A stretch of DNA of 64,000 nt, taken from contig JAGYIG010000002.1 in assembly GCA_018402455.1 (NCBI GenBank), forward strand, positions 1 through 64,000. Reading direction: 5' to 3'. The DNA comes from Opitutaceae bacterium (GTDB lineage Bacteria; Verrucomicrobiota; Verrucomicrobiia; Opitutales; Opitutaceae). Within the stretch, counting starts at the first letter, position 1. Every line of letters begins with the position of its first letter. Positions 1 through 64,000 of the stretch are shown in pieces. The notes below the pieces were generated by a model, which saw only the letters and a program-made list of their open reading frames with translations, was not told the DNA's origin and ran no database searches. The translations under genes and the position numbers were made by a program.

Positions 1-13
1 GTTTGTTGCACCA

Positions 14-113
14 CGGTGCCTGATTGGAGTAGCGGCGAGCGGGAGCGAGCCGAGCGATGCACGCGGTGCCGGATTGGAGTAGCGGCGAGCGGGAGTGAGC
101 CGAGTGATGCACG
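14..113. repeat. Two-copy tandem repeat with a 50-bp period (cggtgcc[t/g]gattggagtagcggcgagcgggag[c/t]gagccgag[c/t]gatgcacg), followed by an inverted partial copy at 115-135
   Basis: Direct reading: positions 14-63 and 64-113 are nearly identical. The reverse complement of 115-135 (gtagcggggagcgggagcgac) matches the core of each copy. Confidence 0.9.
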
Positions 114-145
114 GGTCGCTCCCGCTCCCCGCTACGCATGCCGGG

Positions 146-1297
146 CTAGGGGGCCTCGTCGTAGGCGAGCTTGAGGTCGACGAGCGCCCGGTAGGTGGAT
201 TTGGGCTGGTTCTGGCGATCGAAGATCACCGGATAGTCGGTGCGCCCGCGGACGGGCCAGTTGTTCTTCCAACTGGTGCCGTCATTGAGGTTCCAGAAGG
301 TCACCCGATCGATGGAGTCGCGGTGCTTCAAGAACAGGGCGAAGAGGGCGCGGTAGTGGTTGTCCTGGGCCACCCGGACGTCGGCAGGTAGTCCGTCGGT
401 GTAGGGATTGAGCTCGGCGCTCAGCGCAAAGTTGACCGACAAGTCGGCGCCCCATTGCTCCGAATTGGGGAAGGGGAGGACCGAAACATCGAGTTCGGTG
501 ATCATCACGGCGACGCCCAATGCGGCAAAGGCTTCGATGCTGGCTTCCAATTCCTCGAGGGGAGGGCTGCCGATTCCGTAGTGGCCTTGAATGCCGACGC
601 CATGAATGGGAATCCCTTGAGCTTGCAGGTCTTTCACCAGCGCGACCACGCCGTCCCGCTTGGCCGGTTTCCAGAGGTTGTAGTCGTTGTAGTAGAGCTT
701 GGCTTCGGGATCGGCGGCATGGGCAGCCTTGAAGGCTTCCGCGATGTAGGAGTCTCCCAGAGCCTTCCGCCAGTTGGATTCCCGCGGGCTGCCGTCTTCG
801 TTGACGGCTTCGTTCACGACGTCCCAGCCATCAAAACGGCCTCGATAGCGGGTGACCACGGTCTCGATGTGATTTCTCATGCGCTCGAGCACCCGTTCCG
901 GTGAAGCAGGCTTGCCCTCGCTGTCTTCGAACACCCACTCCGGAGTCTGGTTGTGCCAGACCAAGGTATGGCCGACCAAAAAAGCATCATTGCGCTCGCC
1001 CAAGTCCGCCAGGGCATCAGCCATGGTGAAATCAAAATTCCCCTCGGTGGGGTGGATGCGTTCCCACTTCATTTCGTTTTCCGCCGTGTAGCTGTTGAAG
1101 TGGCCGTTGATCACGCGGACATCCGAAGGGTCTCTTCCGGCAATTTGGCCCGCGTTCAATGCGACACCGATGTGAAAGCTGTCGGCGTAGAGGTCGGCGA
1201 TCGAAGGGGAGTCCTTTTGATCCCCGGCCGTCGCCGCGCCCGGGGGAATCAGTAAACTGCCAAACAAGATGAGCGAAGGAGGTATCGAGGAGCGCAT
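146..1297 (-). CDS. Endo-1,4-beta-xylanase, glycoside hydrolase family 10
   Basis: Signal peptide. GH10 motifs NGHFNSYTAENEMKWERIHP, GHTLVWHNQTPEWVF, WDVVNEAVNEDG (acid/base Glu) and VMITELDVSVLP (nucleophile Glu). Confidence 0.95.
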   Translation of the reverse strand: MRSSIPPSLILFGSLLIPPGAATAGDQKDSPSIADLYADSFHIGVALNAGQIAGRDPSDVRVINGHFNSYTAENEMKWERIHPTEGNFDFTMADALADLGERNDAFLVGHTLVWHNQTPEWVFEDSEGKPASPERVLERMRNHIETVVTRYRGRFDGWDVVNEAVNEDGSPRESNWRKALGDSYIAEAFKAAHAADPEAKLYYNDYNLWKPAKRDGVVALVKDLQAQGIPIHGVGIQGHYGIGSPPLEELEASIEAFAALGVAVMITELDVSVLPFPNSEQWGADLSVNFALSAELNPYTDGLPADVRVAQDNHYRALFALFLKHRDSIDRVTFWNLNDGTSWKNNWPVRGRTDYPVIFDRQNQPKSTYRALVDLKLAYDEAP

Positions 1298-1544
1298 AGT
1301 TTCAGGCTAGTCAGGTTGCAGGAAAAATCCGGTGACCTCGTGCTCTAATCGTAGACTGCGGCCGTCCGAGCGGTTAAATTGGACTCGAGTGCAGCGCGGG
1401 AGACGAACCGCTTTCCATCGTTCAGGTCTTCGCAACAGTCTGGTCAGGGAGGAGGTTTTGGGCTTTGAATTGTCGCACGGTGGGTGTTAGGTCTTACGCC
1501 CTCGGTCGGTCTTCGCCAACCGCCGTTATTCGCCCTCGCGCATC

Positions 1545-3133
1545 ATGAAGTCTAGCCCGACCAACGACTCCCACCTGAGTGCGGGCGGAGGTGCGGGCGG
1601 GGCCGACGCGGCAGAGAAAATCGGGGAGGTCAATCTCAGCGCCATCTGCGACAGTTTTGAAATTCCGGTGGTGGTGCTCGATGCGGCGCAAAAGGGGCGT
1701 TTTGCCAACGCGGCGGCGCGCAAGCTCTTCGGGATTCAAGACGCCCCTTTTTTTCTATCGGAGTTGAAATGGACCGCGGCGAGGGACGCGGAAACGGTTG
1801 CAGGCTCGCCCCCTTGGCCTTGGGATTTGGTGGCGCAAGGGGACTGCCGAAAATCGGGGCGGGTATTGGGCTGGCAATCGCCGACCGGTGATGAGGTGTT
1901 TCTATCCGCCAAGGCCCAGCGCATGCCCGGGCTGCGGCCCGCGGAAGCTCAAATTGTAGTTTCCTTCTCCGATGTGTCCAAGCAGGTCAGAACGGAAGAT
2001 TCGTTGCGAGTCAGCGCGCAGCGTTTGGCGGAAAGCCAATCCATTGGTCAGTTGGGAGGCTGGGAACTGAATCTCGAGACCAATGAATTATTTTGGACCG
2101 CCGAGACCTATCGCCTCTACGATACGACACCGGCGGAGTTTGACCCCGATGTGGCCACGGTCTTCGGACTGTATCTGCCAGAGTCCCGGCAGACCCTTTC
2201 CGCTGCCCGGGAACAGGCCCTCGCCACCGGCGAGGGTTACGACCTCGAACTCGAGACCCTCACGACCAGGGGCCGCCAGATCAGTGTGCGCACCACCTGT
2301 CGGGTTGCCGTTAGCGACGGACGTCCGGTCAAATTGTCGGGCGTCGTTCAGGATATCACGGCGGCCAAAAAGGCCGAGGCCACGAAGCCTTAAAGCTCCT
2401 GCGCGAAGCGGCCGCGGCGGAACAACCCTACGATCTCGCCCTGCTGGATATGCAGATGCCGGAGATGGATGGTATGGCCTTGGCGAGGGCTATCAAAGCG
2501 GATGCGCGAATCGCCTCGACACAGTTGATCATGCTGACCTCGCTCGGGCAGCGGTTTACGCCCGCGGAATTGCAAGCCGTCGGGCTAGAAGGCTATCTGG
2601 TCAAACCGGTAAAAAAGGACCGACTGTTTGAAACGTTGCTTCGGGTGGTGGGCGAAAATCCCAGTCCGGCGCGTCGCATCCAATCGACTAAGCCCAAAAA
2701 TGAAATCCAGACTCAGATCGGGGCCGGGCTGAATGTGCTTTTGGCGGAAGACAATTTGGTCAACCAGAAGGTCGCGGTCACCCAGATCAAGAGATTCGGA
2801 TGCACGGTCGATGTGGCGGCGAACGGTCAAAAGGCGGTTTCCGCACTCGAAACGAAGGCGTATGATCTGATCTTCATGGATTGCCAGATGCCGGAGATGG
2901 ATGGCTATCAGGCCACCGCCGCCATTCGTGAGTTGGAAAAGGCTGGGCCGGAATCCTGTGGTTGGACCGCCCCCATTCACATCGTTGCCATGACCGCCAA
3001 TGCCATGGAAGGAGATCGGGAAAAGTGCCTCCACGCCGGGATGGACGACTACATCAGCAAGCCCGTCCATCCGGACGATATCAGAAAAAGTCTGGAACGG
3101 TATCATACCCGTCCAGCTCCGCCACAGGTCTGA
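1545..3133 (+). pseudogene. Remnant of a hybrid sensor histidine kinase: PAS/PAC region (1545-2393) joined out of frame to the C-terminal half of a first receiver domain plus a complete second receiver domain (to 3133)
   Basis: ORF 1545-2393 ends ...GVVQDITAAKKAEATKP* (PAC end). The next frame reads HEALKLLREAAAAEQPYDLALLDMQMPEMDGM (middle of a REC domain), then LLAEDNLVNQKVA...LIFMDCQMPEMDGYQATAAIR (full REC). No HisKA or HATPase_c sequence lies between. Confidence 0.75.
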
Positions 3134-3210
3134 GCGGACACGGCGATTCGGCCGCAATTTTGGGGAATGAACGGAGCCGGGAGGAGCCATCTTTGGGATT
3201 GGAGCGGCGC

Positions 3211-3285
3211 GGACCGGACAGAGCCGGTCCCTCCCCCGTCAGGCTGGAGCGGCGATTTCGTCGAAACCGCCCTACCTTGGGCGGG
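3211..3285. repeat. Cluster of palindromes in a convergent intergenic region (possible bidirectional terminator or REP-like element)
   Basis: GGACCGG-ACAGAG-CCGGTCC (3211-3230), near-palindrome GGCGATTTCGTCGAAACCGCC (3251-3271), and CCGCCC-TACCTT-GGGCGG (3267-3284). Confidence 0.7.
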
Positions 3286-3392
3286 TAGCAACAGGGGGCT
3301 TCGCTTGACGACGCCCGGCCCGGCCTCTCCGCCGAGACTTTGGTAAAGCCAGCCGATCGGTCATGCCCTAACATGCCCGGAGCCGACGGGTC

Positions 3393-3968
3393 CTAAAAGT
3401 TGCGCCGGAGCCCCAGCACGAGCGCATTTGAGCCACTGTCAGCTTCGAACACGCCGTAGCCGTCGGAGCGGTGGTGGAGCCGGAAAACTGCGGTCATGGC
3501 TTCCACGGGAAGGTGAAATTCGATTTCCCCCATCCAGTAAAACAAGGTTCGGGTGGACTCGCCGCTACGATCGATTTCGGTCTGCGGGATCTTCGTGGCG
3601 TAACTCAGCCCCAGACCGAAGGTGACACTCTTGATCCCCCGCCAATGCGCGGGGAAATGGTAGCGACTGTAAACGGGGAGGTTGAATTCCCAGTGATCCT
3701 GCGCCCCAAAATGCGCCACGATCTGGCCCTCCCAGCCAAAATCAAATGCGCCTCGGGTCGCGAAGTCGCGTCCCAACGCCAGTCCGATGAGGTGAGAGTC
3801 GATCAAATCGGTCTTCCCGGGAACGATGGCCTCCTCCCAGACATTGTCCGTCATCTGCCCCGCGAATGAGGTGAGGTTCCAGCGCTCATTGGCCCTACTC
3901 TCTTCCCCGAGCGTCGGACTCGCGCAGCTCAGCCACGCGAGGAGTAGAAAAGGGGTCAGGCGCGACAT
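3393..3968 (-). CDS. Outer-membrane beta-barrel protein, possibly PagL/acyloxyacyl-hydrolase-like
   Basis: Signal peptide MSRLTPFLLLAWLSCASPTLG, alternating beta pattern, C-terminal HHRSDGYGVFEADSGSNALVLGLRRNF ending in F. Start trimmed to the internal Met before the signal peptide. Confidence 0.5.
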   Translation of the reverse strand: MSRLTPFLLLAWLSCASPTLGEESRANERWNLTSFAGQMTDNVWEEAIVPGKTDLIDSHLIGLALGRDFATRGAFDFGWEGQIVAHFGAQDHWEFNLPVYSRYHFPAHWRGIKSVTFGLGLSYATKIPQTEIDRSGESTRTLFYWMGEIEFHLPVEAMTAVFRLHHRSDGYGVFEADSGSNALVLGLRRNF

Positions 3969-4095
3969 ATGGGAAGTTAACGAAGGGTATTTTTTACCTG
4001 CTTCAAGAAATCTCATCCGATTATTTTTATCAGCATTGCGGCCGATCAATAGCTGGATCCCGGCGCTGAGCAAAGGGCGGGAGTTCGGCGAAGGA

Positions 4096-5067
4096 TCAGG
4101 CCGGATCGACATCGCGCACGCAGCGAAAGCCGGTGTTGGACGAGGAGCTGTCGGGGGTATTGCTGTTGCGGGCGTCAACTCGGTAGCGGTTGCAATAGCT
4201 GGCGTGGCAGAGGAACGAGCCGCCGCGCATGGTGCGGCGATGGGCTGGGTGTTGGGTGGGGCCGGTTGGGTTCCGGTCCGGCGAGTGCGTGTAGAATCCG
4301 GGGTCAAACCAGTCCCAGCACCATTCCCAAATGTTCCCGGTCATTTGCGAGAGGCCGTAGCCGTTGGCGCGGTAGGCCCGGGCGGGGGCGGTGCCATAGT
4401 GGCCATCGGCTGCCGTGTTGCGGTGGGGAAAGTCGCCTTGCCAGACGTTCATGCGGTGCTTGCCCTCGGGCTCGAGCTCGTCACCCCAGGGATAGCGATT
4501 GCCGAAGGCGATGCCGCCGCGAGCGGCGTATTCCCATTCGGCTTCGGTCGGGAGGCGTTTGCCCGCCCACGCCGCGAAGGCGGTCGCGTCATGCCACGAG
4601 ACGTGCACGACCGGGTGTTGCCCGCGTTTCTTGACGTGAGTGCCGGGGCCCTCGGGGTGGCGCCACGAGGCACCTTCCACCCGACACCACCACTCACTAC
4701 CAACCGCCCGGTGCTGCACGCGAGCGAGCTGCTTCGGCGCGAGCAAACCGTGAAACACGAAGGACCAACCAAACTGCTCCGCGTCGGTTTTATAGCCGGT
4801 CGCGTCAACGAAATCATTGAACCGCTCGTTGGTGACGGTGGTCTCGTCGATGTGGAATGGGTTGAGGGTGACGTCGTGCACCGGCCCTTCGCCGTCGCCA
4901 GGAAACCCATAGTCGCGCTCGTTGCCCATCCGAAAGGTGCCGCCCTCAAGCCGCCGCATGCCTTGCGTCGACCCCGTGGTGATGCGGGCAAAGGCCGTCG
5001 CGTAAGTGGTGCGATCGGACGGGTCAGGATGAGCGGGGCTGCAACAGGAGTTTCCGTCCATGACCAC
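4096..5067 (-). CDS. Formylglycine-generating enzyme (SUMF1/FGE family) with both catalytic cysteines
   Basis: [57 protein letters not shown], and [34 protein letters not shown] (CxxxxC catalytic pair). Confidence 0.93.
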
Positions 5068-5147
5068 CTAGTGAAAGGTTCCGTGGGAAAGGGAGGAACT
5101 CTTTTCTGCGCTCACGCCGGCCCGTTGGTGGCCCCGTCGAGCCGCGT

Positions 5148-5795
5148 TCACTCCGTGGGCGGCGACTCCGCGGAGAGCGGGGCGGAAGAGGGGGGGGGCT
5201 TGTCGGCGATCCGTTTTTCCGCCTCCAGGATGATGGCTTCGGTGCCGATGAATTTATGATCATCCAGACAGAGTCTTCGGCGTTTGCCCTCTCGCTGGTA
5301 GATTGCATAGGCGATGCCCTTGGTTTCCCATTTTGAGCGGTCCATCTCGATGATCTCATCAAAGTTCACCGTTTCTCCGCCCGCTCCGGTGATGACCTCA
5401 CCTTCGGCCCGCACGTCCTTGCGGTGTTGCAGCAGCACCCAGGAGGTGAAAATGACGCCGATCAAGGTGAAGAAGCCCGCGATGTAGCGTTGGCCCGCGA
5501 GGTCGCCCGCGCTGCGGTGCTTGGGCACCTTGGGCTTGAGGTCGTTGGCGGTCGCGTAGGTCAACCAGGCCTGCTTCACCTCAGGGTTCTTTTCCGTGAT
5601 TTTGTCGCCCTCCTGGACGACATCGGCGGTCAGCTCAACGAGCTGTTGATAGCGTTGCTCCTCCGCGGGCCAGGCGACGTAGCCGTCGTAGGCAAACCAG
5701 CCCGCTGAGCCCCAAATCATCGCCCCCATAAAAATCATGCGGCGGCGCCATTCCTTGGAAATACGGGCGTGAACTTGCATAAGAAGGCACGGCAA
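5148..5795 (-). CDS. Hypothetical protein with two predicted transmembrane segments
   Basis: Long ORF with hydrophobic segments MIFMGAMIWGSAGWFAYDGYVA and YIAGFFTLIGVIFTSWVLL. Confidence 0.7.
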   Translation of the reverse strand: MPCLLMQVHARISKEWRRRMIFMGAMIWGSAGWFAYDGYVAWPAEEQRYQQLVELTADVVQEGDKITEKNPEVKQAWLTYATANDLKPKVPKHRSAGDLAGQRYIAGFFTLIGVIFTSWVLLQHRKDVRAEGEVITGAGGETVNFDEIIEMDRSKWETKGIAYAIYQREGKRRRLCLDDHKFIGTEAIILEAEKRIADKPPPSSAPLSAESPPTE

Positions 5796-6080
5796 CGCGT
5801 TTCACAAAAAAGGCAATCCTGTGAGGTCGCTGAATTGCTAAACGGGGCTCCGGAATCCGTCGCCCCGGCAACCGCGAGGTGTCCCGCATCGCTCCTCGCC
5901 CCTCCGGATTCAGCCTTTCGCCCGATTTCGGTTTGGCGCGTTTCCGCGGCGGGAACCGCGTTTGAGTTGATCTGCTGTTGCCGCCGTGGGCTGGAGGACT
6001 CATTGAAGGGGCCAAAGTTCGTCTTGCGGTTCAAATTGAACCGCGCCGAAAGCCGCATCTCCAACCCCACCTCCCTGCGT

Positions 6081-7064
6081 ATGACCCCCTTTCGACCGCC
6101 GCTGGTTCTTTTGACTCTTTCCCTCTTCGTCCCCGTGGCGGCCGCCGAGCCGGCGCAGTGGCGCACGCTTGATCCCACCGGGCGGCCCCATCCCCGCCAT
6201 GAGGCCGCATTCGTGGAGTGCGATGGCAAGTTCTATCTCCTGGGCGGACGTCGTATTCAACCGGTGGATATCTACGATCCGGCAACCAACGCCTGGTCCA
6301 CGGGCCAGCCGCCGCCGGTGGAGATTCACCATTTTCAACCTGTGGTGTGGCGCAATCGGATCATTCTCGCCGGCGCCATGACCGGACGGTTTCCCCACGA
6401 AACCGCGTTGCCTCGGCTGGTGATCTACGATCCGGCGACGGACGAATGGTCCGAGGGGGCGGAGATTCCGGAGGGTCGTCGTCGCGGCGGGGCGGGGGCC
6501 GTGATTGCGGATGAAAAGCTGTATCTGGTGGCGGGGATCATCAACGGCCACTGGGATGGCCACGTCGCCTGGCTTGATGCCTTTGACCTCGTATCCGGCG
6601 AATGGGAACAATTACCCGATGCCCCCCACATGCGGGACCACTTTCAGGCGGCGGTGATTGATGGCCAACTCTATGCGGGCGGCGGACGTCGCTCGTCGGC
6701 CAAGACCAAAGAAACGTTCAGTCTGGTGGAACCGGCGCTGGATGTTTACGACATCGCCGCGGGCACATGGACCACCGCGACGGAGCCGCTGCCCGAGCCG
6801 CGGGCCGGCACCTTTTCCATCGCGGTGGCGGGCAAATACCTGGTGGCTGGCGGCGAGAGCGATCGCCAAAAAGTGGCGCACAACCAAACCCACGCCTTCG
6901 ATCCCTTGGCGCAAAGTTGGACGGAGTTGCCGCAGTTCGCCCGGGGCCGTCATGGCGCCGGTATCATTTTCTACCGGGGCGCTCTTTACACCTGCAGTGG
7001 CAGCGGTAATCGCGGAGGCCAACCCGAGCTCGATTCCCTCGAAACGCTCCAGCCCTATCCCTAG
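6081..7064 (+). CDS. Secreted Kelch-repeat protein
   Basis: Signal peptide MTPFRPPLVLLTLSLFVPVAAA, with repeated GG + W Kelch blades (FYLLGGRRIQPVDIYDPATNAWSTG, LYLVAGI, YLVAGGESDRQ). Confidence 0.88.
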   Translation: MTPFRPPLVLLTLSLFVPVAAAEPAQWRTLDPTGRPHPRHEAAFVECDGKFYLLGGRRIQPVDIYDPATNAWSTGQPPPVEIHHFQPVVWRNRIILAGAMTGRFPHETALPRLVIYDPATDEWSEGAEIPEGRRRGGAGAVIADEKLYLVAGIINGHWDGHVAWLDAFDLVSGEWEQLPDAPHMRDHFQAAVIDGQLYAGGGRRSSAKTKETFSLVEPALDVYDIAAGTWTTATEPLPEPRAGTFSIAVAGKYLVAGGESDRQKVAHNQTHAFDPLAQSWTELPQFARGRHGAGIIFYRGALYTCSGSGNRGGQPELDSLETLQPYP

Positions 7065-7192
7065 GAACTGGAGGGGGACGAAGTCAGGGCAGGCGGAGAT
7101 TTAGCCCCTCTGGGGCATGAACGGAGCTTGTCCGTTTGGGCCAATTTCACTTGGGTGATCCCGTGCGTTTCGCTGCGAGATCGATCCAGAGG

Positions 7193-9457
7193 ATGTCTTG
7201 GGGACAACGGCTGGGTATTGGGCTGGGATTATGGTGGGGCAGTGGACTGCTGATCTTTGGCGTGGCGGCTTGTCGTAAAGCCGATTCCCCGGATTCCGCT
7301 GCCGCCCCGGGGCTGACGGCCCTCGAGCCCGGGGCGGGCCGACGCCTGCCATCGACCACCCCGCATCAAACTTCGGCCTATTGCCAGGAATGCCACCGCG
7401 AGGTGCACGCCGCCTGGACCGGGACCGATCACGCCAATGCGAATCAGCCGATCGACGTAGCGGGGCTCGCCGCCGCATTTGAGGGTTACGATCGGATCGA
7501 GGACGGTGGGGCGGTCTTTCGTCCGGTGCATGAAGCGGGGGAATATCGTATGGTGGGCGTGGCCGCTGATGGCACCGAGACGGTTTACCCGGTGCGCGCG
7601 GCGCTGGGGCAAAAGCCCTCGCGGCAAATGTTGGTCGAGACGGAACCGGGTAGAATCCAACCCACCGATATGGCTTGGGATCCGGCGCGGGCGGACTGGT
7701 TCAACGTCTTTGGTCAGGAGAACCGACGTCCGGGCGAGTGGGGGCATTGGACCGGACGGGGCATGAACTGGAACTCCATGTGCGCGCATTGCCACATGAC
7801 CGGGTTTCAGAAGCACTACGACGTGGCGGCCGATCGCTACAACTCCACGTGGACCGAGCACGGCATCAGTTGTATTCAGTGCCACGGGCCCGTGTCGGCA
7901 GGGCATGGGTCAACCCCGCCTGATTTGACCGGCCTGGATTGGATCAAAGACCGGCGGACGGCGGAACAGACCTGTGCCTATTGTCACGCCCGCAACGAAC
8001 AGCTCACTCCGGAATTCCCGCCGGGAGCGCTCTACGAGGATCATTTTCGGCTTACCCTGCCCGTGCAGTCGGGGGTCTTTTATCCGGACGGGCAGCAGTT
8101 GGATGAAGACTTCAATTGGACCTCGGTAAAACTCAGTCGGATGCACCACGCGGGGGTGTCGTGTATGGACTGCCATGACCCTCACACCAGCGAGACGATT
8201 TTGCCGGTGGAGAACAACGCCTTGTGCATGCAGTGTCACAGCCCGCCGGGGCGGACCATGCCGCTGACGGGTATTCAGTCGCCGGTGATCGACCCGACCG
8301 CTCATTCCCGTCACTTGGACGGCTCGACCGGGAACCAATGTGTGTCCTGTCACATGCCCACCGCCAACTACATGGTGCGCTCCCCCCGGCACGACCACGG
8401 TTGGCTCAAACCCGATCCGTTGATGACCAAGGAACTGGACATCCCCAACGCCTGCAATAGCTGCCACACCGAAGAGACCGTGGACTGGGCGGTCGCCCAC
8501 ACCGATGCCTGGTATGGCGAGAAGATGGACTCCCGCCAACGGCAGCGAGCCCGAGCCGTGGCGGCGGCCCAGGCGGGGAAGGAAGCAGGGGTGGACCAAC
8601 TCCTGGCGCTTTGGTCGGACGAGGATATCCCCGCGTGGCGCGCGACTTACCTGCAGCTGCTGACCCCGCACGCGGACCACCATCCCGAGATTGTGGCGGC
8701 GGCCCGCGGGGCGGCGGCGCACCCCGATCCCATGGTGCGGGCAGCCGCGATGCAGGCGCTGACGGGGATCCCGGGACAGGCAGATCTATTGCGGGCCGGG
8801 ATGAAGGACCCGGTGCGTTTGGTGCGGTTCGATGCCGCTTGGGGGCTACCGCAAGAAATCGAGCAGAACCCGGAGCTTGCGGCGGAGTATCGGACCTACC
8901 TTGACCTGGCCCTCGATCAGCCGGGAGGCCAGCTCCGTAAGGGGCAGTTCTTCGCCAATTTGGGCCGATGGGAGGAGGCGATCGGCCCCATTCACCAAGC
9001 CACGCAATGGGACCGGTATTCGCCGGGAATCCATCAAACCCACGCCCTGGTGCTGCAGGCGGCTGATCGTCTCCCGGAAGCGGCTAACGCATTTTACCGG
9101 GCAGCACGGTTGGAACCGGCCAATGGGGAGGCGATGTTCACGGCGGGACTTGCTTTTGCCGAGTCCGGCAAGTTCGCGGAGGCGGAGACGGCGCTGTCGA
9201 CGGCCGTGCAACGCGATCCGACCCTGCATCGGGCATGGTATAACCTCGGTTTGCTGCGTAACCAGCAGGGTGATACCGCGGGCGCCCTGCACGCGCTGAG
9301 CGAAGCGGAAAAGGCCGGTCCCCAAATCGCGGACTACCCCTACGCGGCCGCGACCATTCACTGGCGGTTGGGTGATCGGGATACGGCCCGCGCGGCGGCA
9401 CAGCGGGCTCTAGCCATTGATCCCGCCTACGCTCCGGCCCGACGCATGTTGCCCTAA
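7193..9457 (+). CDS. Octaheme c-type cytochrome with a C-terminal HEAT/TPR region
   Basis: Eight CxxCH motifs counted (CQECH, CAHCH, CIQCH, CAYCH, CMDCH, CMQCH, CVSCH, CNSCH), followed by HEAT-like and TPR repeats (EAIGPIHQATQ..., GEAMFTAGLAFAESGKFAEAETALSTAVQRDP). Confidence 0.9.
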   Translation: MSWGQRLGIGLGLWWGSGLLIFGVAACRKADSPDSAAAPGLTALEPGAGRRLPSTTPHQTSAYCQECHREVHAAWTGTDHANANQPIDVAGLAAAFEGYDRIEDGGAVFRPVHEAGEYRMVGVAADGTETVYPVRAALGQKPSRQMLVETEPGRIQPTDMAWDPARADWFNVFGQENRRPGEWGHWTGRGMNWNSMCAHCHMTGFQKHYDVAADRYNSTWTEHGISCIQCHGPVSAGHGSTPPDLTGLDWIKDRRTAEQTCAYCHARNEQLTPEFPPGALYEDHFRLTLPVQSGVFYPDGQQLDEDFNWTSVKLSRMHHAGVSCMDCHDPHTSETILPVENNALCMQCHSPPGRTMPLTGIQSPVIDPTAHSRHLDGSTGNQCVSCHMPTANYMVRSPRHDHGWLKPDPLMTKELDIPNACNSCHTEETVDWAVAHTDAWYGEKMDSRQRQRARAVAAAQAGKEAGVDQLLALWSDEDIPAWRATYLQLLTPHADHHPEIVAAARGAAAHPDPMVRAAAMQALTGIPGQADLLRAGMKDPVRLVRFDAAWGLPQEIEQNPELAAEYRTYLDLALDQPGGQLRKGQFFANLGRWEEAIGPIHQATQWDRYSPGIHQTHALVLQAADRLPEAANAFYRAARLEPANGEAMFTAGLAFAESGKFAEAETALSTAVQRDPTLHRAWYNLGLLRNQQGDTAGALHALSEAEKAGPQIADYPYAAATIHWRLGDRDTARAAAQRALAIDPAYAPARRMLP

Positions 9458-9496
9458 GCGGAGGGGGTGGGAGGGAGGCGGGTGAGGCGACTGGAT

Positions 9497-12193
9497 TTAG
9501 TGGCCGTAAAGGTAGGCCACGATATCGGCGACGTCCTGCGCATCGAGGCCGAGTTGGTCGGCGCTGAGCATCAGGGAATTCCAGTGGCGATGCAGGCGTT
9601 GCACCCGATCGGCCGGAATCATTTGGCGAAGCCCGCCCATCGACGTGATGACCACCGGGTCGCCCGAGGCGGATACGATGCCGTAAACATTGCCGCCTCC
9701 CTTGAGAGCGACGCGATGCCCTTCATAGCCATGGGCGATATCGGCGTGGGGATTGACGATGGCGAGGATGGCCTGCTCCACGCCCTGCCGCGATACCCAG
9801 CCGTCCAACGCCGGGCCATAGTTGATGCCCGCCCCATCGAATTGGTGGCAGAGGCGACACGCGGCCGCCTTGTCGGCGCCGGCGGCTGCATCGCCACGAA
9901 GCGCCAGCACCGCCTCGACCGGAATCTGTTTCGCGCTATCGATCTCCGGGATCTCCGCCGGCACGATGGTTACCGTCTCAGGATCGTAGACACCCGCGGC
10001 CTTGACGGCCTCGCTCAGATTGGTCTCGGCCCAGCGCAGGTTCATATAGTTGAGCACCCACCAAAGCGCGGTGTCCTTGACCCGGCCCTCGGGTAATGTT
10101 TGCGAAAGCTCAAACACGGCATCGGCCGCACTTTGGTCGGCGATAAATCCGAGTGCGGTCAGGGCTTGGAGCCGACGCTCCTCGGGCAGGTTGGCATCAG
10201 CTGCCCGGGCGAAAAACTGCGGCACATAACCGGTCGGAGTAAGCCGCCAAACCAGATCGACGTAGCGATCAGAGGATCGATCGAGTCGCGGATCGGCGGA
10301 GGCTTCGAGGGCCTCGAACAGGGCGGTTTCCTTGCCGGTGGCACCGATGCCCCAGGCTTCGAGCAAGGTGCGGTCGGTGCCGTCGTATTGCGCCGCAATC
10401 TCGACCAGCAAGGGAAGGGCGATCTCAGCCGACTCGTCCCGCAGCGAGGTCGCCACTTCCCGGGCAAGGGAGGGCATGTGGGATGCCAACAGGTGTCGGG
10501 CTTCGGCCGGGGTGTGAAGGTTTTGCCGTCGGAGGGCGCGGTAGGCAGCGATTTGAATTTGGGGATCGTCGGAACCAAGGAGCTCACGGGTCTGGCGGAT
10601 TCCGCGGTCGCCGAGATGGGGCATCAGGGCGATGGCGCGGGCGGCGATGTAGGGATTTTCGTCCTCCAGCAGGGTCTTCACGGCATCCAAGGCATCCTCG
10701 CCAGCCGCCCGCAGGCGGGCGGCGCCCAGTTCACGGACGTTAACGGCGGGGCTCCGCAGCGCGGTCAACTGACCTGCTGTCGTATCGAGATCAAAATCGG
10801 GAATGTTCGGTTGGAATCCCTTGGGTGCCACCCGGTAAATCGCGCCACTGGTGGTGGCATCATGATCGGCGTGACCGCCCACCCGCGGGTCGAACCAATC
10901 CGCAATATAGATGGCCCCATCGACTCCCACAGCCACATCCGAGGGTCGGAACAGGGTGAGGAGTTCATCACTGGTCTTCCCGCGTAACGAATCCACTCCC
11001 GCCAGCCGCTGTTCGGGATTGGTGGTGAAAAACTGGGAACGTTCCAAGGAGAACCCGGCCCCCTCCGGTTGCGGTTGATAGCCGAACACGACGTTGCGGG
11101 CAGCTTCGCAACTGAGCAACAGGCCGCGCCAAGCTTCCCCCAGCGCCCCGTTTTCATAATAAGCGATTCCCGTCGGGGCCCCGGCCCCGTAAATGTCTCC
11201 CGCGGGCATCACCCCGGGGTCTTCCTGCCGCCACTCAGCGGTGGGCGTGTCCTGACCCGGTCGGCGGTCCGCGCTCCAATGCCGGGTGCCGTCGCGCGAG
11301 AAGAAGCCCGCATTGCCGTACTCCAGCAGGTAGGCGGTGCGGCTGGCGGGAGGGTCGTCGTTATCATTTTGGAACACGTCGCCAAACGAGGTCACCGTTT
11401 GTTCGTAGCTGTTGCGGAAGCCGTGCCCAATAACCTCCAAGTTGGTGCCATCGGGGTTCATGCGGGCGGCGAATCCACCGTTGTAAACATGGCTGTCATC
11501 GCTGGGGGCGGACGCGTAGTCCATGGGGCGGAAACTGTGAAACGGAATGGCTCCGGAGGCCTCAGCGTCGTATGCGCTGCCCACGCGGAAGGTGCGGTTG
11601 GAGCGATCAGTGAAATAAGCACCGGCATTGCCGGCGTTAAAATACCACAGCCCATCTGGTCCGACGGTCACGGAATGGAGGGCGTGGTCGTGGTTTTCGC
11701 CTTCAAACCCGGTCAATAGGATATCTTTTTTATCGATGGCAGGATCGAACACCAGATCCCGGTCCACGTCGGTGTAGATTATGAGGTGGGGGGCGTTGGA
11801 GACGACGATTTGATTGTCGATCACGGCGATGCCCAGCGGAGCACCCAACATCGGTTCCTGCACGAAGGTGTGGCTCGAATCAGCCGTGCCGTCTCCGTTG
11901 GTGTCGGCTAGCACGGTGATGCGGTCGCCGCGGGGGTCACGGTCGCGATTGCGACGGTAGTTAACGCCTTCGGCCACCCAAATCCGACCTTCGCGATCGA
12001 TGTCCATATTGGTCGGATTGCGCAGCATGGGAGATTGAGCCCAAATTGTGACCTCCAAGCCTGCCGGCACCGAAAAGAGATGGGTAGGCACGATGGTGGG
12101 AGCGGCGGAATCAGATTCGTCGGCGGAGAATCCGGAGGAGCCGCCCGTAATAATTAAAAGACCAACGCGGAGAAGAAAGGGAAGACGACGCAT
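9497..12193 (-). CDS. PVC-type membrane-bound dehydrogenase / heme-binding protein with C-terminal cytochrome c (CxxCH)
   Basis: VPAGLEVTIWAQSPMLRNPTNMDIDREGRIWVAEGVNYRR, beta-propeller region, HEAT repeats, and C-terminal CRLCHQFDGAGINYGPALDGW. Confidence 0.88.
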   Translation of the reverse strand: MRRLPFLLRVGLLIITGGSSGFSADESDSAAPTIVPTHLFSVPAGLEVTIWAQSPMLRNPTNMDIDREGRIWVAEGVNYRRNRDRDPRGDRITVLADTNGDGTADSSHTFVQEPMLGAPLGIAVIDNQIVVSNAPHLIIYTDVDRDLVFDPAIDKKDILLTGFEGENHDHALHSVTVGPDGLWYFNAGNAGAYFTDRSNRTFRVGSAYDAEASGAIPFHSFRPMDYASAPSDDSHVYNGGFAARMNPDGTNLEVIGHGFRNSYEQTVTSFGDVFQNDNDDPPASRTAYLLEYGNAGFFSRDGTRHWSADRRPGQDTPTAEWRQEDPGVMPAGDIYGAGAPTGIAYYENGALGEAWRGLLLSCEAARNVVFGYQPQPEGAGFSLERSQFFTTNPEQRLAGVDSLRGKTSDELLTLFRPSDVAVGVDGAIYIADWFDPRVGGHADHDATTSGAIYRVAPKGFQPNIPDFDLDTTAGQLTALRSPAVNVRELGAARLRAAGEDALDAVKTLLEDENPYIAARAIALMPHLGDRGIRQTRELLGSDDPQIQIAAYRALRRQNLHTPAEARHLLASHMPSLAREVATSLRDESAEIALPLLVEIAAQYDGTDRTLLEAWGIGATGKETALFEALEASADPRLDRSSDRYVDLVWRLTPTGYVPQFFARAADANLPEERRLQALTALGFIADQSAADAVFELSQTLPEGRVKDTALWWVLNYMNLRWAETNLSEAVKAAGVYDPETVTIVPAEIPEIDSAKQIPVEAVLALRGDAAAGADKAAACRLCHQFDGAGINYGPALDGWVSRQGVEQAILAIVNPHADIAHGYEGHRVALKGGGNVYGIVSASGDPVVITSMGGLRQMIPADRVQRLHRHWNSLMLSADQLGLDAQDVADIVAYLYGH

Positions 12194-12460
12194 AACAGAG
12201 ATAAGAGCCTTGCGGGGAGTAGAGGGGAGAGGGAACTGACAGCGCGCTGAAAGCAGATGGCAATGTTGCAGCTAAGATGACCGTTCACCCGTCCATATCC
12301 TGTCCTCCCTGCCAAAACCCGGCGGTCGAATCAGGTTTGTTTTTTGTAACGTCCGAGGCCGATCTTGATCGATGGGACCCAGCCGCGGGTGTCGGGGCGC
12401 TGATTCCCGAAAAACCCAAGATCAACGTTCGAACCGGCGGGCCGGCGGGCAGCGGAGCAA

Positions 12461-12490
12461 TAAAAAAACCCGGTCAACACGACCGGGTTT
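12461..12490 (-). terminator. Rho-independent terminator at the end of the ExbB/TonB operon
   Basis: Minus strand: AAACCCGGTC-GTGTT-GACCGGGTTTTTTTA, a perfect stem plus U-tract, 22 nt past the stop at 12512. Confidence 0.9.
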
Positions 12491-12511
12491 GCTTGAAGTG
12501 GGGGGGGCGTC

Positions 12512-13048
12512 TTAGCGGCGCCCCGTTGCCGGTGGCAGGATGGGTTTTTTGACCAACACGCTGGTTTCGGCTTTCTGCGAGACCATTTGAGCCATGCGCT
12601 GGACTTCGAGTTCGGCGTTGCGTTTGGCGATGCGGGCGGCTTCTACCTCCTTCATCATCACGAAAACCTCACCGTTGAGTGCCTCCCGTTGACTGCGGAG
12701 CTCGGTCAGTTTGATCTCCAATTCATTGATTTTTTGTTGGTGGGCATCGGACTTGGCCTTGGCGTCGGCGGTATCGGCGGCAACCTTGGCTCCATCGGCT
12801 GCCCAAGCCGCACGACGTTTGGCAATTCTGGCCGCCTCATCGGATTCGCGCTCAGCGGTGCGCCGGGCGGCGTCTTCCTTGGACTTGCGTTCGGCCTCAG
12901 CTTTTTCCGCTGCTTCCTGAGCTTCCGCGGCAGCGACCGCAGCGGCCTTTTCGGCAACCGCAATCTCGTTTTTCGCAGAGAAGTCCTGATAAAAGAAGTA
13001 GAAGATTCCCAGCGCGATGAGGGGGATGATGATGTAAGATTTAGCCAT
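12512..13048 (-). CDS. Single-TM-anchored Ala/Glu-rich coiled-coil protein, paralog of the adjacent gene
   Basis: MAKSYIIIPLIALGIFYFFYQDFSAKNE, then heptad-rich A/E/K/R sequence. Confidence 0.8.
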   Translation of the reverse strand: MAKSYIIIPLIALGIFYFFYQDFSAKNEIAVAEKAAAVAAAEAQEAAEKAEAERKSKEDAARRTAERESDEAARIAKRRAAWAADGAKVAADTADAKAKSDAHQQKINELEIKLTELRSQREALNGEVFVMMKEVEAARIAKRNAELEVQRMAQMVSQKAETSVLVKKPILPPATGRR

Positions 13049-13081
13049 GGTTCTTAGTGGGCGAGGGTGGCGTTGGAAGGG

Positions 13082-13618
13082 TTATTTGGACTCGGCGGCC
13101 GCGGCGGCGACGAGTGCAGCAGCGTGGGCGGCTTCGGCTTGGCGGATGTCCTGAATGACGGCTTGGAATTTCTTTTCGTTGTTCTGGGCTACGGTGACGT
13201 AGCTGCGGAGATACTCGACTTCGTCGTTCAACCGCTGCTTATCGACGGTCGTCGTGGCAATGTCTGCTTGCACCAGCACGATATCTTTTTCGAGTTGCGA
13301 AACCTTTTCGGCCAGGCGGCGACGCTCGGAGTCGGCGATGTCCCGGGCCTCGACCGCCTGTTGACGGGCTTCTTTCTCAGCCAGCTCCTTGGCCTCGTTG
13401 GCTTCGCGTGCGGCTCTACGGTCGGCATTGAGAGCCACAGCCTCCTTGATCGCGCGCTCGCGGTCGGCGGCTTCTTGTTTCAAATCGTCGATGCGGGCCT
13501 GTTTGGCAGCCTCCACCTTGGCGATTTTGTCCGCCTCGTACTCCTTGGTGAAGTCCATGTAAAAGAATAAAAAGATTCCCAGCGCTACAGCTGGGGCGAG
13601 GAAGTAGACTTTCTTCAT
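13082..13618 (-). CDS. Single-TM-anchored coiled-coil protein, paralog of the adjacent gene
   Basis: MKKVYFLAPAVALGIFLFFYMDFTKEYE, with the same N-terminal pattern as 12512-13048, then long coiled coil. Confidence 0.8.
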   Translation of the reverse strand: MKKVYFLAPAVALGIFLFFYMDFTKEYEADKIAKVEAAKQARIDDLKQEAADRERAIKEAVALNADRRAAREANEAKELAEKEARQQAVEARDIADSERRRLAEKVSQLEKDIVLVQADIATTTVDKQRLNDEVEYLRSYVTVAQNNEKKFQAVIQDIRQAEAAHAAALVAAAAAESK

Positions 13619-13641
13619 ATCGTAAGTGAGGGGATGATAAG

Positions 13642-15033
13642 TTAAATGGTGGCTTCGAGGGCAGCTTGTCGTTCTTCAATGGCTCCCTTGATTGCGTCGT
13701 AGAGGCCCTGGGCGCGATCAGCTCCGGCATCGACAGCTTGTTCGGCCAAAACAAGGGCATCTTCGTATTTCTTGAGTTCGTAGCCCATGTAGGCCACGAA
13801 CATCAGTGTCGCCGGGCGATTCTTCAGGTTGCCCTTGCTGAGCGCGGTGCGACCGGACTTGTAGGCGTCTTCGAGTTTGTCCGTGGTGTAGTAGATGTTG
13901 GCGATGCGGAAATCGAGTTCGCCTTCGGTCGGCCATTTTTTTGCCGCGGTCTGCAACGCGTCGATGGCTGCCAACTGCTTGTGGACCTGCTGATAAGAGG
14001 AGGCTAGGTATTCCCAGTTTTGTTGAGTGTCCTCAATCTTGCCGCTGTTGAGACCTTCCACCAAGTAGCGGATGGCTTGGTCGAACTGTTGGATATTCAT
14101 CAGAATACCCACCCGATTGAAATGGTCTCGGGGCTCATCCAGAATGGCCAACTTTTGGGCGCGATCAATGGTGAGCACCGTGCGAATGTTCCACTCGATG
14201 TTTTCGCGGGAACCGTCGGGGGCTTCATTGGCCAAATTGAGGTAGGTTGCCTGCAGTTGCTGCCAATATTGTCGGTTGGTCGGTTTTTGGCGGACCAGCA
14301 GCTCCAAAATTTCGGCAGCTTCCTTGTTCTTGGCGTCTTGTTGGAGGGCAGCAAGAATCAGAACGTAAAAGCTTTCACGGGGCTGCAGACTCATTAGGAG
14401 GCCTTGCTCGGCAATGTCCCGGGCCTCGTTGAGGAGGGCGGTGTCCGTTTTGGACTCGTCCATCGTGGCCTGGGTGTAAATCATGGTTGCCGCGTAGGAC
14501 AGGGAGTCCTCGGTGGGCGAATCGTTCTCGGCCAAGTAGACTTTAATCGCTTGGTAGGCTTTACGCAGGTATTCGGTCTTCTTGCGCGCATCGGCCGGGG
14601 AGGTGCCTTTGATCGCGGTCGCTTCCTGAAAGTAGAGCTGGGACAGGATTTGGTTGAATTCCAAAATACGCCGCTGGTCCATGAAATCATAGGCCATGCC
14701 CAGGCGCAGCACGTCTTCCATGGGGGAAATCGCCTCAGCGTAGCGTTCCTGGGTGAGCAGAACTTGAATTTTGATCTGCTTCAGCACCGTGGTGTCGTAG
14801 GACTCGGGTGCCGCGGTGAGCAGCTGAGTATCGATAATTGCCAGAGTCTCATCCCATTGCTTGGCTTCGGTGAGTTCCTGGATTTTACCCAAGCTCTCGG
14901 AGACTTTGTCGGAGATTTCCTTCTTGGGCGCAGTGCTTGCTTGCGCGAAGGTGACGCAGGGCAACGCCGCCGCGACCGATAGGGTCAAGCCGGTGAGACG
15001 AAGGATACGTGAGAGAGAAGAGGGTCGAATCAT
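13642..15033 (-). CDS. TPR-repeat periplasmic protein of the Ton/Tol-like operon
   Basis: Signal peptide, repeated helical TPR pattern (YLVEGLNSGKIEDTQQNWEYLASSYQQVHKQLAAIDALQTAAKKWP). Confidence 0.8.
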   Translation of the reverse strand: MIRPSSLSRILRLTGLTLSVAAALPCVTFAQASTAPKKEISDKVSESLGKIQELTEAKQWDETLAIIDTQLLTAAPESYDTTVLKQIKIQVLLTQERYAEAISPMEDVLRLGMAYDFMDQRRILEFNQILSQLYFQEATAIKGTSPADARKKTEYLRKAYQAIKVYLAENDSPTEDSLSYAATMIYTQATMDESKTDTALLNEARDIAEQGLLMSLQPRESFYVLILAALQQDAKNKEAAEILELLVRQKPTNRQYWQQLQATYLNLANEAPDGSRENIEWNIRTVLTIDRAQKLAILDEPRDHFNRVGILMNIQQFDQAIRYLVEGLNSGKIEDTQQNWEYLASSYQQVHKQLAAIDALQTAAKKWPTEGELDFRIANIYYTTDKLEDAYKSGRTALSKGNLKNRPATLMFVAYMGYELKKYEDALVLAEQAVDAGADRAQGLYDAIKGAIEERQAALEATI

Positions 15034-15035
15034 GA

Positions 15036-15701
15036 TTATTCGGTGATGCTGAACACGATTGGGACCTGCATGCGGGTGTTGACGGAACGACCACCCTTCT
15101 TACCGGGGCGGAAGCGCCATTTACTGACCGCCTGCACGGCCGCTGACTCAAATTCGCGATGGGTGGAACGGATCGGGTAGGCCTCGCGGACGGCGCCGTT
15201 GGAATCGACGATGAAGCCGACCAAAACCTGTCCCTCAATGCCGGCCCGGCGCATTTCGAAGGGATAGATGGGTTTGGACTGAAAACGGGGGGTAGGGGCC
15301 TGGTCCAGGTTCTTCAGATCGAAGAGGTCTTTCATGCCCTTGCCGATGCCGCGGGAGGCGCTGGTCTTCGGGATGGAGATGACTCCGGACGGTCGGTCCA
15401 GGCCGGGAGGAGGCGGGGGTTGAAGTTTCTGCACGAAGGCCGATTCGACATTCACGGAAGGCACGTCGGATTGCATGGGAGGGGCGAACTCGATTTCCTC
15501 GAACACTTCGCTGGACTCCTCTTCAAAAATTTCTTCCGGCTCGGGTTCCAGCGGAGGCATTTCCATCAATTCGATTTCGAATTCTTCCTCTTGCTGGACC
15601 ACGGCGACGACCTCTTCCTCGGGAAAGAATTTTTCCCAGCCAAAAAAGGCGGCGTGCAGTGACACGGAAACGATAAGGCCAATGATAAGATCTCGGGTCA
15701 T
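15036..15701 (-). CDS. tonB: Energy transducer TonB family protein
   Basis: N-terminal TM, acidic/Pro-rich linker, C-terminal YPFEMRRAGIEGQVLVGFIVDSNGAVREAYPIRSTHREFESAAVQAVSKWRFRPGKKGG. Confidence 0.93.
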   Translation of the reverse strand: MTRDLIIGLIVSVSLHAAFFGWEKFFPEEEVVAVVQQEEEFEIELMEMPPLEPEPEEIFEEESSEVFEEIEFAPPMQSDVPSVNVESAFVQKLQPPPPPGLDRPSGVISIPKTSASRGIGKGMKDLFDLKNLDQAPTPRFQSKPIYPFEMRRAGIEGQVLVGFIVDSNGAVREAYPIRSTHREFESAAVQAVSKWRFRPGKKGGRSVNTRMQVPIVFSITE

Positions 15702-15721
15702 GGGTTTGATCCTGGGTTCGT

Positions 15722-16180
15722 TTAGCGGCCGGTCGGGCGGTAAACCGTCTCGAAGGAGACTTGGATTTTGTTCGGGTTACCGGGTTCGACCAAGCGGACC
15801 TTGTCGAGAGCTTCCACGACATCGCCGTAACGGGCCAGATCGTCGGTGGTCAGAAGCACCCGTGGATTGGGCTCTTCGTTGGCATATTGGCCCAAGCGAT
15901 ACTCCACCTCCTTGAGGGTGATCATTTCCTGATTCCAATAGAAGTTTCCATTGTCCGAGACCTGCAGGGTGACTGGTTTGTCCTCCTCGTCCTGCGGTTT
16001 GGCATTGGGTACCGCTTGCGGAAGATTGATGTCGATCGACTGAATCCGGTTCAGCGAGAGGGTGAAGAGAACGAAGGTAGCAAGCAGGAAGAAGATAACG
16101 TCAATGAGGGGGATGACCTCGATGCGTGCCTCTTTTGCAATCTCCTTAGTAAGTTGTTTGGATTTGCCTTTACCGGCCAT
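15722..16180 (-). CDS. exbD: Biopolymer transporter ExbD/TolR (copy 1)
   Basis: RIEVIPLIDVIFFLLATFVLFTLSLNRIQSIDINLPQ, the ExbD N-terminal TM with its conserved Asp. Confidence 0.94.
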   Translation of the reverse strand: MAGKGKSKQLTKEIAKEARIEVIPLIDVIFFLLATFVLFTLSLNRIQSIDINLPQAVPNAKPQDEEDKPVTLQVSDNGNFYWNQEMITLKEVEYRLGQYANEEPNPRVLLTTDDLARYGDVVEALDKVRLVEPGNPNKIQVSFETVYRPTGR

Positions 16181-16220
16181 AGTAGGGGAGACGGAGCAAT
16201 TTAAGGTTTCTTGGAAACTA

Positions 16221-16652
16221 TCAGGCGTTGGGTAGGACCCGGGTCTCGATCTTCACCTTTTGGAATCCAGCTTTGCGCACCTCGTCGAATACGTAGCGGG
16301 CTTGGCTGAAGAAGGCGGATTCGTCTCCGTTGATGAGGAAGCGAGCTTCTGTTCCCTCTTGTTGGTAAATGACCTTCAGGCGCTCCAAAAACTCATCGAG
16401 CGAAATCATGTCCTTGTTCCAAGCCAAGGTTCCCTCAGCGGTGACACTGATGGTGTAAGCACCGGCGGGGTCACGCGCGGCACTGGTTTGGGTCTGTGGC
16501 AGCTGCACCGGCACGCCCTCTGATTTGTTCAGAGAGAGGGTGAAGAGCACGAAGGTCGCCAGTAGGAAAAAGATCACGTCAATGAGGGGAATGACCTCAA
16601 TCCGTGCCTTTTTACTGCCGTCGGGGTTGAATTTGCCGCCGCCGCCTGCCAT
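16221..16652 (-). CDS. exbD: Biopolymer transporter ExbD/TolR (copy 2)
   Basis: RIEVIPLIDVIFFLLATFVLFTLSLNKSEGVPVQLPQ, nearly identical TM to copy 1 with a divergent periplasmic domain. Confidence 0.94.
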   Translation of the reverse strand: MAGGGGKFNPDGSKKARIEVIPLIDVIFFLLATFVLFTLSLNKSEGVPVQLPQTQTSAARDPAGAYTISVTAEGTLAWNKDMISLDEFLERLKVIYQQEGTEARFLINGDESAFFSQARYVFDEVRKAGFQKVKIETRVLPNA

Positions 16653-16700
16653 AGCTGGTCAGTGAGTAAGTTGGAGTGATGGGCTCAATCGATTGCTCGA

Positions 16701-17369
16701 TTAGACCGTGGCGGATTCTTCACCCTTTTTGCTCATGATCAGCTCAAGGGCATTGGAAGCGTCGGAGACGTCGTGCTTGGCCTGGGCGATTCTTGCGTTC
16801 ATGTAGTTGAACGGAAAGAGACCGAAGATGGCGATGGCGAGACCGCAGGCTGTCGCGATGAGCGCTTCTCCTACACCGCCCGTGATAGCACCGGAGTTGG
16901 CGGCAATGTCGCTGCCTTCACCCAAAGCGGCGAAGGTTGCCATCATGCCGGTGACGGTTCCGAGCAGCCCCACGTAAGGAGCGGCCGTGATGATGGTGTC
17001 CATCGTGGGCATACCTTGATTGTAGCGCTGAAATTCCTGGTTGGTCGCACGGGCGAAGGCGTTGGCCATTGAGGTGTCCTTGTGGGTGAGGGAGTAGACC
17101 AGAATGCGAGCGATGAAATCTTTTGACTTACGGCCGATGCTGATCGCGCCTTCGAAGTCACCGGCCTCAACCCGTTCGAGGACTTTCTCGACAGACTCAC
17201 GGTCGCGTAGGGAGGCCTCCCGGATGGTGAAGATCACCCGCTCGATAACTACGGTCAGGATAACGAACGAGAGGACGATGATCGGCCACATGATGTAGCC
17301 ACCGTGCTTGAAGAACTCCATCGGAGTGAGATTCATCAAGAAAGCGATCGGAAGGGAGAACGAGGTCAT
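16701..17369 (-). CDS. exbB: MotA/TolQ/ExbB proton channel family protein
   Basis: TIITAAPYVGLLGTVTGMMATFAALGEGSDIAANSGAITGGVGEALIATACGLAIAIFGLFPFNYM. Confidence 0.94.
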   Translation of the reverse strand: MTSFSLPIAFLMNLTPMEFFKHGGYIMWPIIVLSFVILTVVIERVIFTIREASLRDRESVEKVLERVEAGDFEGAISIGRKSKDFIARILVYSLTHKDTSMANAFARATNQEFQRYNQGMPTMDTIITAAPYVGLLGTVTGMMATFAALGEGSDIAANSGAITGGVGEALIATACGLAIAIFGLFPFNYMNARIAQAKHDVSDASNALELIMSKKGEESATV

Positions 17370-17674
17370 GTTAACTTATTTTTGGGTGGAGGAGAGTTAG
17401 ACTTAAGGAATCAGGTAGAGGTTTAAAATCGCGAATTGGCATGACGGCTCATGCGCCGGGATTAAGCAACTGGAAATCTCCGGAGGCAGATTTAACCGCA
17501 GGATTCGGGCCATAATTCATGAGATTTTAATTTGGCGGGGCGGCGGTTGAAAGTTGGGTGGAGCTAGGGGAGGGGGAAGGAAAGGTGGGAGACGTTTCGC
17601 GGGCGTCGCTAAGAGTCAATGTCGAACCGAGGCCTTTTGTTAAGGCGGGGTTAACTTCGCATGATTCAGCCCAG

Positions 17675-17748
17675 TGGCTGCCCGACTAGGACTCGAACCT
17701 AGACAAACAGAGTCAGAGTCTGCGGTGCTACCATTACACCATCGGGCA
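17675..17748 (-). tRNA. tRNA-Gln (anticodon CTG), CCA encoded
   Basis: Minus: TGCCCGATGGTGTAATGGTAGCACCGCAGACTCTGACTCTGTTTGTCTAGGTTCGAGTCCTAGTCGGGCAGCCA. Anticodon loop CTCTGAC. Confidence 0.93.
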
Positions 17749-17794
17749 AAGGAAAGACCACTGGGTTCGTTGGACTGGGGCAGGGTGCGAGCGG

Positions 17795-17869
17795 TGGAGC
17801 CGGCGACTGGAATCGAACCTGTAACCGCCTGTTTACAAAACAGGTGCTCTACCATTGAGCTACGCCGGC
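17795..17869 (-). tRNA. tRNA-Thr (anticodon TGT), CCA encoded
   Basis: Minus: GCCGGCGTAGCTCAATGGTAGAGCACCTGTTTTGTAAACAGGCGGTTACAGGTTCGATTCCAGTCGCCGGCTCCA. Loop TTTGTAA. Confidence 0.94.
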
Positions 17870-18005
17870 CGCTTGACCGGTCGCACGATGATGCCGTGGT
17901 AACCAACGAACTAAGACTGAATTAGAGGAAGGAGAAAGAACCGATAAGAGGCCTCGGAGGAGTCCGATTTCGCACTCCTCGTGGCACTGGCTGAACGTCT
18001 CGCAT

Positions 18006-18080
<75 letters not shown>

Positions 18081-18289
18081 ATGCAATGGAGGGCCGAATA
18101 GCTCATTTCCGAGGATTGGTTGTCAACCAACTTCTTACCCTAAAAAACTGCTCCCGGGTTCTGGGCCTGAGGTTGACGTGAGGGGACGGTTCTCCTGGTC
18201 GAGGCTGCCCTTGAAATCGAGGGGCGCAATCGCGGTAAATTTCCCCTTGCCAAGGCCGCGGCCGCTCTCTGTGTTCGACCGCTCTCCTC

Positions 18290-18484
18290 ATGCAGAAGAC
18301 CAAAAAATCCATCGCTAAGCGCTTCAAATTGACCGCCAAAGGCAAATTGATGCGTCGCACGCCCGGTTTTCGTCACTTGATGGCCACGAAGAGCTCGAAG
18401 CAAAAGCGGCGAGCCTCGCAGGACAAACACGTGTCGCCCGGTCGCACGGCCAACCTCAAACGTGGGCTTCCCCACGGCCTCTGA
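18290..18484 (+). CDS. rpmI: 50S ribosomal protein L35
   Basis: MQKTKKSIAKRFKLTAKGKLMRRTPGFRHLMATKSSKQKRRA. Confidence 0.95.
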   Translation: MQKTKKSIAKRFKLTAKGKLMRRTPGFRHLMATKSSKQKRRASQDKHVSPGRTANLKRGLPHGL

Positions 18485-18570
18485 GCCCGCAGCGCTTACA
18501 ACCGTAATTCGCTGTCCGGGTGAATCCTAACGAGACGACCCGACGGCGCCAAAAACACCACTAATACAAC

Positions 18571-18951
18571 ATGCCTCGTGCCACCAATGCCCCCGCGGCC
18601 AACAAACGCCGCAAAAAAGTCCTTAAACACGCCAAGGGCTACTACGCGCGCAAATCCAAACTCTACCGCTACGCCAAGGACGCGGTAGACCACGCTTGGC
18701 AACACGCCTACCGGGATCGCCGCAAAAAGAAGAGCAACGCTCGTCAATTGTGGATCGTCCGCCTTAATGCGGCGGTTCGCGCTCAAGGTATGAGCTACTC
18801 GCGCTTCATCGAAGGCCTCCATGCCGCCAACATCGGCCTCGACCGCAAGGTCCTCGCCGATCTCGCCGTTCGCGACGAGGTGGCCTTCAACGCGGTGGTC
18901 CAACAAGCCCAAGACGCGTTGAAGACCAAGGCCGCTGCCGCTCAGGCCTAA
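18571..18951 (+). CDS. rplT: 50S ribosomal protein L20
   Basis: [54 protein letters not shown]. Confidence 0.97.
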
Positions 18952-18964
18952 AATCTGCCAAACG

Positions 18965-19039
18965 CGAGCCCGGGGGGCTCGTCTCCACTGATTTACCCGG
19001 AGGACGGGCCCCACAACCGGGGCTCGTCCTCTTTTTTTT
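18965..19039 (+). promoter_or_regulatory. Candidate transcription attenuator between rplT and pheS: alternative hairpins plus intrinsic terminator
   Basis: 1: CGAGCCC (18965-18971); 2: GGGGCTCGTCTCC (18974-18986); 3: GGAGGACGGGCCCC (18999-19012); 4: GGGGCTCGTCCTC (19019-19031) followed by T8. 1:2, 2:3 and 3:4 can all pair. Confidence 0.75.
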
Positions 19040-19049
19040 CCCACCCGCC

Positions 19050-20093
19050 ATGCAAGATCAACTTTCCGCCCTCGTCGAACGGGCCGCCGCCGAAATCCCG
19101 CACATCTGTTCCCGCCCTGAATTCGAAGCCGCCAAAGCGGGCTTTGTCGGGCCCAAGGGGGAGCTGACTGGCCTCATGAAGCAGATGGGCCACGTGCCCA
19201 AGGAGGAAAAACCCGCCGTCGGCAAGCTCATCAACGAGACCAAGCAGCAGCTTTTAAAAATTCTCGAAGCAGGGCTGGCGAGGATTGAAGCCGCTGAGCT
19301 GGCCGCCGCATTGGGCCCCGCGATCGATCCCACCTTGCCGTCGCCCGATCCGCTGCCGGGTGCCCGGCACCCGTTGACGCAGGTTCGGGAGGAACTCAAC
19401 GCCATCCTGCGGAAGGTGGGTTTCACCGTGGTCGAAGGGCCGGAGGTGGAGACCGAATACTACTGTTTTGATGCGCTCAACACCCCGCCGACCCACCCGG
19501 CCCGCGACCCTCAGGACACCTTCTACTTCCCCGCCGATGCCAAATTCTCGAATGTGGCCCGCAAGGTGGCTGGAGAGAAATACCTCCTGCGCACCCACAC
19601 GTCCTCGGTGCAGATCCGCACCATGCTCAAGGGGGAGCCGCCGATCCGCATCGTATCCCCAGGTCGGGTCTATCGCCGGGACACGGTGGACGCCACCCAC
19701 TCCGCCAATTTTCACCAATTGGAAGGGCTCTACGTGGATAAAAATGTGACGGTAAAGGACCTTAAGGCGCTGCTCGATTATGTGCTCAAATCCCTGCTCG
19801 GATCCGATACTCAGGTCCGCTTCCGCCCCCACTATTTTGGCTACACCGAGCCGAGCTTCGAGGTCGACTTGTCGGCGAAACACCTGCCCAAGGTCAACCA
19901 GGAGTGGGTCGAGATCATGGGATGTGGCATGGTGGATCCGGCCGTGTTTGAGGATGTGGGCTATGACGCCTCCGTCTGGACGGGATACGCCTTCGGCATG
20001 GGGATCGAGCGCATCGCCATGATGATCTACGGCATCGACGACATCCGCTACTTTTACCAAAACGACCTGAGGTTTCTCAGGCAATTCGCCTGA
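19050..20093 (+). CDS. pheS: Phenylalanyl-tRNA synthetase alpha subunit
   Basis: GARHPLTQVREELNAILRKVGFTVVEGPEVETEYYCFDALNTPPTHPARDPQDTFY, YAFGMGIERIAMMIYGIDDIRYFYQNDLRFLRQF. Confidence 0.98.
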   Translation: MQDQLSALVERAAAEIPHICSRPEFEAAKAGFVGPKGELTGLMKQMGHVPKEEKPAVGKLINETKQQLLKILEAGLARIEAAELAAALGPAIDPTLPSPDPLPGARHPLTQVREELNAILRKVGFTVVEGPEVETEYYCFDALNTPPTHPARDPQDTFYFPADAKFSNVARKVAGEKYLLRTHTSSVQIRTMLKGEPPIRIVSPGRVYRRDTVDATHSANFHQLEGLYVDKNVTVKDLKALLDYVLKSLLGSDTQVRFRPHYFGYTEPSFEVDLSAKHLPKVNQEWVEIMGCGMVDPAVFEDVGYDASVWTGYAFGMGIERIAMMIYGIDDIRYFYQNDLRFLRQFA

Positions 20094-20098
20094 GAAAC
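20072..20098 (+). repeat. Perfect 11-bp hairpin spanning the pheS stop codon
   Basis: GTTTCTCAGGC-AATTC-GCCTGAGAAAC; TGA stop at 20091-20093 lies in the right arm. Confidence 0.9.
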
Positions 20099-20111
20099 AG
20101 GAGCGAGCATC

Positions 20112-20130
20112 GAGTAGCGAGTAGTGAGTA
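20112..20130. repeat. Left inverted repeat of the S23 cassette, heptad units (GTAGCGA GTAGTGA GTA)
   Basis: gagtagcgagtagtgagta. Inverse copies at 20495-20527. Confidence 0.85.
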
Positions 20131-20486
20131 TGGATAATCCGTCACAGTCATTTCGTGAGGTTGTTGTCTGGCAAAAGGCCCATGCATTCACGTTGGCGAT
20201 CTACTCATTAAGTAGTGCTTTCCCATCCCATGAGTCGTTTGGACTCACGTCCCAATTACGGCGGGCCGCTGCCAGTATTCCTGCGAATTTTGTCGAAGGC
20301 TTTCGCAAACGCACCCTGCCGGATAAAATTCGTTTCAACAACATGGCACAGGCTTCCGCCGACGAGTGTCTCTATCACCTAATTCTGGCCCACGATTTGA
20401 ACTACGCCGACACGAAGGTGTTGCAGTCCGATCTAGAAGAGGTCTCCCGAATCCTCCAAGGCTACATCAATGGTATGAAGCGATAG
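20124..20486 (+). CDS. Four-helix-bundle protein, S23 (23S rRNA intervening-sequence protein) family
   Basis: SFREVVVWQKAHAFTLAIYSLSSAFPSHESFGLTSQLRRAAASIPANFVEGFRK...ASADECLYHLILAHDL. Start may be Met 20124 or a later Met at 20130. Confidence 0.92.
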   Translation: MSMDNPSQSFREVVVWQKAHAFTLAIYSLSSAFPSHESFGLTSQLRRAAASIPANFVEGFRKRTLPDKIRFNNMAQASADECLYHLILAHDLNYADTKVLQSDLEEVSRILQGYINGMKR

Positions 20487-20494
20487 ATTTCGAG

Positions 20495-20527
20495 TCTACT
20501 CGCTACCCACTACCCGCTACTCACTAC
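20495..20527. repeat. Right inverted repeat of the S23 cassette
   Basis: tctactcgctacccactacccgctactcactac; the reverse complement is GTAGTGA GTAGCGG GTAGTGG GTAGCGA GTAGA. Confidence 0.85.
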
Positions 20528-20538
20528 TTTTTCCTAAA

Positions 20539-22989
20539 ATGAAAATTTCCCGCAACTGGCTCCAGGACTACGTCGATTTGACGGGTCTCTCCGACGAAGA
20601 GATCTCCGCCGCAATTACCTTCCTTGGGTTTGAGGTCGAGGGCATCGAATCCACCGGGGCTCCGCCGTTGGACAAGGTGGTTGTGGGGGAGGTCCTCTCC
20701 CGGGCGCCGCATCCCAATGCTGATCGTCTTTCCATCTGCGATGTTGCCGTGGGGGAAGCCTCCGGTGGCACCAAGCGGATCGTCTGTGGGGCCCAGAACT
20801 ACCAAGTTGGCGACCGCGTGCCGGTGGCATTGGTCGGCGCCGTGCTCTCGGGCGACTTCACGATCAAGCCTTCCAAAATTCGGGGCGAAGCCTCGGAGGG
20901 CATGATGTGCTCCGGTAAAGAACTGCAGATCGGGGAGGACCACTCGGGGTTACTGATCCTGACGGCGCGGCCGGAGATCGGCACCCCGATTAATGACGCC
21001 CTGCCGGCGGGAGATGTGGTCTTCGATATCGAGATCACCCCGAACCGTCCGGACTGCCAAAGTCACCTCGGTGTGGCCCGTGAACTCGCGGCCTGGTTTC
21101 GCCGGGAACTGACCTATCCGGCGATGGAAGTGCCCGCTCCGGCGGCGCCCCGTCCCGACCTGTTGAAAGGGCTGCAGGTGGCGCACAGCGAAGATTGCCC
21201 GCTCTACACGGCGTCCGTCATCGCCGGGGTGAAGGTGGGCCCGAGCCCGGAGTGGATGCAACAGCGACTCGCGGCCGTCGGGGTTCGCCCCATCAATAAT
21301 CTGGTCGATATCGGCAACTACGTGATGCTCGAGTATGGGCAACCGATGCACGCGTTCGATGCCCGGAAGTTGGCTGGCCCGGAGATCATCGTGCGGCGAG
21401 CCACCGCGGGAGAAACCTTGGTCACGCTCGATGAAAAAACCCGGACGCTCACCGGGGAAATGTTGGTGATTGCCGACGCCGAAAAAGCCGTGGTGGTCGC
21501 CGGAATCATGGGGGGAGAGAATTCGGGCGTCGACGAATCGACCGTGAATTTGGTTTTGGAAGTCGCGGTGTTTCAGCGGTTTTCCGTGCGAGCCACATCT
21601 CGGGCTCTGGGACTGAGCTCCGACTCCTCCTACCGCTTCGAACGCGGCATCGATGCGCACGCCCTCGCGGAAGCGACCCATCGTGCGATCGGCCTGATTT
21701 TGAAGTATGCCGGAGGCACTTGGTGCGGCCCCACCCTGCGCGTGGGCAGCGAGGAGCCGTGGCAACGCGAGGTCACCGTCAATCCGGCGTGGGTGCGGGC
21801 GCGCTTGGGCTTCGAGGTCACCGATGAGGAGCAACGCAGTGCCCTGGAAGCCCTCGATCTGCTGATCGTGCGCGAGAACGAAATCGACGAGGGGATCGAA
21901 TGGACGGTGCGGATTCCGAGTTGGCGCAGCGATCTGGATCGCCCGATCGATTTGGTGGAGGAGATTTTGCGCGTGCATGGCACCGCTAAAATTCCCGCGA
22001 CGACCGTGACGGCCCCGGGTCTGCTGGCCGATGACGATCCCGTCGCCCAATATAACCGCAACGTGGCCGGGTATTTGGTGGGCCAAAATTTTCAGGAATG
22101 CGTCACTTACACCCTGCGCTCCCGGCCGGAAATCGAAGCGTGGGCAGGAGCGGAGGCCGCGGGTCCCCTGAGTTTGGAAAACCCCTTTCTCGAAGACCAG
22201 TCCCACCTGCGATCCTCCCTCGTGGGCGGACTGTTGGACGCGCTCAAACTGAACCAGACTCGAGGCAATCCGGTGACCCGTTTGTTCGAAACCGGAAGGG
22301 TTTTCATCCCACAGAAAGAGGGCGTGGTCGAATGTGCGGCCGTGGGTTTCGTGATCGCCGAAGCCGGTATGGTCACTTGGAAATCCCGGGAGCTGGCCGA
22401 CTTCTACACCACCAAACGATTGATCGAAGTGATGGCGGATCGGGCCGGCGTGGACCTGTCCCGGCAGCCCCATCTGGAGGATGGGGGTCAGGCCGCCGCG
22501 GGTTGGCAGGCGGGCCAGCACACCCTCCAGGGGGATATGCGTTACGGGTGGTCCGCGCGTTACGGTATGCTTGATCTCGCGGTTCTCAAATCACGCGACA
22601 TTACGGGCAAAGTGCTGGCCGGGGTTTTTGCCATCCTGCCGGAGCGGCTCAACGCGGGGGGCAAACGCAAACGTTTCCAACCGTTCAGCCTGCAACCGGC
22701 GGCCCTGCGCGATGTCGCCTTGGTGGTCGATGAAGCCACCGCCGCCGGTGAGGTCACCAAACAGGTCACCAAGCTGGCGCGGGCCGCGGCGAAGGGCTTC
22801 GAACTCGAGTCGGTCGACCTCTTTGATGTCTATCGAGGCAAAGGGTTGGCCGATGGTCAAAAGAGTCTTGCTTACTCGCTGTCGTTTCGGGCCCCTGATC
22901 GCACCTTGAACGACAAGGAAGTGAACGAAGCGTTCTCGATCTTGCTCGAACAGATCGCGACCAAAACCGATTTCGAGGTCCGGTCTTAG
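20539..22989 (+). CDS. pheT: Phenylalanyl-tRNA synthetase beta subunit
   Basis: MKISRNWLQDYVDLTGLSDEEISAAITFLGFEVEGIE, tRNA-binding domain, FDIEITPNRPDCQSHLGVARELAA, C-terminal anticodon-binding-like domain. Confidence 0.98.
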   Translation: MKISRNWLQDYVDLTGLSDEEISAAITFLGFEVEGIESTGAPPLDKVVVGEVLSRAPHPNADRLSICDVAVGEASGGTKRIVCGAQNYQVGDRVPVALVGAVLSGDFTIKPSKIRGEASEGMMCSGKELQIGEDHSGLLILTARPEIGTPINDALPAGDVVFDIEITPNRPDCQSHLGVARELAAWFRRELTYPAMEVPAPAAPRPDLLKGLQVAHSEDCPLYTASVIAGVKVGPSPEWMQQRLAAVGVRPINNLVDIGNYVMLEYGQPMHAFDARKLAGPEIIVRRATAGETLVTLDEKTRTLTGEMLVIADAEKAVVVAGIMGGENSGVDESTVNLVLEVAVFQRFSVRATSRALGLSSDSSYRFERGIDAHALAEATHRAIGLILKYAGGTWCGPTLRVGSEEPWQREVTVNPAWVRARLGFEVTDEEQRSALEALDLLIVRENEIDEGIEWTVRIPSWRSDLDRPIDLVEEILRVHGTAKIPATTVTAPGLLADDDPVAQYNRNVAGYLVGQNFQECVTYTLRSRPEIEAWAGAEAAGPLSLENPFLEDQSHLRSSLVGGLLDALKLNQTRGNPVTRLFETGRVFIPQKEGVVECAAVGFVIAEAGMVTWKSRELADFYTTKRLIEVMADRAGVDLSRQPHLEDGGQAAAGWQAGQHTLQGDMRYGWSARYGMLDLAVLKSRDITGKVLAGVFAILPERLNAGGKRKRFQPFSLQPAALRDVALVVDEATAAGEVTKQVTKLARAAAKGFELESVDLFDVYRGKGLADGQKSLAYSLSFRAPDRTLNDKEVNEAFSILLEQIATKTDFEVRS

Positions 22990-23000
22990 TCGGTGGTGGT

Positions 23001-23058
23001 GCCGTGCTTTAGCCGGCACTGGGGACGAAGCATCCAGCAACGCCGGCTCAAGCACGGC
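23001..23058. repeat. Inverted repeat downstream of pheT (REP-like)
   Basis: GCCGTGCTTTAGCCGGC (23001-23017) and GCCGGCTCAAGCACGGC (23042-23058), 16 of 17 complementary. Confidence 0.88.
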
Positions 23059-23079
23059 GCTACGTTATGATGAGCCGCC

Positions 23080-23565
23080 TCACTCGCCTTCGATCACAAA
23101 CCAGAGGTCGCGGTAGGTGTCCACATCGGGGTAGCCCAGCGTGCCCGGCTGAATGGCCAGACGTTCCTCCATGGCAGTCGGAAACGTGGCCGAGGCTCGC
23201 GATGCCGCGACGTCGTCAGCGTCGTTCACATCGGAGATGAATACGTCCTCGCGAATCGTGTTGCCCCCGTCCCGACGGATGGCGTGGCCCCCGGGATAAG
23301 CGTCGGTGAGTTTGCCTTCGGGCATCACGTTGAGGTTGGAGAGCGGGATATTGCGGTTCACGCCCGGCGGGGCAGGTTGGTCGATCCAGACAAGGATGGT
23401 GTAGCGGGTATCGGCCTCGGGAAATGGGCGCGCGTCGTCGTCGGATTTCCCAGCGAAGGTAGTCGTTAGTCTTGAGATCCTGGGGACCACGCCTCCCGAG
23501 ATCAGGGCAATGGGGGTGGGGTGCCCTCCCGCGATACAATCGTGCTGAACCCGCCACAGAGCCAC
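23080..23565 (-). CDS. Hypothetical protein (possibly a truncated gene)
   Basis: 161-aa ORF with plausible composition at its C-terminal end (...LGYPDVDTYRDLWFVIEGE). No recognisable family; the N-terminus looks atypical. Confidence 0.4.
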   Translation of the reverse strand: MALWRVQHDCIAGGHPTPIALISGGVVPRISRLTTTFAGKSDDDARPFPEADTRYTILVWIDQPAPPGVNRNIPLSNLNVMPEGKLTDAYPGGHAIRRDGGNTIREDVFISDVNDADDVAASRASATFPTAMEERLAIQPGTLGYPDVDTYRDLWFVIEGE

Positions 23566-23651
23566 CCCCCGCTTTCCTTATGAAGCCGTGGCGGTTTTGT
23601 CGGTTGCCATGCGGGGTTCCCGGAGCTTTATCCACTGTCCTCCTATTAGCC

Positions 23652-23942
23652 ATGGCCGAAACACCCCACCTCAACATCGACCGCGTTGCCGAATTGGCCC
23701 GCCTTGCCCTCACTCCCGCCGAAAAAGCGGAGTTTTCCACCCAGCTCGCCGAGGTACTCCAACATGTCGAACAGCTCAAGAAACTCGACGTGGCCGGCGT
23801 GGAGCCCACCGCGCACGCGTTTGCGTTGGAAAACGTCTGGGCGGATGACGTGGCGCAGGGAGGACTGGCGGTGGAGGAGGCCCTGCGCAATGCGCCCGCG
23901 CAGCGGGATAACATGATCGCGGTGCCCAAGGTGGTGGAGTGA
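23652..23942 (+). CDS. gatC: Asp/Glu-tRNA amidotransferase subunit C
   Basis: MAETPHLNIDRVAELARLALTPAEKAEFSTQLAEVLQHVEQLKKLDVAGVEPTAHAF...LRNAPAQRDNMIAVPKVVE. Confidence 0.96.
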   Translation: MAETPHLNIDRVAELARLALTPAEKAEFSTQLAEVLQHVEQLKKLDVAGVEPTAHAFALENVWADDVAQGGLAVEEALRNAPAQRDNMIAVPKVVE

Positions 23943-23947
23943 GCGTC

Positions 23948-25392
23948 ATGGCGGACGAGATTCTATTTTCCACCCTCACCGGCCTGGCGGATCGCTTGGC
24001 CCGAGGCGATTTGAGCGCCACCGAAATCATGCAGGCCTTCATTGATCGCACGGCTGCCGTTGATGGGCAGGTGCGGGCCTTCAACTCGGTGAACCCGGAA
24101 GACGCGCTCGCCCAAGCCCAAGCGGCCGACGCGCGGCGCGCGGCCGGAGAATGCCGCGGCCCGCTGGATGGTCTGCCGATCGCCTCAAAGACGTGATTGC
24201 GGTGAAGGACCAGCGCTCCGGCGAGCAGCAAATGCTCGAAAACTTTGTGTCACCTTACGATGCGACGGTGACCGAGAAACCCAAAGACGCGGGCAGCGTA
24301 TTGTGGGCCGGGCCAACTCGATGAGTTCGCCATGGGCTCATCGACTGAAAATTTCGGCCGCACCGCCAACCCTATGACCCTCACCCGTGCCGGGGAGTTC
24401 CGGTGGCAGTGCGGCGGCGTGGCGGCAGTGAATCCATCGCGGCCCTGGGCCTGGACACCGGAGGCTCCATCCGCCAGCCGGCTGCGTTTTGCAATGTGGT
24501 GGGGCTCAAGCCGACCTACGGTCTGGTTTCACGCTACGGTTTGGCGGCGTTTGCCTCGTCGCTCGACCAAATCGGCACCTTCACCCGCACGGTGGAGGAT
24601 GCGGCGGTGCTGCTCGAGGGGATCGCGGGTTACGATCATCGGGACTCCACTTCCTTCAAGACCGATGTCCCGGACTATCGGGCGGCGCTGGCGCAGTCGA
24701 AGGGACCGTGGAAACTAGGGGTGCCCCAGGAATATTTCGGGACGGGATTGGACCCGGAAGTCGGCGCGGCCATCGAACAGGCCATCGAATTTTACCGGGA
24801 GCTGGGCTGCGAAATCAAAGTGGTGTCGCTACCTCACACCGAGTATTGCCTCAGCACCTACTACATCATCGCAACGGCCGAGGCGTCGTCCAATTTGGCC
24901 CGCTATGACGGGGTGCGTTACACCCACCGCTCGCCCGATGCCAAAGACATCGACAGCGTCTATTTTAAATCGCGCGAAGAGGGGTTTGGCCCCGAAGTGA
25001 AACGTCGGATTATTCTCGGCACCTACGTGCTCTCCAGTGGCTACTACGATGCCTACTACCTGCGGGCCCAACGGGTGCGCACGTTGATCCGGCAGGACTT
25101 TCTCAATGCCTACCACGAGGTCGACGCCATCCTGACCCCGACCACGCCGACTCCGGCGTTCATAATCGGGGAAAAAGCGGATCCTCTGGCGATGTATTTA
25201 TCCGACATCTACACCATCGGGGTGAACCTCGCGGGCCTGCCTGGGATCTCCGTGCCCGCCGGGTTTACCACCGCCGGTCTGCCCGTCGGCCTGCAGCTCA
25301 TCGGTCAGCCCTTCCAGGAATCCGACCTCCTCGCCATCGCCCACGCCTACGACTCCGCCCACGATTGGAACGAGCGCCGTCCCGAACTCTGA
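23948..25392 (+). pseudogene. gatA: Asp/Glu-tRNA amidotransferase subunit A, interrupted by several frameshifts at about 24180-24460
   Basis: N-terminal part to GPLDGLPIAS in one frame, middle segment readable only across shifted frames (DVIAVKDQRSGEQQMLENFVSPYDATVTEK...), C-terminal part from [32 protein letters not shown] intact. Confidence 0.9.
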
Positions 25393-25397
25393 TTTAG

Positions 25398-25428
25398 TCA
25401 CAGAGGGCACAGAGGAGACACAGAGGCC
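25398..25428. repeat. Left repeat of the GxxExxY cassette (CACAGAG units)
   Basis: tcacagagggcacagaggagacacagaggcc directly before the ATG at 25429. Confidence 0.85.
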
Positions 25429-25800
25429 ATGGAGCAAAACGAACTCACAGAACGAATCATCGGTGCGGCGATTGAAGTTCATCGTGAACTTGGTCCGGGG
25501 TTGCTCGAGTCGGCGTATCAGCGTGCGTTGGCTCATGAATTTACCCTCCGGGGTATCCCGTTTGAGAAGGAACTCATTTGCCCCGTGCTGTATAAGGATT
25601 TGGTAATCGATGATGCCTATCGACTCGATTTCTTGGTCGACGGGTCGGTGGTGGTTGAACTCAAAACCGTTGATGAGCTGATGGATGTACATACGGCTCA
25701 GGTGCTCACTTACCTCAAATTTTCCAAGACTCGGATCGGACTCTTAATGAACTTTCGTTCAACCATTTTGACGTGCGGGCTTAAACGGCTCGCCCTGTGA
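25429..25800 (+). CDS. GxxExxY family protein
   Basis: MEQNELTERIIGAAIEVHRELGPGLLESAYQRALAHEFTLRGIPFEKE...VVELKTVDELMDVHTAQVLTYLKFSKTRIGLLMNF. Confidence 0.95.
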   Translation: MEQNELTERIIGAAIEVHRELGPGLLESAYQRALAHEFTLRGIPFEKELICPVLYKDLVIDDAYRLDFLVDGSVVVELKTVDELMDVHTAQVLTYLKFSKTRIGLLMNFRSTILTCGLKRLAL

Positions 25801-25810
25801 ACTCCGGGTA

Positions 25811-25830
25811 CTCTCTGTGAACTCTGTGAC
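25811..25830. repeat. Right inverted repeat of the GxxExxY cassette (CTCTGTGA units), overlapping the gatB start
   Basis: ctctctgtgaactctgtgac; the reverse complement contains two CACAGAG units. Confidence 0.8.
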
Positions 25831-27292
25831 TCAAAATTCTCCCACCTACGAAGCAGTTATCGGACTCGAGGTCCATGTGCAGGTTAAGACCAAGTCGAAG
25901 ATTTTCACGCGGGTGGAACAGGGGTATGGCCATCCCGAAAACACCCTGACCGACCCGGTCGTGCTGGCGCTGCCGGGTGCGCTGCCGGTGATGAACAAGG
26001 CGGCCCTCGATGCGATCATCAAAGCCGGGTTGATGTTGCACTGCGATATCGCGGACGTCTGCAAATGGGACCGCAAAAACTACTTCTATCCCGATTCACC
26101 GAAAAACTACCAAATCTCCCAATACGATCAGCCGATGTGCCTGGGCGGTTACGTCGAAATCGAGCTTCCGGGGGCCTCCCGCAAGGAGATGGGAGACCAC
26201 AAAAAGATCCCGCTCACCCGGATTCATTTGGAGGAAGACGTCGGGAAACTGAATCACCACGTCCATGATTCACTCGTCGATTACAATCGGGCGGGCACGC
26301 CGTTGATGGAGATCGTTTCCGAGCCCGCCCTGGCCTCGGCCGAAGAGGCCTATGCCTACCTCACCGCCCTGCGCACCATGATGGTTTACGCTGATATCTC
26401 CGATTGTGACATGGAGAAGGGGCAGCTGCGTTGCGACGCCAACATTTCCATTCGGCCGGTGGGGCAAACCGAACTGGGGGTGAAGGTGGAGCTCAAAAAT
26501 CTGAACTCGATTTCCTACGTGCGGGATGGGATTTCCCACGAAATCCGCCGCCAATTGGGGGTCGTGAAAAAGGGCGGGACGATCGTGCAGGAAACCCGCG
26601 ACTACGACGGAATCTCCGGCGCCTCGCAATCGCTGCGCACGAAGGAGGATGCTCACGACTATCGCTATTTTCCCGACCCCGACCTGATGCCGGTGCGCGT
26701 CGATAAGGTGTGGAAGGATCGACTCTCGGCGGAGTGCCCCGAGCGCCCGTTCGACAAGCAGCGCCGCTTTATGGCGGAGTATAATCTGCCCTATACACTG
26801 ACCTCGGTATTGGTGCCAGACCGGCTCCTGAGCGAGTGGTTCGAGGCGGCGGTCACGGTGGCCGGCGCGGCGCAGGCTCAGGGGGTCGGCAACTGGGTGG
26901 TCAACGACTTGCTGCGGGAACTGGGCGCGGCGGGGCAAACTCTGGCGACGTGCCAGGTCACCCCGACCGCCTTGGCGGAGTTGGTGGGGCTCATCGCCGC
27001 CGGCACGATTACCCAACAGGTTGCTCGTGAAGTCTTCACCGAGATGTTTGCCACGGGGGAATCTCCCGCCGCCGTGGTGGAGCGCAAAGGGCTCAAGGGC
27101 GGCACCAACCACGATGAGCTCGAGCAATGGTGTCGGGATGCGATTGCGGGCAATGCCAAGGCGCGCGAGCAGTTCCTGGGGGGAAAGGAAAGTGCCATCA
27201 ATGCCTTCAAGGGACCGGTTATGAAAGCCTCCCGGGGTCAGGCCAACCCCCGGCTGGTGGACGAAACCTTGCGGCGTCTGCTGGCCGAGTGA
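25817..27292 (+). CDS. gatB: Asp/Glu-tRNA amidotransferase subunit B
   Basis: YEAVIGLEVHVQVKTKSKIFTRVEQGYG...YFYPDSPKNYQISQYDQP...KGGTNHDELEQWCRDAIAGNAKAREQFLGGKESAINAFKGPVMKASRGQANP. GTG start at 25817 or 25826. Confidence 0.97.
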   Translation: MNSVTQNSPTYEAVIGLEVHVQVKTKSKIFTRVEQGYGHPENTLTDPVVLALPGALPVMNKAALDAIIKAGLMLHCDIADVCKWDRKNYFYPDSPKNYQISQYDQPMCLGGYVEIELPGASRKEMGDHKKIPLTRIHLEEDVGKLNHHVHDSLVDYNRAGTPLMEIVSEPALASAEEAYAYLTALRTMMVYADISDCDMEKGQLRCDANISIRPVGQTELGVKVELKNLNSISYVRDGISHEIRRQLGVVKKGGTIVQETRDYDGISGASQSLRTKEDAHDYRYFPDPDLMPVRVDKVWKDRLSAECPERPFDKQRRFMAEYNLPYTLTSVLVPDRLLSEWFEAAVTVAGAAQAQGVGNWVVNDLLRELGAAGQTLATCQVTPTALAELVGLIAAGTITQQVAREVFTEMFATGESPAAVVERKGLKGGTNHDELEQWCRDAIAGNAKAREQFLGGKESAINAFKGPVMKASRGQANPRLVDETLRRLLAE

Positions 27293-27463
27293 GCCCGCCC
27301 AGGAGGGGGCGCCCCACCAAATCCGGCCCGTGCTCGGAGACCAAAGTAACCTAATAGGTGACTTTGAGGATCCAATCGGGGTTGGGTTCGGGCCGCGGGT
27401 CAGGAGAGTTCGAAGGTGACTTTACGCGGAGCCCAGAGCGGTTTTGGTTGTCAGACCGTGCAC

Positions 27464-30315
27464 ATGCGTCCGCTCACCCTCTTTCTCGCCGCTTGCAGCA
27501 TGGTTTTGCCGGGGCCGTTCGCGGCGGGGCAGAACCTGGCCCGCGACGGGAGGTGGGCGCACGAAACCAGCCCGTTGACGCCGCACCCGGAGGTGCAGTG
27601 GGGCAAGCTCGACAATGGCTTTCGCTACGTCCTCATGCCTCACAACGGGGTGCCGGGCGCCGCCACGTTGCAACTGGTGGTGCTGGCGGGCGCGATGGAT
27701 GAGGAGGAAGACGAACGGGGCTTGGCTCACTTCATGGAGCACATGGCTTTTCGGGGTAACCAAGCTTTTCCGGAGTCAGAGATGGTGCGGTTTTTCCAAG
27801 AATTGGGCATCGAGTTCGGCAGTGATGTGAATGCCGTGACGGCTTTTGACTACACGGCGTATGCGCTCGATTTTCGCGATGCCTCCCTGCCGATGTTGGA
27901 AAGAGGGCTGCACCTGTTTCGCAGCTTCGCCGATCAAGTGAATTTTGACCCGGCGCTGATCGAACAGGAACGACGGGTCATCTTGAGTGAGCTGCGGAGC
28001 CGGGACAGCGTCGGCGCCAAGGGTGAGCTCGACGCCATGCAGACCGTTTTTGACGGATTGACCTTCATCCAGCGATCCCCCGGTGGATCATACGACAGTG
28101 TGGCGGCGCTGACTCAGCAGCAGTTTGAGTCCTTTTATCGCCGCTACTACCGACCGGACTTGATGGTGCTGGTGGGCGTGGGCGACTTTGATCTGTCTGC
28201 GCTGGAGGCTAAAAGCGCGGAGGTGTTTGGATCGTTGGCCCGTCCGGCCGACCCGTTGCCGGTGCGCGAGTTGGGCGCGTTGAGGGGAGCCGATCGGTTA
28301 CGGGCGGACACGTTTCGAATCAGCAATGTGGGCTCGGCCCAGGTGCTCATGGGCTCGGTGCGCGAAGCGTCCGTCGAGCCCGACTCCCGATCCCGGCGGC
28401 TCGAGGACTACCTTGAAAGGTTTGCCCTGGGGCTGTTGAACGAGCGGCTGGGGCGGGGGAGAGGGAACACCCCGGCGGGGGCGGCTCGGTTGGAGGAGTT
28501 GGTGGGGAATCGGACGGCATTGGCCTCGGTTATCTCGCAACCCAGCAGGTGGGAAAATCACCTCCGGGCGCTCAATGAGATGGTTCGCGCGACCCATATC
28601 TACGGTTTTTCGCCGTCAGAGATTGAACCCGCCCGCGACGACGCGTGGGTGATCCAGCGGAGTGGTTGCTGGCGGATATCCTGCCGCAGCGGGATCCGCA
28701 CGAGATCTCTCAACTTTTGCTTCAGTCCATCGTCAATCATCGCGTCTATGTGGGTGAAGCTACGGAGCTGGCCTGGCAGGCGGAGTGGTTGCAGTCGTTG
28801 GATGCGGACGCGCTCCAAGCTGCGTATCGGCGAGCCTGGAATTTGGATTCGCTGGTGTTGCACATGAGCGGAGAGCTGCCGCCGGAGTTTGACCCCGCTG
28901 CGATGCTCACCCTCCTGACCGAAGCCCGCAAATTTGAACCTGATGAAGTGCGATTGGCCGCCCGGCAGGAACACTCCTTTGCCATGAAGCCATGGGGCGA
29001 TCCCGGCGAAGCTGAGTTGGTGCGGGAGATCCCGGAAATCGGGGCGAAACTCTACCGGCTCAGTAACGGGGTGCGCGTCAATATCGTATCGACCCCTTAT
29101 GAACCCGGCGTGGTGCACGGCATCGCCCGGGTTGGGCCGGGTTTGTTGGACATGCCTGGCAACAAACCCGCTCTGAAAGAGTTTGGCCTGCACACCGTGT
29201 TCGCCAGCGGGACGGCCCACTACCTTTCCAATGACCTGCGCAAGGTCATCGATACGGAGTTTCTTGCCTTTGATTTTGGCGTCGATGATTACGACGCTTT
29301 CACGTTTACGGGGACGACCGAGCGGGCCAAATTACCGGCCTTTCTCGGCGTGGTCACGGAATTCTTGTTCAGACCGAAGTTTGGCACCTTGGTCCACCGA
29401 TCGGAGAAAATGAAGGCGACGATGTCGCGGGCTTCCTCCGCTTCGGGCATGGCGGAGGGGATGCGGGACCTCACCGACCATTTGTTTGCCGGTGACGCCC
29501 GGTTTGTCTGGGGCAATTTTGTCGACTATGTCGGGCTCAGTTCCACGGATGTGAGGCGTTGGCTGCAGCGCCCCTTGGCGGAGGGCTATGTGGAGGTAAG
29601 TATGGTGGGTGATATCGCGGTGGAGGACGCGCTCGACCTGGCCCGACGCACCGTCGGCACGCTGCCGCCGCGGGCGGAGCAAAAGCAGCTTGGGGGCCCG
29701 CTGAAGCCCGTAAAGATCAGCGCTCCGCCGGGTTTCAAACGCATCGAGTTTGTCGGAGAGGACCACCTTGCGATGGTGATGGGCCATTGGCCGGTGGTGG
29801 GTGAAGTGGGCGCCCGCGACCGGGCAGCCCTGTATCTCCTGGCCACCCTGCTGGAGAATCAGATTCGGCAGCGAGTCCGCCAAGATCTCGGCCTCGCCTA
29901 CAGCCCCTCGGCTGATTTTCAGCCCTATGATGGATTTGCGGACTTTAGCATGTTGGTCGCCTCCATCGATTGTGCTTCTGATGCCGCCAGCAAGGTCGCG
30001 CGGATGGTGGAGGACATTGCGGTGGAGCTGTCGCGAAAGGGGATTGATGAAGGTGAGTTCCTCGGCGCTCGCGGTATCCTTTCCAGCCAGCTACGACGCG
30101 CTTGGCGGGACAACCGGTTCCTGCTGCAGCGGGTGATGCGGGCGCAGGAGCAGCCGGATTCCGTCGATGAACTGGTCGCGCTCCACCTGGGTTTGATTGA
30201 TGAGGTCACCAAGGCCGAGGTTGCCGCCTGGGCTAAAAAAGTACTCACCCGTCGCAACACCTACACCGCCGCCATCGTGCCCAAACAATTCATCGGCATA
30301 TTTCAAACGGACTAA
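27464..30315 (+). CDS. Secreted M16 (pitrilysin/PqqL-like) metallopeptidase, interrupted by one apparent frameshift near 28640
   Basis: Signal peptide; LAHFMEHMAFRGNQAFPESEM (HxxEH). ORF 27416-28867 loses homology after EIEPARDDAW; the continuation GDPAEWLLADILPQRDPHEISQLLLQSIVNHRVYVG... is in ORF 28645-30315. Confidence 0.88.
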
Positions 30316-30333
30316 TCTGATCTCACCCTCTGA

Positions 30334-31125
30334 TCACCCGGGCGAGGGCCGGGATCGACAATAGCGCTGCAGGAAGGTGCGCAGGTCGGCGGGCAGGTCG
30401 GCGGAGAGATGAATGACCACCCAATCGAAGAACCGATGGACCTCCGCGTGCCCGTCCGTTGAGGGCGCAAGGGTGGGATTGCGGAAGCCGATGGATTGCT
30501 CCCCCTGGGCCTTATCCTCGCGGTAGATGCGTAGGTCCGGGGGCGTGTCGGAACTCCGAATGTAAAAGTCCCAGCCGTGGAACTCAAAGCCCGCCAGCGT
30601 GCCGTCGGCGATTGAGCGCCAAGCGGTGAGGGTGGCCCCAGTGACTGCCGCGAAGCGGGTGGTGGTCAGCCCCGGCTCCGGTTGGGGCACGGCCTCGACT
30701 GGAATGGACGTAAAGGTGGCCCCGGTGGCGATGGGCTCGAGCAGTTGCACCAGCGCGCGCCGCTCGGGGTAGGCGTTGTCAGAGAGGTCCATCCCCACCG
30801 TGGTCGCGGTATCCGACTCCGACATCCGCGCGATGCGTCCGTTGAGGGCAAGGCACGAACCGTCGACATCCAGGAAAAGCTGCGACTTGAGACCGACATG
30901 CAGGTCCAAAAAGAGTTCTACCTCAAAGCGGCATCCGAGGGTGGAAAGGTCCCTCAGCTTCACCGCATATTCCAGCCCCGAGACCTCCAGTCGGGCTTTC
31001 ATGGGTGGGTCATCCGGAATCGGCATCCGCCGGGCTAACCGCTGCTCCTCCCGGACGACGGTCTTCTCATCAAAATTGAGGATTCGGCGGAAAAACTGCA
31101 TCGGAACGGATGGCGCTGATCCCAC
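30334..31125 (-). CDS. PilZ-like domain protein, hypothetical
   Basis: ARLEVSGLEYAVKLRDLSTLGCRFEV...LALNGRIARMSESDTATTVGMDLSD resembles a PilZ-type beta-barrel pattern. Confidence 0.5.
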   Translation of the reverse strand: MGSAPSVPMQFFRRILNFDEKTVVREEQRLARRMPIPDDPPMKARLEVSGLEYAVKLRDLSTLGCRFEVELFLDLHVGLKSQLFLDVDGSCLALNGRIARMSESDTATTVGMDLSDNAYPERRALVQLLEPIATGATFTSIPVEAVPQPEPGLTTTRFAAVTGATLTAWRSIADGTLAGFEFHGWDFYIRSSDTPPDLRIYREDKAQGEQSIGFRNPTLAPSTDGHAEVHRFFDWVVIHLSADLPADLRTFLQRYCRSRPSPG

Positions 31126-31291
31126 GATAATCGTCCGGACTTAGCGATAAGATTTAGAACGCCACAGACCCACCCGAACCGCGTTGAATGGGGGTTACAA
31201 ATAAGCCGCATCAGCTGACGGTGCGGCTCGAAAATCTGAAGCTGAAGCGACCGGCGGTTTCAGCTAGCCGATCACCCCTAGCAAGCAGCCC

Positions 31292-31828
31292 CTAGCGGAT
31301 CTCGGCCATGAGGGTGCCGTTTTGCATCCGATCAATCGGATGCTTCGGGGCGCGTCCAAAAAACTCGACCAAGTGAGAAACGTCGGTGAACCCGCGGGCG
31401 ATGAGCTTCTGCTCAATTTTCCGCATGGCCTGGTTCAGCTCCTGCGCCAACTCGGGGTCGACTTCGCTCACCGCGTTGGAGGTCTTGTCCACGATGTGGT
31501 AGGCCGGACAGTCGTCGAGGGCGATCTGGTAGAGGCTGGCTCCGTTGTGGAAGAAACAGCGACGGACCAAACTCAGCTCCTCAAACGCGGCCAAACAGCG
31601 ATAGACGGTAACTAAGTCGCAGACCGTATTCGACAGCTCCGCATGAATCTGTTCGATGCTGGCAGGGAGAGAGCGCTTGATCAGGGTCTCGAGAATGGCA
31701 ATTCGTGGTTGGGTGATGCGAAGTCCAGCAGATTTGAGGCGGTTGCAGGCGGCCTTCAGGGCTATCGCGGTCGGAGAATCTTCAGCGGGAACGTTCAAGG
31801 GATGGTTGGTTTGAGTTGCGGAAATCAT
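31292..31828 (-). CDS. Fur-family transcriptional regulator with atypical metal sites
   Basis: LKSAGLRITQPRIAILETLIKRSLPASIEQIHAEL...DLVTVYRCLAAFEELSLVRRCFFHNGASLYQIA; no CxxC zinc motif. Confidence 0.85.
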   Translation of the reverse strand: MISATQTNHPLNVPAEDSPTAIALKAACNRLKSAGLRITQPRIAILETLIKRSLPASIEQIHAELSNTVCDLVTVYRCLAAFEELSLVRRCFFHNGASLYQIALDDCPAYHIVDKTSNAVSEVDPELAQELNQAMRKIEQKLIARGFTDVSHLVEFFGRAPKHPIDRMQNGTLMAEIR

Positions 31829-31888
31829 TTCTCTGTGGTGCCTCTATGGCGCTGTTCTGAAAGACAGTGACGTTTAGGTAACTAAGAT

Positions 31889-31914
31889 TGTAAACCGACC
31901 TAACTCAGTTTACA
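31889..31914. promoter_or_regulatory. Perfect inverted repeat TGTAAAC-N12-GTTTACA in the AT-rich divergent region between the fur-like gene and the Minf_1886-type gene
   Basis: tgtaaaccgacctaactcagtttaca read directly. Confidence 0.6.
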
Positions 31915-32029
31915 GTTAATTTACATTCAAGTGGAAAATATCTTAAATCGGCTCTCAGGCAAGGGTGTTCGTTTGATATCTCCCTAATATGCTTCATCCA
32001 AGCCCTCACCGCTAAAGTAACATAACCCT

Positions 32030-32446
32030 GTGCAGGACCTAGATTTTAACGAAGTAGTGACGCTCATTTGCAAAGAGGATCCGAGATTTAGCAAAAGTGC
32101 TTACGGATTTGTGCGTCAGGGGCTCGATTTCACTGTGAAGGAACTGAAAAAATCCGACGCGAGTCGGGCCGGTAAATCCCTCCACGTGACGGGGGAGGAG
32201 CTGTTGATGGGGCTGCGAGCGTTTGCGCTCGATCAATTTGGGCCGATGGCTCGAACGGTGTTGGCTGAGTGGGGCGTTTCCACCTGCGGACACTTCGGGG
32301 ACATCGTTTTCAACCTGATCGAATACAATGTTTTCAGTCAAAATGCTCAGGATCAGCGGGCCGATTTCGTTGAGTTTTACACTTTTGAGGAGGCCTTTGA
32401 CTCTCCCTTTCAGCCCAAGGAGCAGCGCCAGCCTCGTTTGGCCTGA
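32030..32446 (+). CDS. Conserved Verrucomicrobia/Planctomycetes protein (Minf_1886-type)
   Basis: DFNEVVTLICKEDPRFSKSAYGFVRQGLDFTVKEL...HVTGEELLMGLRAFALDQFGPMARTVLAEWGVSTCGHFGDIVFNLIEY. Confidence 0.8.
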   Translation: MQDLDFNEVVTLICKEDPRFSKSAYGFVRQGLDFTVKELKKSDASRAGKSLHVTGEELLMGLRAFALDQFGPMARTVLAEWGVSTCGHFGDIVFNLIEYNVFSQNAQDQRADFVEFYTFEEAFDSPFQPKEQRQPRLA

Positions 32447-32523
32447 GCGCAGCCGCGGGTGACGATCTGCATCTCAGCCTTGGCATTTTGCGCGGGGCCG
32501 CCGTAAGTGGTCGAAATATCCGC

Positions 32524-35076
32524 ATGCCTGCTTCGTCTGACTCCGACTTTACTCTGCTTGAAACCCTGTGGCGCGATGCGCCGACTCGAAAAGTGCTGCC
32601 CAATGGGCTGACTTTGGTGATGAAGCCTGACCCCGGCGCCGGGGTGGCTTCGGTGCAGGTGTGGGTCAAGACGGGGAGCATTCACGAAGGCGATCATTTG
32701 GGGGCGGGTTTGTCCCACTATCTGGAGCACCTGTTGTTCAAGGGCACGGCCCGGCGGGATGGCCGGGAAATTTCCACTGAGGTGCAGGCCCACGGGGGAT
32801 ACATCAACGCCTACACCTCGTTCGATCGTACGGTGTATTACATCGATATTCCCTCGGAACATGCCGCGGTGGCGGTCGATGTTTTGGGGGATGCGGTGCT
32901 GCATTCGACGCTGCCGGCGGCGGAGGTCGCTCGCGAAAAAGACGTGATTCTGCGAGAGATCGACATGGGATTGGATGATCCGGATCACCGTCTGTGGCAG
33001 CAGCTTTTCGATACCGTCTACCAACAGCATCCGATGCGGGAGCCCATCATTGGCCATCGCGAAGTCTTTGCGGCGATCGAACGCGATGCCTTGGTGGACT
33101 ACTACCATTCCCGCTATGTGCCCAACAACATGGTGGTGGTCGTGGCGGGTGGCTTTGACGAGGCGCAGGTGGCGCAGGCGGTCGGCGAACATTTCGGCTC
33201 GGTGCCCCGTCGCCGGCTGGCGCCGGTTTATCTCCCCACTGAACCGGACGCCCTGTCGACGCGGATAGCCCATCTGGTGGAGGATGTGGAAATCGCCCGC
33301 GCCGCGATGGCTTGGCAAATTCCGGGCCTGAGCCATGCGGATTCGCCGGCGTTGGCGGCGTTGGCCCTGATTTTGGGGCATGGCGACAGCTCGGTTCTGT
33401 GGAAGGCCCTCCGCGAGCAAGCCCGGTTGGTTCATTCCATCGATGCGACCAGCTGGGCCCCCGGGGCGCAGGGGCTGTTTTATTTGTCCCTAGTTTGTGA
33501 GGGTCCCTTGCGCGATAAGGCCTTGGCCGCGGTGCGGCGCGAACTGGAGCAACAATGGCGCCGCGGTTTCACCACCGCCCAGGTCCGTAAAGCGGTGCGG
33601 CAAATGGTGGTGGGCGAGATCAACGGTCGCAAGACCGCCGCGGGGCAGGCTTCGCGTCTGGGGGTGGCTGAGGTGGTGGCGGGGGACTTGAATTTTTCCC
33701 GAGCCTACCTCGAACGCTTGCGTCGGGTGACCCCGACGGCGCTTAAGCGGGTGCTGAAAACCTACCTGCTCAAAGGGGTGCCCCACATCGTCTCCCTCAG
33801 TCCCCGCACCATGCCCCCGGCATCGCGCCCGAGCTCCCGCCCTGCGGTCCTGCCCCAACCCCACTGCGAGCAGCTCGCCAATGGCGCCCGATTGATTCTG
33901 CAGCCCGATCCGCGTTTGCCCAACCTGCACCTGCGCCTGCTGGCTTTGGGCGGGGCGGCTTACGAAGCCAAAAATCAACGCGGAGCCACCAGCCTGATGG
34001 CGACCCTCCTGGCTCGCGACACGACCAAACGGTCGGCCGCCGAGGTGGCCGCCGCCATCGAGGAGGTTGGCGGATCCCTCCGGCCGGTCACGGGAAACAA
34101 CACCTTTGGTTTGGCGGTCGAAGTTTTGCCCGGGGACGTGGATCTGGCCCTGGACCTCCTGGCGCAGGCTTCACTGAAGCCTAAATTTACCAAATCCTCC
34201 TTCACCGTCGAACGGGATGCCCAGGTAGCGGAACTCCAGCAGAATGCTGACGAAATCGTCACCATCGGCCGCCGGGAGCTCCGCCGCCGGTTTTTTGGGG
34301 ATCATCCGCTGGCGACCGAAGCTGGCGGAGAAATCGAGGACCTGAAGTCCCTCCAGCCGAAAGACCTGAAACGCTTGCACCGTGCTTTGCTGGTGGCGCC
34401 CAATGTTGTCCTCTCCGTGGCCGGGGATTTTGATGCCGATCGGCTCGCAACCAAGCTGCGGCGCTGGCTGAAACGGTTCCCCGCCGCGACATTTGAGCCA
34501 CGCACTCCCCCGTTGGTGGGTCCGGCCGAACCCGCCGATTTTGTCGTCAACGAGCCGCGCCAGCAGGCGGTGGTGATGCAGGGCTACCTCGGCCCCGGCG
34601 TGCGCTCCGCCGATTTTCATGTCGCCGAGGTGGCCGATGAGCTGTTCAGCGGCATGTCGTCGCGCCTGTTTGAACGGGTGCGCGAAGAAAAGGGACTGGC
34701 CTACTACGTGCGGTCCTCCCGAGTGATCGGAATGGAAGCCGGGATGTTTTACTTTTTGGCGGGAACGGCCCCGGCGAAAGCGGAAGAGGTGCTGGCCGAA
34801 ATTGAACGGGAGATAAAACGCATGGCGGCCGGGCGGATCACCAAAGCCGAGTTGCAACGCTGCCAGACCCGCCTGGTGGCGGCCCGCCGCATGTCGCTGC
34901 AGTCCAACGGTGCCCGGGCGATGCACACGGCCCTCAATGAGCTCTACGGTCAGCCGCTCGATGGGGGGACCGAGTTTGAAAAACACATCATGGCGGTGAC
35001 GGTCAAAACGCTGGCGAAATTCGCCCGAACTTACCTCCGGCGTTCCGCTTGCACGCAGGTGGTGGTGCGACCGTGA
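32524..35076 (+). CDS. M16 family metallopeptidase, fused active plus inactive lobes
   Basis: LSHYLEHLLFKGTARRDGREISTEVQAHGGYINAYTSFDRTVYY (HxxEH); the second half is M16-like without HxxEH. Confidence 0.93.
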   Translation: MPASSDSDFTLLETLWRDAPTRKVLPNGLTLVMKPDPGAGVASVQVWVKTGSIHEGDHLGAGLSHYLEHLLFKGTARRDGREISTEVQAHGGYINAYTSFDRTVYYIDIPSEHAAVAVDVLGDAVLHSTLPAAEVAREKDVILREIDMGLDDPDHRLWQQLFDTVYQQHPMREPIIGHREVFAAIERDALVDYYHSRYVPNNMVVVVAGGFDEAQVAQAVGEHFGSVPRRRLAPVYLPTEPDALSTRIAHLVEDVEIARAAMAWQIPGLSHADSPALAALALILGHGDSSVLWKALREQARLVHSIDATSWAPGAQGLFYLSLVCEGPLRDKALAAVRRELEQQWRRGFTTAQVRKAVRQMVVGEINGRKTAAGQASRLGVAEVVAGDLNFSRAYLERLRRVTPTALKRVLKTYLLKGVPHIVSLSPRTMPPASRPSSRPAVLPQPHCEQLANGARLILQPDPRLPNLHLRLLALGGAAYEAKNQRGATSLMATLLARDTTKRSAAEVAAAIEEVGGSLRPVTGNNTFGLAVEVLPGDVDLALDLLAQASLKPKFTKSSFTVERDAQVAELQQNADEIVTIGRRELRRRFFGDHPLATEAGGEIEDLKSLQPKDLKRLHRALLVAPNVVLSVAGDFDADRLATKLRRWLKRFPAATFEPRTPPLVGPAEPADFVVNEPRQQAVVMQGYLGPGVRSADFHVAEVADELFSGMSSRLFERVREEKGLAYYVRSSRVIGMEAGMFYFLAGTAPAKAEEVLAEIEREIKRMAAGRITKAELQRCQTRLVAARRMSLQSNGARAMHTALNELYGQPLDGGTEFEKHIMAVTVKTLAKFARTYLRRSACTQVVVRP

Positions 35077-35865
35077 GTGATTTGCGGGATCTGTTTCCGG
35101 CGGAGGATTTCGGGTTTCGCTTAACCCTCCGGCGAAGCCAGCCCGCAGCATTCTTTGCGGCCACGGCGGAAGGCCCCGCCTTACGGGCCGAGCGGACCCG
35201 GTGGCTGCGCCACTCCCCGCAGGACTACGCGATCCTCACCGACGCCGCGCAGGAGAGCTGGCGTGAGTTTGTCGCCCTCGCCTCCACTTGGCAGGCCGAA
35301 CCGTTGGCCGGTGGGCCGGTGGAGGTGGGGCAACAGTTGGAGCCCGATGTGGTGCTGTTGGACCAAGACGAACAGGGCACGTTTCGGGTTTCCGGAGGGG
35401 TGGTGGTGTTTCCGAGTCATTGGGCGTTGGCCGATAAGATCGGTCGAACGCTCCGGGAGGTGCATGGCGTGGTGCCCGGACTGAATGCGGCGATGGGGCC
35501 GGCGATTGACCGCTACCTCCATGGCATCAAACCCGGCCTGGCCATGGGGCGGCCGAATTGGGGATTGGCGGCGACCGGATGCTCGGAACCTGCATCCCTC
35601 CGTGCCGGGGCCGCCGTTACGCGCGGGCATGGCGGCCACCGCGATGTGGCTGCGGGTCGAACACCAGCTATTGACCGCGTTGCCCCAGTCCCGCGCCCTG
35701 CTGTTTGGCATCCGGATCGAACGCCGGCGGTTGGACACCGTGCTGGCCGATCCGGAAATCCGCCGTCGCTTTCATCGCGCCATCATCACCATGCCCGCCG
35801 CCGTGGCCGCCTACAAAGGCCTGACCGACGTGATCGCGACGTTGGCTCGACTCAGCGAAGATTGA
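35073..35865 (+). CDS. DUF3445 / heme-dependent oxidative N-demethylase-like protein, with a one-base frameshift near 35575
   Basis: Frame 35049 reads ...DRYLHGIKPGLAMGRPNWGLAAT, then the other frame continues DARNLHPSVPGPPLRAGMAATAMWLRVEHQLLTALPQSRALLFGIRI... Confidence 0.75.
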
Positions 35866-36705
35866 TCAATGTCCGTTGGTGACGCCGCCGGTCCACTTGA
35901 GTTTGGTGCGCACGATGCTGAAATGATCAAACGTGCGCCGGTGCACGAGCTTGAGCCGGTGAGGGGCGATCGCGATCTCTATGGTATCCCCTTCGCAACT
36001 ACGCAGGTGCCGCTGCCCATCCACGGCGACGAGGAGGGAGGTGTCCGCCCCGTCGGAGGACACCGTCAATTTGACGTCCTGACGAAAGATGATGGAACGA
36101 TTGCTCAGGGTATGGGGGCAGATGGGGGTGAGGGCGATGACCTCCGCCCCCGGATGAATCAGGGGCCCTCCCGCTGAAAGATTGTAGGCGGTCGAGCCGG
36201 TGGGGGAGGAAAAGATCAAACCATCGCAGCTGTAAGTGGTCACCAATTCATCGTCGGCATGGACCGCGAGGCGCACCAACCGGGAGTGTTTCTCGTCCTT
36301 GATCACGACATCGTTCAACGCCAGATCGGCGGGCTCCGCGCCGGTCGAGCAACTGAGCAACACGCGTTCGGCAATCTCGTAATCGCCGGCCACCATGGCC
36401 GCGAAATGCTCCCGCGCTTCCTCGGCGGAGAAAGTGGTCAGAAAGCCGAGTGAGCCGCGATTCACGCCGATCAGCGGGACTCCCGCCTCGGCCGCAATGC
36501 GGGCAATACCCAGCAGGGTGCCATCTCCGCCGATGACGCAACAGGCATCACACGCGGTGAGAAAATCGGCTGGAACCGGAAATTCGTGGGTTTCCTTCAC
36601 CTCGGCCCCGGCGGCAATGGCGAGCTCCATCAGGTCGGCCGCGATTTCGGCGGCGCCGGATTTCTGAGCGTTGACAACAAAAGCGAGGGAGTGGAGCGGC
36701 GACAT
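35866..36705 (-). CDS. nadK: NAD kinase
   Basis: CVIGGDGTLLGIARIAAEAGVPLIGVNRGSLGFLT, YSCDGLIFSSPTGSTAYNLSAGGPLIHPGAEVIALTPICPHTLSNRSI. Confidence 0.96.
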   Translation of the reverse strand: MSPLHSLAFVVNAQKSGAAEIAADLMELAIAAGAEVKETHEFPVPADFLTACDACCVIGGDGTLLGIARIAAEAGVPLIGVNRGSLGFLTTFSAEEAREHFAAMVAGDYEIAERVLLSCSTGAEPADLALNDVVIKDEKHSRLVRLAVHADDELVTTYSCDGLIFSSPTGSTAYNLSAGGPLIHPGAEVIALTPICPHTLSNRSIIFRQDVKLTVSSDGADTSLLVAVDGQRHLRSCEGDTIEIAIAPHRLKLVHRRTFDHFSIVRTKLKWTGGVTNGH

Positions 36706-36967
36706 GGCAAGGGAGCCGGATAAGGCGGAGATCGAATCAAGACCTGAAGCACCGTGCAACGGCTTAAAGGGAGGGTCCGTCCGGTGGCAAAGGCAGGCAA
36801 GCTAGGCGCGATCGATCCCGAGGGCAAGAGGGCGGGGTGGATCGGTTCCGCGTGGGCCGGCACGCTTGATCCGGGGGATTCGAGCGCACGAACAGATTTT
36901 TCCGCGTGGTGGGAGCCACCGGGGCCAGCGTCGCTCACCCGGAACCGGCGCGAAGGTCCCCCAGCGG

Positions 36968-37771
36968 CTAGTAGGTGCCGACCGGGCTTTTTTCCGCCTT
37001 GTCCGGATGCGCAGCCTGATAGTCCACGTGCTCCTGCTCGTGGGGGCAGAGTTGGCCTTGGTAGCGCAATCCGCCGTGGGAAAAATTGATGCTCATCGCC
37101 ACCTCGTTGCCTGCTTCCACCCAGTGGGGCGTGAGCATGGCGTTCCACACCACGGCTCCCGGCGACATGGCGTAGCACAACGTGTCGGCATCCGTCAGGG
37201 CATCGGGCAGCGACACTTCGGGTCCCTTGCAGTTCATCCGCAGCTCATAAGGCGCCCATCGCCGGGGATCCTGCAGCCCACAAAACCGTTTCTTGCCGTA
37301 GATCTGCCAGGCCACCACATGCGATAGATCCATATGGTAGTTGGTCGCGCAGTTTTTGCCGCTGATGAATATGATGGGGTAGCAGCGATCAAACGTGAAT
37401 CCCGCTTCGCGCAACGCGGTCCGCCAGGGATCGAGCACCCGGCGTTCAAAGCCGTGGAGAAACTTTCCCGGCGCATCGAATCGGGAGAGCTTGAAGTGAG
37501 CGAGGGCGAAGGGGCCGGCCATCGCCTCCGCAAGGGGTTTCGCCCGAAATTCGGCGGCAATATCCTCCAACTGGGAACGTTTGCCCCGGGCTCCCGAGGT
37601 GATGCGCGCCATCTCATCTTCCCGCAATTCGGATATCACGCGCTCCAGCGGGGGCACCTCAAAATCAAACGGCACGCAGTCCCCCGCCATCTGGAAGTTG
37701 TGGATGCCCGCCCAGTGGTGTTGGAACTCACTCCAGGTCCGAACGGTGAAGGGTTCGATTGGCTCGGTCAT
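36968..37771 (-). CDS. Cupin/JmjC-like Fe(II)/2-oxoglutarate oxygenase fold protein
   Basis: NYHMDLSHVVAWQIYGKKRFCGLQDP (HxD) and MLTPHWVEAGNEVAMSINFSH. Confidence 0.65.
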   Translation of the reverse strand: MTEPIEPFTVRTWSEFQHHWAGIHNFQMAGDCVPFDFEVPPLERVISELREDEMARITSGARGKRSQLEDIAAEFRAKPLAEAMAGPFALAHFKLSRFDAPGKFLHGFERRVLDPWRTALREAGFTFDRCYPIIFISGKNCATNYHMDLSHVVAWQIYGKKRFCGLQDPRRWAPYELRMNCKGPEVSLPDALTDADTLCYAMSPGAVVWNAMLTPHWVEAGNEVAMSINFSHGGLRYQGQLCPHEQEHVDYQAAHPDKAEKSPVGTY

Positions 37772-37874
37772 GCCTCGAAGGAGACGACTTTGAGCCCAAA
37801 GACAATGCCAAGTCCGCGCTGTTGGGGTTGGATTTTTCATCCGCCATGCCGCGCGCGCCTTGGGGTCGTTCCGG

Positions 37875-38610
37875 TCAGACCTTTTCCAGGCCGACCAGGA
37901 ACTCGCGGTTGCCGTCGGTCCCGACAATGGGGGAGTCGATCACGCCGATGAGCCTGGCGCCAGCAAGTTCGTGGAGGGCAAAGGCCGTCAGGTCGTCCCG
38001 GATCTGCTGCTGCAGCTCGCGGTCGCGGATGACCCCCTGTCCTTTATCCACCGCGGCCTTGCCGGCTTCAAATTGCGGTTTGATGAGCGCAATCAGCTTT
38101 CCAGGCGTCTTTACGAATGGCCACACCGCGGGCCAAACTTTGCGGAGGGAAATGAACGACAAGTCCATCACCGCCACATCGAATGCGGCCCGAGGGAGGT
38201 CGGCGGCGGTGAGGGAACGTGCGTTGATTTTCTCGAGATTGGTCACCCGGGGGTCGTCGCGGAGTTTGGCATGAAGCTGGGCGCGTCCCACATCGATGCA
38301 TACGGCCGAGGCGGCACCGGCTTGCAGGGCACAGTCCGTAAATCCCCCGGTCGAAGCCCCCACGTCGAGGAGGTCCGCCCCCGCCAGATCGATGGCAAAT
38401 TGATCGATGAACCCCTGCAGTTTTTCGCCCCCGCGGCTGACAAAACGGGGCGGCTGCATAACGGTCAGTTCAAATGTCGGGGTAAACCGGCCCGGCTTTG
38501 TCCAGCCGCTCCAGTTCTGAGAATGCGGCCACCATGATGAGCGCCTTGGCCTGCGGATCGAGAGGCCGCCAACCCGCGCTCGACCAAAGTTCATCGAGGC
38601 GGCGCTTCAT
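37875..38610 (-). CDS. tlyA: TlyA-family rRNA methyltransferase; N-terminal S4 domain disrupted by frameshift(s)
   Basis: [61 protein letters not shown]. Upstream frame from ATG 38610 reads [11 protein letters not shown]...[27 protein letters not shown] and stops one base out of phase with [10 protein letters not shown]. Confidence 0.85.
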
Positions 38611-39441
38611 GCGGCGGTGGGGCGGAGGATTTGACGGGCCGGTGACCAGCAGGTGGTGCGACCGCTGTCGGCGCGTTAGGGGCTGGTGCGTCTTCGGACA
38701 GGTGCCTCCGTCGCAGCCAGCGGTGATTAAACAGCCACGTCGAGGGAATACCGACGTTCATCGTGGGCGGTGTAACTGCCCTCGCCCGCAATCCGATTCA
38801 GCGCGGAGGCCGGTAGACCGCGTGGATTTTGGATACAGGCGGTTGACTGCGGAGGGGGAGCGATCCGGCGGGTTGAGCGGTGGAGGGCGGGCCCAAGCAG
38901 AGAATTTCATCGGCCATCCAATTGCCGATGCCGTGGGGAAGCGTTCCTGCATGAGCAGCACTGCCTGATCAGCCTTGGCCCGCCGGGTTAGAAATTGCTG
39001 GAGCGCTGATTTGCGGAACGCGGACGACAGAAGAGCGGGCGCGATTCGCGTCCACCAATCCGGCGCCTCCGGTCCTGGGCCGCAAACCGCACGCCAAACA
39101 TGCGTGGATCGGTAAACACCAGACTCACCTGCTCGAAATCGAGAATCAGGTATCAGCGCCGACCGGCTCGGTGGTCGGTCGGGGCCGCCGCCACATTGCG
39201 TTCCGGTAGCCAGCTCATGCACCCCCAACCAGGCACCATTGTCGAAACGAAAGGCCATCTGTTTGGCCGCCGTGGCGGAAGACCGGAGTCGCGCTCCGAC
39301 CAGCCCGCGCCGGATTTTGGCGGCGGAGGCTTCCCGGAACGTTTTCTTCGCCGCATGGGTGCGCACCCGTTGCACGGTCTGGTCGGCGGCGGCTTGCTGC
39401 CATCGTTTGCGGTAGAATTCAACCTCGGCGAGTTCGGGCAT
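38611..39441 (-). pseudogene. mutM: Formamidopyrimidine-DNA glycosylase (Fpg/MutM)-like, multiply frameshifted
   Basis: MPELAEVEFYRKRW...AAKQMAFRFDNGAWLGVHE then scrambled; GPEAPDWWTRIAPALLSSAF and VLLMQERF recognisable; C-terminal pieces (TWLFNHRW) in another frame. Confidence 0.8.
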
Positions 39442-39537
39442 CGGCTAACCAATCAACCGAGTAACCACCGGAGCACAAGCCTGCCGCGGGTGGGAATGGG
39501 CTGGGCATCGCTTTGGTTTCAGTTTGAATGCGGGGCC

Positions 39538-40710
39538 ATGAAGCCCCTTTCCCCGATCAAGCTCACGGAGGATTCCTTGAAGAAGGTGGGACAAATGGGC
39601 AGTTGGCTGATGTCGAGTCTCGGCTTGAATCCGAATCGGACCGGCGAGGGGCCCGCCTCGGTCAGCCCGGGGGAGTCCCCGGGAATCGAGAGCATGCCGG
39701 GGGTGGACGAAGCGCCCGCTCCCGAGGAGGTTAAGGTGCAATGGTGTGACTACAGCGAACATAAAATCGAGTGGCACGAGGGCACCTTGGAGAAGTTTTT
39801 TGCGGCCAAGCGCCCCGCCTGGGCCACGCACCGCTGGGTGAATGTGACGGGCTTGCACCCCTACGCGGTCAACCAAATGCGGCAGCGGTATCGGTTCCAC
39901 ACGCTGGTGGCGGAAGATGTGATGCGAACTTCCCAGCGCCCCAAAGCGGAGATTTTTGATCACTACATTTTTGTCGTCGTGCGCATGATGCGCATGATCG
40001 GACCGGAGCTCAAACAGGAACAGGTCGGGATATTCCTGTTCGAAAAGACGGTGCTCACTTTTCAGGAAGAACCGGGGGATGTCTGGGATCCGATTCGCGC
40101 CCGTCTGAACCGGGGCGGCGCGCGGTTGCGCACCTACCCGGTTTCCTACCTGTTCTACGCGCTGCTTGATGCGGTGGTGGATCACTTTTTCCCCATTCTG
40201 GAGAGTTACGGCAATCGGTTGGAGGAACTGGAAACGGCGGTGCTGGACGACCCCGGTCCGGCGGTGCAGCAGGCCATCCATGGCGTCAAACGGGAGCTCT
40301 CAATTCTGCGCCGGGTGATGTGGCCGTTGCGGGAAGTGGCGAATGAGCTGGCGCGCACGGAAATGAAGTGGATTGACGCCGAAGTCAGAACGTTTTTGCG
40401 CGACGTGTATGACCATGCCCTGCAGATCATTGAAGTCGTGGAGATGCATCGGGAACAGGCCGCGAGCCTCAATGACCTCTATATGTCGGCGGTGGGGAAC
40501 CGGATGAATGAAATCATGAAGGTGCTGACCATCATGGCGTCGTTTTTTATCCCCATCACCTTTGTGGCGGGAGTCTATGGCATGAACTTTGAGCACATCC
40601 CGGAGCTGGGTTGGCACTACAGTTATTTTGTTTTCTGGGGCGTGTGTGTTTCCATTGTCGGGGTGCTCGGGTTCTACTTTTGGCGGAGAGGTTGGATCGG
40701 GGGCAGATAG
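39538..40710 (+). CDS. corA: CorA-family magnesium/metal transporter
   Basis: MASFFIPITFVAGVYGMNFEHIPELGWHYSYFVFWG (GMN motif) and N-terminal CorA domain. Confidence 0.95.
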   Translation: MKPLSPIKLTEDSLKKVGQMGSWLMSSLGLNPNRTGEGPASVSPGESPGIESMPGVDEAPAPEEVKVQWCDYSEHKIEWHEGTLEKFFAAKRPAWATHRWVNVTGLHPYAVNQMRQRYRFHTLVAEDVMRTSQRPKAEIFDHYIFVVVRMMRMIGPELKQEQVGIFLFEKTVLTFQEEPGDVWDPIRARLNRGGARLRTYPVSYLFYALLDAVVDHFFPILESYGNRLEELETAVLDDPGPAVQQAIHGVKRELSILRRVMWPLREVANELARTEMKWIDAEVRTFLRDVYDHALQIIEVVEMHREQAASLNDLYMSAVGNRMNEIMKVLTIMASFFIPITFVAGVYGMNFEHIPELGWHYSYFVFWGVCVSIVGVLGFYFWRRGWIGGR

Positions 40711-40733
40711 CCCGGGGCCACGGGACACCGCTT

Positions 40734-41897
40734 ATGATCACCATGGCGAAATCGGCCGGTCGGTTGGGCACGGAAAGCGCGTTCGAAGTGTTGGCGCGGG
40801 CGCAAGCCCTGGCCGCGCAAGGGCAGGACATCATCAATCTTGGCATCGGCCAGCCGGATTTCCGGACGCCCGCGCACATCGTGGAGGCCGGGATCAAGGC
40901 TTTGCGCGATGGCCACCATGGCTATACCCCCGCGAATGGTTTGCCGGTGCTGCGGCAGGCGGTCAGCGCGGACTTGCATCGGCGACACGGCGTGGAGGTC
41001 AATCCCGACAACGTGGTGGTGGTGCCCGGCGGCAAGCCCACGATGTTTTTCGCCCTGCTGCTGCTGGGCGAACCGGGCGTGGAGATCATGTATCCGAATC
41101 CCGGTTTCCCGATTTACGAAAGCGTGATTAATTTTAGTGGTGCGACGCCGGTGCCGATCGCGCTGCGGGAGGAAGCCGGGTTTGCGTTTTCGGCCGATGA
41201 GGTCCTCAGCCAGATCACCCCGGCCACTCGACTGATCATCATCAACAGTCCGGCCAACCCCACCGGCGGGGTGACGCCGCGGGAAGAGATCGACAAACTG
41301 GTGGCGGGATTACAGCGGCACCCGCAGGTCGTCATTCTTTCCGACGAAATCTACTCCCGCATGCTCTATGCCGGCCGGGAACACACCAGCCTGCTGCAGT
41401 ATCCCGAAATCCGGGATCGGGTGATCATGCTGGATGGTTGGTCCAAGACCTACGCGATGACCGGTTGGCGATTGGGTTATGCGGTCTGGCCCACGACCAT
41501 GATCGATGCGGTGACCCGTTTGTGCATCAATGACCATTCGTGCGTGAACGCCCCGACCCAATTCGCCGGGGTGGCGGCGCTCGAGGGGCCGCAGGATGCA
41601 GTGCACGAGATGGTCGCCCAGTTTAATCGCCGTCGCCGGATTATCGTGGATCGGTTGAACGCACTGCCCGGCTTCCGCTGCGCGGATGCTGCCGGGGCAT
41701 TTTATGCGTTTCCCCAGATCGGGGCCACGGGCCTGCGGGCGCGGGAAGCGCAGGACAAATTTTTGCACGAGGCGGGAGTGGCGACCATTGCCGGCACCTC
41801 GTTTGGTCATTGGGGCGAGGGCTACCTGCGGTTTTCCTACGCCAATTCCATTGAGAACATCGAAGCCGCTTTGGATCGCATCAAAGCGGTGCTCTGA
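40734..41897 (+). CDS. Class I/II PLP-dependent aminotransferase
   Basis: INLGIGQPDFRTPAHIVEAGIKAL...HHGYTPANGLPVLRQAV...INSPANPTGGV...LDGWSKTYAMTGWRLGYAV. Confidence 0.96.
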   Translation: MITMAKSAGRLGTESAFEVLARAQALAAQGQDIINLGIGQPDFRTPAHIVEAGIKALRDGHHGYTPANGLPVLRQAVSADLHRRHGVEVNPDNVVVVPGGKPTMFFALLLLGEPGVEIMYPNPGFPIYESVINFSGATPVPIALREEAGFAFSADEVLSQITPATRLIIINSPANPTGGVTPREEIDKLVAGLQRHPQVVILSDEIYSRMLYAGREHTSLLQYPEIRDRVIMLDGWSKTYAMTGWRLGYAVWPTTMIDAVTRLCINDHSCVNAPTQFAGVAALEGPQDAVHEMVAQFNRRRRIIVDRLNALPGFRCADAAGAFYAFPQIGATGLRAREAQDKFLHEAGVATIAGTSFGHWGEGYLRFSYANSIENIEAALDRIKAVL

Positions 41898-41991
41898 AGT
41901 GTGGCTCCGGGGTGTTTTCGCGGCTCGGTGATTTAAAAAGAAGACCGATCGGGGTCGACTCGGTATCAGTCCTGCTCTGAGCGAAGCGTTC

Positions 41992-43620
41992 ATGGACGCC
42001 CTGTTGATCGCCATCGCGTTTTTCTTCGGACTGCTGGCCCAACGCCTGCGGCTTCCGCCCTTGGTGGGCTTCCTGGTGGCGGGGTTTGTGCTCAGTGCCC
42101 TCGGGAAAACGGCCGGGCCGAATTTGGACTTTTTGGCGGATCTCGGCGTCACGCTGATGCTGTTCTCGATCGGGTTGAAACTCCGGGTCCGATCCCTCTT
42201 GCGACCGGAGATATGGGCCGGAACCTCGGTCCATACGCTCCTCATCATCGTGTTGTTCTCCGTGGGGTTCATCGGCCTGGCCGCGGTGGGCCTCCCTCGG
42301 TTTACCGATTTGTCCTATCAAACGGCGGCCCTGATCGCGTTTGCCCTCAGTTTTTCCAGCACGGTTTTTGCGGTTAAATCCTTGGAGGAAAATGGCGAGA
42401 TGGGCTCCCTCCATGGCCGGATCGCCATCGGTATCCTGATTATGCAGGACGTGCTGGCGGTGCTGTTTTTGACGGCCTCAACGGGGAAAATCCCGTCCGC
42501 TTGGGCGATCGTGGTACTGGCGGCGCTCCTGCTCTTACGACCCGCGATGGCTTGGATCGTAACCCGATCGGGGCACGGTGAGTTGATCACGCTCTGCGGT
42601 TTGTTTCTAGCGCTCGTCGCGGGGGCCAAGGGGTTTGAGTGGGTCGGGTTGAAAGCGGATCTCGGCGCCTTGTTTATCGGTATCCTGGTGGGGCAGCATC
42701 CGAAGGCCAAGGAGCTGAGCAAATCCTTGGGATCGATCATCGATATCCTGTTGATTGGTTTTTTCCTGAGTATCGGACTGAAAGGACTGCCCGACGGGAC
42801 GGGGCTGGGGATCGCGCTGGGGCTGACCTTGCTGCTGCCGGTCAAAAGCGTTTTGCTCCTGGGTCTCTTGACCCGCTTTCATTTGCGGGTGCGCACGTCG
42901 TGGATGTCCACGCTGACCTTGGCGACCTACAGCGAATTTGGGCTCATCGTGATGGCGGTGGGGGTCAAAAAGGAATGGGTCGGAGCAGAGTGGCTGACCA
43001 TCGTGGCCATTGCGTTGGCTTTGAGTATGTTTGCCGCCGCGCCGCTCAATCGGGCCGCTGAGGCGCTTTACGAGAAATTTGCCGATTGGCTGCATCCGCT
43101 CGAGACGGCAGGTCGTCATCCCGATGACATCGTGGTTCCCGACCGGGGGGAGCAAATCGCGATCTTCGGCATGGGGCGGGTGGGCTTGGCCAGTTACAAC
43201 TACCTGGACCGGAGCTATCCCGGACGGGTCATCGCTTTTGATCGCGATCCGAATGCCGTGGAGCGCCATCAGCGACAGGGGCGCAACGTCATTCTGGCCG
43301 ATGCGACGGATGCCGACTTCTGGAACCAGGTCAAAACCCGGGGACACCCTTTCGAACTGGTGGTTCTGGCCATGCCCAAACACAGCGTAAACCTCCACGC
43401 GGCCGAGACCCTGCGACGCATGGATTACCAAGGCGTGGTGGTGGCCAATGCGAAGTTCGACGATGAAGTCCGGGAACTCCGTGAACGGGGGATTGATACG
43501 GCCTTCAATCTCTACACCGAGGCGGGCACCGGCTTCGCTCATCACGTGTCCAACGTGTTCAATCAACAGCGTCCCGATCTCCACCGCGCGTTCGTCCGCC
43601 TCGAAACCCCGGACGCCTAG
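41992..43620 (+). CDS. CPA2/Kef-type cation:proton antiporter with RCK/TrkA-N domain
   Basis: MDALLIAIAFFFGLLAQRLRLPPLVGFLVAGFVL..., IAIFGMGRVGLASYNYLDRSYPGRVIAFDRDPNAVERHQ. Confidence 0.93.
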   Translation: MDALLIAIAFFFGLLAQRLRLPPLVGFLVAGFVLSALGKTAGPNLDFLADLGVTLMLFSIGLKLRVRSLLRPEIWAGTSVHTLLIIVLFSVGFIGLAAVGLPRFTDLSYQTAALIAFALSFSSTVFAVKSLEENGEMGSLHGRIAIGILIMQDVLAVLFLTASTGKIPSAWAIVVLAALLLLRPAMAWIVTRSGHGELITLCGLFLALVAGAKGFEWVGLKADLGALFIGILVGQHPKAKELSKSLGSIIDILLIGFFLSIGLKGLPDGTGLGIALGLTLLLPVKSVLLLGLLTRFHLRVRTSWMSTLTLATYSEFGLIVMAVGVKKEWVGAEWLTIVAIALALSMFAAAPLNRAAEALYEKFADWLHPLETAGRHPDDIVVPDRGEQIAIFGMGRVGLASYNYLDRSYPGRVIAFDRDPNAVERHQRQGRNVILADATDADFWNQVKTRGHPFELVVLAMPKHSVNLHAAETLRRMDYQGVVVANAKFDDEVRELRERGIDTAFNLYTEAGTGFAHHVSNVFNQQRPDLHRAFVRLETPDA

Positions 43621-43674
43621 GCATGTTGCATCCGGCGCGGTCGGTTCGGGCGGCGGACGTCGCCCCGAGCCGCG

Positions 43675-44802
43675 CTACCGCAATTCCCAAGCGTAGGGGT
43701 AGCTGGAGAGCTTGCGGGGTTTGGCGTCCGTGACTTGCACCACATCCTCGATCCGGCAACCGCCCAGTCCGGGGTAATAGAGGCCGGGTTCGACGGTGAC
43801 CACCGCGCCCTTGCGCAGCCGACGTTTCACCGCCCCGATTCGCGGGGCCTCGTGGATGGCCAGACCCAGACCGTGGCCCGTGCCATGGAAAAACCCGACC
43901 GCCCCCGTCTCGGTGAGCTCCGTCACATAGTCCCGCTCCGCGAAGACCCGCTGGCATTCGCCGTGCACCACATGGGCCATCACGCCGGTCTTGATTTTGC
44001 GGAGAGCGGCCTTCTGGGCGGCCGCCACGGCCTGGACTAATCGACGTTGCTCGTCACTGGCTTCGCCCCGCAGAAACGTGCGGGTCATGTCTCCCCAGTA
44101 GCCGGTGTCAAACATCCGGGGAAAGATATCGATGATGATCAGCTCGTTGGCTTTGAGGGCGCCGCTGCCGCGACAGTGGGGGTCACAGGCCTGGTCTCCG
44201 CCCGCCACGATGGTATCTGCGGGGAACCCCCCGGCATTGATGCAGGCCGTCTGAATCGCCGTCCGCACCCGCTCACTGGTGAGCACCCGCCCATCGTGGA
44301 TGAGTTGTCGGCCCCGGCAGGTCGCTTCGCGCAGCATTTTTTCCGCTACGGCGAACCCCACCGCGGCACAGCGGTTGCCGGCGCGGATGGCTTTGACCTC
44401 GTCGTCGGACTTGACCTCACGCGCGGCAAACACCGCTCCCTCGATTACCTTCAGGTCAAAGCCGAGGGCCGAAAGCTTGACGAGCAGGGCGGCCGGGAAG
44501 TCTTCCGGCACCTCCAACTGCGTGATGCCAAACTGGGCGCAGAGGGCGGCGATGTGGTCCGCGGGACCCGGCTGGTCGACGCCGCGGGCGCGGGCGGCCT
44601 CGGTCAGGTCCTCCAGCGGCACGATTTGGTCGAGGGCGGACTCCTTCAGGGCGCGTCCGAATTCGAGGGCGTTAAGGGCTCCGATTTTGTTGCGCCCGAC
44701 CTGCAGGGCAATGAAGGGGTCGTGGACCTCGAAGCCAGCGAAGTAGCGGAGGTCGGGGCTGCGGTGGGTGTCGTCGAAGAAGAGGAGGGCTTTTTTAGGC
44801 AC
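43675..44802 (-). CDS. M24 family Xaa-Pro aminopeptidase-like protein
   Basis: ELIIIDIFPRMFDTGYWGDMTRTFLRG, FFHGTGHGLGLAIHEAPRIG, VVTVEPGLYYPGLGGCRIEDVVQVT. Confidence 0.93.
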   Translation of the reverse strand: MPKKALLFFDDTHRSPDLRYFAGFEVHDPFIALQVGRNKIGALNALEFGRALKESALDQIVPLEDLTEAARARGVDQPGPADHIAALCAQFGITQLEVPEDFPAALLVKLSALGFDLKVIEGAVFAAREVKSDDEVKAIRAGNRCAAVGFAVAEKMLREATCRGRQLIHDGRVLTSERVRTAIQTACINAGGFPADTIVAGGDQACDPHCRGSGALKANELIIIDIFPRMFDTGYWGDMTRTFLRGEASDEQRRLVQAVAAAQKAALRKIKTGVMAHVVHGECQRVFAERDYVTELTETGAVGFFHGTGHGLGLAIHEAPRIGAVKRRLRKGAVVTVEPGLYYPGLGGCRIEDVVQVTDAKPRKLSSYPYAWELR

Positions 44803-44856
44803 GGAGAAAGCTATGGAGATTGTATTTGGGTGAAGGGCGCATTAGCCATCGCCACG

Positions 44857-45399
44857 ATGAAAAACGCAAATCCGGTTTCAATCTGGACAGGGGGATGGTT
44901 GCTGGTGGCGCTCGCGTTGTCGGGGTGTGGGAATGGCGAGTCCGCGGTCGCCGAGGCGCCGAAAACGGTCAAGGACTGGTTCTCGATCCCCGTGGGGGAG
45001 GTTGCCGTGGACATGCAACTGGCCGTGACCATGGGGGAGATGCAACAGGGCCTGATGGGACGCACGGATTTGACGGAGCAGCAGGGGATGTTGTTCGTCT
45101 ACGAACGTCCGATGCAAATGAGCTTTTGGATGCGCAACACCCCGACTCCACTGGATATCGGTTTCTTCACGTCCGATGGGGTTTTGCGGGAGATTTACCC
45201 GCTCCATCCCTTTGATGAACGACCGGTGCGTTCCCGGCGGACCGATCTGCAGTTTGCCCTTGAGGTTCAGCAGGGCGGCTTTGCCCGGCTCGGGATCAAA
45301 CCGGGCGCTCAGCTGGACATTGCCGCACTGAGTGCCGCAATGAAAGCGCGGGGTTTCGAACCGGGGGCCTACCGTGGTTTGATTCCGACCAAGCGCTAG
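44857..45399 (+). CDS. DUF192 family lipoprotein
   Basis: Lipobox VALALSGCGNG; EMQQGLMGRTDLTEQQGMLFVYERPMQMSFWMRNTPTPLDIGFF. Confidence 0.92.
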   Translation: MKNANPVSIWTGGWLLVALALSGCGNGESAVAEAPKTVKDWFSIPVGEVAVDMQLAVTMGEMQQGLMGRTDLTEQQGMLFVYERPMQMSFWMRNTPTPLDIGFFTSDGVLREIYPLHPFDERPVRSRRTDLQFALEVQQGGFARLGIKPGAQLDIAALSAAMKARGFEPGAYRGLIPTKR

Positions 45400-45402
45400 G
45401 GC

Positions 45403-46596
45403 TCACCCGATTCGCACCCGCAGGGCGCGAAACAAGACGCCGAGTTTTCGCGGATCAGGTGCCGGCGGAGTATGCGCGATAGCGTAGCAGAACTCGATCG
45501 TATGCGGACCGGGCGAGACCGGGAGATCGAGGGAAAGCTCGTAGGGGTCGTTCAACCGGGTGAGGGCGAGGTGGGCGATGGAGTTTCCATCCAGTCGGAC
45601 CGAGGTGGCTTGATCCGGAAACGAACTCTGCAACACGGCCTCCAAGCGATAGGTTTTCCCACCGGCTCCAGCGTCGAAGCGCAGACGGGTGAGCGGCGCC
45701 AAACCCCACCGGGTCACCGGCAGGTTCGCCTCGGGACGGGCGGCTTCCGGCACCCCCAGTCCACTTTCGATATCAGCTACCGAGTCAAAGCCGTCAGCAA
45801 TCCCGCCGTGGACGGAGGCCGGCCACGGACTTATCTGGAGCGCGGCGGTGAGCAGCTGATCCCACTCCGCACACGCCCCGTAATATTCCGGGGTCACCCA
45901 ACGGGAGGTGGAGGCCGGCAGCCGTTGGTTGAGCGCCAAATATTTCTGGGTGGGCTTGGGGCCGTGAAAATGGACCACGGCAGCGTCCGCGTTGTGACCC
46001 CAGTAGGGCTTCCAGTTTAACTCCACGGGCAGAGGGTCCACGCGACCGGCGAAATGCCGTTGCAGGGCGGCCTGATCGTAGGGTGGCGCGATGGCTTCGG
46101 CCAAATGGCTCTTGATTGTGGTGCGCAGCGCCTCGTGCTCACTCGCCAGCCCGGCGACGTTGATCCACATGACGCCCGAATTGAAGTGGTGAAAATCAGT
46201 GGGATCGCTTTCCGGCGCGGCGGCGAAAAACTCGGGTCGAAGCTCCTGCAATGCGGCCGTTGGGTCGCGGCGGAATACGACGTCGCAGTCGGTGTAGAGC
46301 ACAAATTCGTCGGTCCAGCCCTGTTCGCGACAGACGGCGGGGATTTCCAATCGTAGGTAGGCCCCGCGAGGAATGGGGGGCAGGTCCGTCACCCATTCGT
46401 GCAGAAAGGTGCGCCGACGAATGATGCGCACCCCGGCCGTTTCCAGCCAGGCCGTCAGCGGGTTGTCGGTGCCGTCGTAAAGGCACACCGGCTCCAGCCC
46501 CGGATGCGCTCGGGCGGAGTGGACCGCGACTTGAACCAGATTGGCGTAATCCCAAAAACTGGTGGAGGCTTCGTTGAGGGCAAAAAACCAGCGCAT
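45403..46596 (-). CDS. GT8-like glycosyltransferase with an extra C-terminal beta-sandwich-like region
   Basis: DEFVLYTDCDVVFRRDP (DxD), FNSGVMWINVAGL, YDQAALQRHFAGRVDPLPVELNWKPYWG, VVHFHGPKP. Confidence 0.75.
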   Translation of the reverse strand: MRWFFALNEASTSFWDYANLVQVAVHSARAHPGLEPVCLYDGTDNPLTAWLETAGVRIIRRRTFLHEWVTDLPPIPRGAYLRLEIPAVCREQGWTDEFVLYTDCDVVFRRDPTAALQELRPEFFAAAPESDPTDFHHFNSGVMWINVAGLASEHEALRTTIKSHLAEAIAPPYDQAALQRHFAGRVDPLPVELNWKPYWGHNADAAVVHFHGPKPTQKYLALNQRLPASTSRWVTPEYYGACAEWDQLLTAALQISPWPASVHGGIADGFDSVADIESGLGVPEAARPEANLPVTRWGLAPLTRLRFDAGAGGKTYRLEAVLQSSFPDQATSVRLDGNSIAHLALTRLNDPYELSLDLPVSPGPHTIEFCYAIAHTPPAPDPRKLGVLFRALRVRIG

Positions 46597-46656
46597 GGCT
46601 TATGGCTTAAACCGGTCCTGCGCCAAAATCCGACATGCAGCGATGAAGCCGGCGAA

Positions 46657-47127
46657 TCAGGTGCGCCCCCAGCGAGCGTCCTTTTCGGAGGTTTCCGTCG
46701 GGATTTTATTGTCCGTTTTGAGCATCAGGACGGGGACCTTGGTTTTCACCCAGCAGTCCGCTTCCTTGAAGTGCTTGGCGGCGACGTTTTCCAACGCTTC
46801 GCCGACGGTGGTCGCCGGCAGCAACCGGCCGCGTTTGGTGGCGTTGAACTCGTAGGCCGCCCGCCGGATGCGTTCTTCGGTGGTCATCACGCTGTCGCTT
46901 TCCGGAATCTGCAGCACCCAGCCGGCGAAATCCTCGCCTTCGGGCAGGCGACCCTCCGGGTCGGAGATCAGGATGCACCACTGCTTTTTGATGGGCGGCG
47001 GCTTCTCTTCGCCCGCCTCGGCTTCCAGCACGGCTTGCATCTCGGCCACGATTTGCTTGAGCACGGAGGGGTCGACTTCGTTTCGTTTTAAAATGTCAGC
47101 GACTTGGTTGACGTCGATTTTGGGCAT
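46657..47127 (-). CDS. Conserved hypothetical protein
   Basis: Coherent 156-aa ORF MPKIDVNQVADILKRNEVDPSVLKQIVAEMQAVLEAE...KKQWCILISDPEG. Confidence 0.75.
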   Translation of the reverse strand: MPKIDVNQVADILKRNEVDPSVLKQIVAEMQAVLEAEAGEEKPPPIKKQWCILISDPEGRLPEGEDFAGWVLQIPESDSVMTTEERIRRAAYEFNATKRGRLLPATTVGEALENVAAKHFKEADCWVKTKVPVLMLKTDNKIPTETSEKDARWGRT

Positions 47128-47165
47128 GGCGGTAAAGGGAAAAGGAGCTCACGAAGGGGGCACAC

Positions 47166-47690
47166 ATGAGTAACGATGTAAAGGCTCAGCGCGATGACGA
47201 ACTGTTTGACGTGGTGGATGAGGCCGATCGGGTGATCGGGCAGGCGACGCGGGCGGAGGTGCACCGCAAAAACTGGTGGCACCGGGCCGTGCATGCCTGG
47301 GTGTTTAATGCGGCGGGTGAGGTGTTTTTGCAAAAACGCTCCCACCTCAAGGATCTGGCACCGGGACGTTGGGACTCCTCCTGCTCCGGGCATCTCGATA
47401 GCGGCGAGGGCTATGACGGGGCGGTGGTGCGGGAGTTGGCGGAGGAACTGGGCCTGCGGCTCGACGGCGTGCCGGAGCGCCTGCATTTTGAGGCGGCGGG
47501 TGCCGCGACGGGATGGGAGTTTGTCTGGGTCTATCGGCTACAGCATGAGGGGCCGTTTCAGCTTCATCCCGCCGAGATCGAATGCGGGGAATGGCGCCAA
47601 CCCGCCGGGGTGACGGCCGAGATCAGACGGAACCCGGCGAAGTTTGCCCCGGCTTTTGCCCACCTCTGGCTGGGCCAGTTCGGGGGATAG
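47166..47690 (+). CDS. NUDIX hydrolase (isopentenyl-diphosphate isomerase-like)
   Basis: ELFDVVDEADRVIGQATRAEVHRKNWWHRAVHAWVF...GHLDSGEGYDGAVVRELAEELGL. Confidence 0.9.
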   Translation: MSNDVKAQRDDELFDVVDEADRVIGQATRAEVHRKNWWHRAVHAWVFNAAGEVFLQKRSHLKDLAPGRWDSSCSGHLDSGEGYDGAVVRELAEELGLRLDGVPERLHFEAAGAATGWEFVWVYRLQHEGPFQLHPAEIECGEWRQPAGVTAEIRRNPAKFAPAFAHLWLGQFGG

Positions 47691-47711
47691 CGGACGGCGG
47701 TTGGGTCCGGC

Positions 47712-47978
47712 TCAAAGCCGGGCAGCTTTTTCGCGGGCCACTGCCACGATGTCCTCGATCTCCTTCATCTGCTTGGGCGAGATCAGCCGCCGCGGCACCC
47801 GTTTTTTCGCGTCCGAAATCAGCCGATCAAAATCGGCTGGGGAAGGCGCGTGCGGTTCCCAGCGGGTGTGGTGACCCTGGTGCCGGGTAAAGCTCAACAC
47901 GCTGCCGTGAAGCTTGGCTTTGACCTGGTATTTGCCCTCCTCGGGGTCCCGGTTCCACCAATTGAATTCGTTGGTCAT
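47712..47978 (-). CDS. Hypothetical protein
   Basis: 88-aa ORF MTNEFNWWNRDPEEGKYQVKAKLHGSVLSFTRHQGHHTRWEPHAPS; stop/start overlaps the next gene (ATGA-like). Confidence 0.65.
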   Translation of the reverse strand: MTNEFNWWNRDPEEGKYQVKAKLHGSVLSFTRHQGHHTRWEPHAPSPADFDRLISDAKKRVPRRLISPKQMKEIEDIVAVAREKAARL

Positions 47979-48802
47979 GATGTCGGGGATAGGGGGGCGG
48001 AGGGCCCGGAGGCCAGCGGAATCTCGCGGACAATTCTGCCGGGATAACAGGATTCTCCCTGCCAGTCCACTCGGCGCACCACCACTTTTTGGTCATGCTG
48101 TTCCACCGTCAGGGCACCTAGCGGTCCGGTGAAGGCGCCCAAATTGATGACGGTGATGTCGCCGCGATCCCATACCTTGGGGAAATGGACATGGCCGGTG
48201 ACAATGACCTGAGCTTGCGGCCGCCAGACGGCCGCGGCAGTCACGGCCCGATCGGCGATGGTCCGCCAAGTCTGCAGCATGGCCCAAGGCTGACGAGGGG
48301 GAAACAGCTCAAGCGCCATTCGCCGCAGGCGTGACCAGGCGTCCCGGCGCTCAGGGTCACATTCACGGCCAAACCCGGTGCACGCCTCCCGCATCGTGGC
48401 GATCCGACCTTCGAAAGTGCTGAACCCGCGCTCGGGGTGAGCCCCCCGCACGGCATTGACGCGCTCACGCAGCTGCCTCCGCATGCTGCTCCACGGCACG
48501 ATGTCATCCAGGAATACATCGCCATGGGTTGCCCACAGCCGCCCGGCGGAGGTACGGGCTTCGTGTTCGTTGGAAATGTCGGGATCGTGATTGCCGGTGA
48601 TAAAGCGCACCCGCGGCACCCGGTCGCGAAAAAAAGCCCGAATCTCCTCAACCTGTTGCAGGGTCATGCCAGTTTGGTTGTCGCAGGTGTCGCCGTTTAA
48701 CCAGAGCTCTTCCACCCCCGCCAACAACGGATCCAATGACGCCAAACGCCGTAAGCGGGAGGAGGCGTCGCGGAAGTGGAGGTCGGACAGAATGCGTAGC
48801 AT
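47975..48802 (-). CDS. Metallophosphoesterase
   Basis: MLRILSDLHFRD, LNGDTCDN, FITGNHDPD, VIVTGHVHFPKVW. Confidence 0.9.
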   Translation of the reverse strand: MLRILSDLHFRDASSRLRRLASLDPLLAGVEELWLNGDTCDNQTGMTLQQVEEIRAFFRDRVPRVRFITGNHDPDISNEHEARTSAGRLWATHGDVFLDDIVPWSSMRRQLRERVNAVRGAHPERGFSTFEGRIATMREACTGFGRECDPERRDAWSRLRRMALELFPPRQPWAMLQTWRTIADRAVTAAAVWRPQAQVIVTGHVHFPKVWDRGDITVINLGAFTGPLGALTVEQHDQKVVVRRVDWQGESCYPGRIVREIPLASGPSAPLSPTS

Positions 48803-48893
48803 AACGAGCGACCAATGAGGCAGGCCCGCGCTCCGCCGCCAATCTCTAACCATCGTGCTTGTGCCCGGATTCGGCGTGCGCTGGCATGGGCTC

Positions 48894-49712
48894 ATGCGCC
48901 TGCTTCTTCGCATTTTATTTTGGTCCGCGACCACCAGTCTGTCGGTTGCCCACCTGCGGGCCGATGCCGTCGCGGCGGATATCGCCCGCATCCACGTGGA
49001 AGCCATTGGCGGGCAGGAGCGGATCGATCGCCTGCACAGCTTTCGGGCGGCGGGACAGTCCCAGCTCGGCGATGTGACCTTGGAGTTTCAGATGTGGGCT
49101 GCCCGACCTCGCTCCATTCGGATCGAGGTCATGATGGGGAATCAGGTGCTGGTGCAAGGCTGGGATGGTCGCCACGAACCTTGGATCCAAAACGGGCGGG
49201 ATGGTGCGGGGCAGCTCATGCCCGATGCCGTCAAAACCCGGTTTAAATCGGAATCCGACTTCGACACCCCCCTGATCAACCCGGAAACGCGGGGCTTCGC
49301 GCTGGAATACGCCGGCGAAGATGAAGTCGGCGGGCGTCCGGTCGTAAAACTTTTGGCCACCCGAGACCTCACTGACCAGTCCACCCTGTTTCTGGCGGCC
49401 GTCCTGCACGCGCTGGTCATTGTGCGTCAAGATCGGGTGCGGCTGGCAGCCGACGGCACGCGGGTGGCAACCCAGACTTTGTATGGAGATTTCCGGCCGG
49501 TGCTGGGCGTAATTTTGCCTCATCAGCTCCGGACCTACGAAGGTGAAACGCTGGTGAGCGACGTGATGCTCAATTGGATCGAGCCCAACCCGCCGATCGA
49601 ACCCACGATGTTTAGCCTGGCCGGGGGACCGGATGAATCCGTCGAGGAAGAAAACCTTAAAGCCCCTCCGGCGGCCGAACAGCACGAGCGGATTTTGGAG
49701 TTGGCGAACTAA
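48894..49712 (+). CDS. Secreted LolA/LppX-like protein
   Basis: Signal peptide; RIHVEAIGGQERIDRLHSFRAAGQSQLGDVTLEFQMWAARPRSIRIEVMMG. Confidence 0.6.
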   Translation: MRLLLRILFWSATTSLSVAHLRADAVAADIARIHVEAIGGQERIDRLHSFRAAGQSQLGDVTLEFQMWAARPRSIRIEVMMGNQVLVQGWDGRHEPWIQNGRDGAGQLMPDAVKTRFKSESDFDTPLINPETRGFALEYAGEDEVGGRPVVKLLATRDLTDQSTLFLAAVLHALVIVRQDRVRLAADGTRVATQTLYGDFRPVLGVILPHQLRTYEGETLVSDVMLNWIEPNPPIEPTMFSLAGGPDESVEEENLKAPPAAEQHERILELAN

Positions 49713-49787
49713 GCGCGGGGTAAAGGGATTCACGGGTTGCCCCCTCTCGGCTTGCCAGCGCCGCGACCAAGCCTTCTCACTCCTCCC

Positions 49788-50279
49788 ATGGCCTTATGGG
49801 GAACCGTGCAAACGCTGCGAGAGCAGCTCACCAATCATCCGCGCTTCGACGTCGCCCTCAACTATTTGGAGAAGGTGCTCACGCCGGGGACCACCGAGCA
49901 CGCTCGGGTCATGGCCGTCCCGGCAGGAGAAATGAAGCGCGTCGAACTGGCCGAAGGGGTGTTTGCGCTGGAGCAAGCCTACGTCGGCAAGTCGCGGGCC
50001 ATGGGACGCTTCGAAGCCCACGACCGGCACATTGACCTGCAGGCCATCCTGACCGGCCCCGAGCGCATGGACGTCACGGCTCGAGCGAAACTCAAAATTA
50101 ATGTGGATAACCTGACGGACCATGATGTCTGTTTCATGGACGACGCCACCGAGGTCTCCGTCTGGACCGTGCGCGCCGGCGAGGTCGCCGTCTTTTTCCC
50201 GAGCGACGCGCACATGCCTTCTTTGGCCGCCGGCGACCCGGTGCAGATTCACAAGACCTGCGTCAAAGTGGAGATTTAG
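49788..50279 (+). CDS. YhcH/YjgK/YiaL (DUF386) family protein
   Basis: GRFEAHDRHIDLQAILTGPERMDV...VSVWTVRAGEVAVFFPSDAHMPSLAAGDPVQIHKTCVKVEI. Confidence 0.93.
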   Translation: MALWGTVQTLREQLTNHPRFDVALNYLEKVLTPGTTEHARVMAVPAGEMKRVELAEGVFALEQAYVGKSRAMGRFEAHDRHIDLQAILTGPERMDVTARAKLKINVDNLTDHDVCFMDDATEVSVWTVRAGEVAVFFPSDAHMPSLAAGDPVQIHKTCVKVEI

Positions 50280-50691
50280 ACCGAGGCCGCGACCGAGGCC
50301 GCGGGGGGCGACTGAGCGGTGCGCGAGACCGACTCAACACCGGCACATCGATGGTGAGGACTCCGTCGTGCAGGTCCGCGCGAAGGGCTTCATAGTTCAG
50401 GTTTCGGCCCAGCCGCAGGTTCAATTGGTAATCCTTTTGGGCCCCCTCCAGATGGAGGGCCTGCCAGTTTCGACGCACCACCTGAGTCTTGCGGGCGGTG
50501 ACCGTGAGGTCCGTGTCGCGGGTGGTGATCTCGATGCCGTTGGCATCGACCCCGGGCACCCACACAACGATCCGCAGCGCGTCGTCCTGCGCCTGGGTGT
50601 CGAAATGCGGAGTCCGGAAGGTGGGAACAGCGCGCGCCGACGGCAACGAGCGGCGGGTGTCAGTGAGCGTATCGAGCGTGTTGGTATTCAT
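50263..50691 (-). CDS. Hsp20/alpha-crystallin small heat-shock protein
   Basis: ALRIVVWVPGVDANGIEITTRDTDLTVTARKT...YQLNLRLGRNLNYEALRADLHDGVLTIDVPV. Confidence 0.85.
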   Translation of the reverse strand: MNTNTLDTLTDTRRSLPSARAVPTFRTPHFDTQAQDDALRIVVWVPGVDANGIEITTRDTDLTVTARKTQVVRRNWQALHLEGAQKDYQLNLRLGRNLNYEALRADLHDGVLTIDVPVLSRSRAPLSRPPRPRSRPRSKSPL

Positions 50692-50979
50692 GGCAAAACG
50701 GGGAAAATAAGGATCCCGAGAGTCCGGTGAGGGCTTTCGTGCGGTTAAACGGGATCCGGTGAAGGAAGGTTTAAGCGGGAAAGCCCGTGCCCGGTTGGTG
50801 TTTCTGCCAACGCTGCACGGAGATCTGATTCATCGACTCAGCTACGAACGCGCCGACCTTGGTGAGGGCGGTGGAGCGGTTCGAAAGCTGAGGGTCGGTG
50901 CAGATCATGTGGTAACAACCGATACGGCCAATGCAGGCGGCGTGCCAAGTGTGATGAACGTTTTTAAGGTGAAGATTGC

Positions 50980-51987
50980 GTGACCGCCCGGCATCGCTCA
51001 GCGTCCGCCGCCATGCCTCCGTCTCGTGTCCTCGGTTGGTTGACCAACGCATTTCCCCTGTGGGTCCTGGTGCTGTGCGGGCTCGCTTTGATTGCGCCCG
51101 ACGGGTTCACGTGGTTCCGCGGGCCTTGGATCGTTTGGGGGTTGGCCGTCATCATGCTTGGCATGGGGCTGACCCTCACGCTGGAGGATTTCGCCGCGGT
51201 GCGCACCATGCCCAAGGCGGTGGGGATCGGGTTTGCCGCCCAGTATACGATCATGCCCCTGCTGGGTTGGTCGCTGGGCGTGGCCTTCGACTTGCCCACC
51301 GAGTATGCCGTGGGACTGGTGCTGGTGGCCTGCTGTCCGGGAGGGACGGCGTCGAATGTGGTGACCTTCATCGCCCGAGCCGATGTGTGCTTGTCCGTGG
51401 TGATGACCGCATGCTCGACCTTGGCGGCGATGGTCATGACCCCGTTCTTGACCACCCTGCTGGTGGGGGAGCGGGTGCCCGTGGACGCGCTGGGGTTGTT
51501 CAAAAGCACGGTGCAGGTGGTGTTCATTCCGGTGGCGCTGGGCGTGGGGTTAAACCGGTTCTTTCCCCGCGCGGTGCGCTCGGTGTTGCCGGTGGCTCCG
51601 CTCGTCTCGGTGGTCGTGATCGCCCTGATCTGTGCGAGCATCATCGGGCTGCGGGTCGAGGAGGTGAAAGCCAGTGCCGGGAGCCTGCTGGCGGCGGTGG
51701 CGTGCCTCCACCTCGGGGGCTTCGCGCTGGGCTATGGGTTGGCCACGTTGCTTAAGCTCCCGCCTGCCCGATCCCGCACGGTTTCCATTGAAGTGGGCAT
51801 GCAGAACTCCGGTTTGGGGGTGGTTTTGGCGAATAAACACTTCGTGAATCCGGCCACGGGAGTGGCCCTCGCGGCGGTGCCCTGCGCGATCTCCGCCGTC
51901 ATGCACTCCATCATCGGCAGCCTCTTCGCCGCCTACTGGCGCTGGCAGGACGAACGACCACCCGCTCGGTTAAAAACTGATAACTAA
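50980..51987 (+). CDS. Bile acid:sodium symporter (BASS) family transporter
   Basis: MLGMGLTLTLEDFAAV, VACCPGGTASNVVTFIARADVCLSVVMTACST, SIEVGMQNSGLGVVLANKHF. Confidence 0.94.
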   Translation: MTARHRSASAAMPPSRVLGWLTNAFPLWVLVLCGLALIAPDGFTWFRGPWIVWGLAVIMLGMGLTLTLEDFAAVRTMPKAVGIGFAAQYTIMPLLGWSLGVAFDLPTEYAVGLVLVACCPGGTASNVVTFIARADVCLSVVMTACSTLAAMVMTPFLTTLLVGERVPVDALGLFKSTVQVVFIPVALGVGLNRFFPRAVRSVLPVAPLVSVVVIALICASIIGLRVEEVKASAGSLLAAVACLHLGGFALGYGLATLLKLPPARSRTVSIEVGMQNSGLGVVLANKHFVNPATGVALAAVPCAISAVMHSIIGSLFAAYWRWQDERPPARLKTDN

Positions 51988-52000
51988 CCTAATATCAGTT
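51975..52000 (+). terminator. AT-rich hairpin at the end of the BASS transporter gene (stop codon in its loop)
   Basis: AACTGATA-ACTAACCTAA-TATCAGTT, perfect 8-bp stem; TAA stop at 51985-51987. No clear U-tract, so its terminator role is uncertain. Confidence 0.45.
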
Positions 52001-52106
52001 AATTAAGAATAAATTCACGCCGAGGGGCCAGACGCTTCAAAGGATTTGTCGGAGGCGGGTAGCTTTGAGGGTTGATCGGTTGCGGGGCGTGGCGGACAAC
52101 CGACGG

Positions 52107-52349
52107 ATGACGCCGCAGGAACAGAATTTCGCTGATTACAAACGGGCCGAGGCCAAGGCTCTGGAGATCGTCGCCGCCATGAAGGCGACGAGTCCTAAAA
52201 AAGTGGATATCGAGTTGGCGCTGCTCGTGGCCTTGTTCGAGCTGCACAAGGGCCAGACCGCTCCGGCCACCATTGGTCAAATCGTGCAGAGCCATCTGGA
52301 AACGTTGGTGCCGTTTTACACCCAGCAAGGCGGGCCGGCACCAAGCTGA
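52107..52349 (+). CDS. Small hypothetical protein
   Basis: 80-aa ORF MTPQEQNFADYKRAEAKALEIVAAMKATSPKKVDIELALLVALFELHKGQTAP. Confidence 0.6.
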   Translation: MTPQEQNFADYKRAEAKALEIVAAMKATSPKKVDIELALLVALFELHKGQTAPATIGQIVQSHLETLVPFYTQQGGPAPS

Positions 52350-52404
52350 TCGCCGCGCCCCCGGAACGTTGCCATTAGCGAAACCGTTTGGTAGCGTGCG
52401 GCTC

Positions 52405-52779
52405 ATGAGTTCACTTGCGGACGAAACGACGACGGTAGCAGAGCTGAAGGCACGGGTATTGGCGTTCGCCCGGGAGCGGGATTGGGAACAGTTTCACGCC
52501 CCCAAAAACCTGAGCATGGCTCTGGCCGCCGAGGCCGGTGAGCTGATGGAGCATTTTCTCTGGGCTTCATCGGAGGACTCCCGGGAAACGGCCCGGGACC
52601 CGGCAAAACGGGCCAAAATCGAGGAAGAACTTTCCGATGTAGTGATTTACGCGATCGAATTCGCCAACATGACCGGTATTGATCTGGCGGCCGCGATCGA
52701 GCGCAAGATGGCGGCCAACGCCGCCAAGTATCCGATCGAAAAAGCCAAGGGACGCTCCGTCAAATACGACGAACTTTAG
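52405..52779 (+). CDS. MazG-like nucleotide pyrophosphohydrolase
   Basis: FARERDWEQFHAPKNLSMALAAEAGELMEHFLW...EEELSDVVIYAIEFANMTGIDL. Confidence 0.95.
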   Translation: MSSLADETTTVAELKARVLAFARERDWEQFHAPKNLSMALAAEAGELMEHFLWASSEDSRETARDPAKRAKIEEELSDVVIYAIEFANMTGIDLAAAIERKMAANAAKYPIEKAKGRSVKYDEL

Positions 52780-52818
52780 ACCCCGGCATCGACCGCTTTG
52801 CGCTCAGGCAGATTTCGG

Positions 52819-53346
52819 CTACGCACCCTTCGGCCGGAAAACTTTCATGATCGCTTCGTTGCTTTCCAGCCGGGGCCCGCCGATCAGGTCGATGCAGTAG
52901 GGGATCGCCGGGAAAACGGCTTCGAGGTTCTCGCGGATCGCCTTGGGGCGCCCCGGCAGATTTACGATGAGACTCTGCCCGCGAATGCCGGCAGTTTGGC
53001 GCGAAAGGATGGCAGTGGGCACGTATTGCAGAGAGGTGTGGCGCATCAGCTCCCCGAATCCGGGCAGCATTTTCTGGCACACCGCCGCGGTGGCCTCCGG
53101 CGTCACATCGCGCTTGGCCGGGCCCGTTCCCCCGGTCGTAACGATGAGGGCACACTGGTCCTCATCCGCCATGGTTTTGAGCGTGTGCTCGATTTGGGTC
53201 TGTTCATCGGGGATAATGGCGTAGACCGGTTTGAAGGGGGTGGTGAGCCACTCGCGCAGTAAAGCCACGCAGGCCTTTCCGGGCTCGTCGTCATAGACCC
53301 CGGCGGCGGCGCGGTCCGATACGTTTATCACTCCAATCGTGATCAT
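52819..53346 (-). CDS. mog: Molybdopterin adenylyltransferase-like MogA/MoaB family protein
   Basis: IGVINVSDRAAAGVYDDEPGKA, ALIVTTGGTGPAKRDVTPEAT, LSRQTAGIRGQSLIVNLPGRPKAI. Confidence 0.92.
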   Translation of the reverse strand: MITIGVINVSDRAAAGVYDDEPGKACVALLREWLTTPFKPVYAIIPDEQTQIEHTLKTMADEDQCALIVTTGGTGPAKRDVTPEATAAVCQKMLPGFGELMRHTSLQYVPTAILSRQTAGIRGQSLIVNLPGRPKAIRENLEAVFPAIPYCIDLIGGPRLESNEAIMKVFRPKGA

Positions 53347-53374
53347 AATTTCAGGGTTGTTTTTCGCCAGACTC

Positions 53375-53444
53375 GTCCGCCAGCAGCGGGTTCACCCCCA
53401 GCAGCTGAGCTCCACGCTGGAGGGGCATCAGCTCAGCAGCGGAC
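53375..53444 (-). promoter_or_regulatory. Candidate structured leader RNA of mog (possible cis-regulatory RNA)
   Basis: Minus strand: closing stem GTCCGC...GCGGAC enclosing GCTGAG-CTGATGCCC-CTCC-AGCGT-GGAG-CTCAGC and a GGG-TGAA-CCC arm; ends 29 nt before the mog start. Confidence 0.5.
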
Positions 53445-53554
53445 CGCCCCAAAAGACAAGGCCGGAAACGACGGAGGGGTCGCGTCCCTTGCAGCGCTCG
53501 GGTAATTGATTAAGGTGTAATCTGGTAGAAGTTCATTCCGCCCCCTCCTGAATT

Positions 53555-53992
53555 ATGAAAACACCCATTATCGAAGCCTTACGCCTCGTCGTTGCCGACA
53601 CCTATGCTCTCATCGGCCAGACCCACGTCTGCCACTGGAACGTTCGTGGCCCGTCCTTCTTCTCGCTCCACGGAGCCTTTGAAGCCCAATACAACGAGCT
53701 CTTCGTCGCGGTCGATGAGATCGCCGAGCGCATCCGCGCCAAGGGTGCGTTGGCTCCGGGCGGTTTGTCGAATCTCGCCCGCATGGCCGGGATCACCGAG
53801 ATCGCCGAGGACTCCTCCGCGCAGGACATGGTGCGCCACTTGGTCGAGGCCAACGAAAAGCTCCTCCTTGACCTGAAGGCCGCCCGGGACTGCGCGAACG
53901 ACGAGCGGGACTCGGAAACCGAGGATTTGATGATCGCCCGGATTCAGGTTCACGAAAAGACCGTCTGGATGTTGAAGAGCTACCTCGAGTAG
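53555..53992 (+). CDS. dps: Dps-family DNA-binding ferritin-like protein
   Basis: LVVADTYALIGQTHVCHWNVRGPSFFSLHGAFEAQYNELFVAVDEIAERIRAKG. Confidence 0.94.
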   Translation: MKTPIIEALRLVVADTYALIGQTHVCHWNVRGPSFFSLHGAFEAQYNELFVAVDEIAERIRAKGALAPGGLSNLARMAGITEIAEDSSAQDMVRHLVEANEKLLLDLKAARDCANDERDSETEDLMIARIQVHEKTVWMLKSYLE

Positions 53993-54223
53993 GCGGCGCC
54001 CCTCGGTCCGGCAGGCGGGAGGAATCCCGCGAGAGCCGTTGGGACGGGTTAGGAAAAACAAACCCTTTGCCGCGGGTCGCTTAAAGACGGCAGCGCCACG
54101 CGGCTTCAGCCCGCCGATCGCTGACACCCCAAAACTCTCCGGGGTCCGCGCCGCCAATGACGATTTCGGAAGCGTTTCCAACGCGTCCGGCGCAGTCGCC
54201 AAGGGCTTGCCGCCGAACCAACC

Positions 54224-55057
54224 TTATTCCTCAAACCGTGCGATGATTTGCGCGGGGGTCACGCCTTGGGCGCGAAGGGCGCGCAAACTGAGGGCGTCCG
54301 AACGCTTGGCGAGGCGCTCGCCCGCCTCGTCCGTTAAGAGGGGGGCGTGAAAGTAGTCCGGCCGGGGCAACCCCAGCGCTCGCAACAGCAGAATCTGGCG
54401 AAAGGTGGACTTGATCAGGTCGGCTCCCCGCACGACCTCGGCGATTGCCATGGTGCCATCATCCACCGCACAAGCGAGTTGGTAGCTGGGCACGTGGTCT
54501 TTCCGCCAAACCAAAAAATCACCAAAATCCCGGCCGGCGGTGGCCCACTGCGGACCGGCGGCGCCGTCGGGGAAACTCACCGTCGTGTCGTCCGGCACGC
54601 GGAAGCGCCAGTTGCGGTCAAGGTGGTCCTCGATGGGCGAGGGGATTTCGGCGGCGGCCGGACGCCATGCCACCGGGTAGAGAGGCTCGTCGTTGAATCC
54701 CCCTTCGTGCGGCGCGGAAGCGGCCTCGGCGAGCTCCTTGCGGGACCGGTCACACGGGTAGATCAAACCGGCCTCGTGCAGTTGCCGGAGCGCGTCCTCG
54801 TAAATCGGAAGGCGGGCCGACTGGGTGAGGATGGGCTCCCACCACGAGAGGCCCAGCCAGGTCAGATCCTCGACCAAAGCCGCAGTGAATTCGGGACGGC
54901 ATCGCGCCGCATCCAAATCGTCGTTGCGCAGCACGAGGTGGCCGTGGCGCTGTTGCGCCCGGCGTTGCGCGATCCAAAACGTCCGGGCATGACCGAGGTG
55001 CATCAATCCGGTGGGGGACGGGGCGAGTCGTCCCACGTAGGGGGAGGCTTTAGTCAC
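54224..55057 (-). CDS. gluQ: Glutamyl-Q tRNA(Asp) synthetase-like protein
   Basis: YVGRLAPSPTGLMHLGHARTFWIAQRRA, RNDDLDAARCRPEF, DFLVWRKDHVPSYQLACAVDD, GERLAKRSDALSL; lacks an anticodon-binding domain. Confidence 0.93.
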   Translation of the reverse strand: MTKASPYVGRLAPSPTGLMHLGHARTFWIAQRRAQQRHGHLVLRNDDLDAARCRPEFTAALVEDLTWLGLSWWEPILTQSARLPIYEDALRQLHEAGLIYPCDRSRKELAEAASAPHEGGFNDEPLYPVAWRPAAAEIPSPIEDHLDRNWRFRVPDDTTVSFPDGAAGPQWATAGRDFGDFLVWRKDHVPSYQLACAVDDGTMAIAEVVRGADLIKSTFRQILLLRALGLPRPDYFHAPLLTDEAGERLAKRSDALSLRALRAQGVTPAQIIARFEE

Positions 55058-55104
55058 GGGGCAAACCGAAGGTTGGATTTACAAATTGAGTCCCGGCGGG
55101 TTTT

Positions 55105-55135
55105 CGGTGTCTATCCGTGTCCATCTGTGGTTAAG
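55105..55135. repeat. Orphan tandem-unit repeat (…GTGTCTATCCGTGTCCATCTGTGGTT) directly upstream of a LOG-family gene
   Basis: The reverse complement AACCACAGATGGACACGGATAGACAC shows three decamer-spaced CAC units. Confidence 0.7.
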
Positions 55136-55141
55136 AAAACA

Positions 55142-55744
55142 ATGCCCAAACTGATTTGTGTCTATTGCTCTTCGAGTCGGGACTTGGACCCGAAGTATTA
55201 CGCGGTGGGCGAGGCGATCGGACGGGGACTGGCGCAACGCGGGTGGGGGTTGATCTATGGTGGTGGCAATGCCGGCACGATGGGCGCCGTGGCGAGGGCC
55301 ACTCAAGCGGCGGGGGGCAAGGTGGTGGGCGTCATCCCGACCTTCATGATGGCGCGGGAGCTGGCCTTCCACACCGCGGACGAACTGGTGACGGTGGACT
55401 CGATGCGGGAACGCAAACGGATCATGGCCGAACGGGCGGATGCTTTTATCACGTTGCCGGGAGGCATTGGCACGTTGGAGGAGGTGAGCGAAATCATGGT
55501 GGAGCGGGGCTTGGCCCTGCACGACAAGCCGTTGGTGCTGCTCAACCAAGAGGGGTATTACGATGGGCTGCTGGCTTACTTCCGTCGTATGATTGACGAT
55601 CGCTTCAAATCAGCGGGCTTCGATTCGTTGTTTGGCGTGGCGACGACCCCGGAGGAAGTCTGGCCGCTCTTGGATCACCCCGTCGCATTCAAGGCGGACC
55701 CCCTGTGGCGTCAGCCGGAGGCGACCCCGGAGCCCCTGGCATGA
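55142..55744 (+). CDS. LOG family protein (cytokinin riboside 5'-monophosphate phosphoribohydrolase-like)
   Basis: LIYGGGNAGTMGAVARATQAAGGKVVGVIP, DSMRERKRIMAERADAFITLPGGIGTLEEVSEI. Confidence 0.95.
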   Translation: MPKLICVYCSSSRDLDPKYYAVGEAIGRGLAQRGWGLIYGGGNAGTMGAVARATQAAGGKVVGVIPTFMMARELAFHTADELVTVDSMRERKRIMAERADAFITLPGGIGTLEEVSEIMVERGLALHDKPLVLLNQEGYYDGLLAYFRRMIDDRFKSAGFDSLFGVATTPEEVWPLLDHPVAFKADPLWRQPEATPEPLA

Positions 55745-56298
55745 GTTCGGATCCCCGCGCCGCGGTGCTGCAATTACTCCGCGCCCACCGTGCTCGCGCG
55801 GCGGACGACCATGAGGCTGCGATGACGCAGGCGACGATTGATTTCGTGGCCGCGAATCCGGACTGCGCCCAACGATCATTGCGGGTGGGGCATCTGACGG
55901 GATCGGCTTGGATCGTGGATCCGTCGCGGCGCCACACGCTCCTCACCCATCATCGCAAACTCAACAAGTGGCTGCAATTGGGCGGTCATGCCGATGGGGA
56001 CCTCGATCTCGCCGCAGTGGCGTGGCGGGAGGCCGTTGAAGAGAGCTGTTTGAGTCAGCTGAACCCGGTGGGTGCCGATTTATTCGATGTCGACCGCCAC
56101 TTGATTCCGGCCCGGCGGAACGAGCCCGAGCATTGGCACTACGATCTGCGTTTCATGATCGAAGCCGACCCGGCTGAGCCCTTTGTGGTGTCCGACGAAT
56201 CTCATGAACTCGCATGGATCGAAATCGCCCGGATGGCTGACTACAATCCGGAGGAATCGATGATGCGGATGGCGCGCAAAACGCTCGGTCTCGCGTAG
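55741..56298 (+). CDS. NUDIX hydrolase
   Basis: GSAWIVDPSRRHTLLTHHRKLNKWLQLGGHADGDLDLAAVAWREAVEESCL; ATGA overlap with the preceding gene. Confidence 0.88.
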   Translation: MSSDPRAAVLQLLRAHRARAADDHEAAMTQATIDFVAANPDCAQRSLRVGHLTGSAWIVDPSRRHTLLTHHRKLNKWLQLGGHADGDLDLAAVAWREAVEESCLSQLNPVGADLFDVDRHLIPARRNEPEHWHYDLRFMIEADPAEPFVVSDESHELAWIEIARMADYNPEESMMRMARKTLGLA

Positions 56299-56302
56299 CG
56301 GG

Positions 56303-58807
56303 TTATTGCCACAACGGCACCAGGACCTCTTCCCGCACCCAGCCCGTTTGCCCATTCGGGAAGGAAATTTGCCGCCAGCCCAAAAAGGCCTTCTCCACGT
56401 GGCAAAGCGAACCTGCCGCCAGCGGCGTCGTTTGTTGTTCGCTGTTCAGATCGGTCGGAATGGAGCGCAATTCGCCCGCTTGCCAGGTGAGCGCGGCGCG
56501 GTGGTCGGCGGTGGTGCCCCAGATTTGAATACTGAACAGGGCGGCGGCCATCACCGCCACCGAGGTCAAACCGAGGCACCAGCTCAGAAAACGCCAGCCG
56601 GGCACGCGACATCCATAGGCGTTCAAAAGCAGCAGGATCATGCCCAGCACGCCGAGAGCCACGCCCCCCAATAACAGGAGGCGCCACTCACCGGGAGAGG
56701 CGAGCTGGGCGACGCGATGCGACCAGCGGGGAGTAATAAATTCTCCAATCACCGGTGGGGTGTAGCCACTGCGATCGAGGGTGTAGGCGAGGTGCCAGCG
56801 GGTGGAGGGGTTCCGCGGATGTTGCACGAAAGCCACGGTCGCGTGCGCTCCGGCTTCTTCCCACCGATTCTGTTGGGCCAGGGCGAGAGCCAGATTGTGA
56901 TGGGCGATCCAGTCCGTGGGTTCAGCCGCGAGGGCTGTGCGCCACTCCGCCTCGGCCCCGGCAAAATCGCCCCGCTCATAAGCTTGGATTCCTTGCGCCG
57001 GGAGGTCCGTGGACAGCAAAGCAATCGCCGCCGCCAGCACCGGGAACAGGTGTCGCGGACTCAGCATATGGTGCCAGGGGAAACGCGGCGCGCGCTTGTT
57101 TGCCAACGCCTGTTGGGCCCGGGCAGGCCAATCCTCCGGCAGCCTGGCGGCTTCCGCATACATTGCCCGTTCGGCTTCCCGCCAAAGCCGCACCCACTGC
57201 TCATCGCCGCCAAATAGGTGGTTCAACGGGGTGGCGGCCGAGCGCTGCCACAAGGCCGCGCTGTCCTGTTGCCATGACAGCAACTGCGCGTGCTGGGCGG
57301 TGCCATGGAGGCCTTTGATGGCGGTGAGCGTTTTGTGCAGCCGACGGCGGGCCAGTCGCGCAGGGCGCCCGGCATCATGGCGCCGGGCGTGCTGACTGCT
57401 CAGCCCGAGCCAAAACGCCGGAAAAAGTGCGATCAACGCCACCACCACGGTCAGGGTGCGGGCGGTTGAGAGGGGGCGGGGACTCGCGGCCGCACCCGGG
57501 ATGGCCGCCAACGGAATGGCGGAGGGGGACTCGGGGGCGGGCCGCGCGGTGACGGTGAGCGGGCCTCCGCCCTCGTCCCGCGGTGAGGTGGTGCCCGACG
57601 AAGCAGAGGTGACGGGTGGGGGGGGAGCGGTGCGGGAGGCCGTTACCGTGAGCGTGGTGGCAGGAGTGCTGACTGATTGATAGCTCCCGGTGAGAGGATC
57701 GAAATAGGTCCACGTCACAGGGCCCAACTCGAAATCCCCCGCTTGCGTGGGAATCAGCACGACATCTTCCGTAATGGACCCTTCGAACAAACGCCCCTCG
57801 GGAATTTCGCGCTTCGCGTCGGGCTGCACCACCCGAAAAGTGTTGGAGGCCTGACGGGCGGGCAACCCCGGGATGTCGGGCCAGTTGCCGGTGCCGGTGA
57901 GCTCCAGCGTCCATGTGACGGGTTCACCCACCTCGGCCGTCTCCGGCACCACCCGGGACGTGAGTTGGAATTCGCCCACGGCGCCGGCAAAGGTGGCGGG
58001 TGCGGGGGTGGGCAGGGGGCGCACCGTCAACTGCGGCGAATCACTGGTGATGGCATACTGTTCGGCCCGCAGCGTCTGGAGAAAGCCGGCGGTCGGGACG
58101 CCAATGTTGACCAGTTGCTGCACCGACGGGATGACGTAGGTGCCGGGACGGCTGATGTAACCGCGAGTTGAATACGTGAGCACGTTGCGGGCATCACCAC
58201 CGATCCCGGTGGATTCGCGGGTGGGCTCGTTCCACGCTTCCACCACCAGCGGGGAGGGCGCCCACTCCGGCTCCCCGCCCAACTGCGCGCGGAAGCGGGC
58301 CGAGACTTCCAGGCGATAGTCAACGGGGATGACTTGTCCGGCCCACAGGCTGTCGGCAGCCAGATCGAGGCGGGATTGCGCCACTTGCGCCACGGGGATG
58401 TTGGTGTCTCCCACGGTGGCCTCCCGGACCTCAAACCGGGCGGTGGGGACGGTAAAATCGCCGCTGTCGGTCGCGACGGTGAAGGCCGGGATCACCACTT
58501 CATCTCCCTCCTGGGGCCGGACGGCGTAGGATAAGAACAGCAGGCGGCGGCTCGAGATCTTGCCGTTGATGATGCTGCTGGAAGTTTGGTTCGATTGCTG
58601 CGGCGGGCCGAGCACCAGATTGGATACCGGGGGCAGCTCGACGTCACCGCGGGGCAGGCAGTTCTCAAAGATCAGCACCAGGTCAGTGGACTGACCGCGT
58701 TCGAGAATACCGCCCGCCGGTTGCCACCGCACGGACTGCGCCGTTGTGCAGACCACGGTGAGGAAAAAGAGCAAGAGGAGGGAAAGTGGGCGGGGCATGG
58801 TCATCAC
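56303..58807 (-). CDS. batD: BatD-type protein with C-terminal TPR (BatE-like) and SH3-like region
   Basis: N-terminal BatD beta region; AVGEFQLTSRVVPETAEVGEPVTWTLELTGTGNWPDIPGLP; TPR-like WIAHHNLALALAQQNRWEEAGAHATVAF; C-terminal FLGWRQISFPNGQTGWVREEVLVPLW. Confidence 0.85.
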   Translation of the reverse strand: MMTMPRPLSLLLLFFLTVVCTTAQSVRWQPAGGILERGQSTDLVLIFENCLPRGDVELPPVSNLVLGPPQQSNQTSSSIINGKISSRRLLFLSYAVRPQEGDEVVIPAFTVATDSGDFTVPTARFEVREATVGDTNIPVAQVAQSRLDLAADSLWAGQVIPVDYRLEVSARFRAQLGGEPEWAPSPLVVEAWNEPTRESTGIGGDARNVLTYSTRGYISRPGTYVIPSVQQLVNIGVPTAGFLQTLRAEQYAITSDSPQLTVRPLPTPAPATFAGAVGEFQLTSRVVPETAEVGEPVTWTLELTGTGNWPDIPGLPARQASNTFRVVQPDAKREIPEGRLFEGSITEDVVLIPTQAGDFELGPVTWTYFDPLTGSYQSVSTPATTLTVTASRTAPPPPVTSASSGTTSPRDEGGGPLTVTARPAPESPSAIPLAAIPGAAASPRPLSTARTLTVVVALIALFPAFWLGLSSQHARRHDAGRPARLARRRLHKTLTAIKGLHGTAQHAQLLSWQQDSAALWQRSAATPLNHLFGGDEQWVRLWREAERAMYAEAARLPEDWPARAQQALANKRAPRFPWHHMLSPRHLFPVLAAAIALLSTDLPAQGIQAYERGDFAGAEAEWRTALAAEPTDWIAHHNLALALAQQNRWEEAGAHATVAFVQHPRNPSTRWHLAYTLDRSGYTPPVIGEFITPRWSHRVAQLASPGEWRLLLLGGVALGVLGMILLLLNAYGCRVPGWRFLSWCLGLTSVAVMAAALFSIQIWGTTADHRAALTWQAGELRSIPTDLNSEQQTTPLAAGSLCHVEKAFLGWRQISFPNGQTGWVREEVLVPLWQ

Positions 58808-59862
58808 CAGTCGCGGCCCGACTTGGGCGGTTGGGCGTTGGGGTCCTGCATGAGTTGATAGAGTTGGGCGGGAGAATCCTGGTCTTTTAGCTGATCCAGT
58901 TTCTGCAGCGGAATCACCAATTCCGGGTTATCCCGGGCTTCCTGGTCTTGGACCTGTTGGCCGCCGATGGATTGGTTGCCGGCCGCCGGCTCGTTCGGGG
59001 ACTCCGCCGGTTCGGGCTGGGGGGACTCACCGGATTCGGGCTCGGATGGGTCCATGTCGTCGAAGGCGTTTTGCGCATTTTCGCGGGCTTGTTCACTGGG
59101 CTGTTCCTGGGGTTGAGGCTCGGAGCCCTCGCCCTCGGAGTCCTGCTCGTCGGAAGATTCGCCCTCCGAGTCCTGGGCGCCGTCTTCCTCCGAGGGTTTA
59201 CCGTCTTCGCCTTGCTGGCCGTCCTCGCCCGGCTGACCGTCTTGGTTCTGGTCTTCGGACTCTCCCTTCTCGCCTGATTGGTCTTGATCGCTTTCGCCCT
59301 CGCCGGATTCACCGTCGGAGGGGCTGTCGGACGAGTCCGGCTGGGATTCGTCGGATGAGTCGCCGTCTTCGGATTGGTCCTCTTGGTCGTCTTGCGGCGG
59401 CGGCTGGGACTGCTCGAGCAGTTTCTCCAATGCCTCGCGCAGGCTGGGCCAATCGGCAGCCCACTCATCCATCACTTCACCCACATCCACTCCGGCCAAC
59501 GCATCGAGCACCACGGAGGGCTGTGGTTGCTGTCCGGTTTGGAGCATTTGGTTGCCCCAAGTGAGGGTCTCCTCCGCCAAGTCGGCGAACTCGGTCGCGG
59601 CGACTTCCTGCTGGGCCGCCAGTCGAGCGATCAGGTCGTTGAGGGGCGCTTCATAGCTCGCCATGATCTCGGCCGGGTCCGGCGGCGCCACCTGCTCGAC
59701 TGCCGCCACTTCAGGTGGGGACAAAGCGAGACCCGCCAGACCCAGAGCCACCGACGCGACCGTCGACTTTGCCGGTCTCACGGTGACGGCCCGCTGCCGC
59801 GGTCGGACAGGAAACTCGCGCCAGACGCTCCACAGCAAAAAAACCAGGGCGGGGCCCAGCAC
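58804..59862 (-). CDS. BatC-like acidic low-complexity protein (N-terminus appears to be the displaced TM tail of BatB)
   Basis: LGPALVFLLWSVWREFPVRPRQ at the start; long D/E/S/Q/G-rich stretch; conserved C-terminus NPELVIPLQKLDQLKDQDSPAQLYQLMQDPNAQPPKSGRDW. Confidence 0.7.
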   Translation of the reverse strand: MLGPALVFLLWSVWREFPVRPRQRAVTVRPAKSTVASVALGLAGLALSPPEVAAVEQVAPPDPAEIMASYEAPLNDLIARLAAQQEVAATEFADLAEETLTWGNQMLQTGQQPQPSVVLDALAGVDVGEVMDEWAADWPSLREALEKLLEQSQPPPQDDQEDQSEDGDSSDESQPDSSDSPSDGESGEGESDQDQSGEKGESEDQNQDGQPGEDGQQGEDGKPSEEDGAQDSEGESSDEQDSEGEGSEPQPQEQPSEQARENAQNAFDDMDPSEPESGESPQPEPAESPNEPAAGNQSIGGQQVQDQEARDNPELVIPLQKLDQLKDQDSPAQLYQLMQDPNAQPPKSGRDW

Positions 59863-60809
59863 CCACCTGTGGGGAGGGGAATGGGTGAGGATTCGAGGGC
59901 CCGCCGATTCTCGGAAAATTCACCGGCCCGACCCGCCTCCACGGTCTGGCTGAGCATCTCGGCCAGATCCACCCAGTTACTGGCATCACGATACACTCCC
60001 GAGGTTTGGCGGGCGAGCTCCTCCAAGGTGGTGGCATTCAACCGCGAAAGGACCACGGCGCCCCGCTCGTCCTTAATGAATCCTCCGGCGTCGTCGGGCA
60101 GCATGGCCCCGTCGGCGGTGCCGATGCCCAGACTGATCACGCGGATGCCCCGATCCTTCAGTTTGGACACGCGGGATTGCCATGATTCGGTTTGTGACTC
60201 GCCGTCGCTCAAAATGATTAAAAAGCGATCCGCTTGGGAATCGCCGGTGAAGGCATCCAAAGCCGTGTCAATCAAAGCGGCATACTCCGTTCCGCCCTCC
60301 GGGAGAAAAGTCGGATCCAAGGACGGCAGAAATTCCCGCAAAATCTCATAGTCCGCACTCAGGGGACTTTGCAGAAAGGCGGTCCCCGCAAAAACCGCCA
60401 AGCCGACGCGTTCCCCTTCCAGCCGTTCCAGCAGGCTGGTAATCAACAGTTTGGCCCGATCCAGTCGGGAGGGGGTGACGTCGGGAGCAAGCATGGACTT
60501 GGAGAGGTCCACTCCGATCAGGATCTCGCGCGCCTGCTCGAATACCGGTTCTTCAACCTCCCCCCACTGGGGTCGCGCGAACGCGAGAATGGTCAGCACG
60601 AGGCCGCACCACAACCGCCACCGCACCCGAGGCATGGCCGCAGATAGGGACCCCGTAGTGGAAAGCGTCAGCCCCCCGGGGGACGCCTCCGCCCGCATCA
60701 TCTTCGGATGTCGCACTTGACCGGCACGCACCCGCCGCGTCAGCTCGGAAATCAACAATCCGAGCGGCACGAGCAGAAGCCAGCAGACGTGGGGCCAATG
60801 GAAACTCAT
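59778..60809 (-). CDS. batB: BatB-type VWA-domain protein (C-terminus possibly frameshifted near 59870)
   Basis: ILIGVDLSKSMLAPDVTPSRLDRAKLLITSLLERLEGERVGLAVFAGTAFLQSPLSADYEIL, FLIILSDGESQTESW. Confidence 0.9.
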   Translation of the reverse strand: MSFHWPHVCWLLLVPLGLLISELTRRVRAGQVRHPKMMRAEASPGGLTLSTTGSLSAAMPRVRWRLWCGLVLTILAFARPQWGEVEEPVFEQAREILIGVDLSKSMLAPDVTPSRLDRAKLLITSLLERLEGERVGLAVFAGTAFLQSPLSADYEILREFLPSLDPTFLPEGGTEYAALIDTALDAFTGDSQADRFLIILSDGESQTESWQSRVSKLKDRGIRVISLGIGTADGAMLPDDAGGFIKDERGAVVLSRLNATTLEELARQTSGVYRDASNWVDLAEMLSQTVEAGRAGEFSENRRALESSPIPLPTGGCWAPPWFFCCGASGASFLSDRGSGPSP

Positions 60810-61852
60810 CAGGTGGCGGAAAGGATTTGATGGGTGGACCGTTTCCCCCCGCGGGAGCGGCTGGCGAGCCCGGCGGAAAGCAACAAGAGCACCGCGCCCG
60901 GACCCGCGAAATAGTGGAACAACTCATCGCTGATCAAGTAGGACTGAGCGCGAAATTCGATCTTCTGGGCCGCGTCGATGGCCGCAAAGGCGGACGCAAT
61001 GGTGTTGCCGTCATCAGCCCGAAAATACTCGCCGCCGGTCGCTTGGGCGATTGCCTGCAGGGTGCCTTCGTCGAGCTCTGAAACCGTGCGGGTGTAGCGG
61101 ATGACTTCGCCGGTCTCTTGATTGATGATGGGAAAAGGCACGTAGCCGGACCGGCCGGCCCCGATCGTGTAAACGGGAATCCCCCGGGACTGCGCGATTT
61201 TGGCGGCATCCATCGGCGGGAGGGCTCCGACGTTGTTGGCCCCATCGGTGAGCAGAATGACAAAGGCTCCCTGCCGTTGGTTGTTGGTTTCACGATCGGC
61301 CTGCTCCAGTCGCGATAGGGCCACGCCCAAGCCATCGCCGATGGCCGTGCCATCCTCAATAAGGCCGATTTTGAGGCGAGCGATCTGGCGCTCCAACCAA
61401 CCATGATCAAACGTCAAGGGCGCAAGAGTGTAGGCCCGCCCCGAGAACACCACGATCCCGATCCGATCACCCGTGCGCTCGTCGATAAATGCCTGAATCA
61501 CCGGCTGAATCGCCTGCAACCGGTTGATCCGTTGGCCCCGCCGCTCGTAGTCCTCCGCCAACATCGAACCGGAAAGATCGATGGCCAGAATCAGATCGTA
61601 GCCTTCCTGACGCACCTCGCGCCGGTCCTCGAGCTGCTGCGGTCGCGCCATCCCCACGATTAACAACGCCACGCCGAGCATGGCGAGGGCCACCGGGAGG
61701 CGTGACCGGTTGACGGGCGAGGGGCGATGCCACGCGGCCGCAAACGGCACGACCCGCACCGGCAACTTGCGACGGGCGCGGAGCCAGACCGCCACCGGCA
61801 ACGCGAGTAGGCCCAGCAACCACAGCGGATCTTGAAAGGCGTAGTTGATCAT
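60809..61852 (-). CDS. batA: BatA-type VWA-domain protein
   Basis: LILAIDLSGSMLAEDYERRGQRINRLQAIQPVIQAFIDERTGDRIGIVVFSGRAYTLAPLTFDHGWL, VILLTDGANNVG. Confidence 0.93.
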   Translation of the reverse strand: MINYAFQDPLWLLGLLALPVAVWLRARRKLPVRVVPFAAAWHRPSPVNRSRLPVALAMLGVALLIVGMARPQQLEDRREVRQEGYDLILAIDLSGSMLAEDYERRGQRINRLQAIQPVIQAFIDERTGDRIGIVVFSGRAYTLAPLTFDHGWLERQIARLKIGLIEDGTAIGDGLGVALSRLEQADRETNNQRQGAFVILLTDGANNVGALPPMDAAKIAQSRGIPVYTIGAGRSGYVPFPIINQETGEVIRYTRTVSELDEGTLQAIAQATGGEYFRADDGNTIASAFAAIDAAQKIEFRAQSYLISDELFHYFAGPGAVLLLLSAGLASRSRGGKRSTHQILSAT

Positions 61853-61855
61853 CGG

Positions 61856-62752
61856 TCAGCGGGCGGCAAGGCGGGCGTGGAAGAAACGGACCAACGCATC
61901 GAGGCGATTGTCCTCGGTGGTCAAAGCCAGCCGGCTGAGGGGGTCCGGAAACAGCCGACTCCAGGTGGCGTCCCGCTGGGCCTGCCAACGGGCATGGGCG
62001 TCGCGTTCGGCCTTGCTGCCATCGAGGGTAATGAGCTGCCCGGTGGTCGGATCAAAGGCGGTAAAGCGTTCGCCCCGGGGCAGCTCGCGCTCCCACGGAT
62101 CATCGATCCGAAAACCCATGGTTTGATACCGCCGCGCCAGCACGGACCAGCCGTCCGGTTGCGGGCGGGGCGGGTGGTCGCCGAGCCAAATCAGGATCGA
62201 ATGCTTTGGCGCCGCTTTGGCCAGGAGACGCCAGGGAATCTCGACCTCATTCGGCCCGGTCAGGTCGGGCGGTGCGCTGCCCACGAGGTTGGCGGCGGTG
62301 TGCATGATCGCCCCCCGGCCGCGCATCGGCTCGTGGAAATGATAACCAGTAGGTGTTGCTTGGATACATCCGACGCGGTCACGGTTGATGGCCCCGAGCA
62401 TCATGACCAGTCCGGCCAGTTCGAGGAGAGCTTCCCGCTTGGATTGCGCCCCGGAGCCGAATTGCAGGCTGGGCGAATCCTCGAACATCACCAGAAAAGT
62501 GATCTCCCGCTCCTCGACGAATTTCTTGCGGTAAGGCTCGCCGAGCCGGGCGGTCACGTTCCAGTCGATGTCCCGCACGTCGTCCCCGAATTCGTACCGG
62601 ACCACTTGGTCAAACTCCATGCCCCGTCCCCGAAAGGCGGAGCGGTATTCCCCACTCAACACGGTTTCGACCGCATGACGCACGCGCCACTCCAGCCGTC
62701 GCAGGAGCGCGAGGGCAGAGGTCGAAACGAGCTCGGAGGGATCCGTCGCCAT
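61856..62752 (-). CDS. DUF58 domain protein
   Basis: SGEYRSAFRGRGMEFDQVVRYEFGDDVRDIDWNVTARLGEPYRKKFVEEREITFLVMFEDSPSLQFG. Confidence 0.95.
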   Translation of the reverse strand: MATDPSELVSTSALALLRRLEWRVRHAVETVLSGEYRSAFRGRGMEFDQVVRYEFGDDVRDIDWNVTARLGEPYRKKFVEEREITFLVMFEDSPSLQFGSGAQSKREALLELAGLVMMLGAINRDRVGCIQATPTGYHFHEPMRGRGAIMHTAANLVGSAPPDLTGPNEVEIPWRLLAKAAPKHSILIWLGDHPPRPQPDGWSVLARRYQTMGFRIDDPWERELPRGERFTAFDPTTGQLITLDGSKAERDAHARWQAQRDATWSRLFPDPLSRLALTTEDNRLDALVRFFHARLAAR

Positions 62753-62780
62753 GGGTCAGCAGCTGATGGTCCGAGTGGAC

Positions 62781-63746
62781 TTACTCCGACGCCGGCACCG
62801 GAGTTTTGTCCAGCAGTTCAGTAATGATTTGATCGGAGGTCTTGTCGGCCGCCTCCGCTTCGTAGGTCAACCCGACGCGGTGCCGCAGGACGTCATGCGC
62901 CACGTCTTGGATCAGACTCGGGGAAACAAAGTCCTCTCCGCGGAGCCACGCGAGGGCCCGGGAGGCCTGATAGAGCGCCAATGAGGCGCGCGGCGAGGCG
63001 CCGAAGCTCAGCAGCCGATAGCCCTTGGCATCGGGGACGGTGAGCGCCCGGGTGCCGCGCACCAGCGCGAGGATGTAACCCTGAATGGCCTCGGAAACAT
63101 GCACCTCGTCGACGGCGGTGCGCAGTCCCAACAGCTCTTCGCCAGAAGATGCCGCCTTAAGTTCAGGGGCTTTGGTGACTTGTCCCCAGCGTCTCATCAT
63201 TTCGGCCTCTTCGGCGTGGTCGGGGTAGTCGACGATCAGTTTAAAAAGGAACCGGTCGACTTGAGCCTCGGGGAGGGGATAGGTGCCCTCCTGCTCCACC
63301 GGATTTTGGGTCGCCATGACAAAGAACGGTTTGGGCAGTGGATGAGTTTGTCCACCGATGGTGACTTGGTGCTCCTGCATGGCTTCCAACAGCGCACTCT
63401 GCACCTTGGCCGGAGCCCGGTTGATTTCATCGGCCAAGACCAAATTGGCGAAGATGGGACCGCGGTGAGCGGAGAACTCCCCGGTCTTGGGCTGAAAGAT
63501 CATGGTTCCCACCACGTCACTGGGCAGCAGGTCCGGGGTGAACTGAATGCGTTCGAACTGCACCCCAAGAGCCGTCCCTAAAGATTTTACCAGCAGAGTT
63601 TTCGCCAATCCGGGCATGCCCTCGAGGAGCACGTGGCCATTGGCGAGAAGCGCGACGAGGAGCCGTTCAATCACGGCCTCTTGGCCGATGACGGCCTTGC
63701 CGATTTCGGAGCGAATGTTTTGAGACCAATTGGAACCGTTAGACAT
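62781..63746 (-). CDS. MoxR-family AAA ATPase
   Basis: GHVLLEGMPGLAKTLLVKSLG (Walker A-like), LADEINRAPAKVQSALLEAMQEHQVTIGG, VMATQNPVEQEGTYPLPEAQVDRFLFKL. Confidence 0.97.
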   Translation of the reverse strand: MSNGSNWSQNIRSEIGKAVIGQEAVIERLLVALLANGHVLLEGMPGLAKTLLVKSLGTALGVQFERIQFTPDLLPSDVVGTMIFQPKTGEFSAHRGPIFANLVLADEINRAPAKVQSALLEAMQEHQVTIGGQTHPLPKPFFVMATQNPVEQEGTYPLPEAQVDRFLFKLIVDYPDHAEEAEMMRRWGQVTKAPELKAASSGEELLGLRTAVDEVHVSEAIQGYILALVRGTRALTVPDAKGYRLLSFGASPRASLALYQASRALAWLRGEDFVSPSLIQDVAHDVLRHRVGLTYEAEAADKTSDQIITELLDKTPVPASE

Positions 63747-63827
63747 GGGAGGAGAATTGCGTTGGTGCGAATCAAGGGTTTTGACTCATGAAACTTAATC
63801 AGGTTCGCGCAGAAAAAGGATCACACC

Positions 63828-64000
63828 GTGGATTTACCAACTCAAATCGAGCAACGGCTCACCAAGCTGGGAGTGCGGGCCACCGATGTGGAGGAACGGT
63901 TCGTGCTCGGAAAGGGGCCTGGCGGACAAAAAATCAACAAAACATCGTCCACGGTTTGGCTGCGACACGGGGCCTCCAGCACCGAGGTCCGCTGCCAGGA
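63828..64000 (+). CDS. Peptide chain release factor-like (GGQ-domain) protein, truncated by the window end
   Basis: GTG start; VDLPTQIEQRLTKLGVRATDVEERFVLGKGPGGQKINKTSSTVWLRHGASSTEVRCQ. Confidence 0.85.
   Translation, partial: MDLPTQIEQRLTKLGVRATDVEERFVLGKGPGGQKINKTSSTVWLRHGASSTEVRCQ

Follow-up and report, generated by a model that had tools for sequence, protein, structure and literature searches.

S23 gene and inverted arrays between pheS and pheT

The window (the whole stretch of Opitutaceae DNA analysed here, 64,000 nucleotides) encodes an S23 gene (20130..20486, + strand) in the gap between two essential genes, pheS (19050..20093, + strand) and pheT (20539..22989, + strand). The predicted protein matched PF05635 (23S_rRNA_IVP, E = 5e-32) and TIGR02436 (four helix bundle protein, E = 1e-32). 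The match lies above the curated cut-off, which places the protein in the S23/TIGR02436 family and bears out the gene that an earlier note on this DNA had placed between pheS and pheT. The protein has 118 amino acids when read from its ATG and 120 when read from a GTG at 20124, which is a codon inside the left array. Its closest named relatives are from Opitutaceae and other Verrucomicrobia MAGs. Solved structures among S23 relatives include 2GSC and 2RLD, and the solved Xanthomonas homologue is a homopentamer. Among same-genus copies, the dN/dS of S23 is 0.03–0.09. The S23 protein is thus under purifying selection.

The gene is bounded by two arrays of a 7-bp word. The left array (20100..20127, + strand), delimited by sequence reading and Tandem Repeats Finder, consists of four in-register units, GGAGCGA GCATCGA GTAGCGA GTAGTGA, and the S23 start codon lies directly 3′ of it. 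The right array (20500..20527, − strand) consists of four perfect GTAGYGR units in inverted orientation, which read GTAGTGA GTAGCGG GTAGTGG GTAGCGA from 20527 down to 20500. Tandem Repeats Finder reported a period of 7 for both arrays. Inverted heptad arrays had been described in the earlier note, and the right one agrees with that description, whereas the left one proved longer by two degenerate units. Seven GTAGYGR doublets with at most one mismatch, four of them exact, were found in the window, compared with an expected number of 0.08, and none of 100 shuffles reached seven. Hereafter, a gene together with its two arrays (arms) is called a cassette. The S23 array pair ranks fifth among the inverted repeats of the window; the first rank is taken by a second cassette at 25393–25834.

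GxxExxY cassette and other repeats of the window

The second cassette carries a GxxExxY gene (PF13366/TIGR04256; 25429..25800, + strand) and lies between gatA and gatB. Its left array (25393..25425, + strand) is composed of the 9-bp-type unit CACAGAGNN, and its inverted right array (25802..25834, − strand) was delimited by the inverted-repeat search. The GxxExxY protein keeps the PD-(D/E)XK residues D67, E77 and K79. Its predicted structure (pLDDT 96) showed weak matches to Cas4-like and lambda-type nucleases (best E 0.006).

Other repeats were noticed in the window. A 50-bp unit containing GAGTAGCGGCGAGCGGGAG is present at 14–135 in two tandem copies and one inverted copy, and resembles a related non-coding hairpin. 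A REP-like palindrome, GTGGTGCCGTGCTTTAGCCGGC / GCCGGCTCAAGCACGGCGCTAC, lies immediately 3′ of pheT (22996–23063), and a similar palindrome flanks a Y1 transposase gene elsewhere in the same genome (L195). The region 43464–43562 was considered as a further cassette and rejected, as it appears to be coding and has no arms.

Cassettes and array words in the genome and family

The genome from which the window derives encodes five S23 genes and three GxxExxY genes. By eye, inverted short arrays were identified around every GxxExxY gene and all but one of the S23 genes, each with another word. The S23 words are GTAGYGR, TTTACGA, an AAGTAAC-type word and a pyrimidine-rich word, and the GxxExxY words are CACAGAGNN, CACGAATGG and a GCGAAG-type word. 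The arms of the fifth S23 gene (L003) are weak (score 8). In the same genome, exact GTAGYGR doublets number 36 and are spread over about 14 places, compared with three occurrences of the reversed pattern, and some of the GTAGYGR arrays are hairpins without a gene. Within the family, 80 of 150 genomes contain dispersed GTAGYGR arrays, and such arrays are also present in genomes without a detected S23 gene (G011 and G135). The search for S23 genes with GTAGYGR arrays in the genome and its relatives, which the earlier note had proposed, thus showed that the arrays are widespread, but they are not tied to the cassette of the window and are present in part in genomes without S23. GTAGYGR was therefore rejected as a signature specific to S23: it occurs in S23-less genomes, and other S23 lineages use other words.

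Inverted arms around S23 and GxxExxY genes

An arm score was obtained by comparing the left flank of each gene with the reverse complement of its right flank, and loci scoring 12 or more were counted as armed. In the order-level set, 72 of 90 S23 loci (80%) were armed, compared with 3.8% when flanks of different loci were paired (mismatched pairs) and 1.2% when the windows were shifted outward. The best period of these arms was 7 in 50 of the 72 loci and 8 in 16. Of the GxxExxY loci, 26 of 30 were armed, with periods of 9 and 8. The corresponding controls gave 14% (mismatched pairs) and 3% (shifted windows), the former being higher because GxxExxY words resemble one another. An independent set of S23 loci was taken from named genomes of more than ten phyla, including Verrucomicrobiota, Acidobacteriota, Planctomycetota, Cyanobacteriota, Bacteroidota and relatives, Chloroflexota, Nitrospirota, Pseudomonadota, Patescibacteria, one archaeal MAG and others. 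In this set, 58 of 74 loci (78%) were armed, compared with 3.9% of mismatched pairs, and the period was 7 in 38 loci and 8 in 12. About 20% of S23 loci are without clear arms. Each S23 lineage has its own word, wherever the cassette sits. The arms of Bacteroidales S23 loci (L250, L253, L262, L305 and others) have a period of about 8–10 (GAAGTTANN) rather than 7; the arm period appears to be a lineage trait.

History of the pheS-pheT slot

The gap between pheS and pheT was compared among 30 genomes of the family. Ten gaps were empty (8–52 bp), as the earlier note had suggested might be seen in close relatives. Ten held only a non-coding array hairpin (88–204 bp; hairpins called by eye, inverted-repeat scores 8.5–25), seven held an S23 gene and three a GxxExxY gene. 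S23 cassettes of other lineages occupy this slot as well, both in an Acidobacteriales MAG and in two further families within the order. In a quick tree (short search) of 177 S23 proteins, there were at least six changes of the pheS/pheT slot. S23 genes with GTAGYGR arms are also present between gatA and gatB (L228) and at a third site (L227 and L229), and are 73–80% identical to that of the window. One pheS-pheT copy (L094) is closer to the S23s of L227–L229 than to that of the window.

A comparison of the genome of the window (G000) with G004 revealed a cassette far younger than its flanks. Synonymous differences were 0.07 for S23, compared with 0.63 for pheS and 0.66 for pheT, and the arms were identical at 42 of 42 and 64 of 64 positions. 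Sliding identity delimited a tract of about 98% identity (20085..20608), with about 82% on both sides; the tract starts seven bases 5′ of the pheS stop and reaches about 70 bp into pheT. This tract is a unit recently shared between species. An assembly chimera is unlikely, because two joins would be needed, both flanks being those of G004. Since the tract extends into pheT, its transfer points to homologous recombination and not to transposition. The spread between G000 and G004 thus looks like homologous recombination spanning the slot, preceded by an initial insertion. In the more distant copy of G005, the synonymous sites of S23 are saturated (0.72), while the arms are still identical at 35 of 40 and 51 of 58 positions; the arms are thus under constraint.

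These data bear on the simplest explanation, namely an ordinary, vertically inherited operon gene accompanied by chance repeats. The cassette does occupy the same place in four species of the genus, and its protein is under purifying selection. Such an explanation is nevertheless extremely improbable, given a patchy slot with four states, a cassette far younger than its flanks in one genome pair, and arms far above chance. Vertical conservation with no repeats elsewhere, by which the earlier note would have recognized an ordinary gene, is thus not what the family presents.

Copies at unrelated sites and empty sites

Genome G043 encodes two cassettes that are 92% identical over 462 bp and have unrelated flanks. 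Their homology starts and stops in GGCACAAA arrays. The S23 cassette is absent from both places in the sister genome G123, which is about 90% identical around the sites. Both places in G123 hold nested arrays of other words, and one of the gaps includes an N run in which a gene may have gone undetected. One of the G043 copies (L072) is itself nested in a dispersed 9-bp-type hairpin. In G123, the operon gaps L312 and L314 are filled with several inverted arrays, nested like Russian dolls, whose words differ and are 7 or 9 bp long.

Among pairs of S23 loci without shared neighbours, arm similarity rose with protein identity (Spearman r = 0.243, reached in 0 of 1000 permutations). Sharing a host genome had no effect on arm similarity (5.34 vs 5.47). 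The arm word therefore follows the S23 lineage and not the host, indicating that arms and gene travel together. The arms and the S23 gene are one unit.

The clearest insertion was found on cyanobacterial plasmids. An S23 gene with AGAATTC/AGGAGTC arms lies between two genes on plasmid C of Trichormus variabilis ATCC 29413 (L328) and in Scytonema NIES-4073 (L337). Three plasmids (L331–L333) with flanks about 98% identical to those of L328 and L337 have no S23 cassette. The exact junctions could be read: the empty site is AAAAAGTAATTAACAAATA, and the filled site is AAAAAGTAAT, the insert and GTAATTAACAAATA. The insertion adds 428 bp, including a 5-bp duplication, GTAAT. This is the one insertion with a clean target duplication, and none is readable at the site of the window. 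At site B of Nostoc plasmids, the junctions are compatible with a 5-bp duplication of TTCTA, although the same letters are part of the array word, and plasmid sites C and D did not give clean junctions. Compared with the Trichormus copy, the left array of the Scytonema copy is shorter by two heptads, while the plasmid regions are otherwise 97.6% identical; array copy number thus changes quickly. The site of the Trichormus insertion holds a truncated S23 gene in Nostoc C052 pE and a non-coding hairpin with a similar word in Brasilonema. Picosynechococcus PCC 7003 encodes an S23 gene between cas10 and cmr3 that PCC 7002 lacks. Close S23 relatives were found in 29 plasmid records, mostly cyanobacterial, and no match was found for phage carriage of a close S23 relative.

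The S23 cassette moves between sites and between species. The patchy slot, the young cassette, the copies at unrelated sites and the cyanobacterial empty site with its 5-bp duplication together give good support to the non-autonomous mobile cassette suspected in the earlier note. The best reading of the S23 cassette is a gene-bearing, MITE-like element living in operon gaps, whose movement is well supported.

Predicted expression and folding of the cassettes

S23 genes are mostly in sense with their neighbours. The ratio of sense to antisense was 26:3 for upstream and 27:4 for downstream neighbours, and the corresponding ratios for GxxExxY genes were 12:1 and 14:1 (clear readings only in both families). 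Cassettes begin about 45 bp past the upstream stop codon, and their left arms are purine-rich (mean 0.64). These features suggest that cassettes are expressed by read-through, with the left arm aiding ribosome binding. The feature of the window is probably a compact non-autonomous mobile cassette, built of a 7-bp array, S23 and an inverted 7-bp array, which is inserted in sense in the pheS-pheT gap and expressed by read-through.

The sense orientation also suits an RNA-level element like the intervening sequences (IVSs) of 23S rRNA, in which the arms would fold in the operon transcript, RNase III would cut, S23 would be released or discarded, and the arms would be retained in the DNA for pairing in the RNA. 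The IVS of Coxiella rRNA provides a precedent: it contains an S23 ORF, is bounded by terminal inverted repeats, has heptamers 5′ of the start codon and is excised by RNase III (PMC4990558). The arms of the two window cassettes indeed pair in the predicted RNA fold (z = −2.3 and −3.1). However, G-U-compatible changes were not in excess among the arm mismatches (59 to 76, 24 to 41 and 47 to 64), and there was even a slight tendency in the opposite direction. Pairing in the sense transcript therefore does not, or not mainly, keep the arms alike. Moreover, an RNA-level element alone leaves the clean insertion into an empty site and the target duplication unexplained. Of the RNA element folded by the arrays that the earlier note had offered as its second option, the predicted pairing and the sense orientation thus remain, while the pattern of mismatches speaks against it, and we regard it as possible but doubtful. 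RNA-level action could occur together with DNA mobility.

Relation to rRNA intervening sequences

In the S23-bearing IVSs of 23S rRNA (Coxiella, Leptospira), as in the cassettes, terminal inverted repeats enclose an S23 gene; the patchy distribution and the size of about 430 bp are also alike (PMC4990558). A further likeness is seen in the Coxiella IVS, where the start codon directly follows three to four tandem heptamers (GACAGAT). This IVS has a terminal stem of 28 bp and is excised by RNase III (PMC4990558). Unlike IVSs, the cassettes lie in protein operons, both of their arms are arrays, and the word differs by lineage. Purifying selection acts on the S23 protein of the cassettes, but the Coxiella ORF is decaying. 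The feature of the window accordingly has the terminal inverted repeats of an IVS around an S23 ORF, but lies between pheS and pheT and not in an rRNA gene. An rRNA location was also rejected for the other fetched S23 loci, as a scan of all of them for 23S rRNA signatures found no convincing case. A role of the IVS ORF in mobility was proposed by Ralph and McClelland in 1993, as cited in PMC4990558. S23-bearing rRNA IVSs look like one special case of the cassettes.

Relation to MITEs and REPINs

Like MITEs and REPINs, the cassettes are short and multicopy, have inverted ends and no transposase of their own, and occupy operon or intergenic sites. A clean 5-bp target duplication, a possible further likeness to MITEs, was read at one cyanobacterial site; of the other plasmid sites, one is compatible with a duplication and two are not clean. 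The cassettes differ in that they carry a conserved gene and have ends composed of arrays of 7–9 bp words instead of fixed terminal sequences. The feature of the window has the inverted ends, the lack of a transposase and the size (below about 600 bp) of a MITE, but its coding capacity, with S23 under the selection described above (dN/dS 0.03–0.09), departs from the definition. The S23 cassette fits the full definition of neither an IVS nor a MITE. REPIN/RAYT membership is contradicted by the Y1_Tnp loci of the own genome, which have no GTAGYGR arrays. Among these loci, no autonomous parent element with the ends of the cassette was found. RAYTs with the same ends were likewise rejected as partners, since the intact RAYT-like Y1 genes inspected there carry other, REP-like palindromes.

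It may be asked whether the mobile elements are the array hairpins (of REP/MITE type, with a Y1 transposase or another one as the mobilizing enzyme), S23 and GxxExxY being passengers caught within them. Hairpins without a gene often occupy the same slots, and cassettes are nested in other hairpins. The GTAGYGR arrays of S23-less genomes indicate that arrays can persist or spread without S23, and Y1_Tnp genes are present in 64 of 79 S23 genomes. On the other hand, the array word is linked to the S23 lineage across sites and not to the host genome, and the S23 copies of the own genome bear different words. No Y1_Tnp match was found in the S23-rich genomes G145 (nine S23 genes) and G176 (ten S23 genes), and the RAYT-like genes have palindromes of their own. 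Mobility of the hairpins alone is conceivable, though not the likely explanation.

Relation to Avd and possible role of S23 in mobility

PF05635 is related in sequence and structure to Avd of diversity-generating retroelements (PMC10053308), and the two share a four-helix-bundle fold and a pentamer-type family. S23 might thus act like Avd, with a reverse transcriptase supplied in trans; the sense orientation would suit such retromobility, and target-primed reverse transcription could produce such a target duplication. However, no RVT_1 match was found in the own genome, in G043 with its two recent copies, or in 45 of 79 S23 genomes, within the limits of draft genomes. The inspected cassettes, unlike diversity-generating retroelements, have no reverse transcriptase, template or variable repeat nearby. 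The absence of RVT_1 sets the own genome apart from those encoding such retroelements, and retromobility is very unlikely.

A reverse transcriptase and a Y1 transposase were both rejected as necessary partners, as they are absent from S23-rich genomes. This leaves S23 itself or another enzyme acting in trans. Given the lineage-specific word, S23 is the best candidate for recognizing the arms. Under the non-autonomous cassette reading, S23 would recognize the array of its own lineage as a hairpin of DNA or RNA, and the array-bound S23 would recruit a cutting and joining activity encoded outside the cassette. Operon gaps may be favoured as places where an insert is transcribed and causes little damage. 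The non-coding array hairpins at the same sites may be deletion derivatives or MITE-like siblings of the cassettes.

A bolder proposal is that S23 itself is the mobility protein, a pentamer that binds its own inverted array and performs or directs insertion without a known transposase fold, GxxExxY being a second, nuclease-based solution with 9-bp arrays. We consider this rather unlikely. Residues Q42, S49, N53 and E79 of S23 are invariant, and R45 and E56 nearly so; if S23 were the mobility protein, these polar residues would form its functional face.

Heptameric repeats and CRISPR operons

Heptameric repeats in operon gaps have been described as presumed regulators (PMC4679880, PMC2700814). 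They include TAACTGA of Beggiatoaceae, the four- and five-unit heptanucleotide elements of Geobacter and cyanobacterial heptamers. Like the cassettes, they consist of 7-bp words in operon gaps, several per genome and sometimes paired, but they were described as regulatory direct repeats, without a link to S23 or to inverted ends (PMC4679880, PMC2700814). Many of the heptamer and nonamer hairpins seen in operon gaps find one shared explanation in the cassettes. In the open-licence literature, neither S23 nor GxxExxY cassettes with short-period inverted arms were found to have been described. They are apparently a widespread kind of mobile element without a known transposase, present in more than ten phyla and undescribed so far. 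S23 and GxxExxY are common families of unknown function, and our results suggest that they are the cargo or the engines of compact cassettes. The unclear role of two families thus becomes a testable question of mobility, for which Trichormus variabilis plasmid C and Picosynechococcus offer culturable test systems.

A CRISPR survey listed the S23 family among array-linked proteins (PMC10910872). S23 genes lie inside CRISPR operons of cyanobacterial plasmids, between cas10 and cmr3 of a type III-B system (L327, 1495–1851) and between cas6 and cas4 of a type I-D system (L341, 1201–1569). Such S23 genes may be behind the link between the family and CRISPR arrays seen in the survey.
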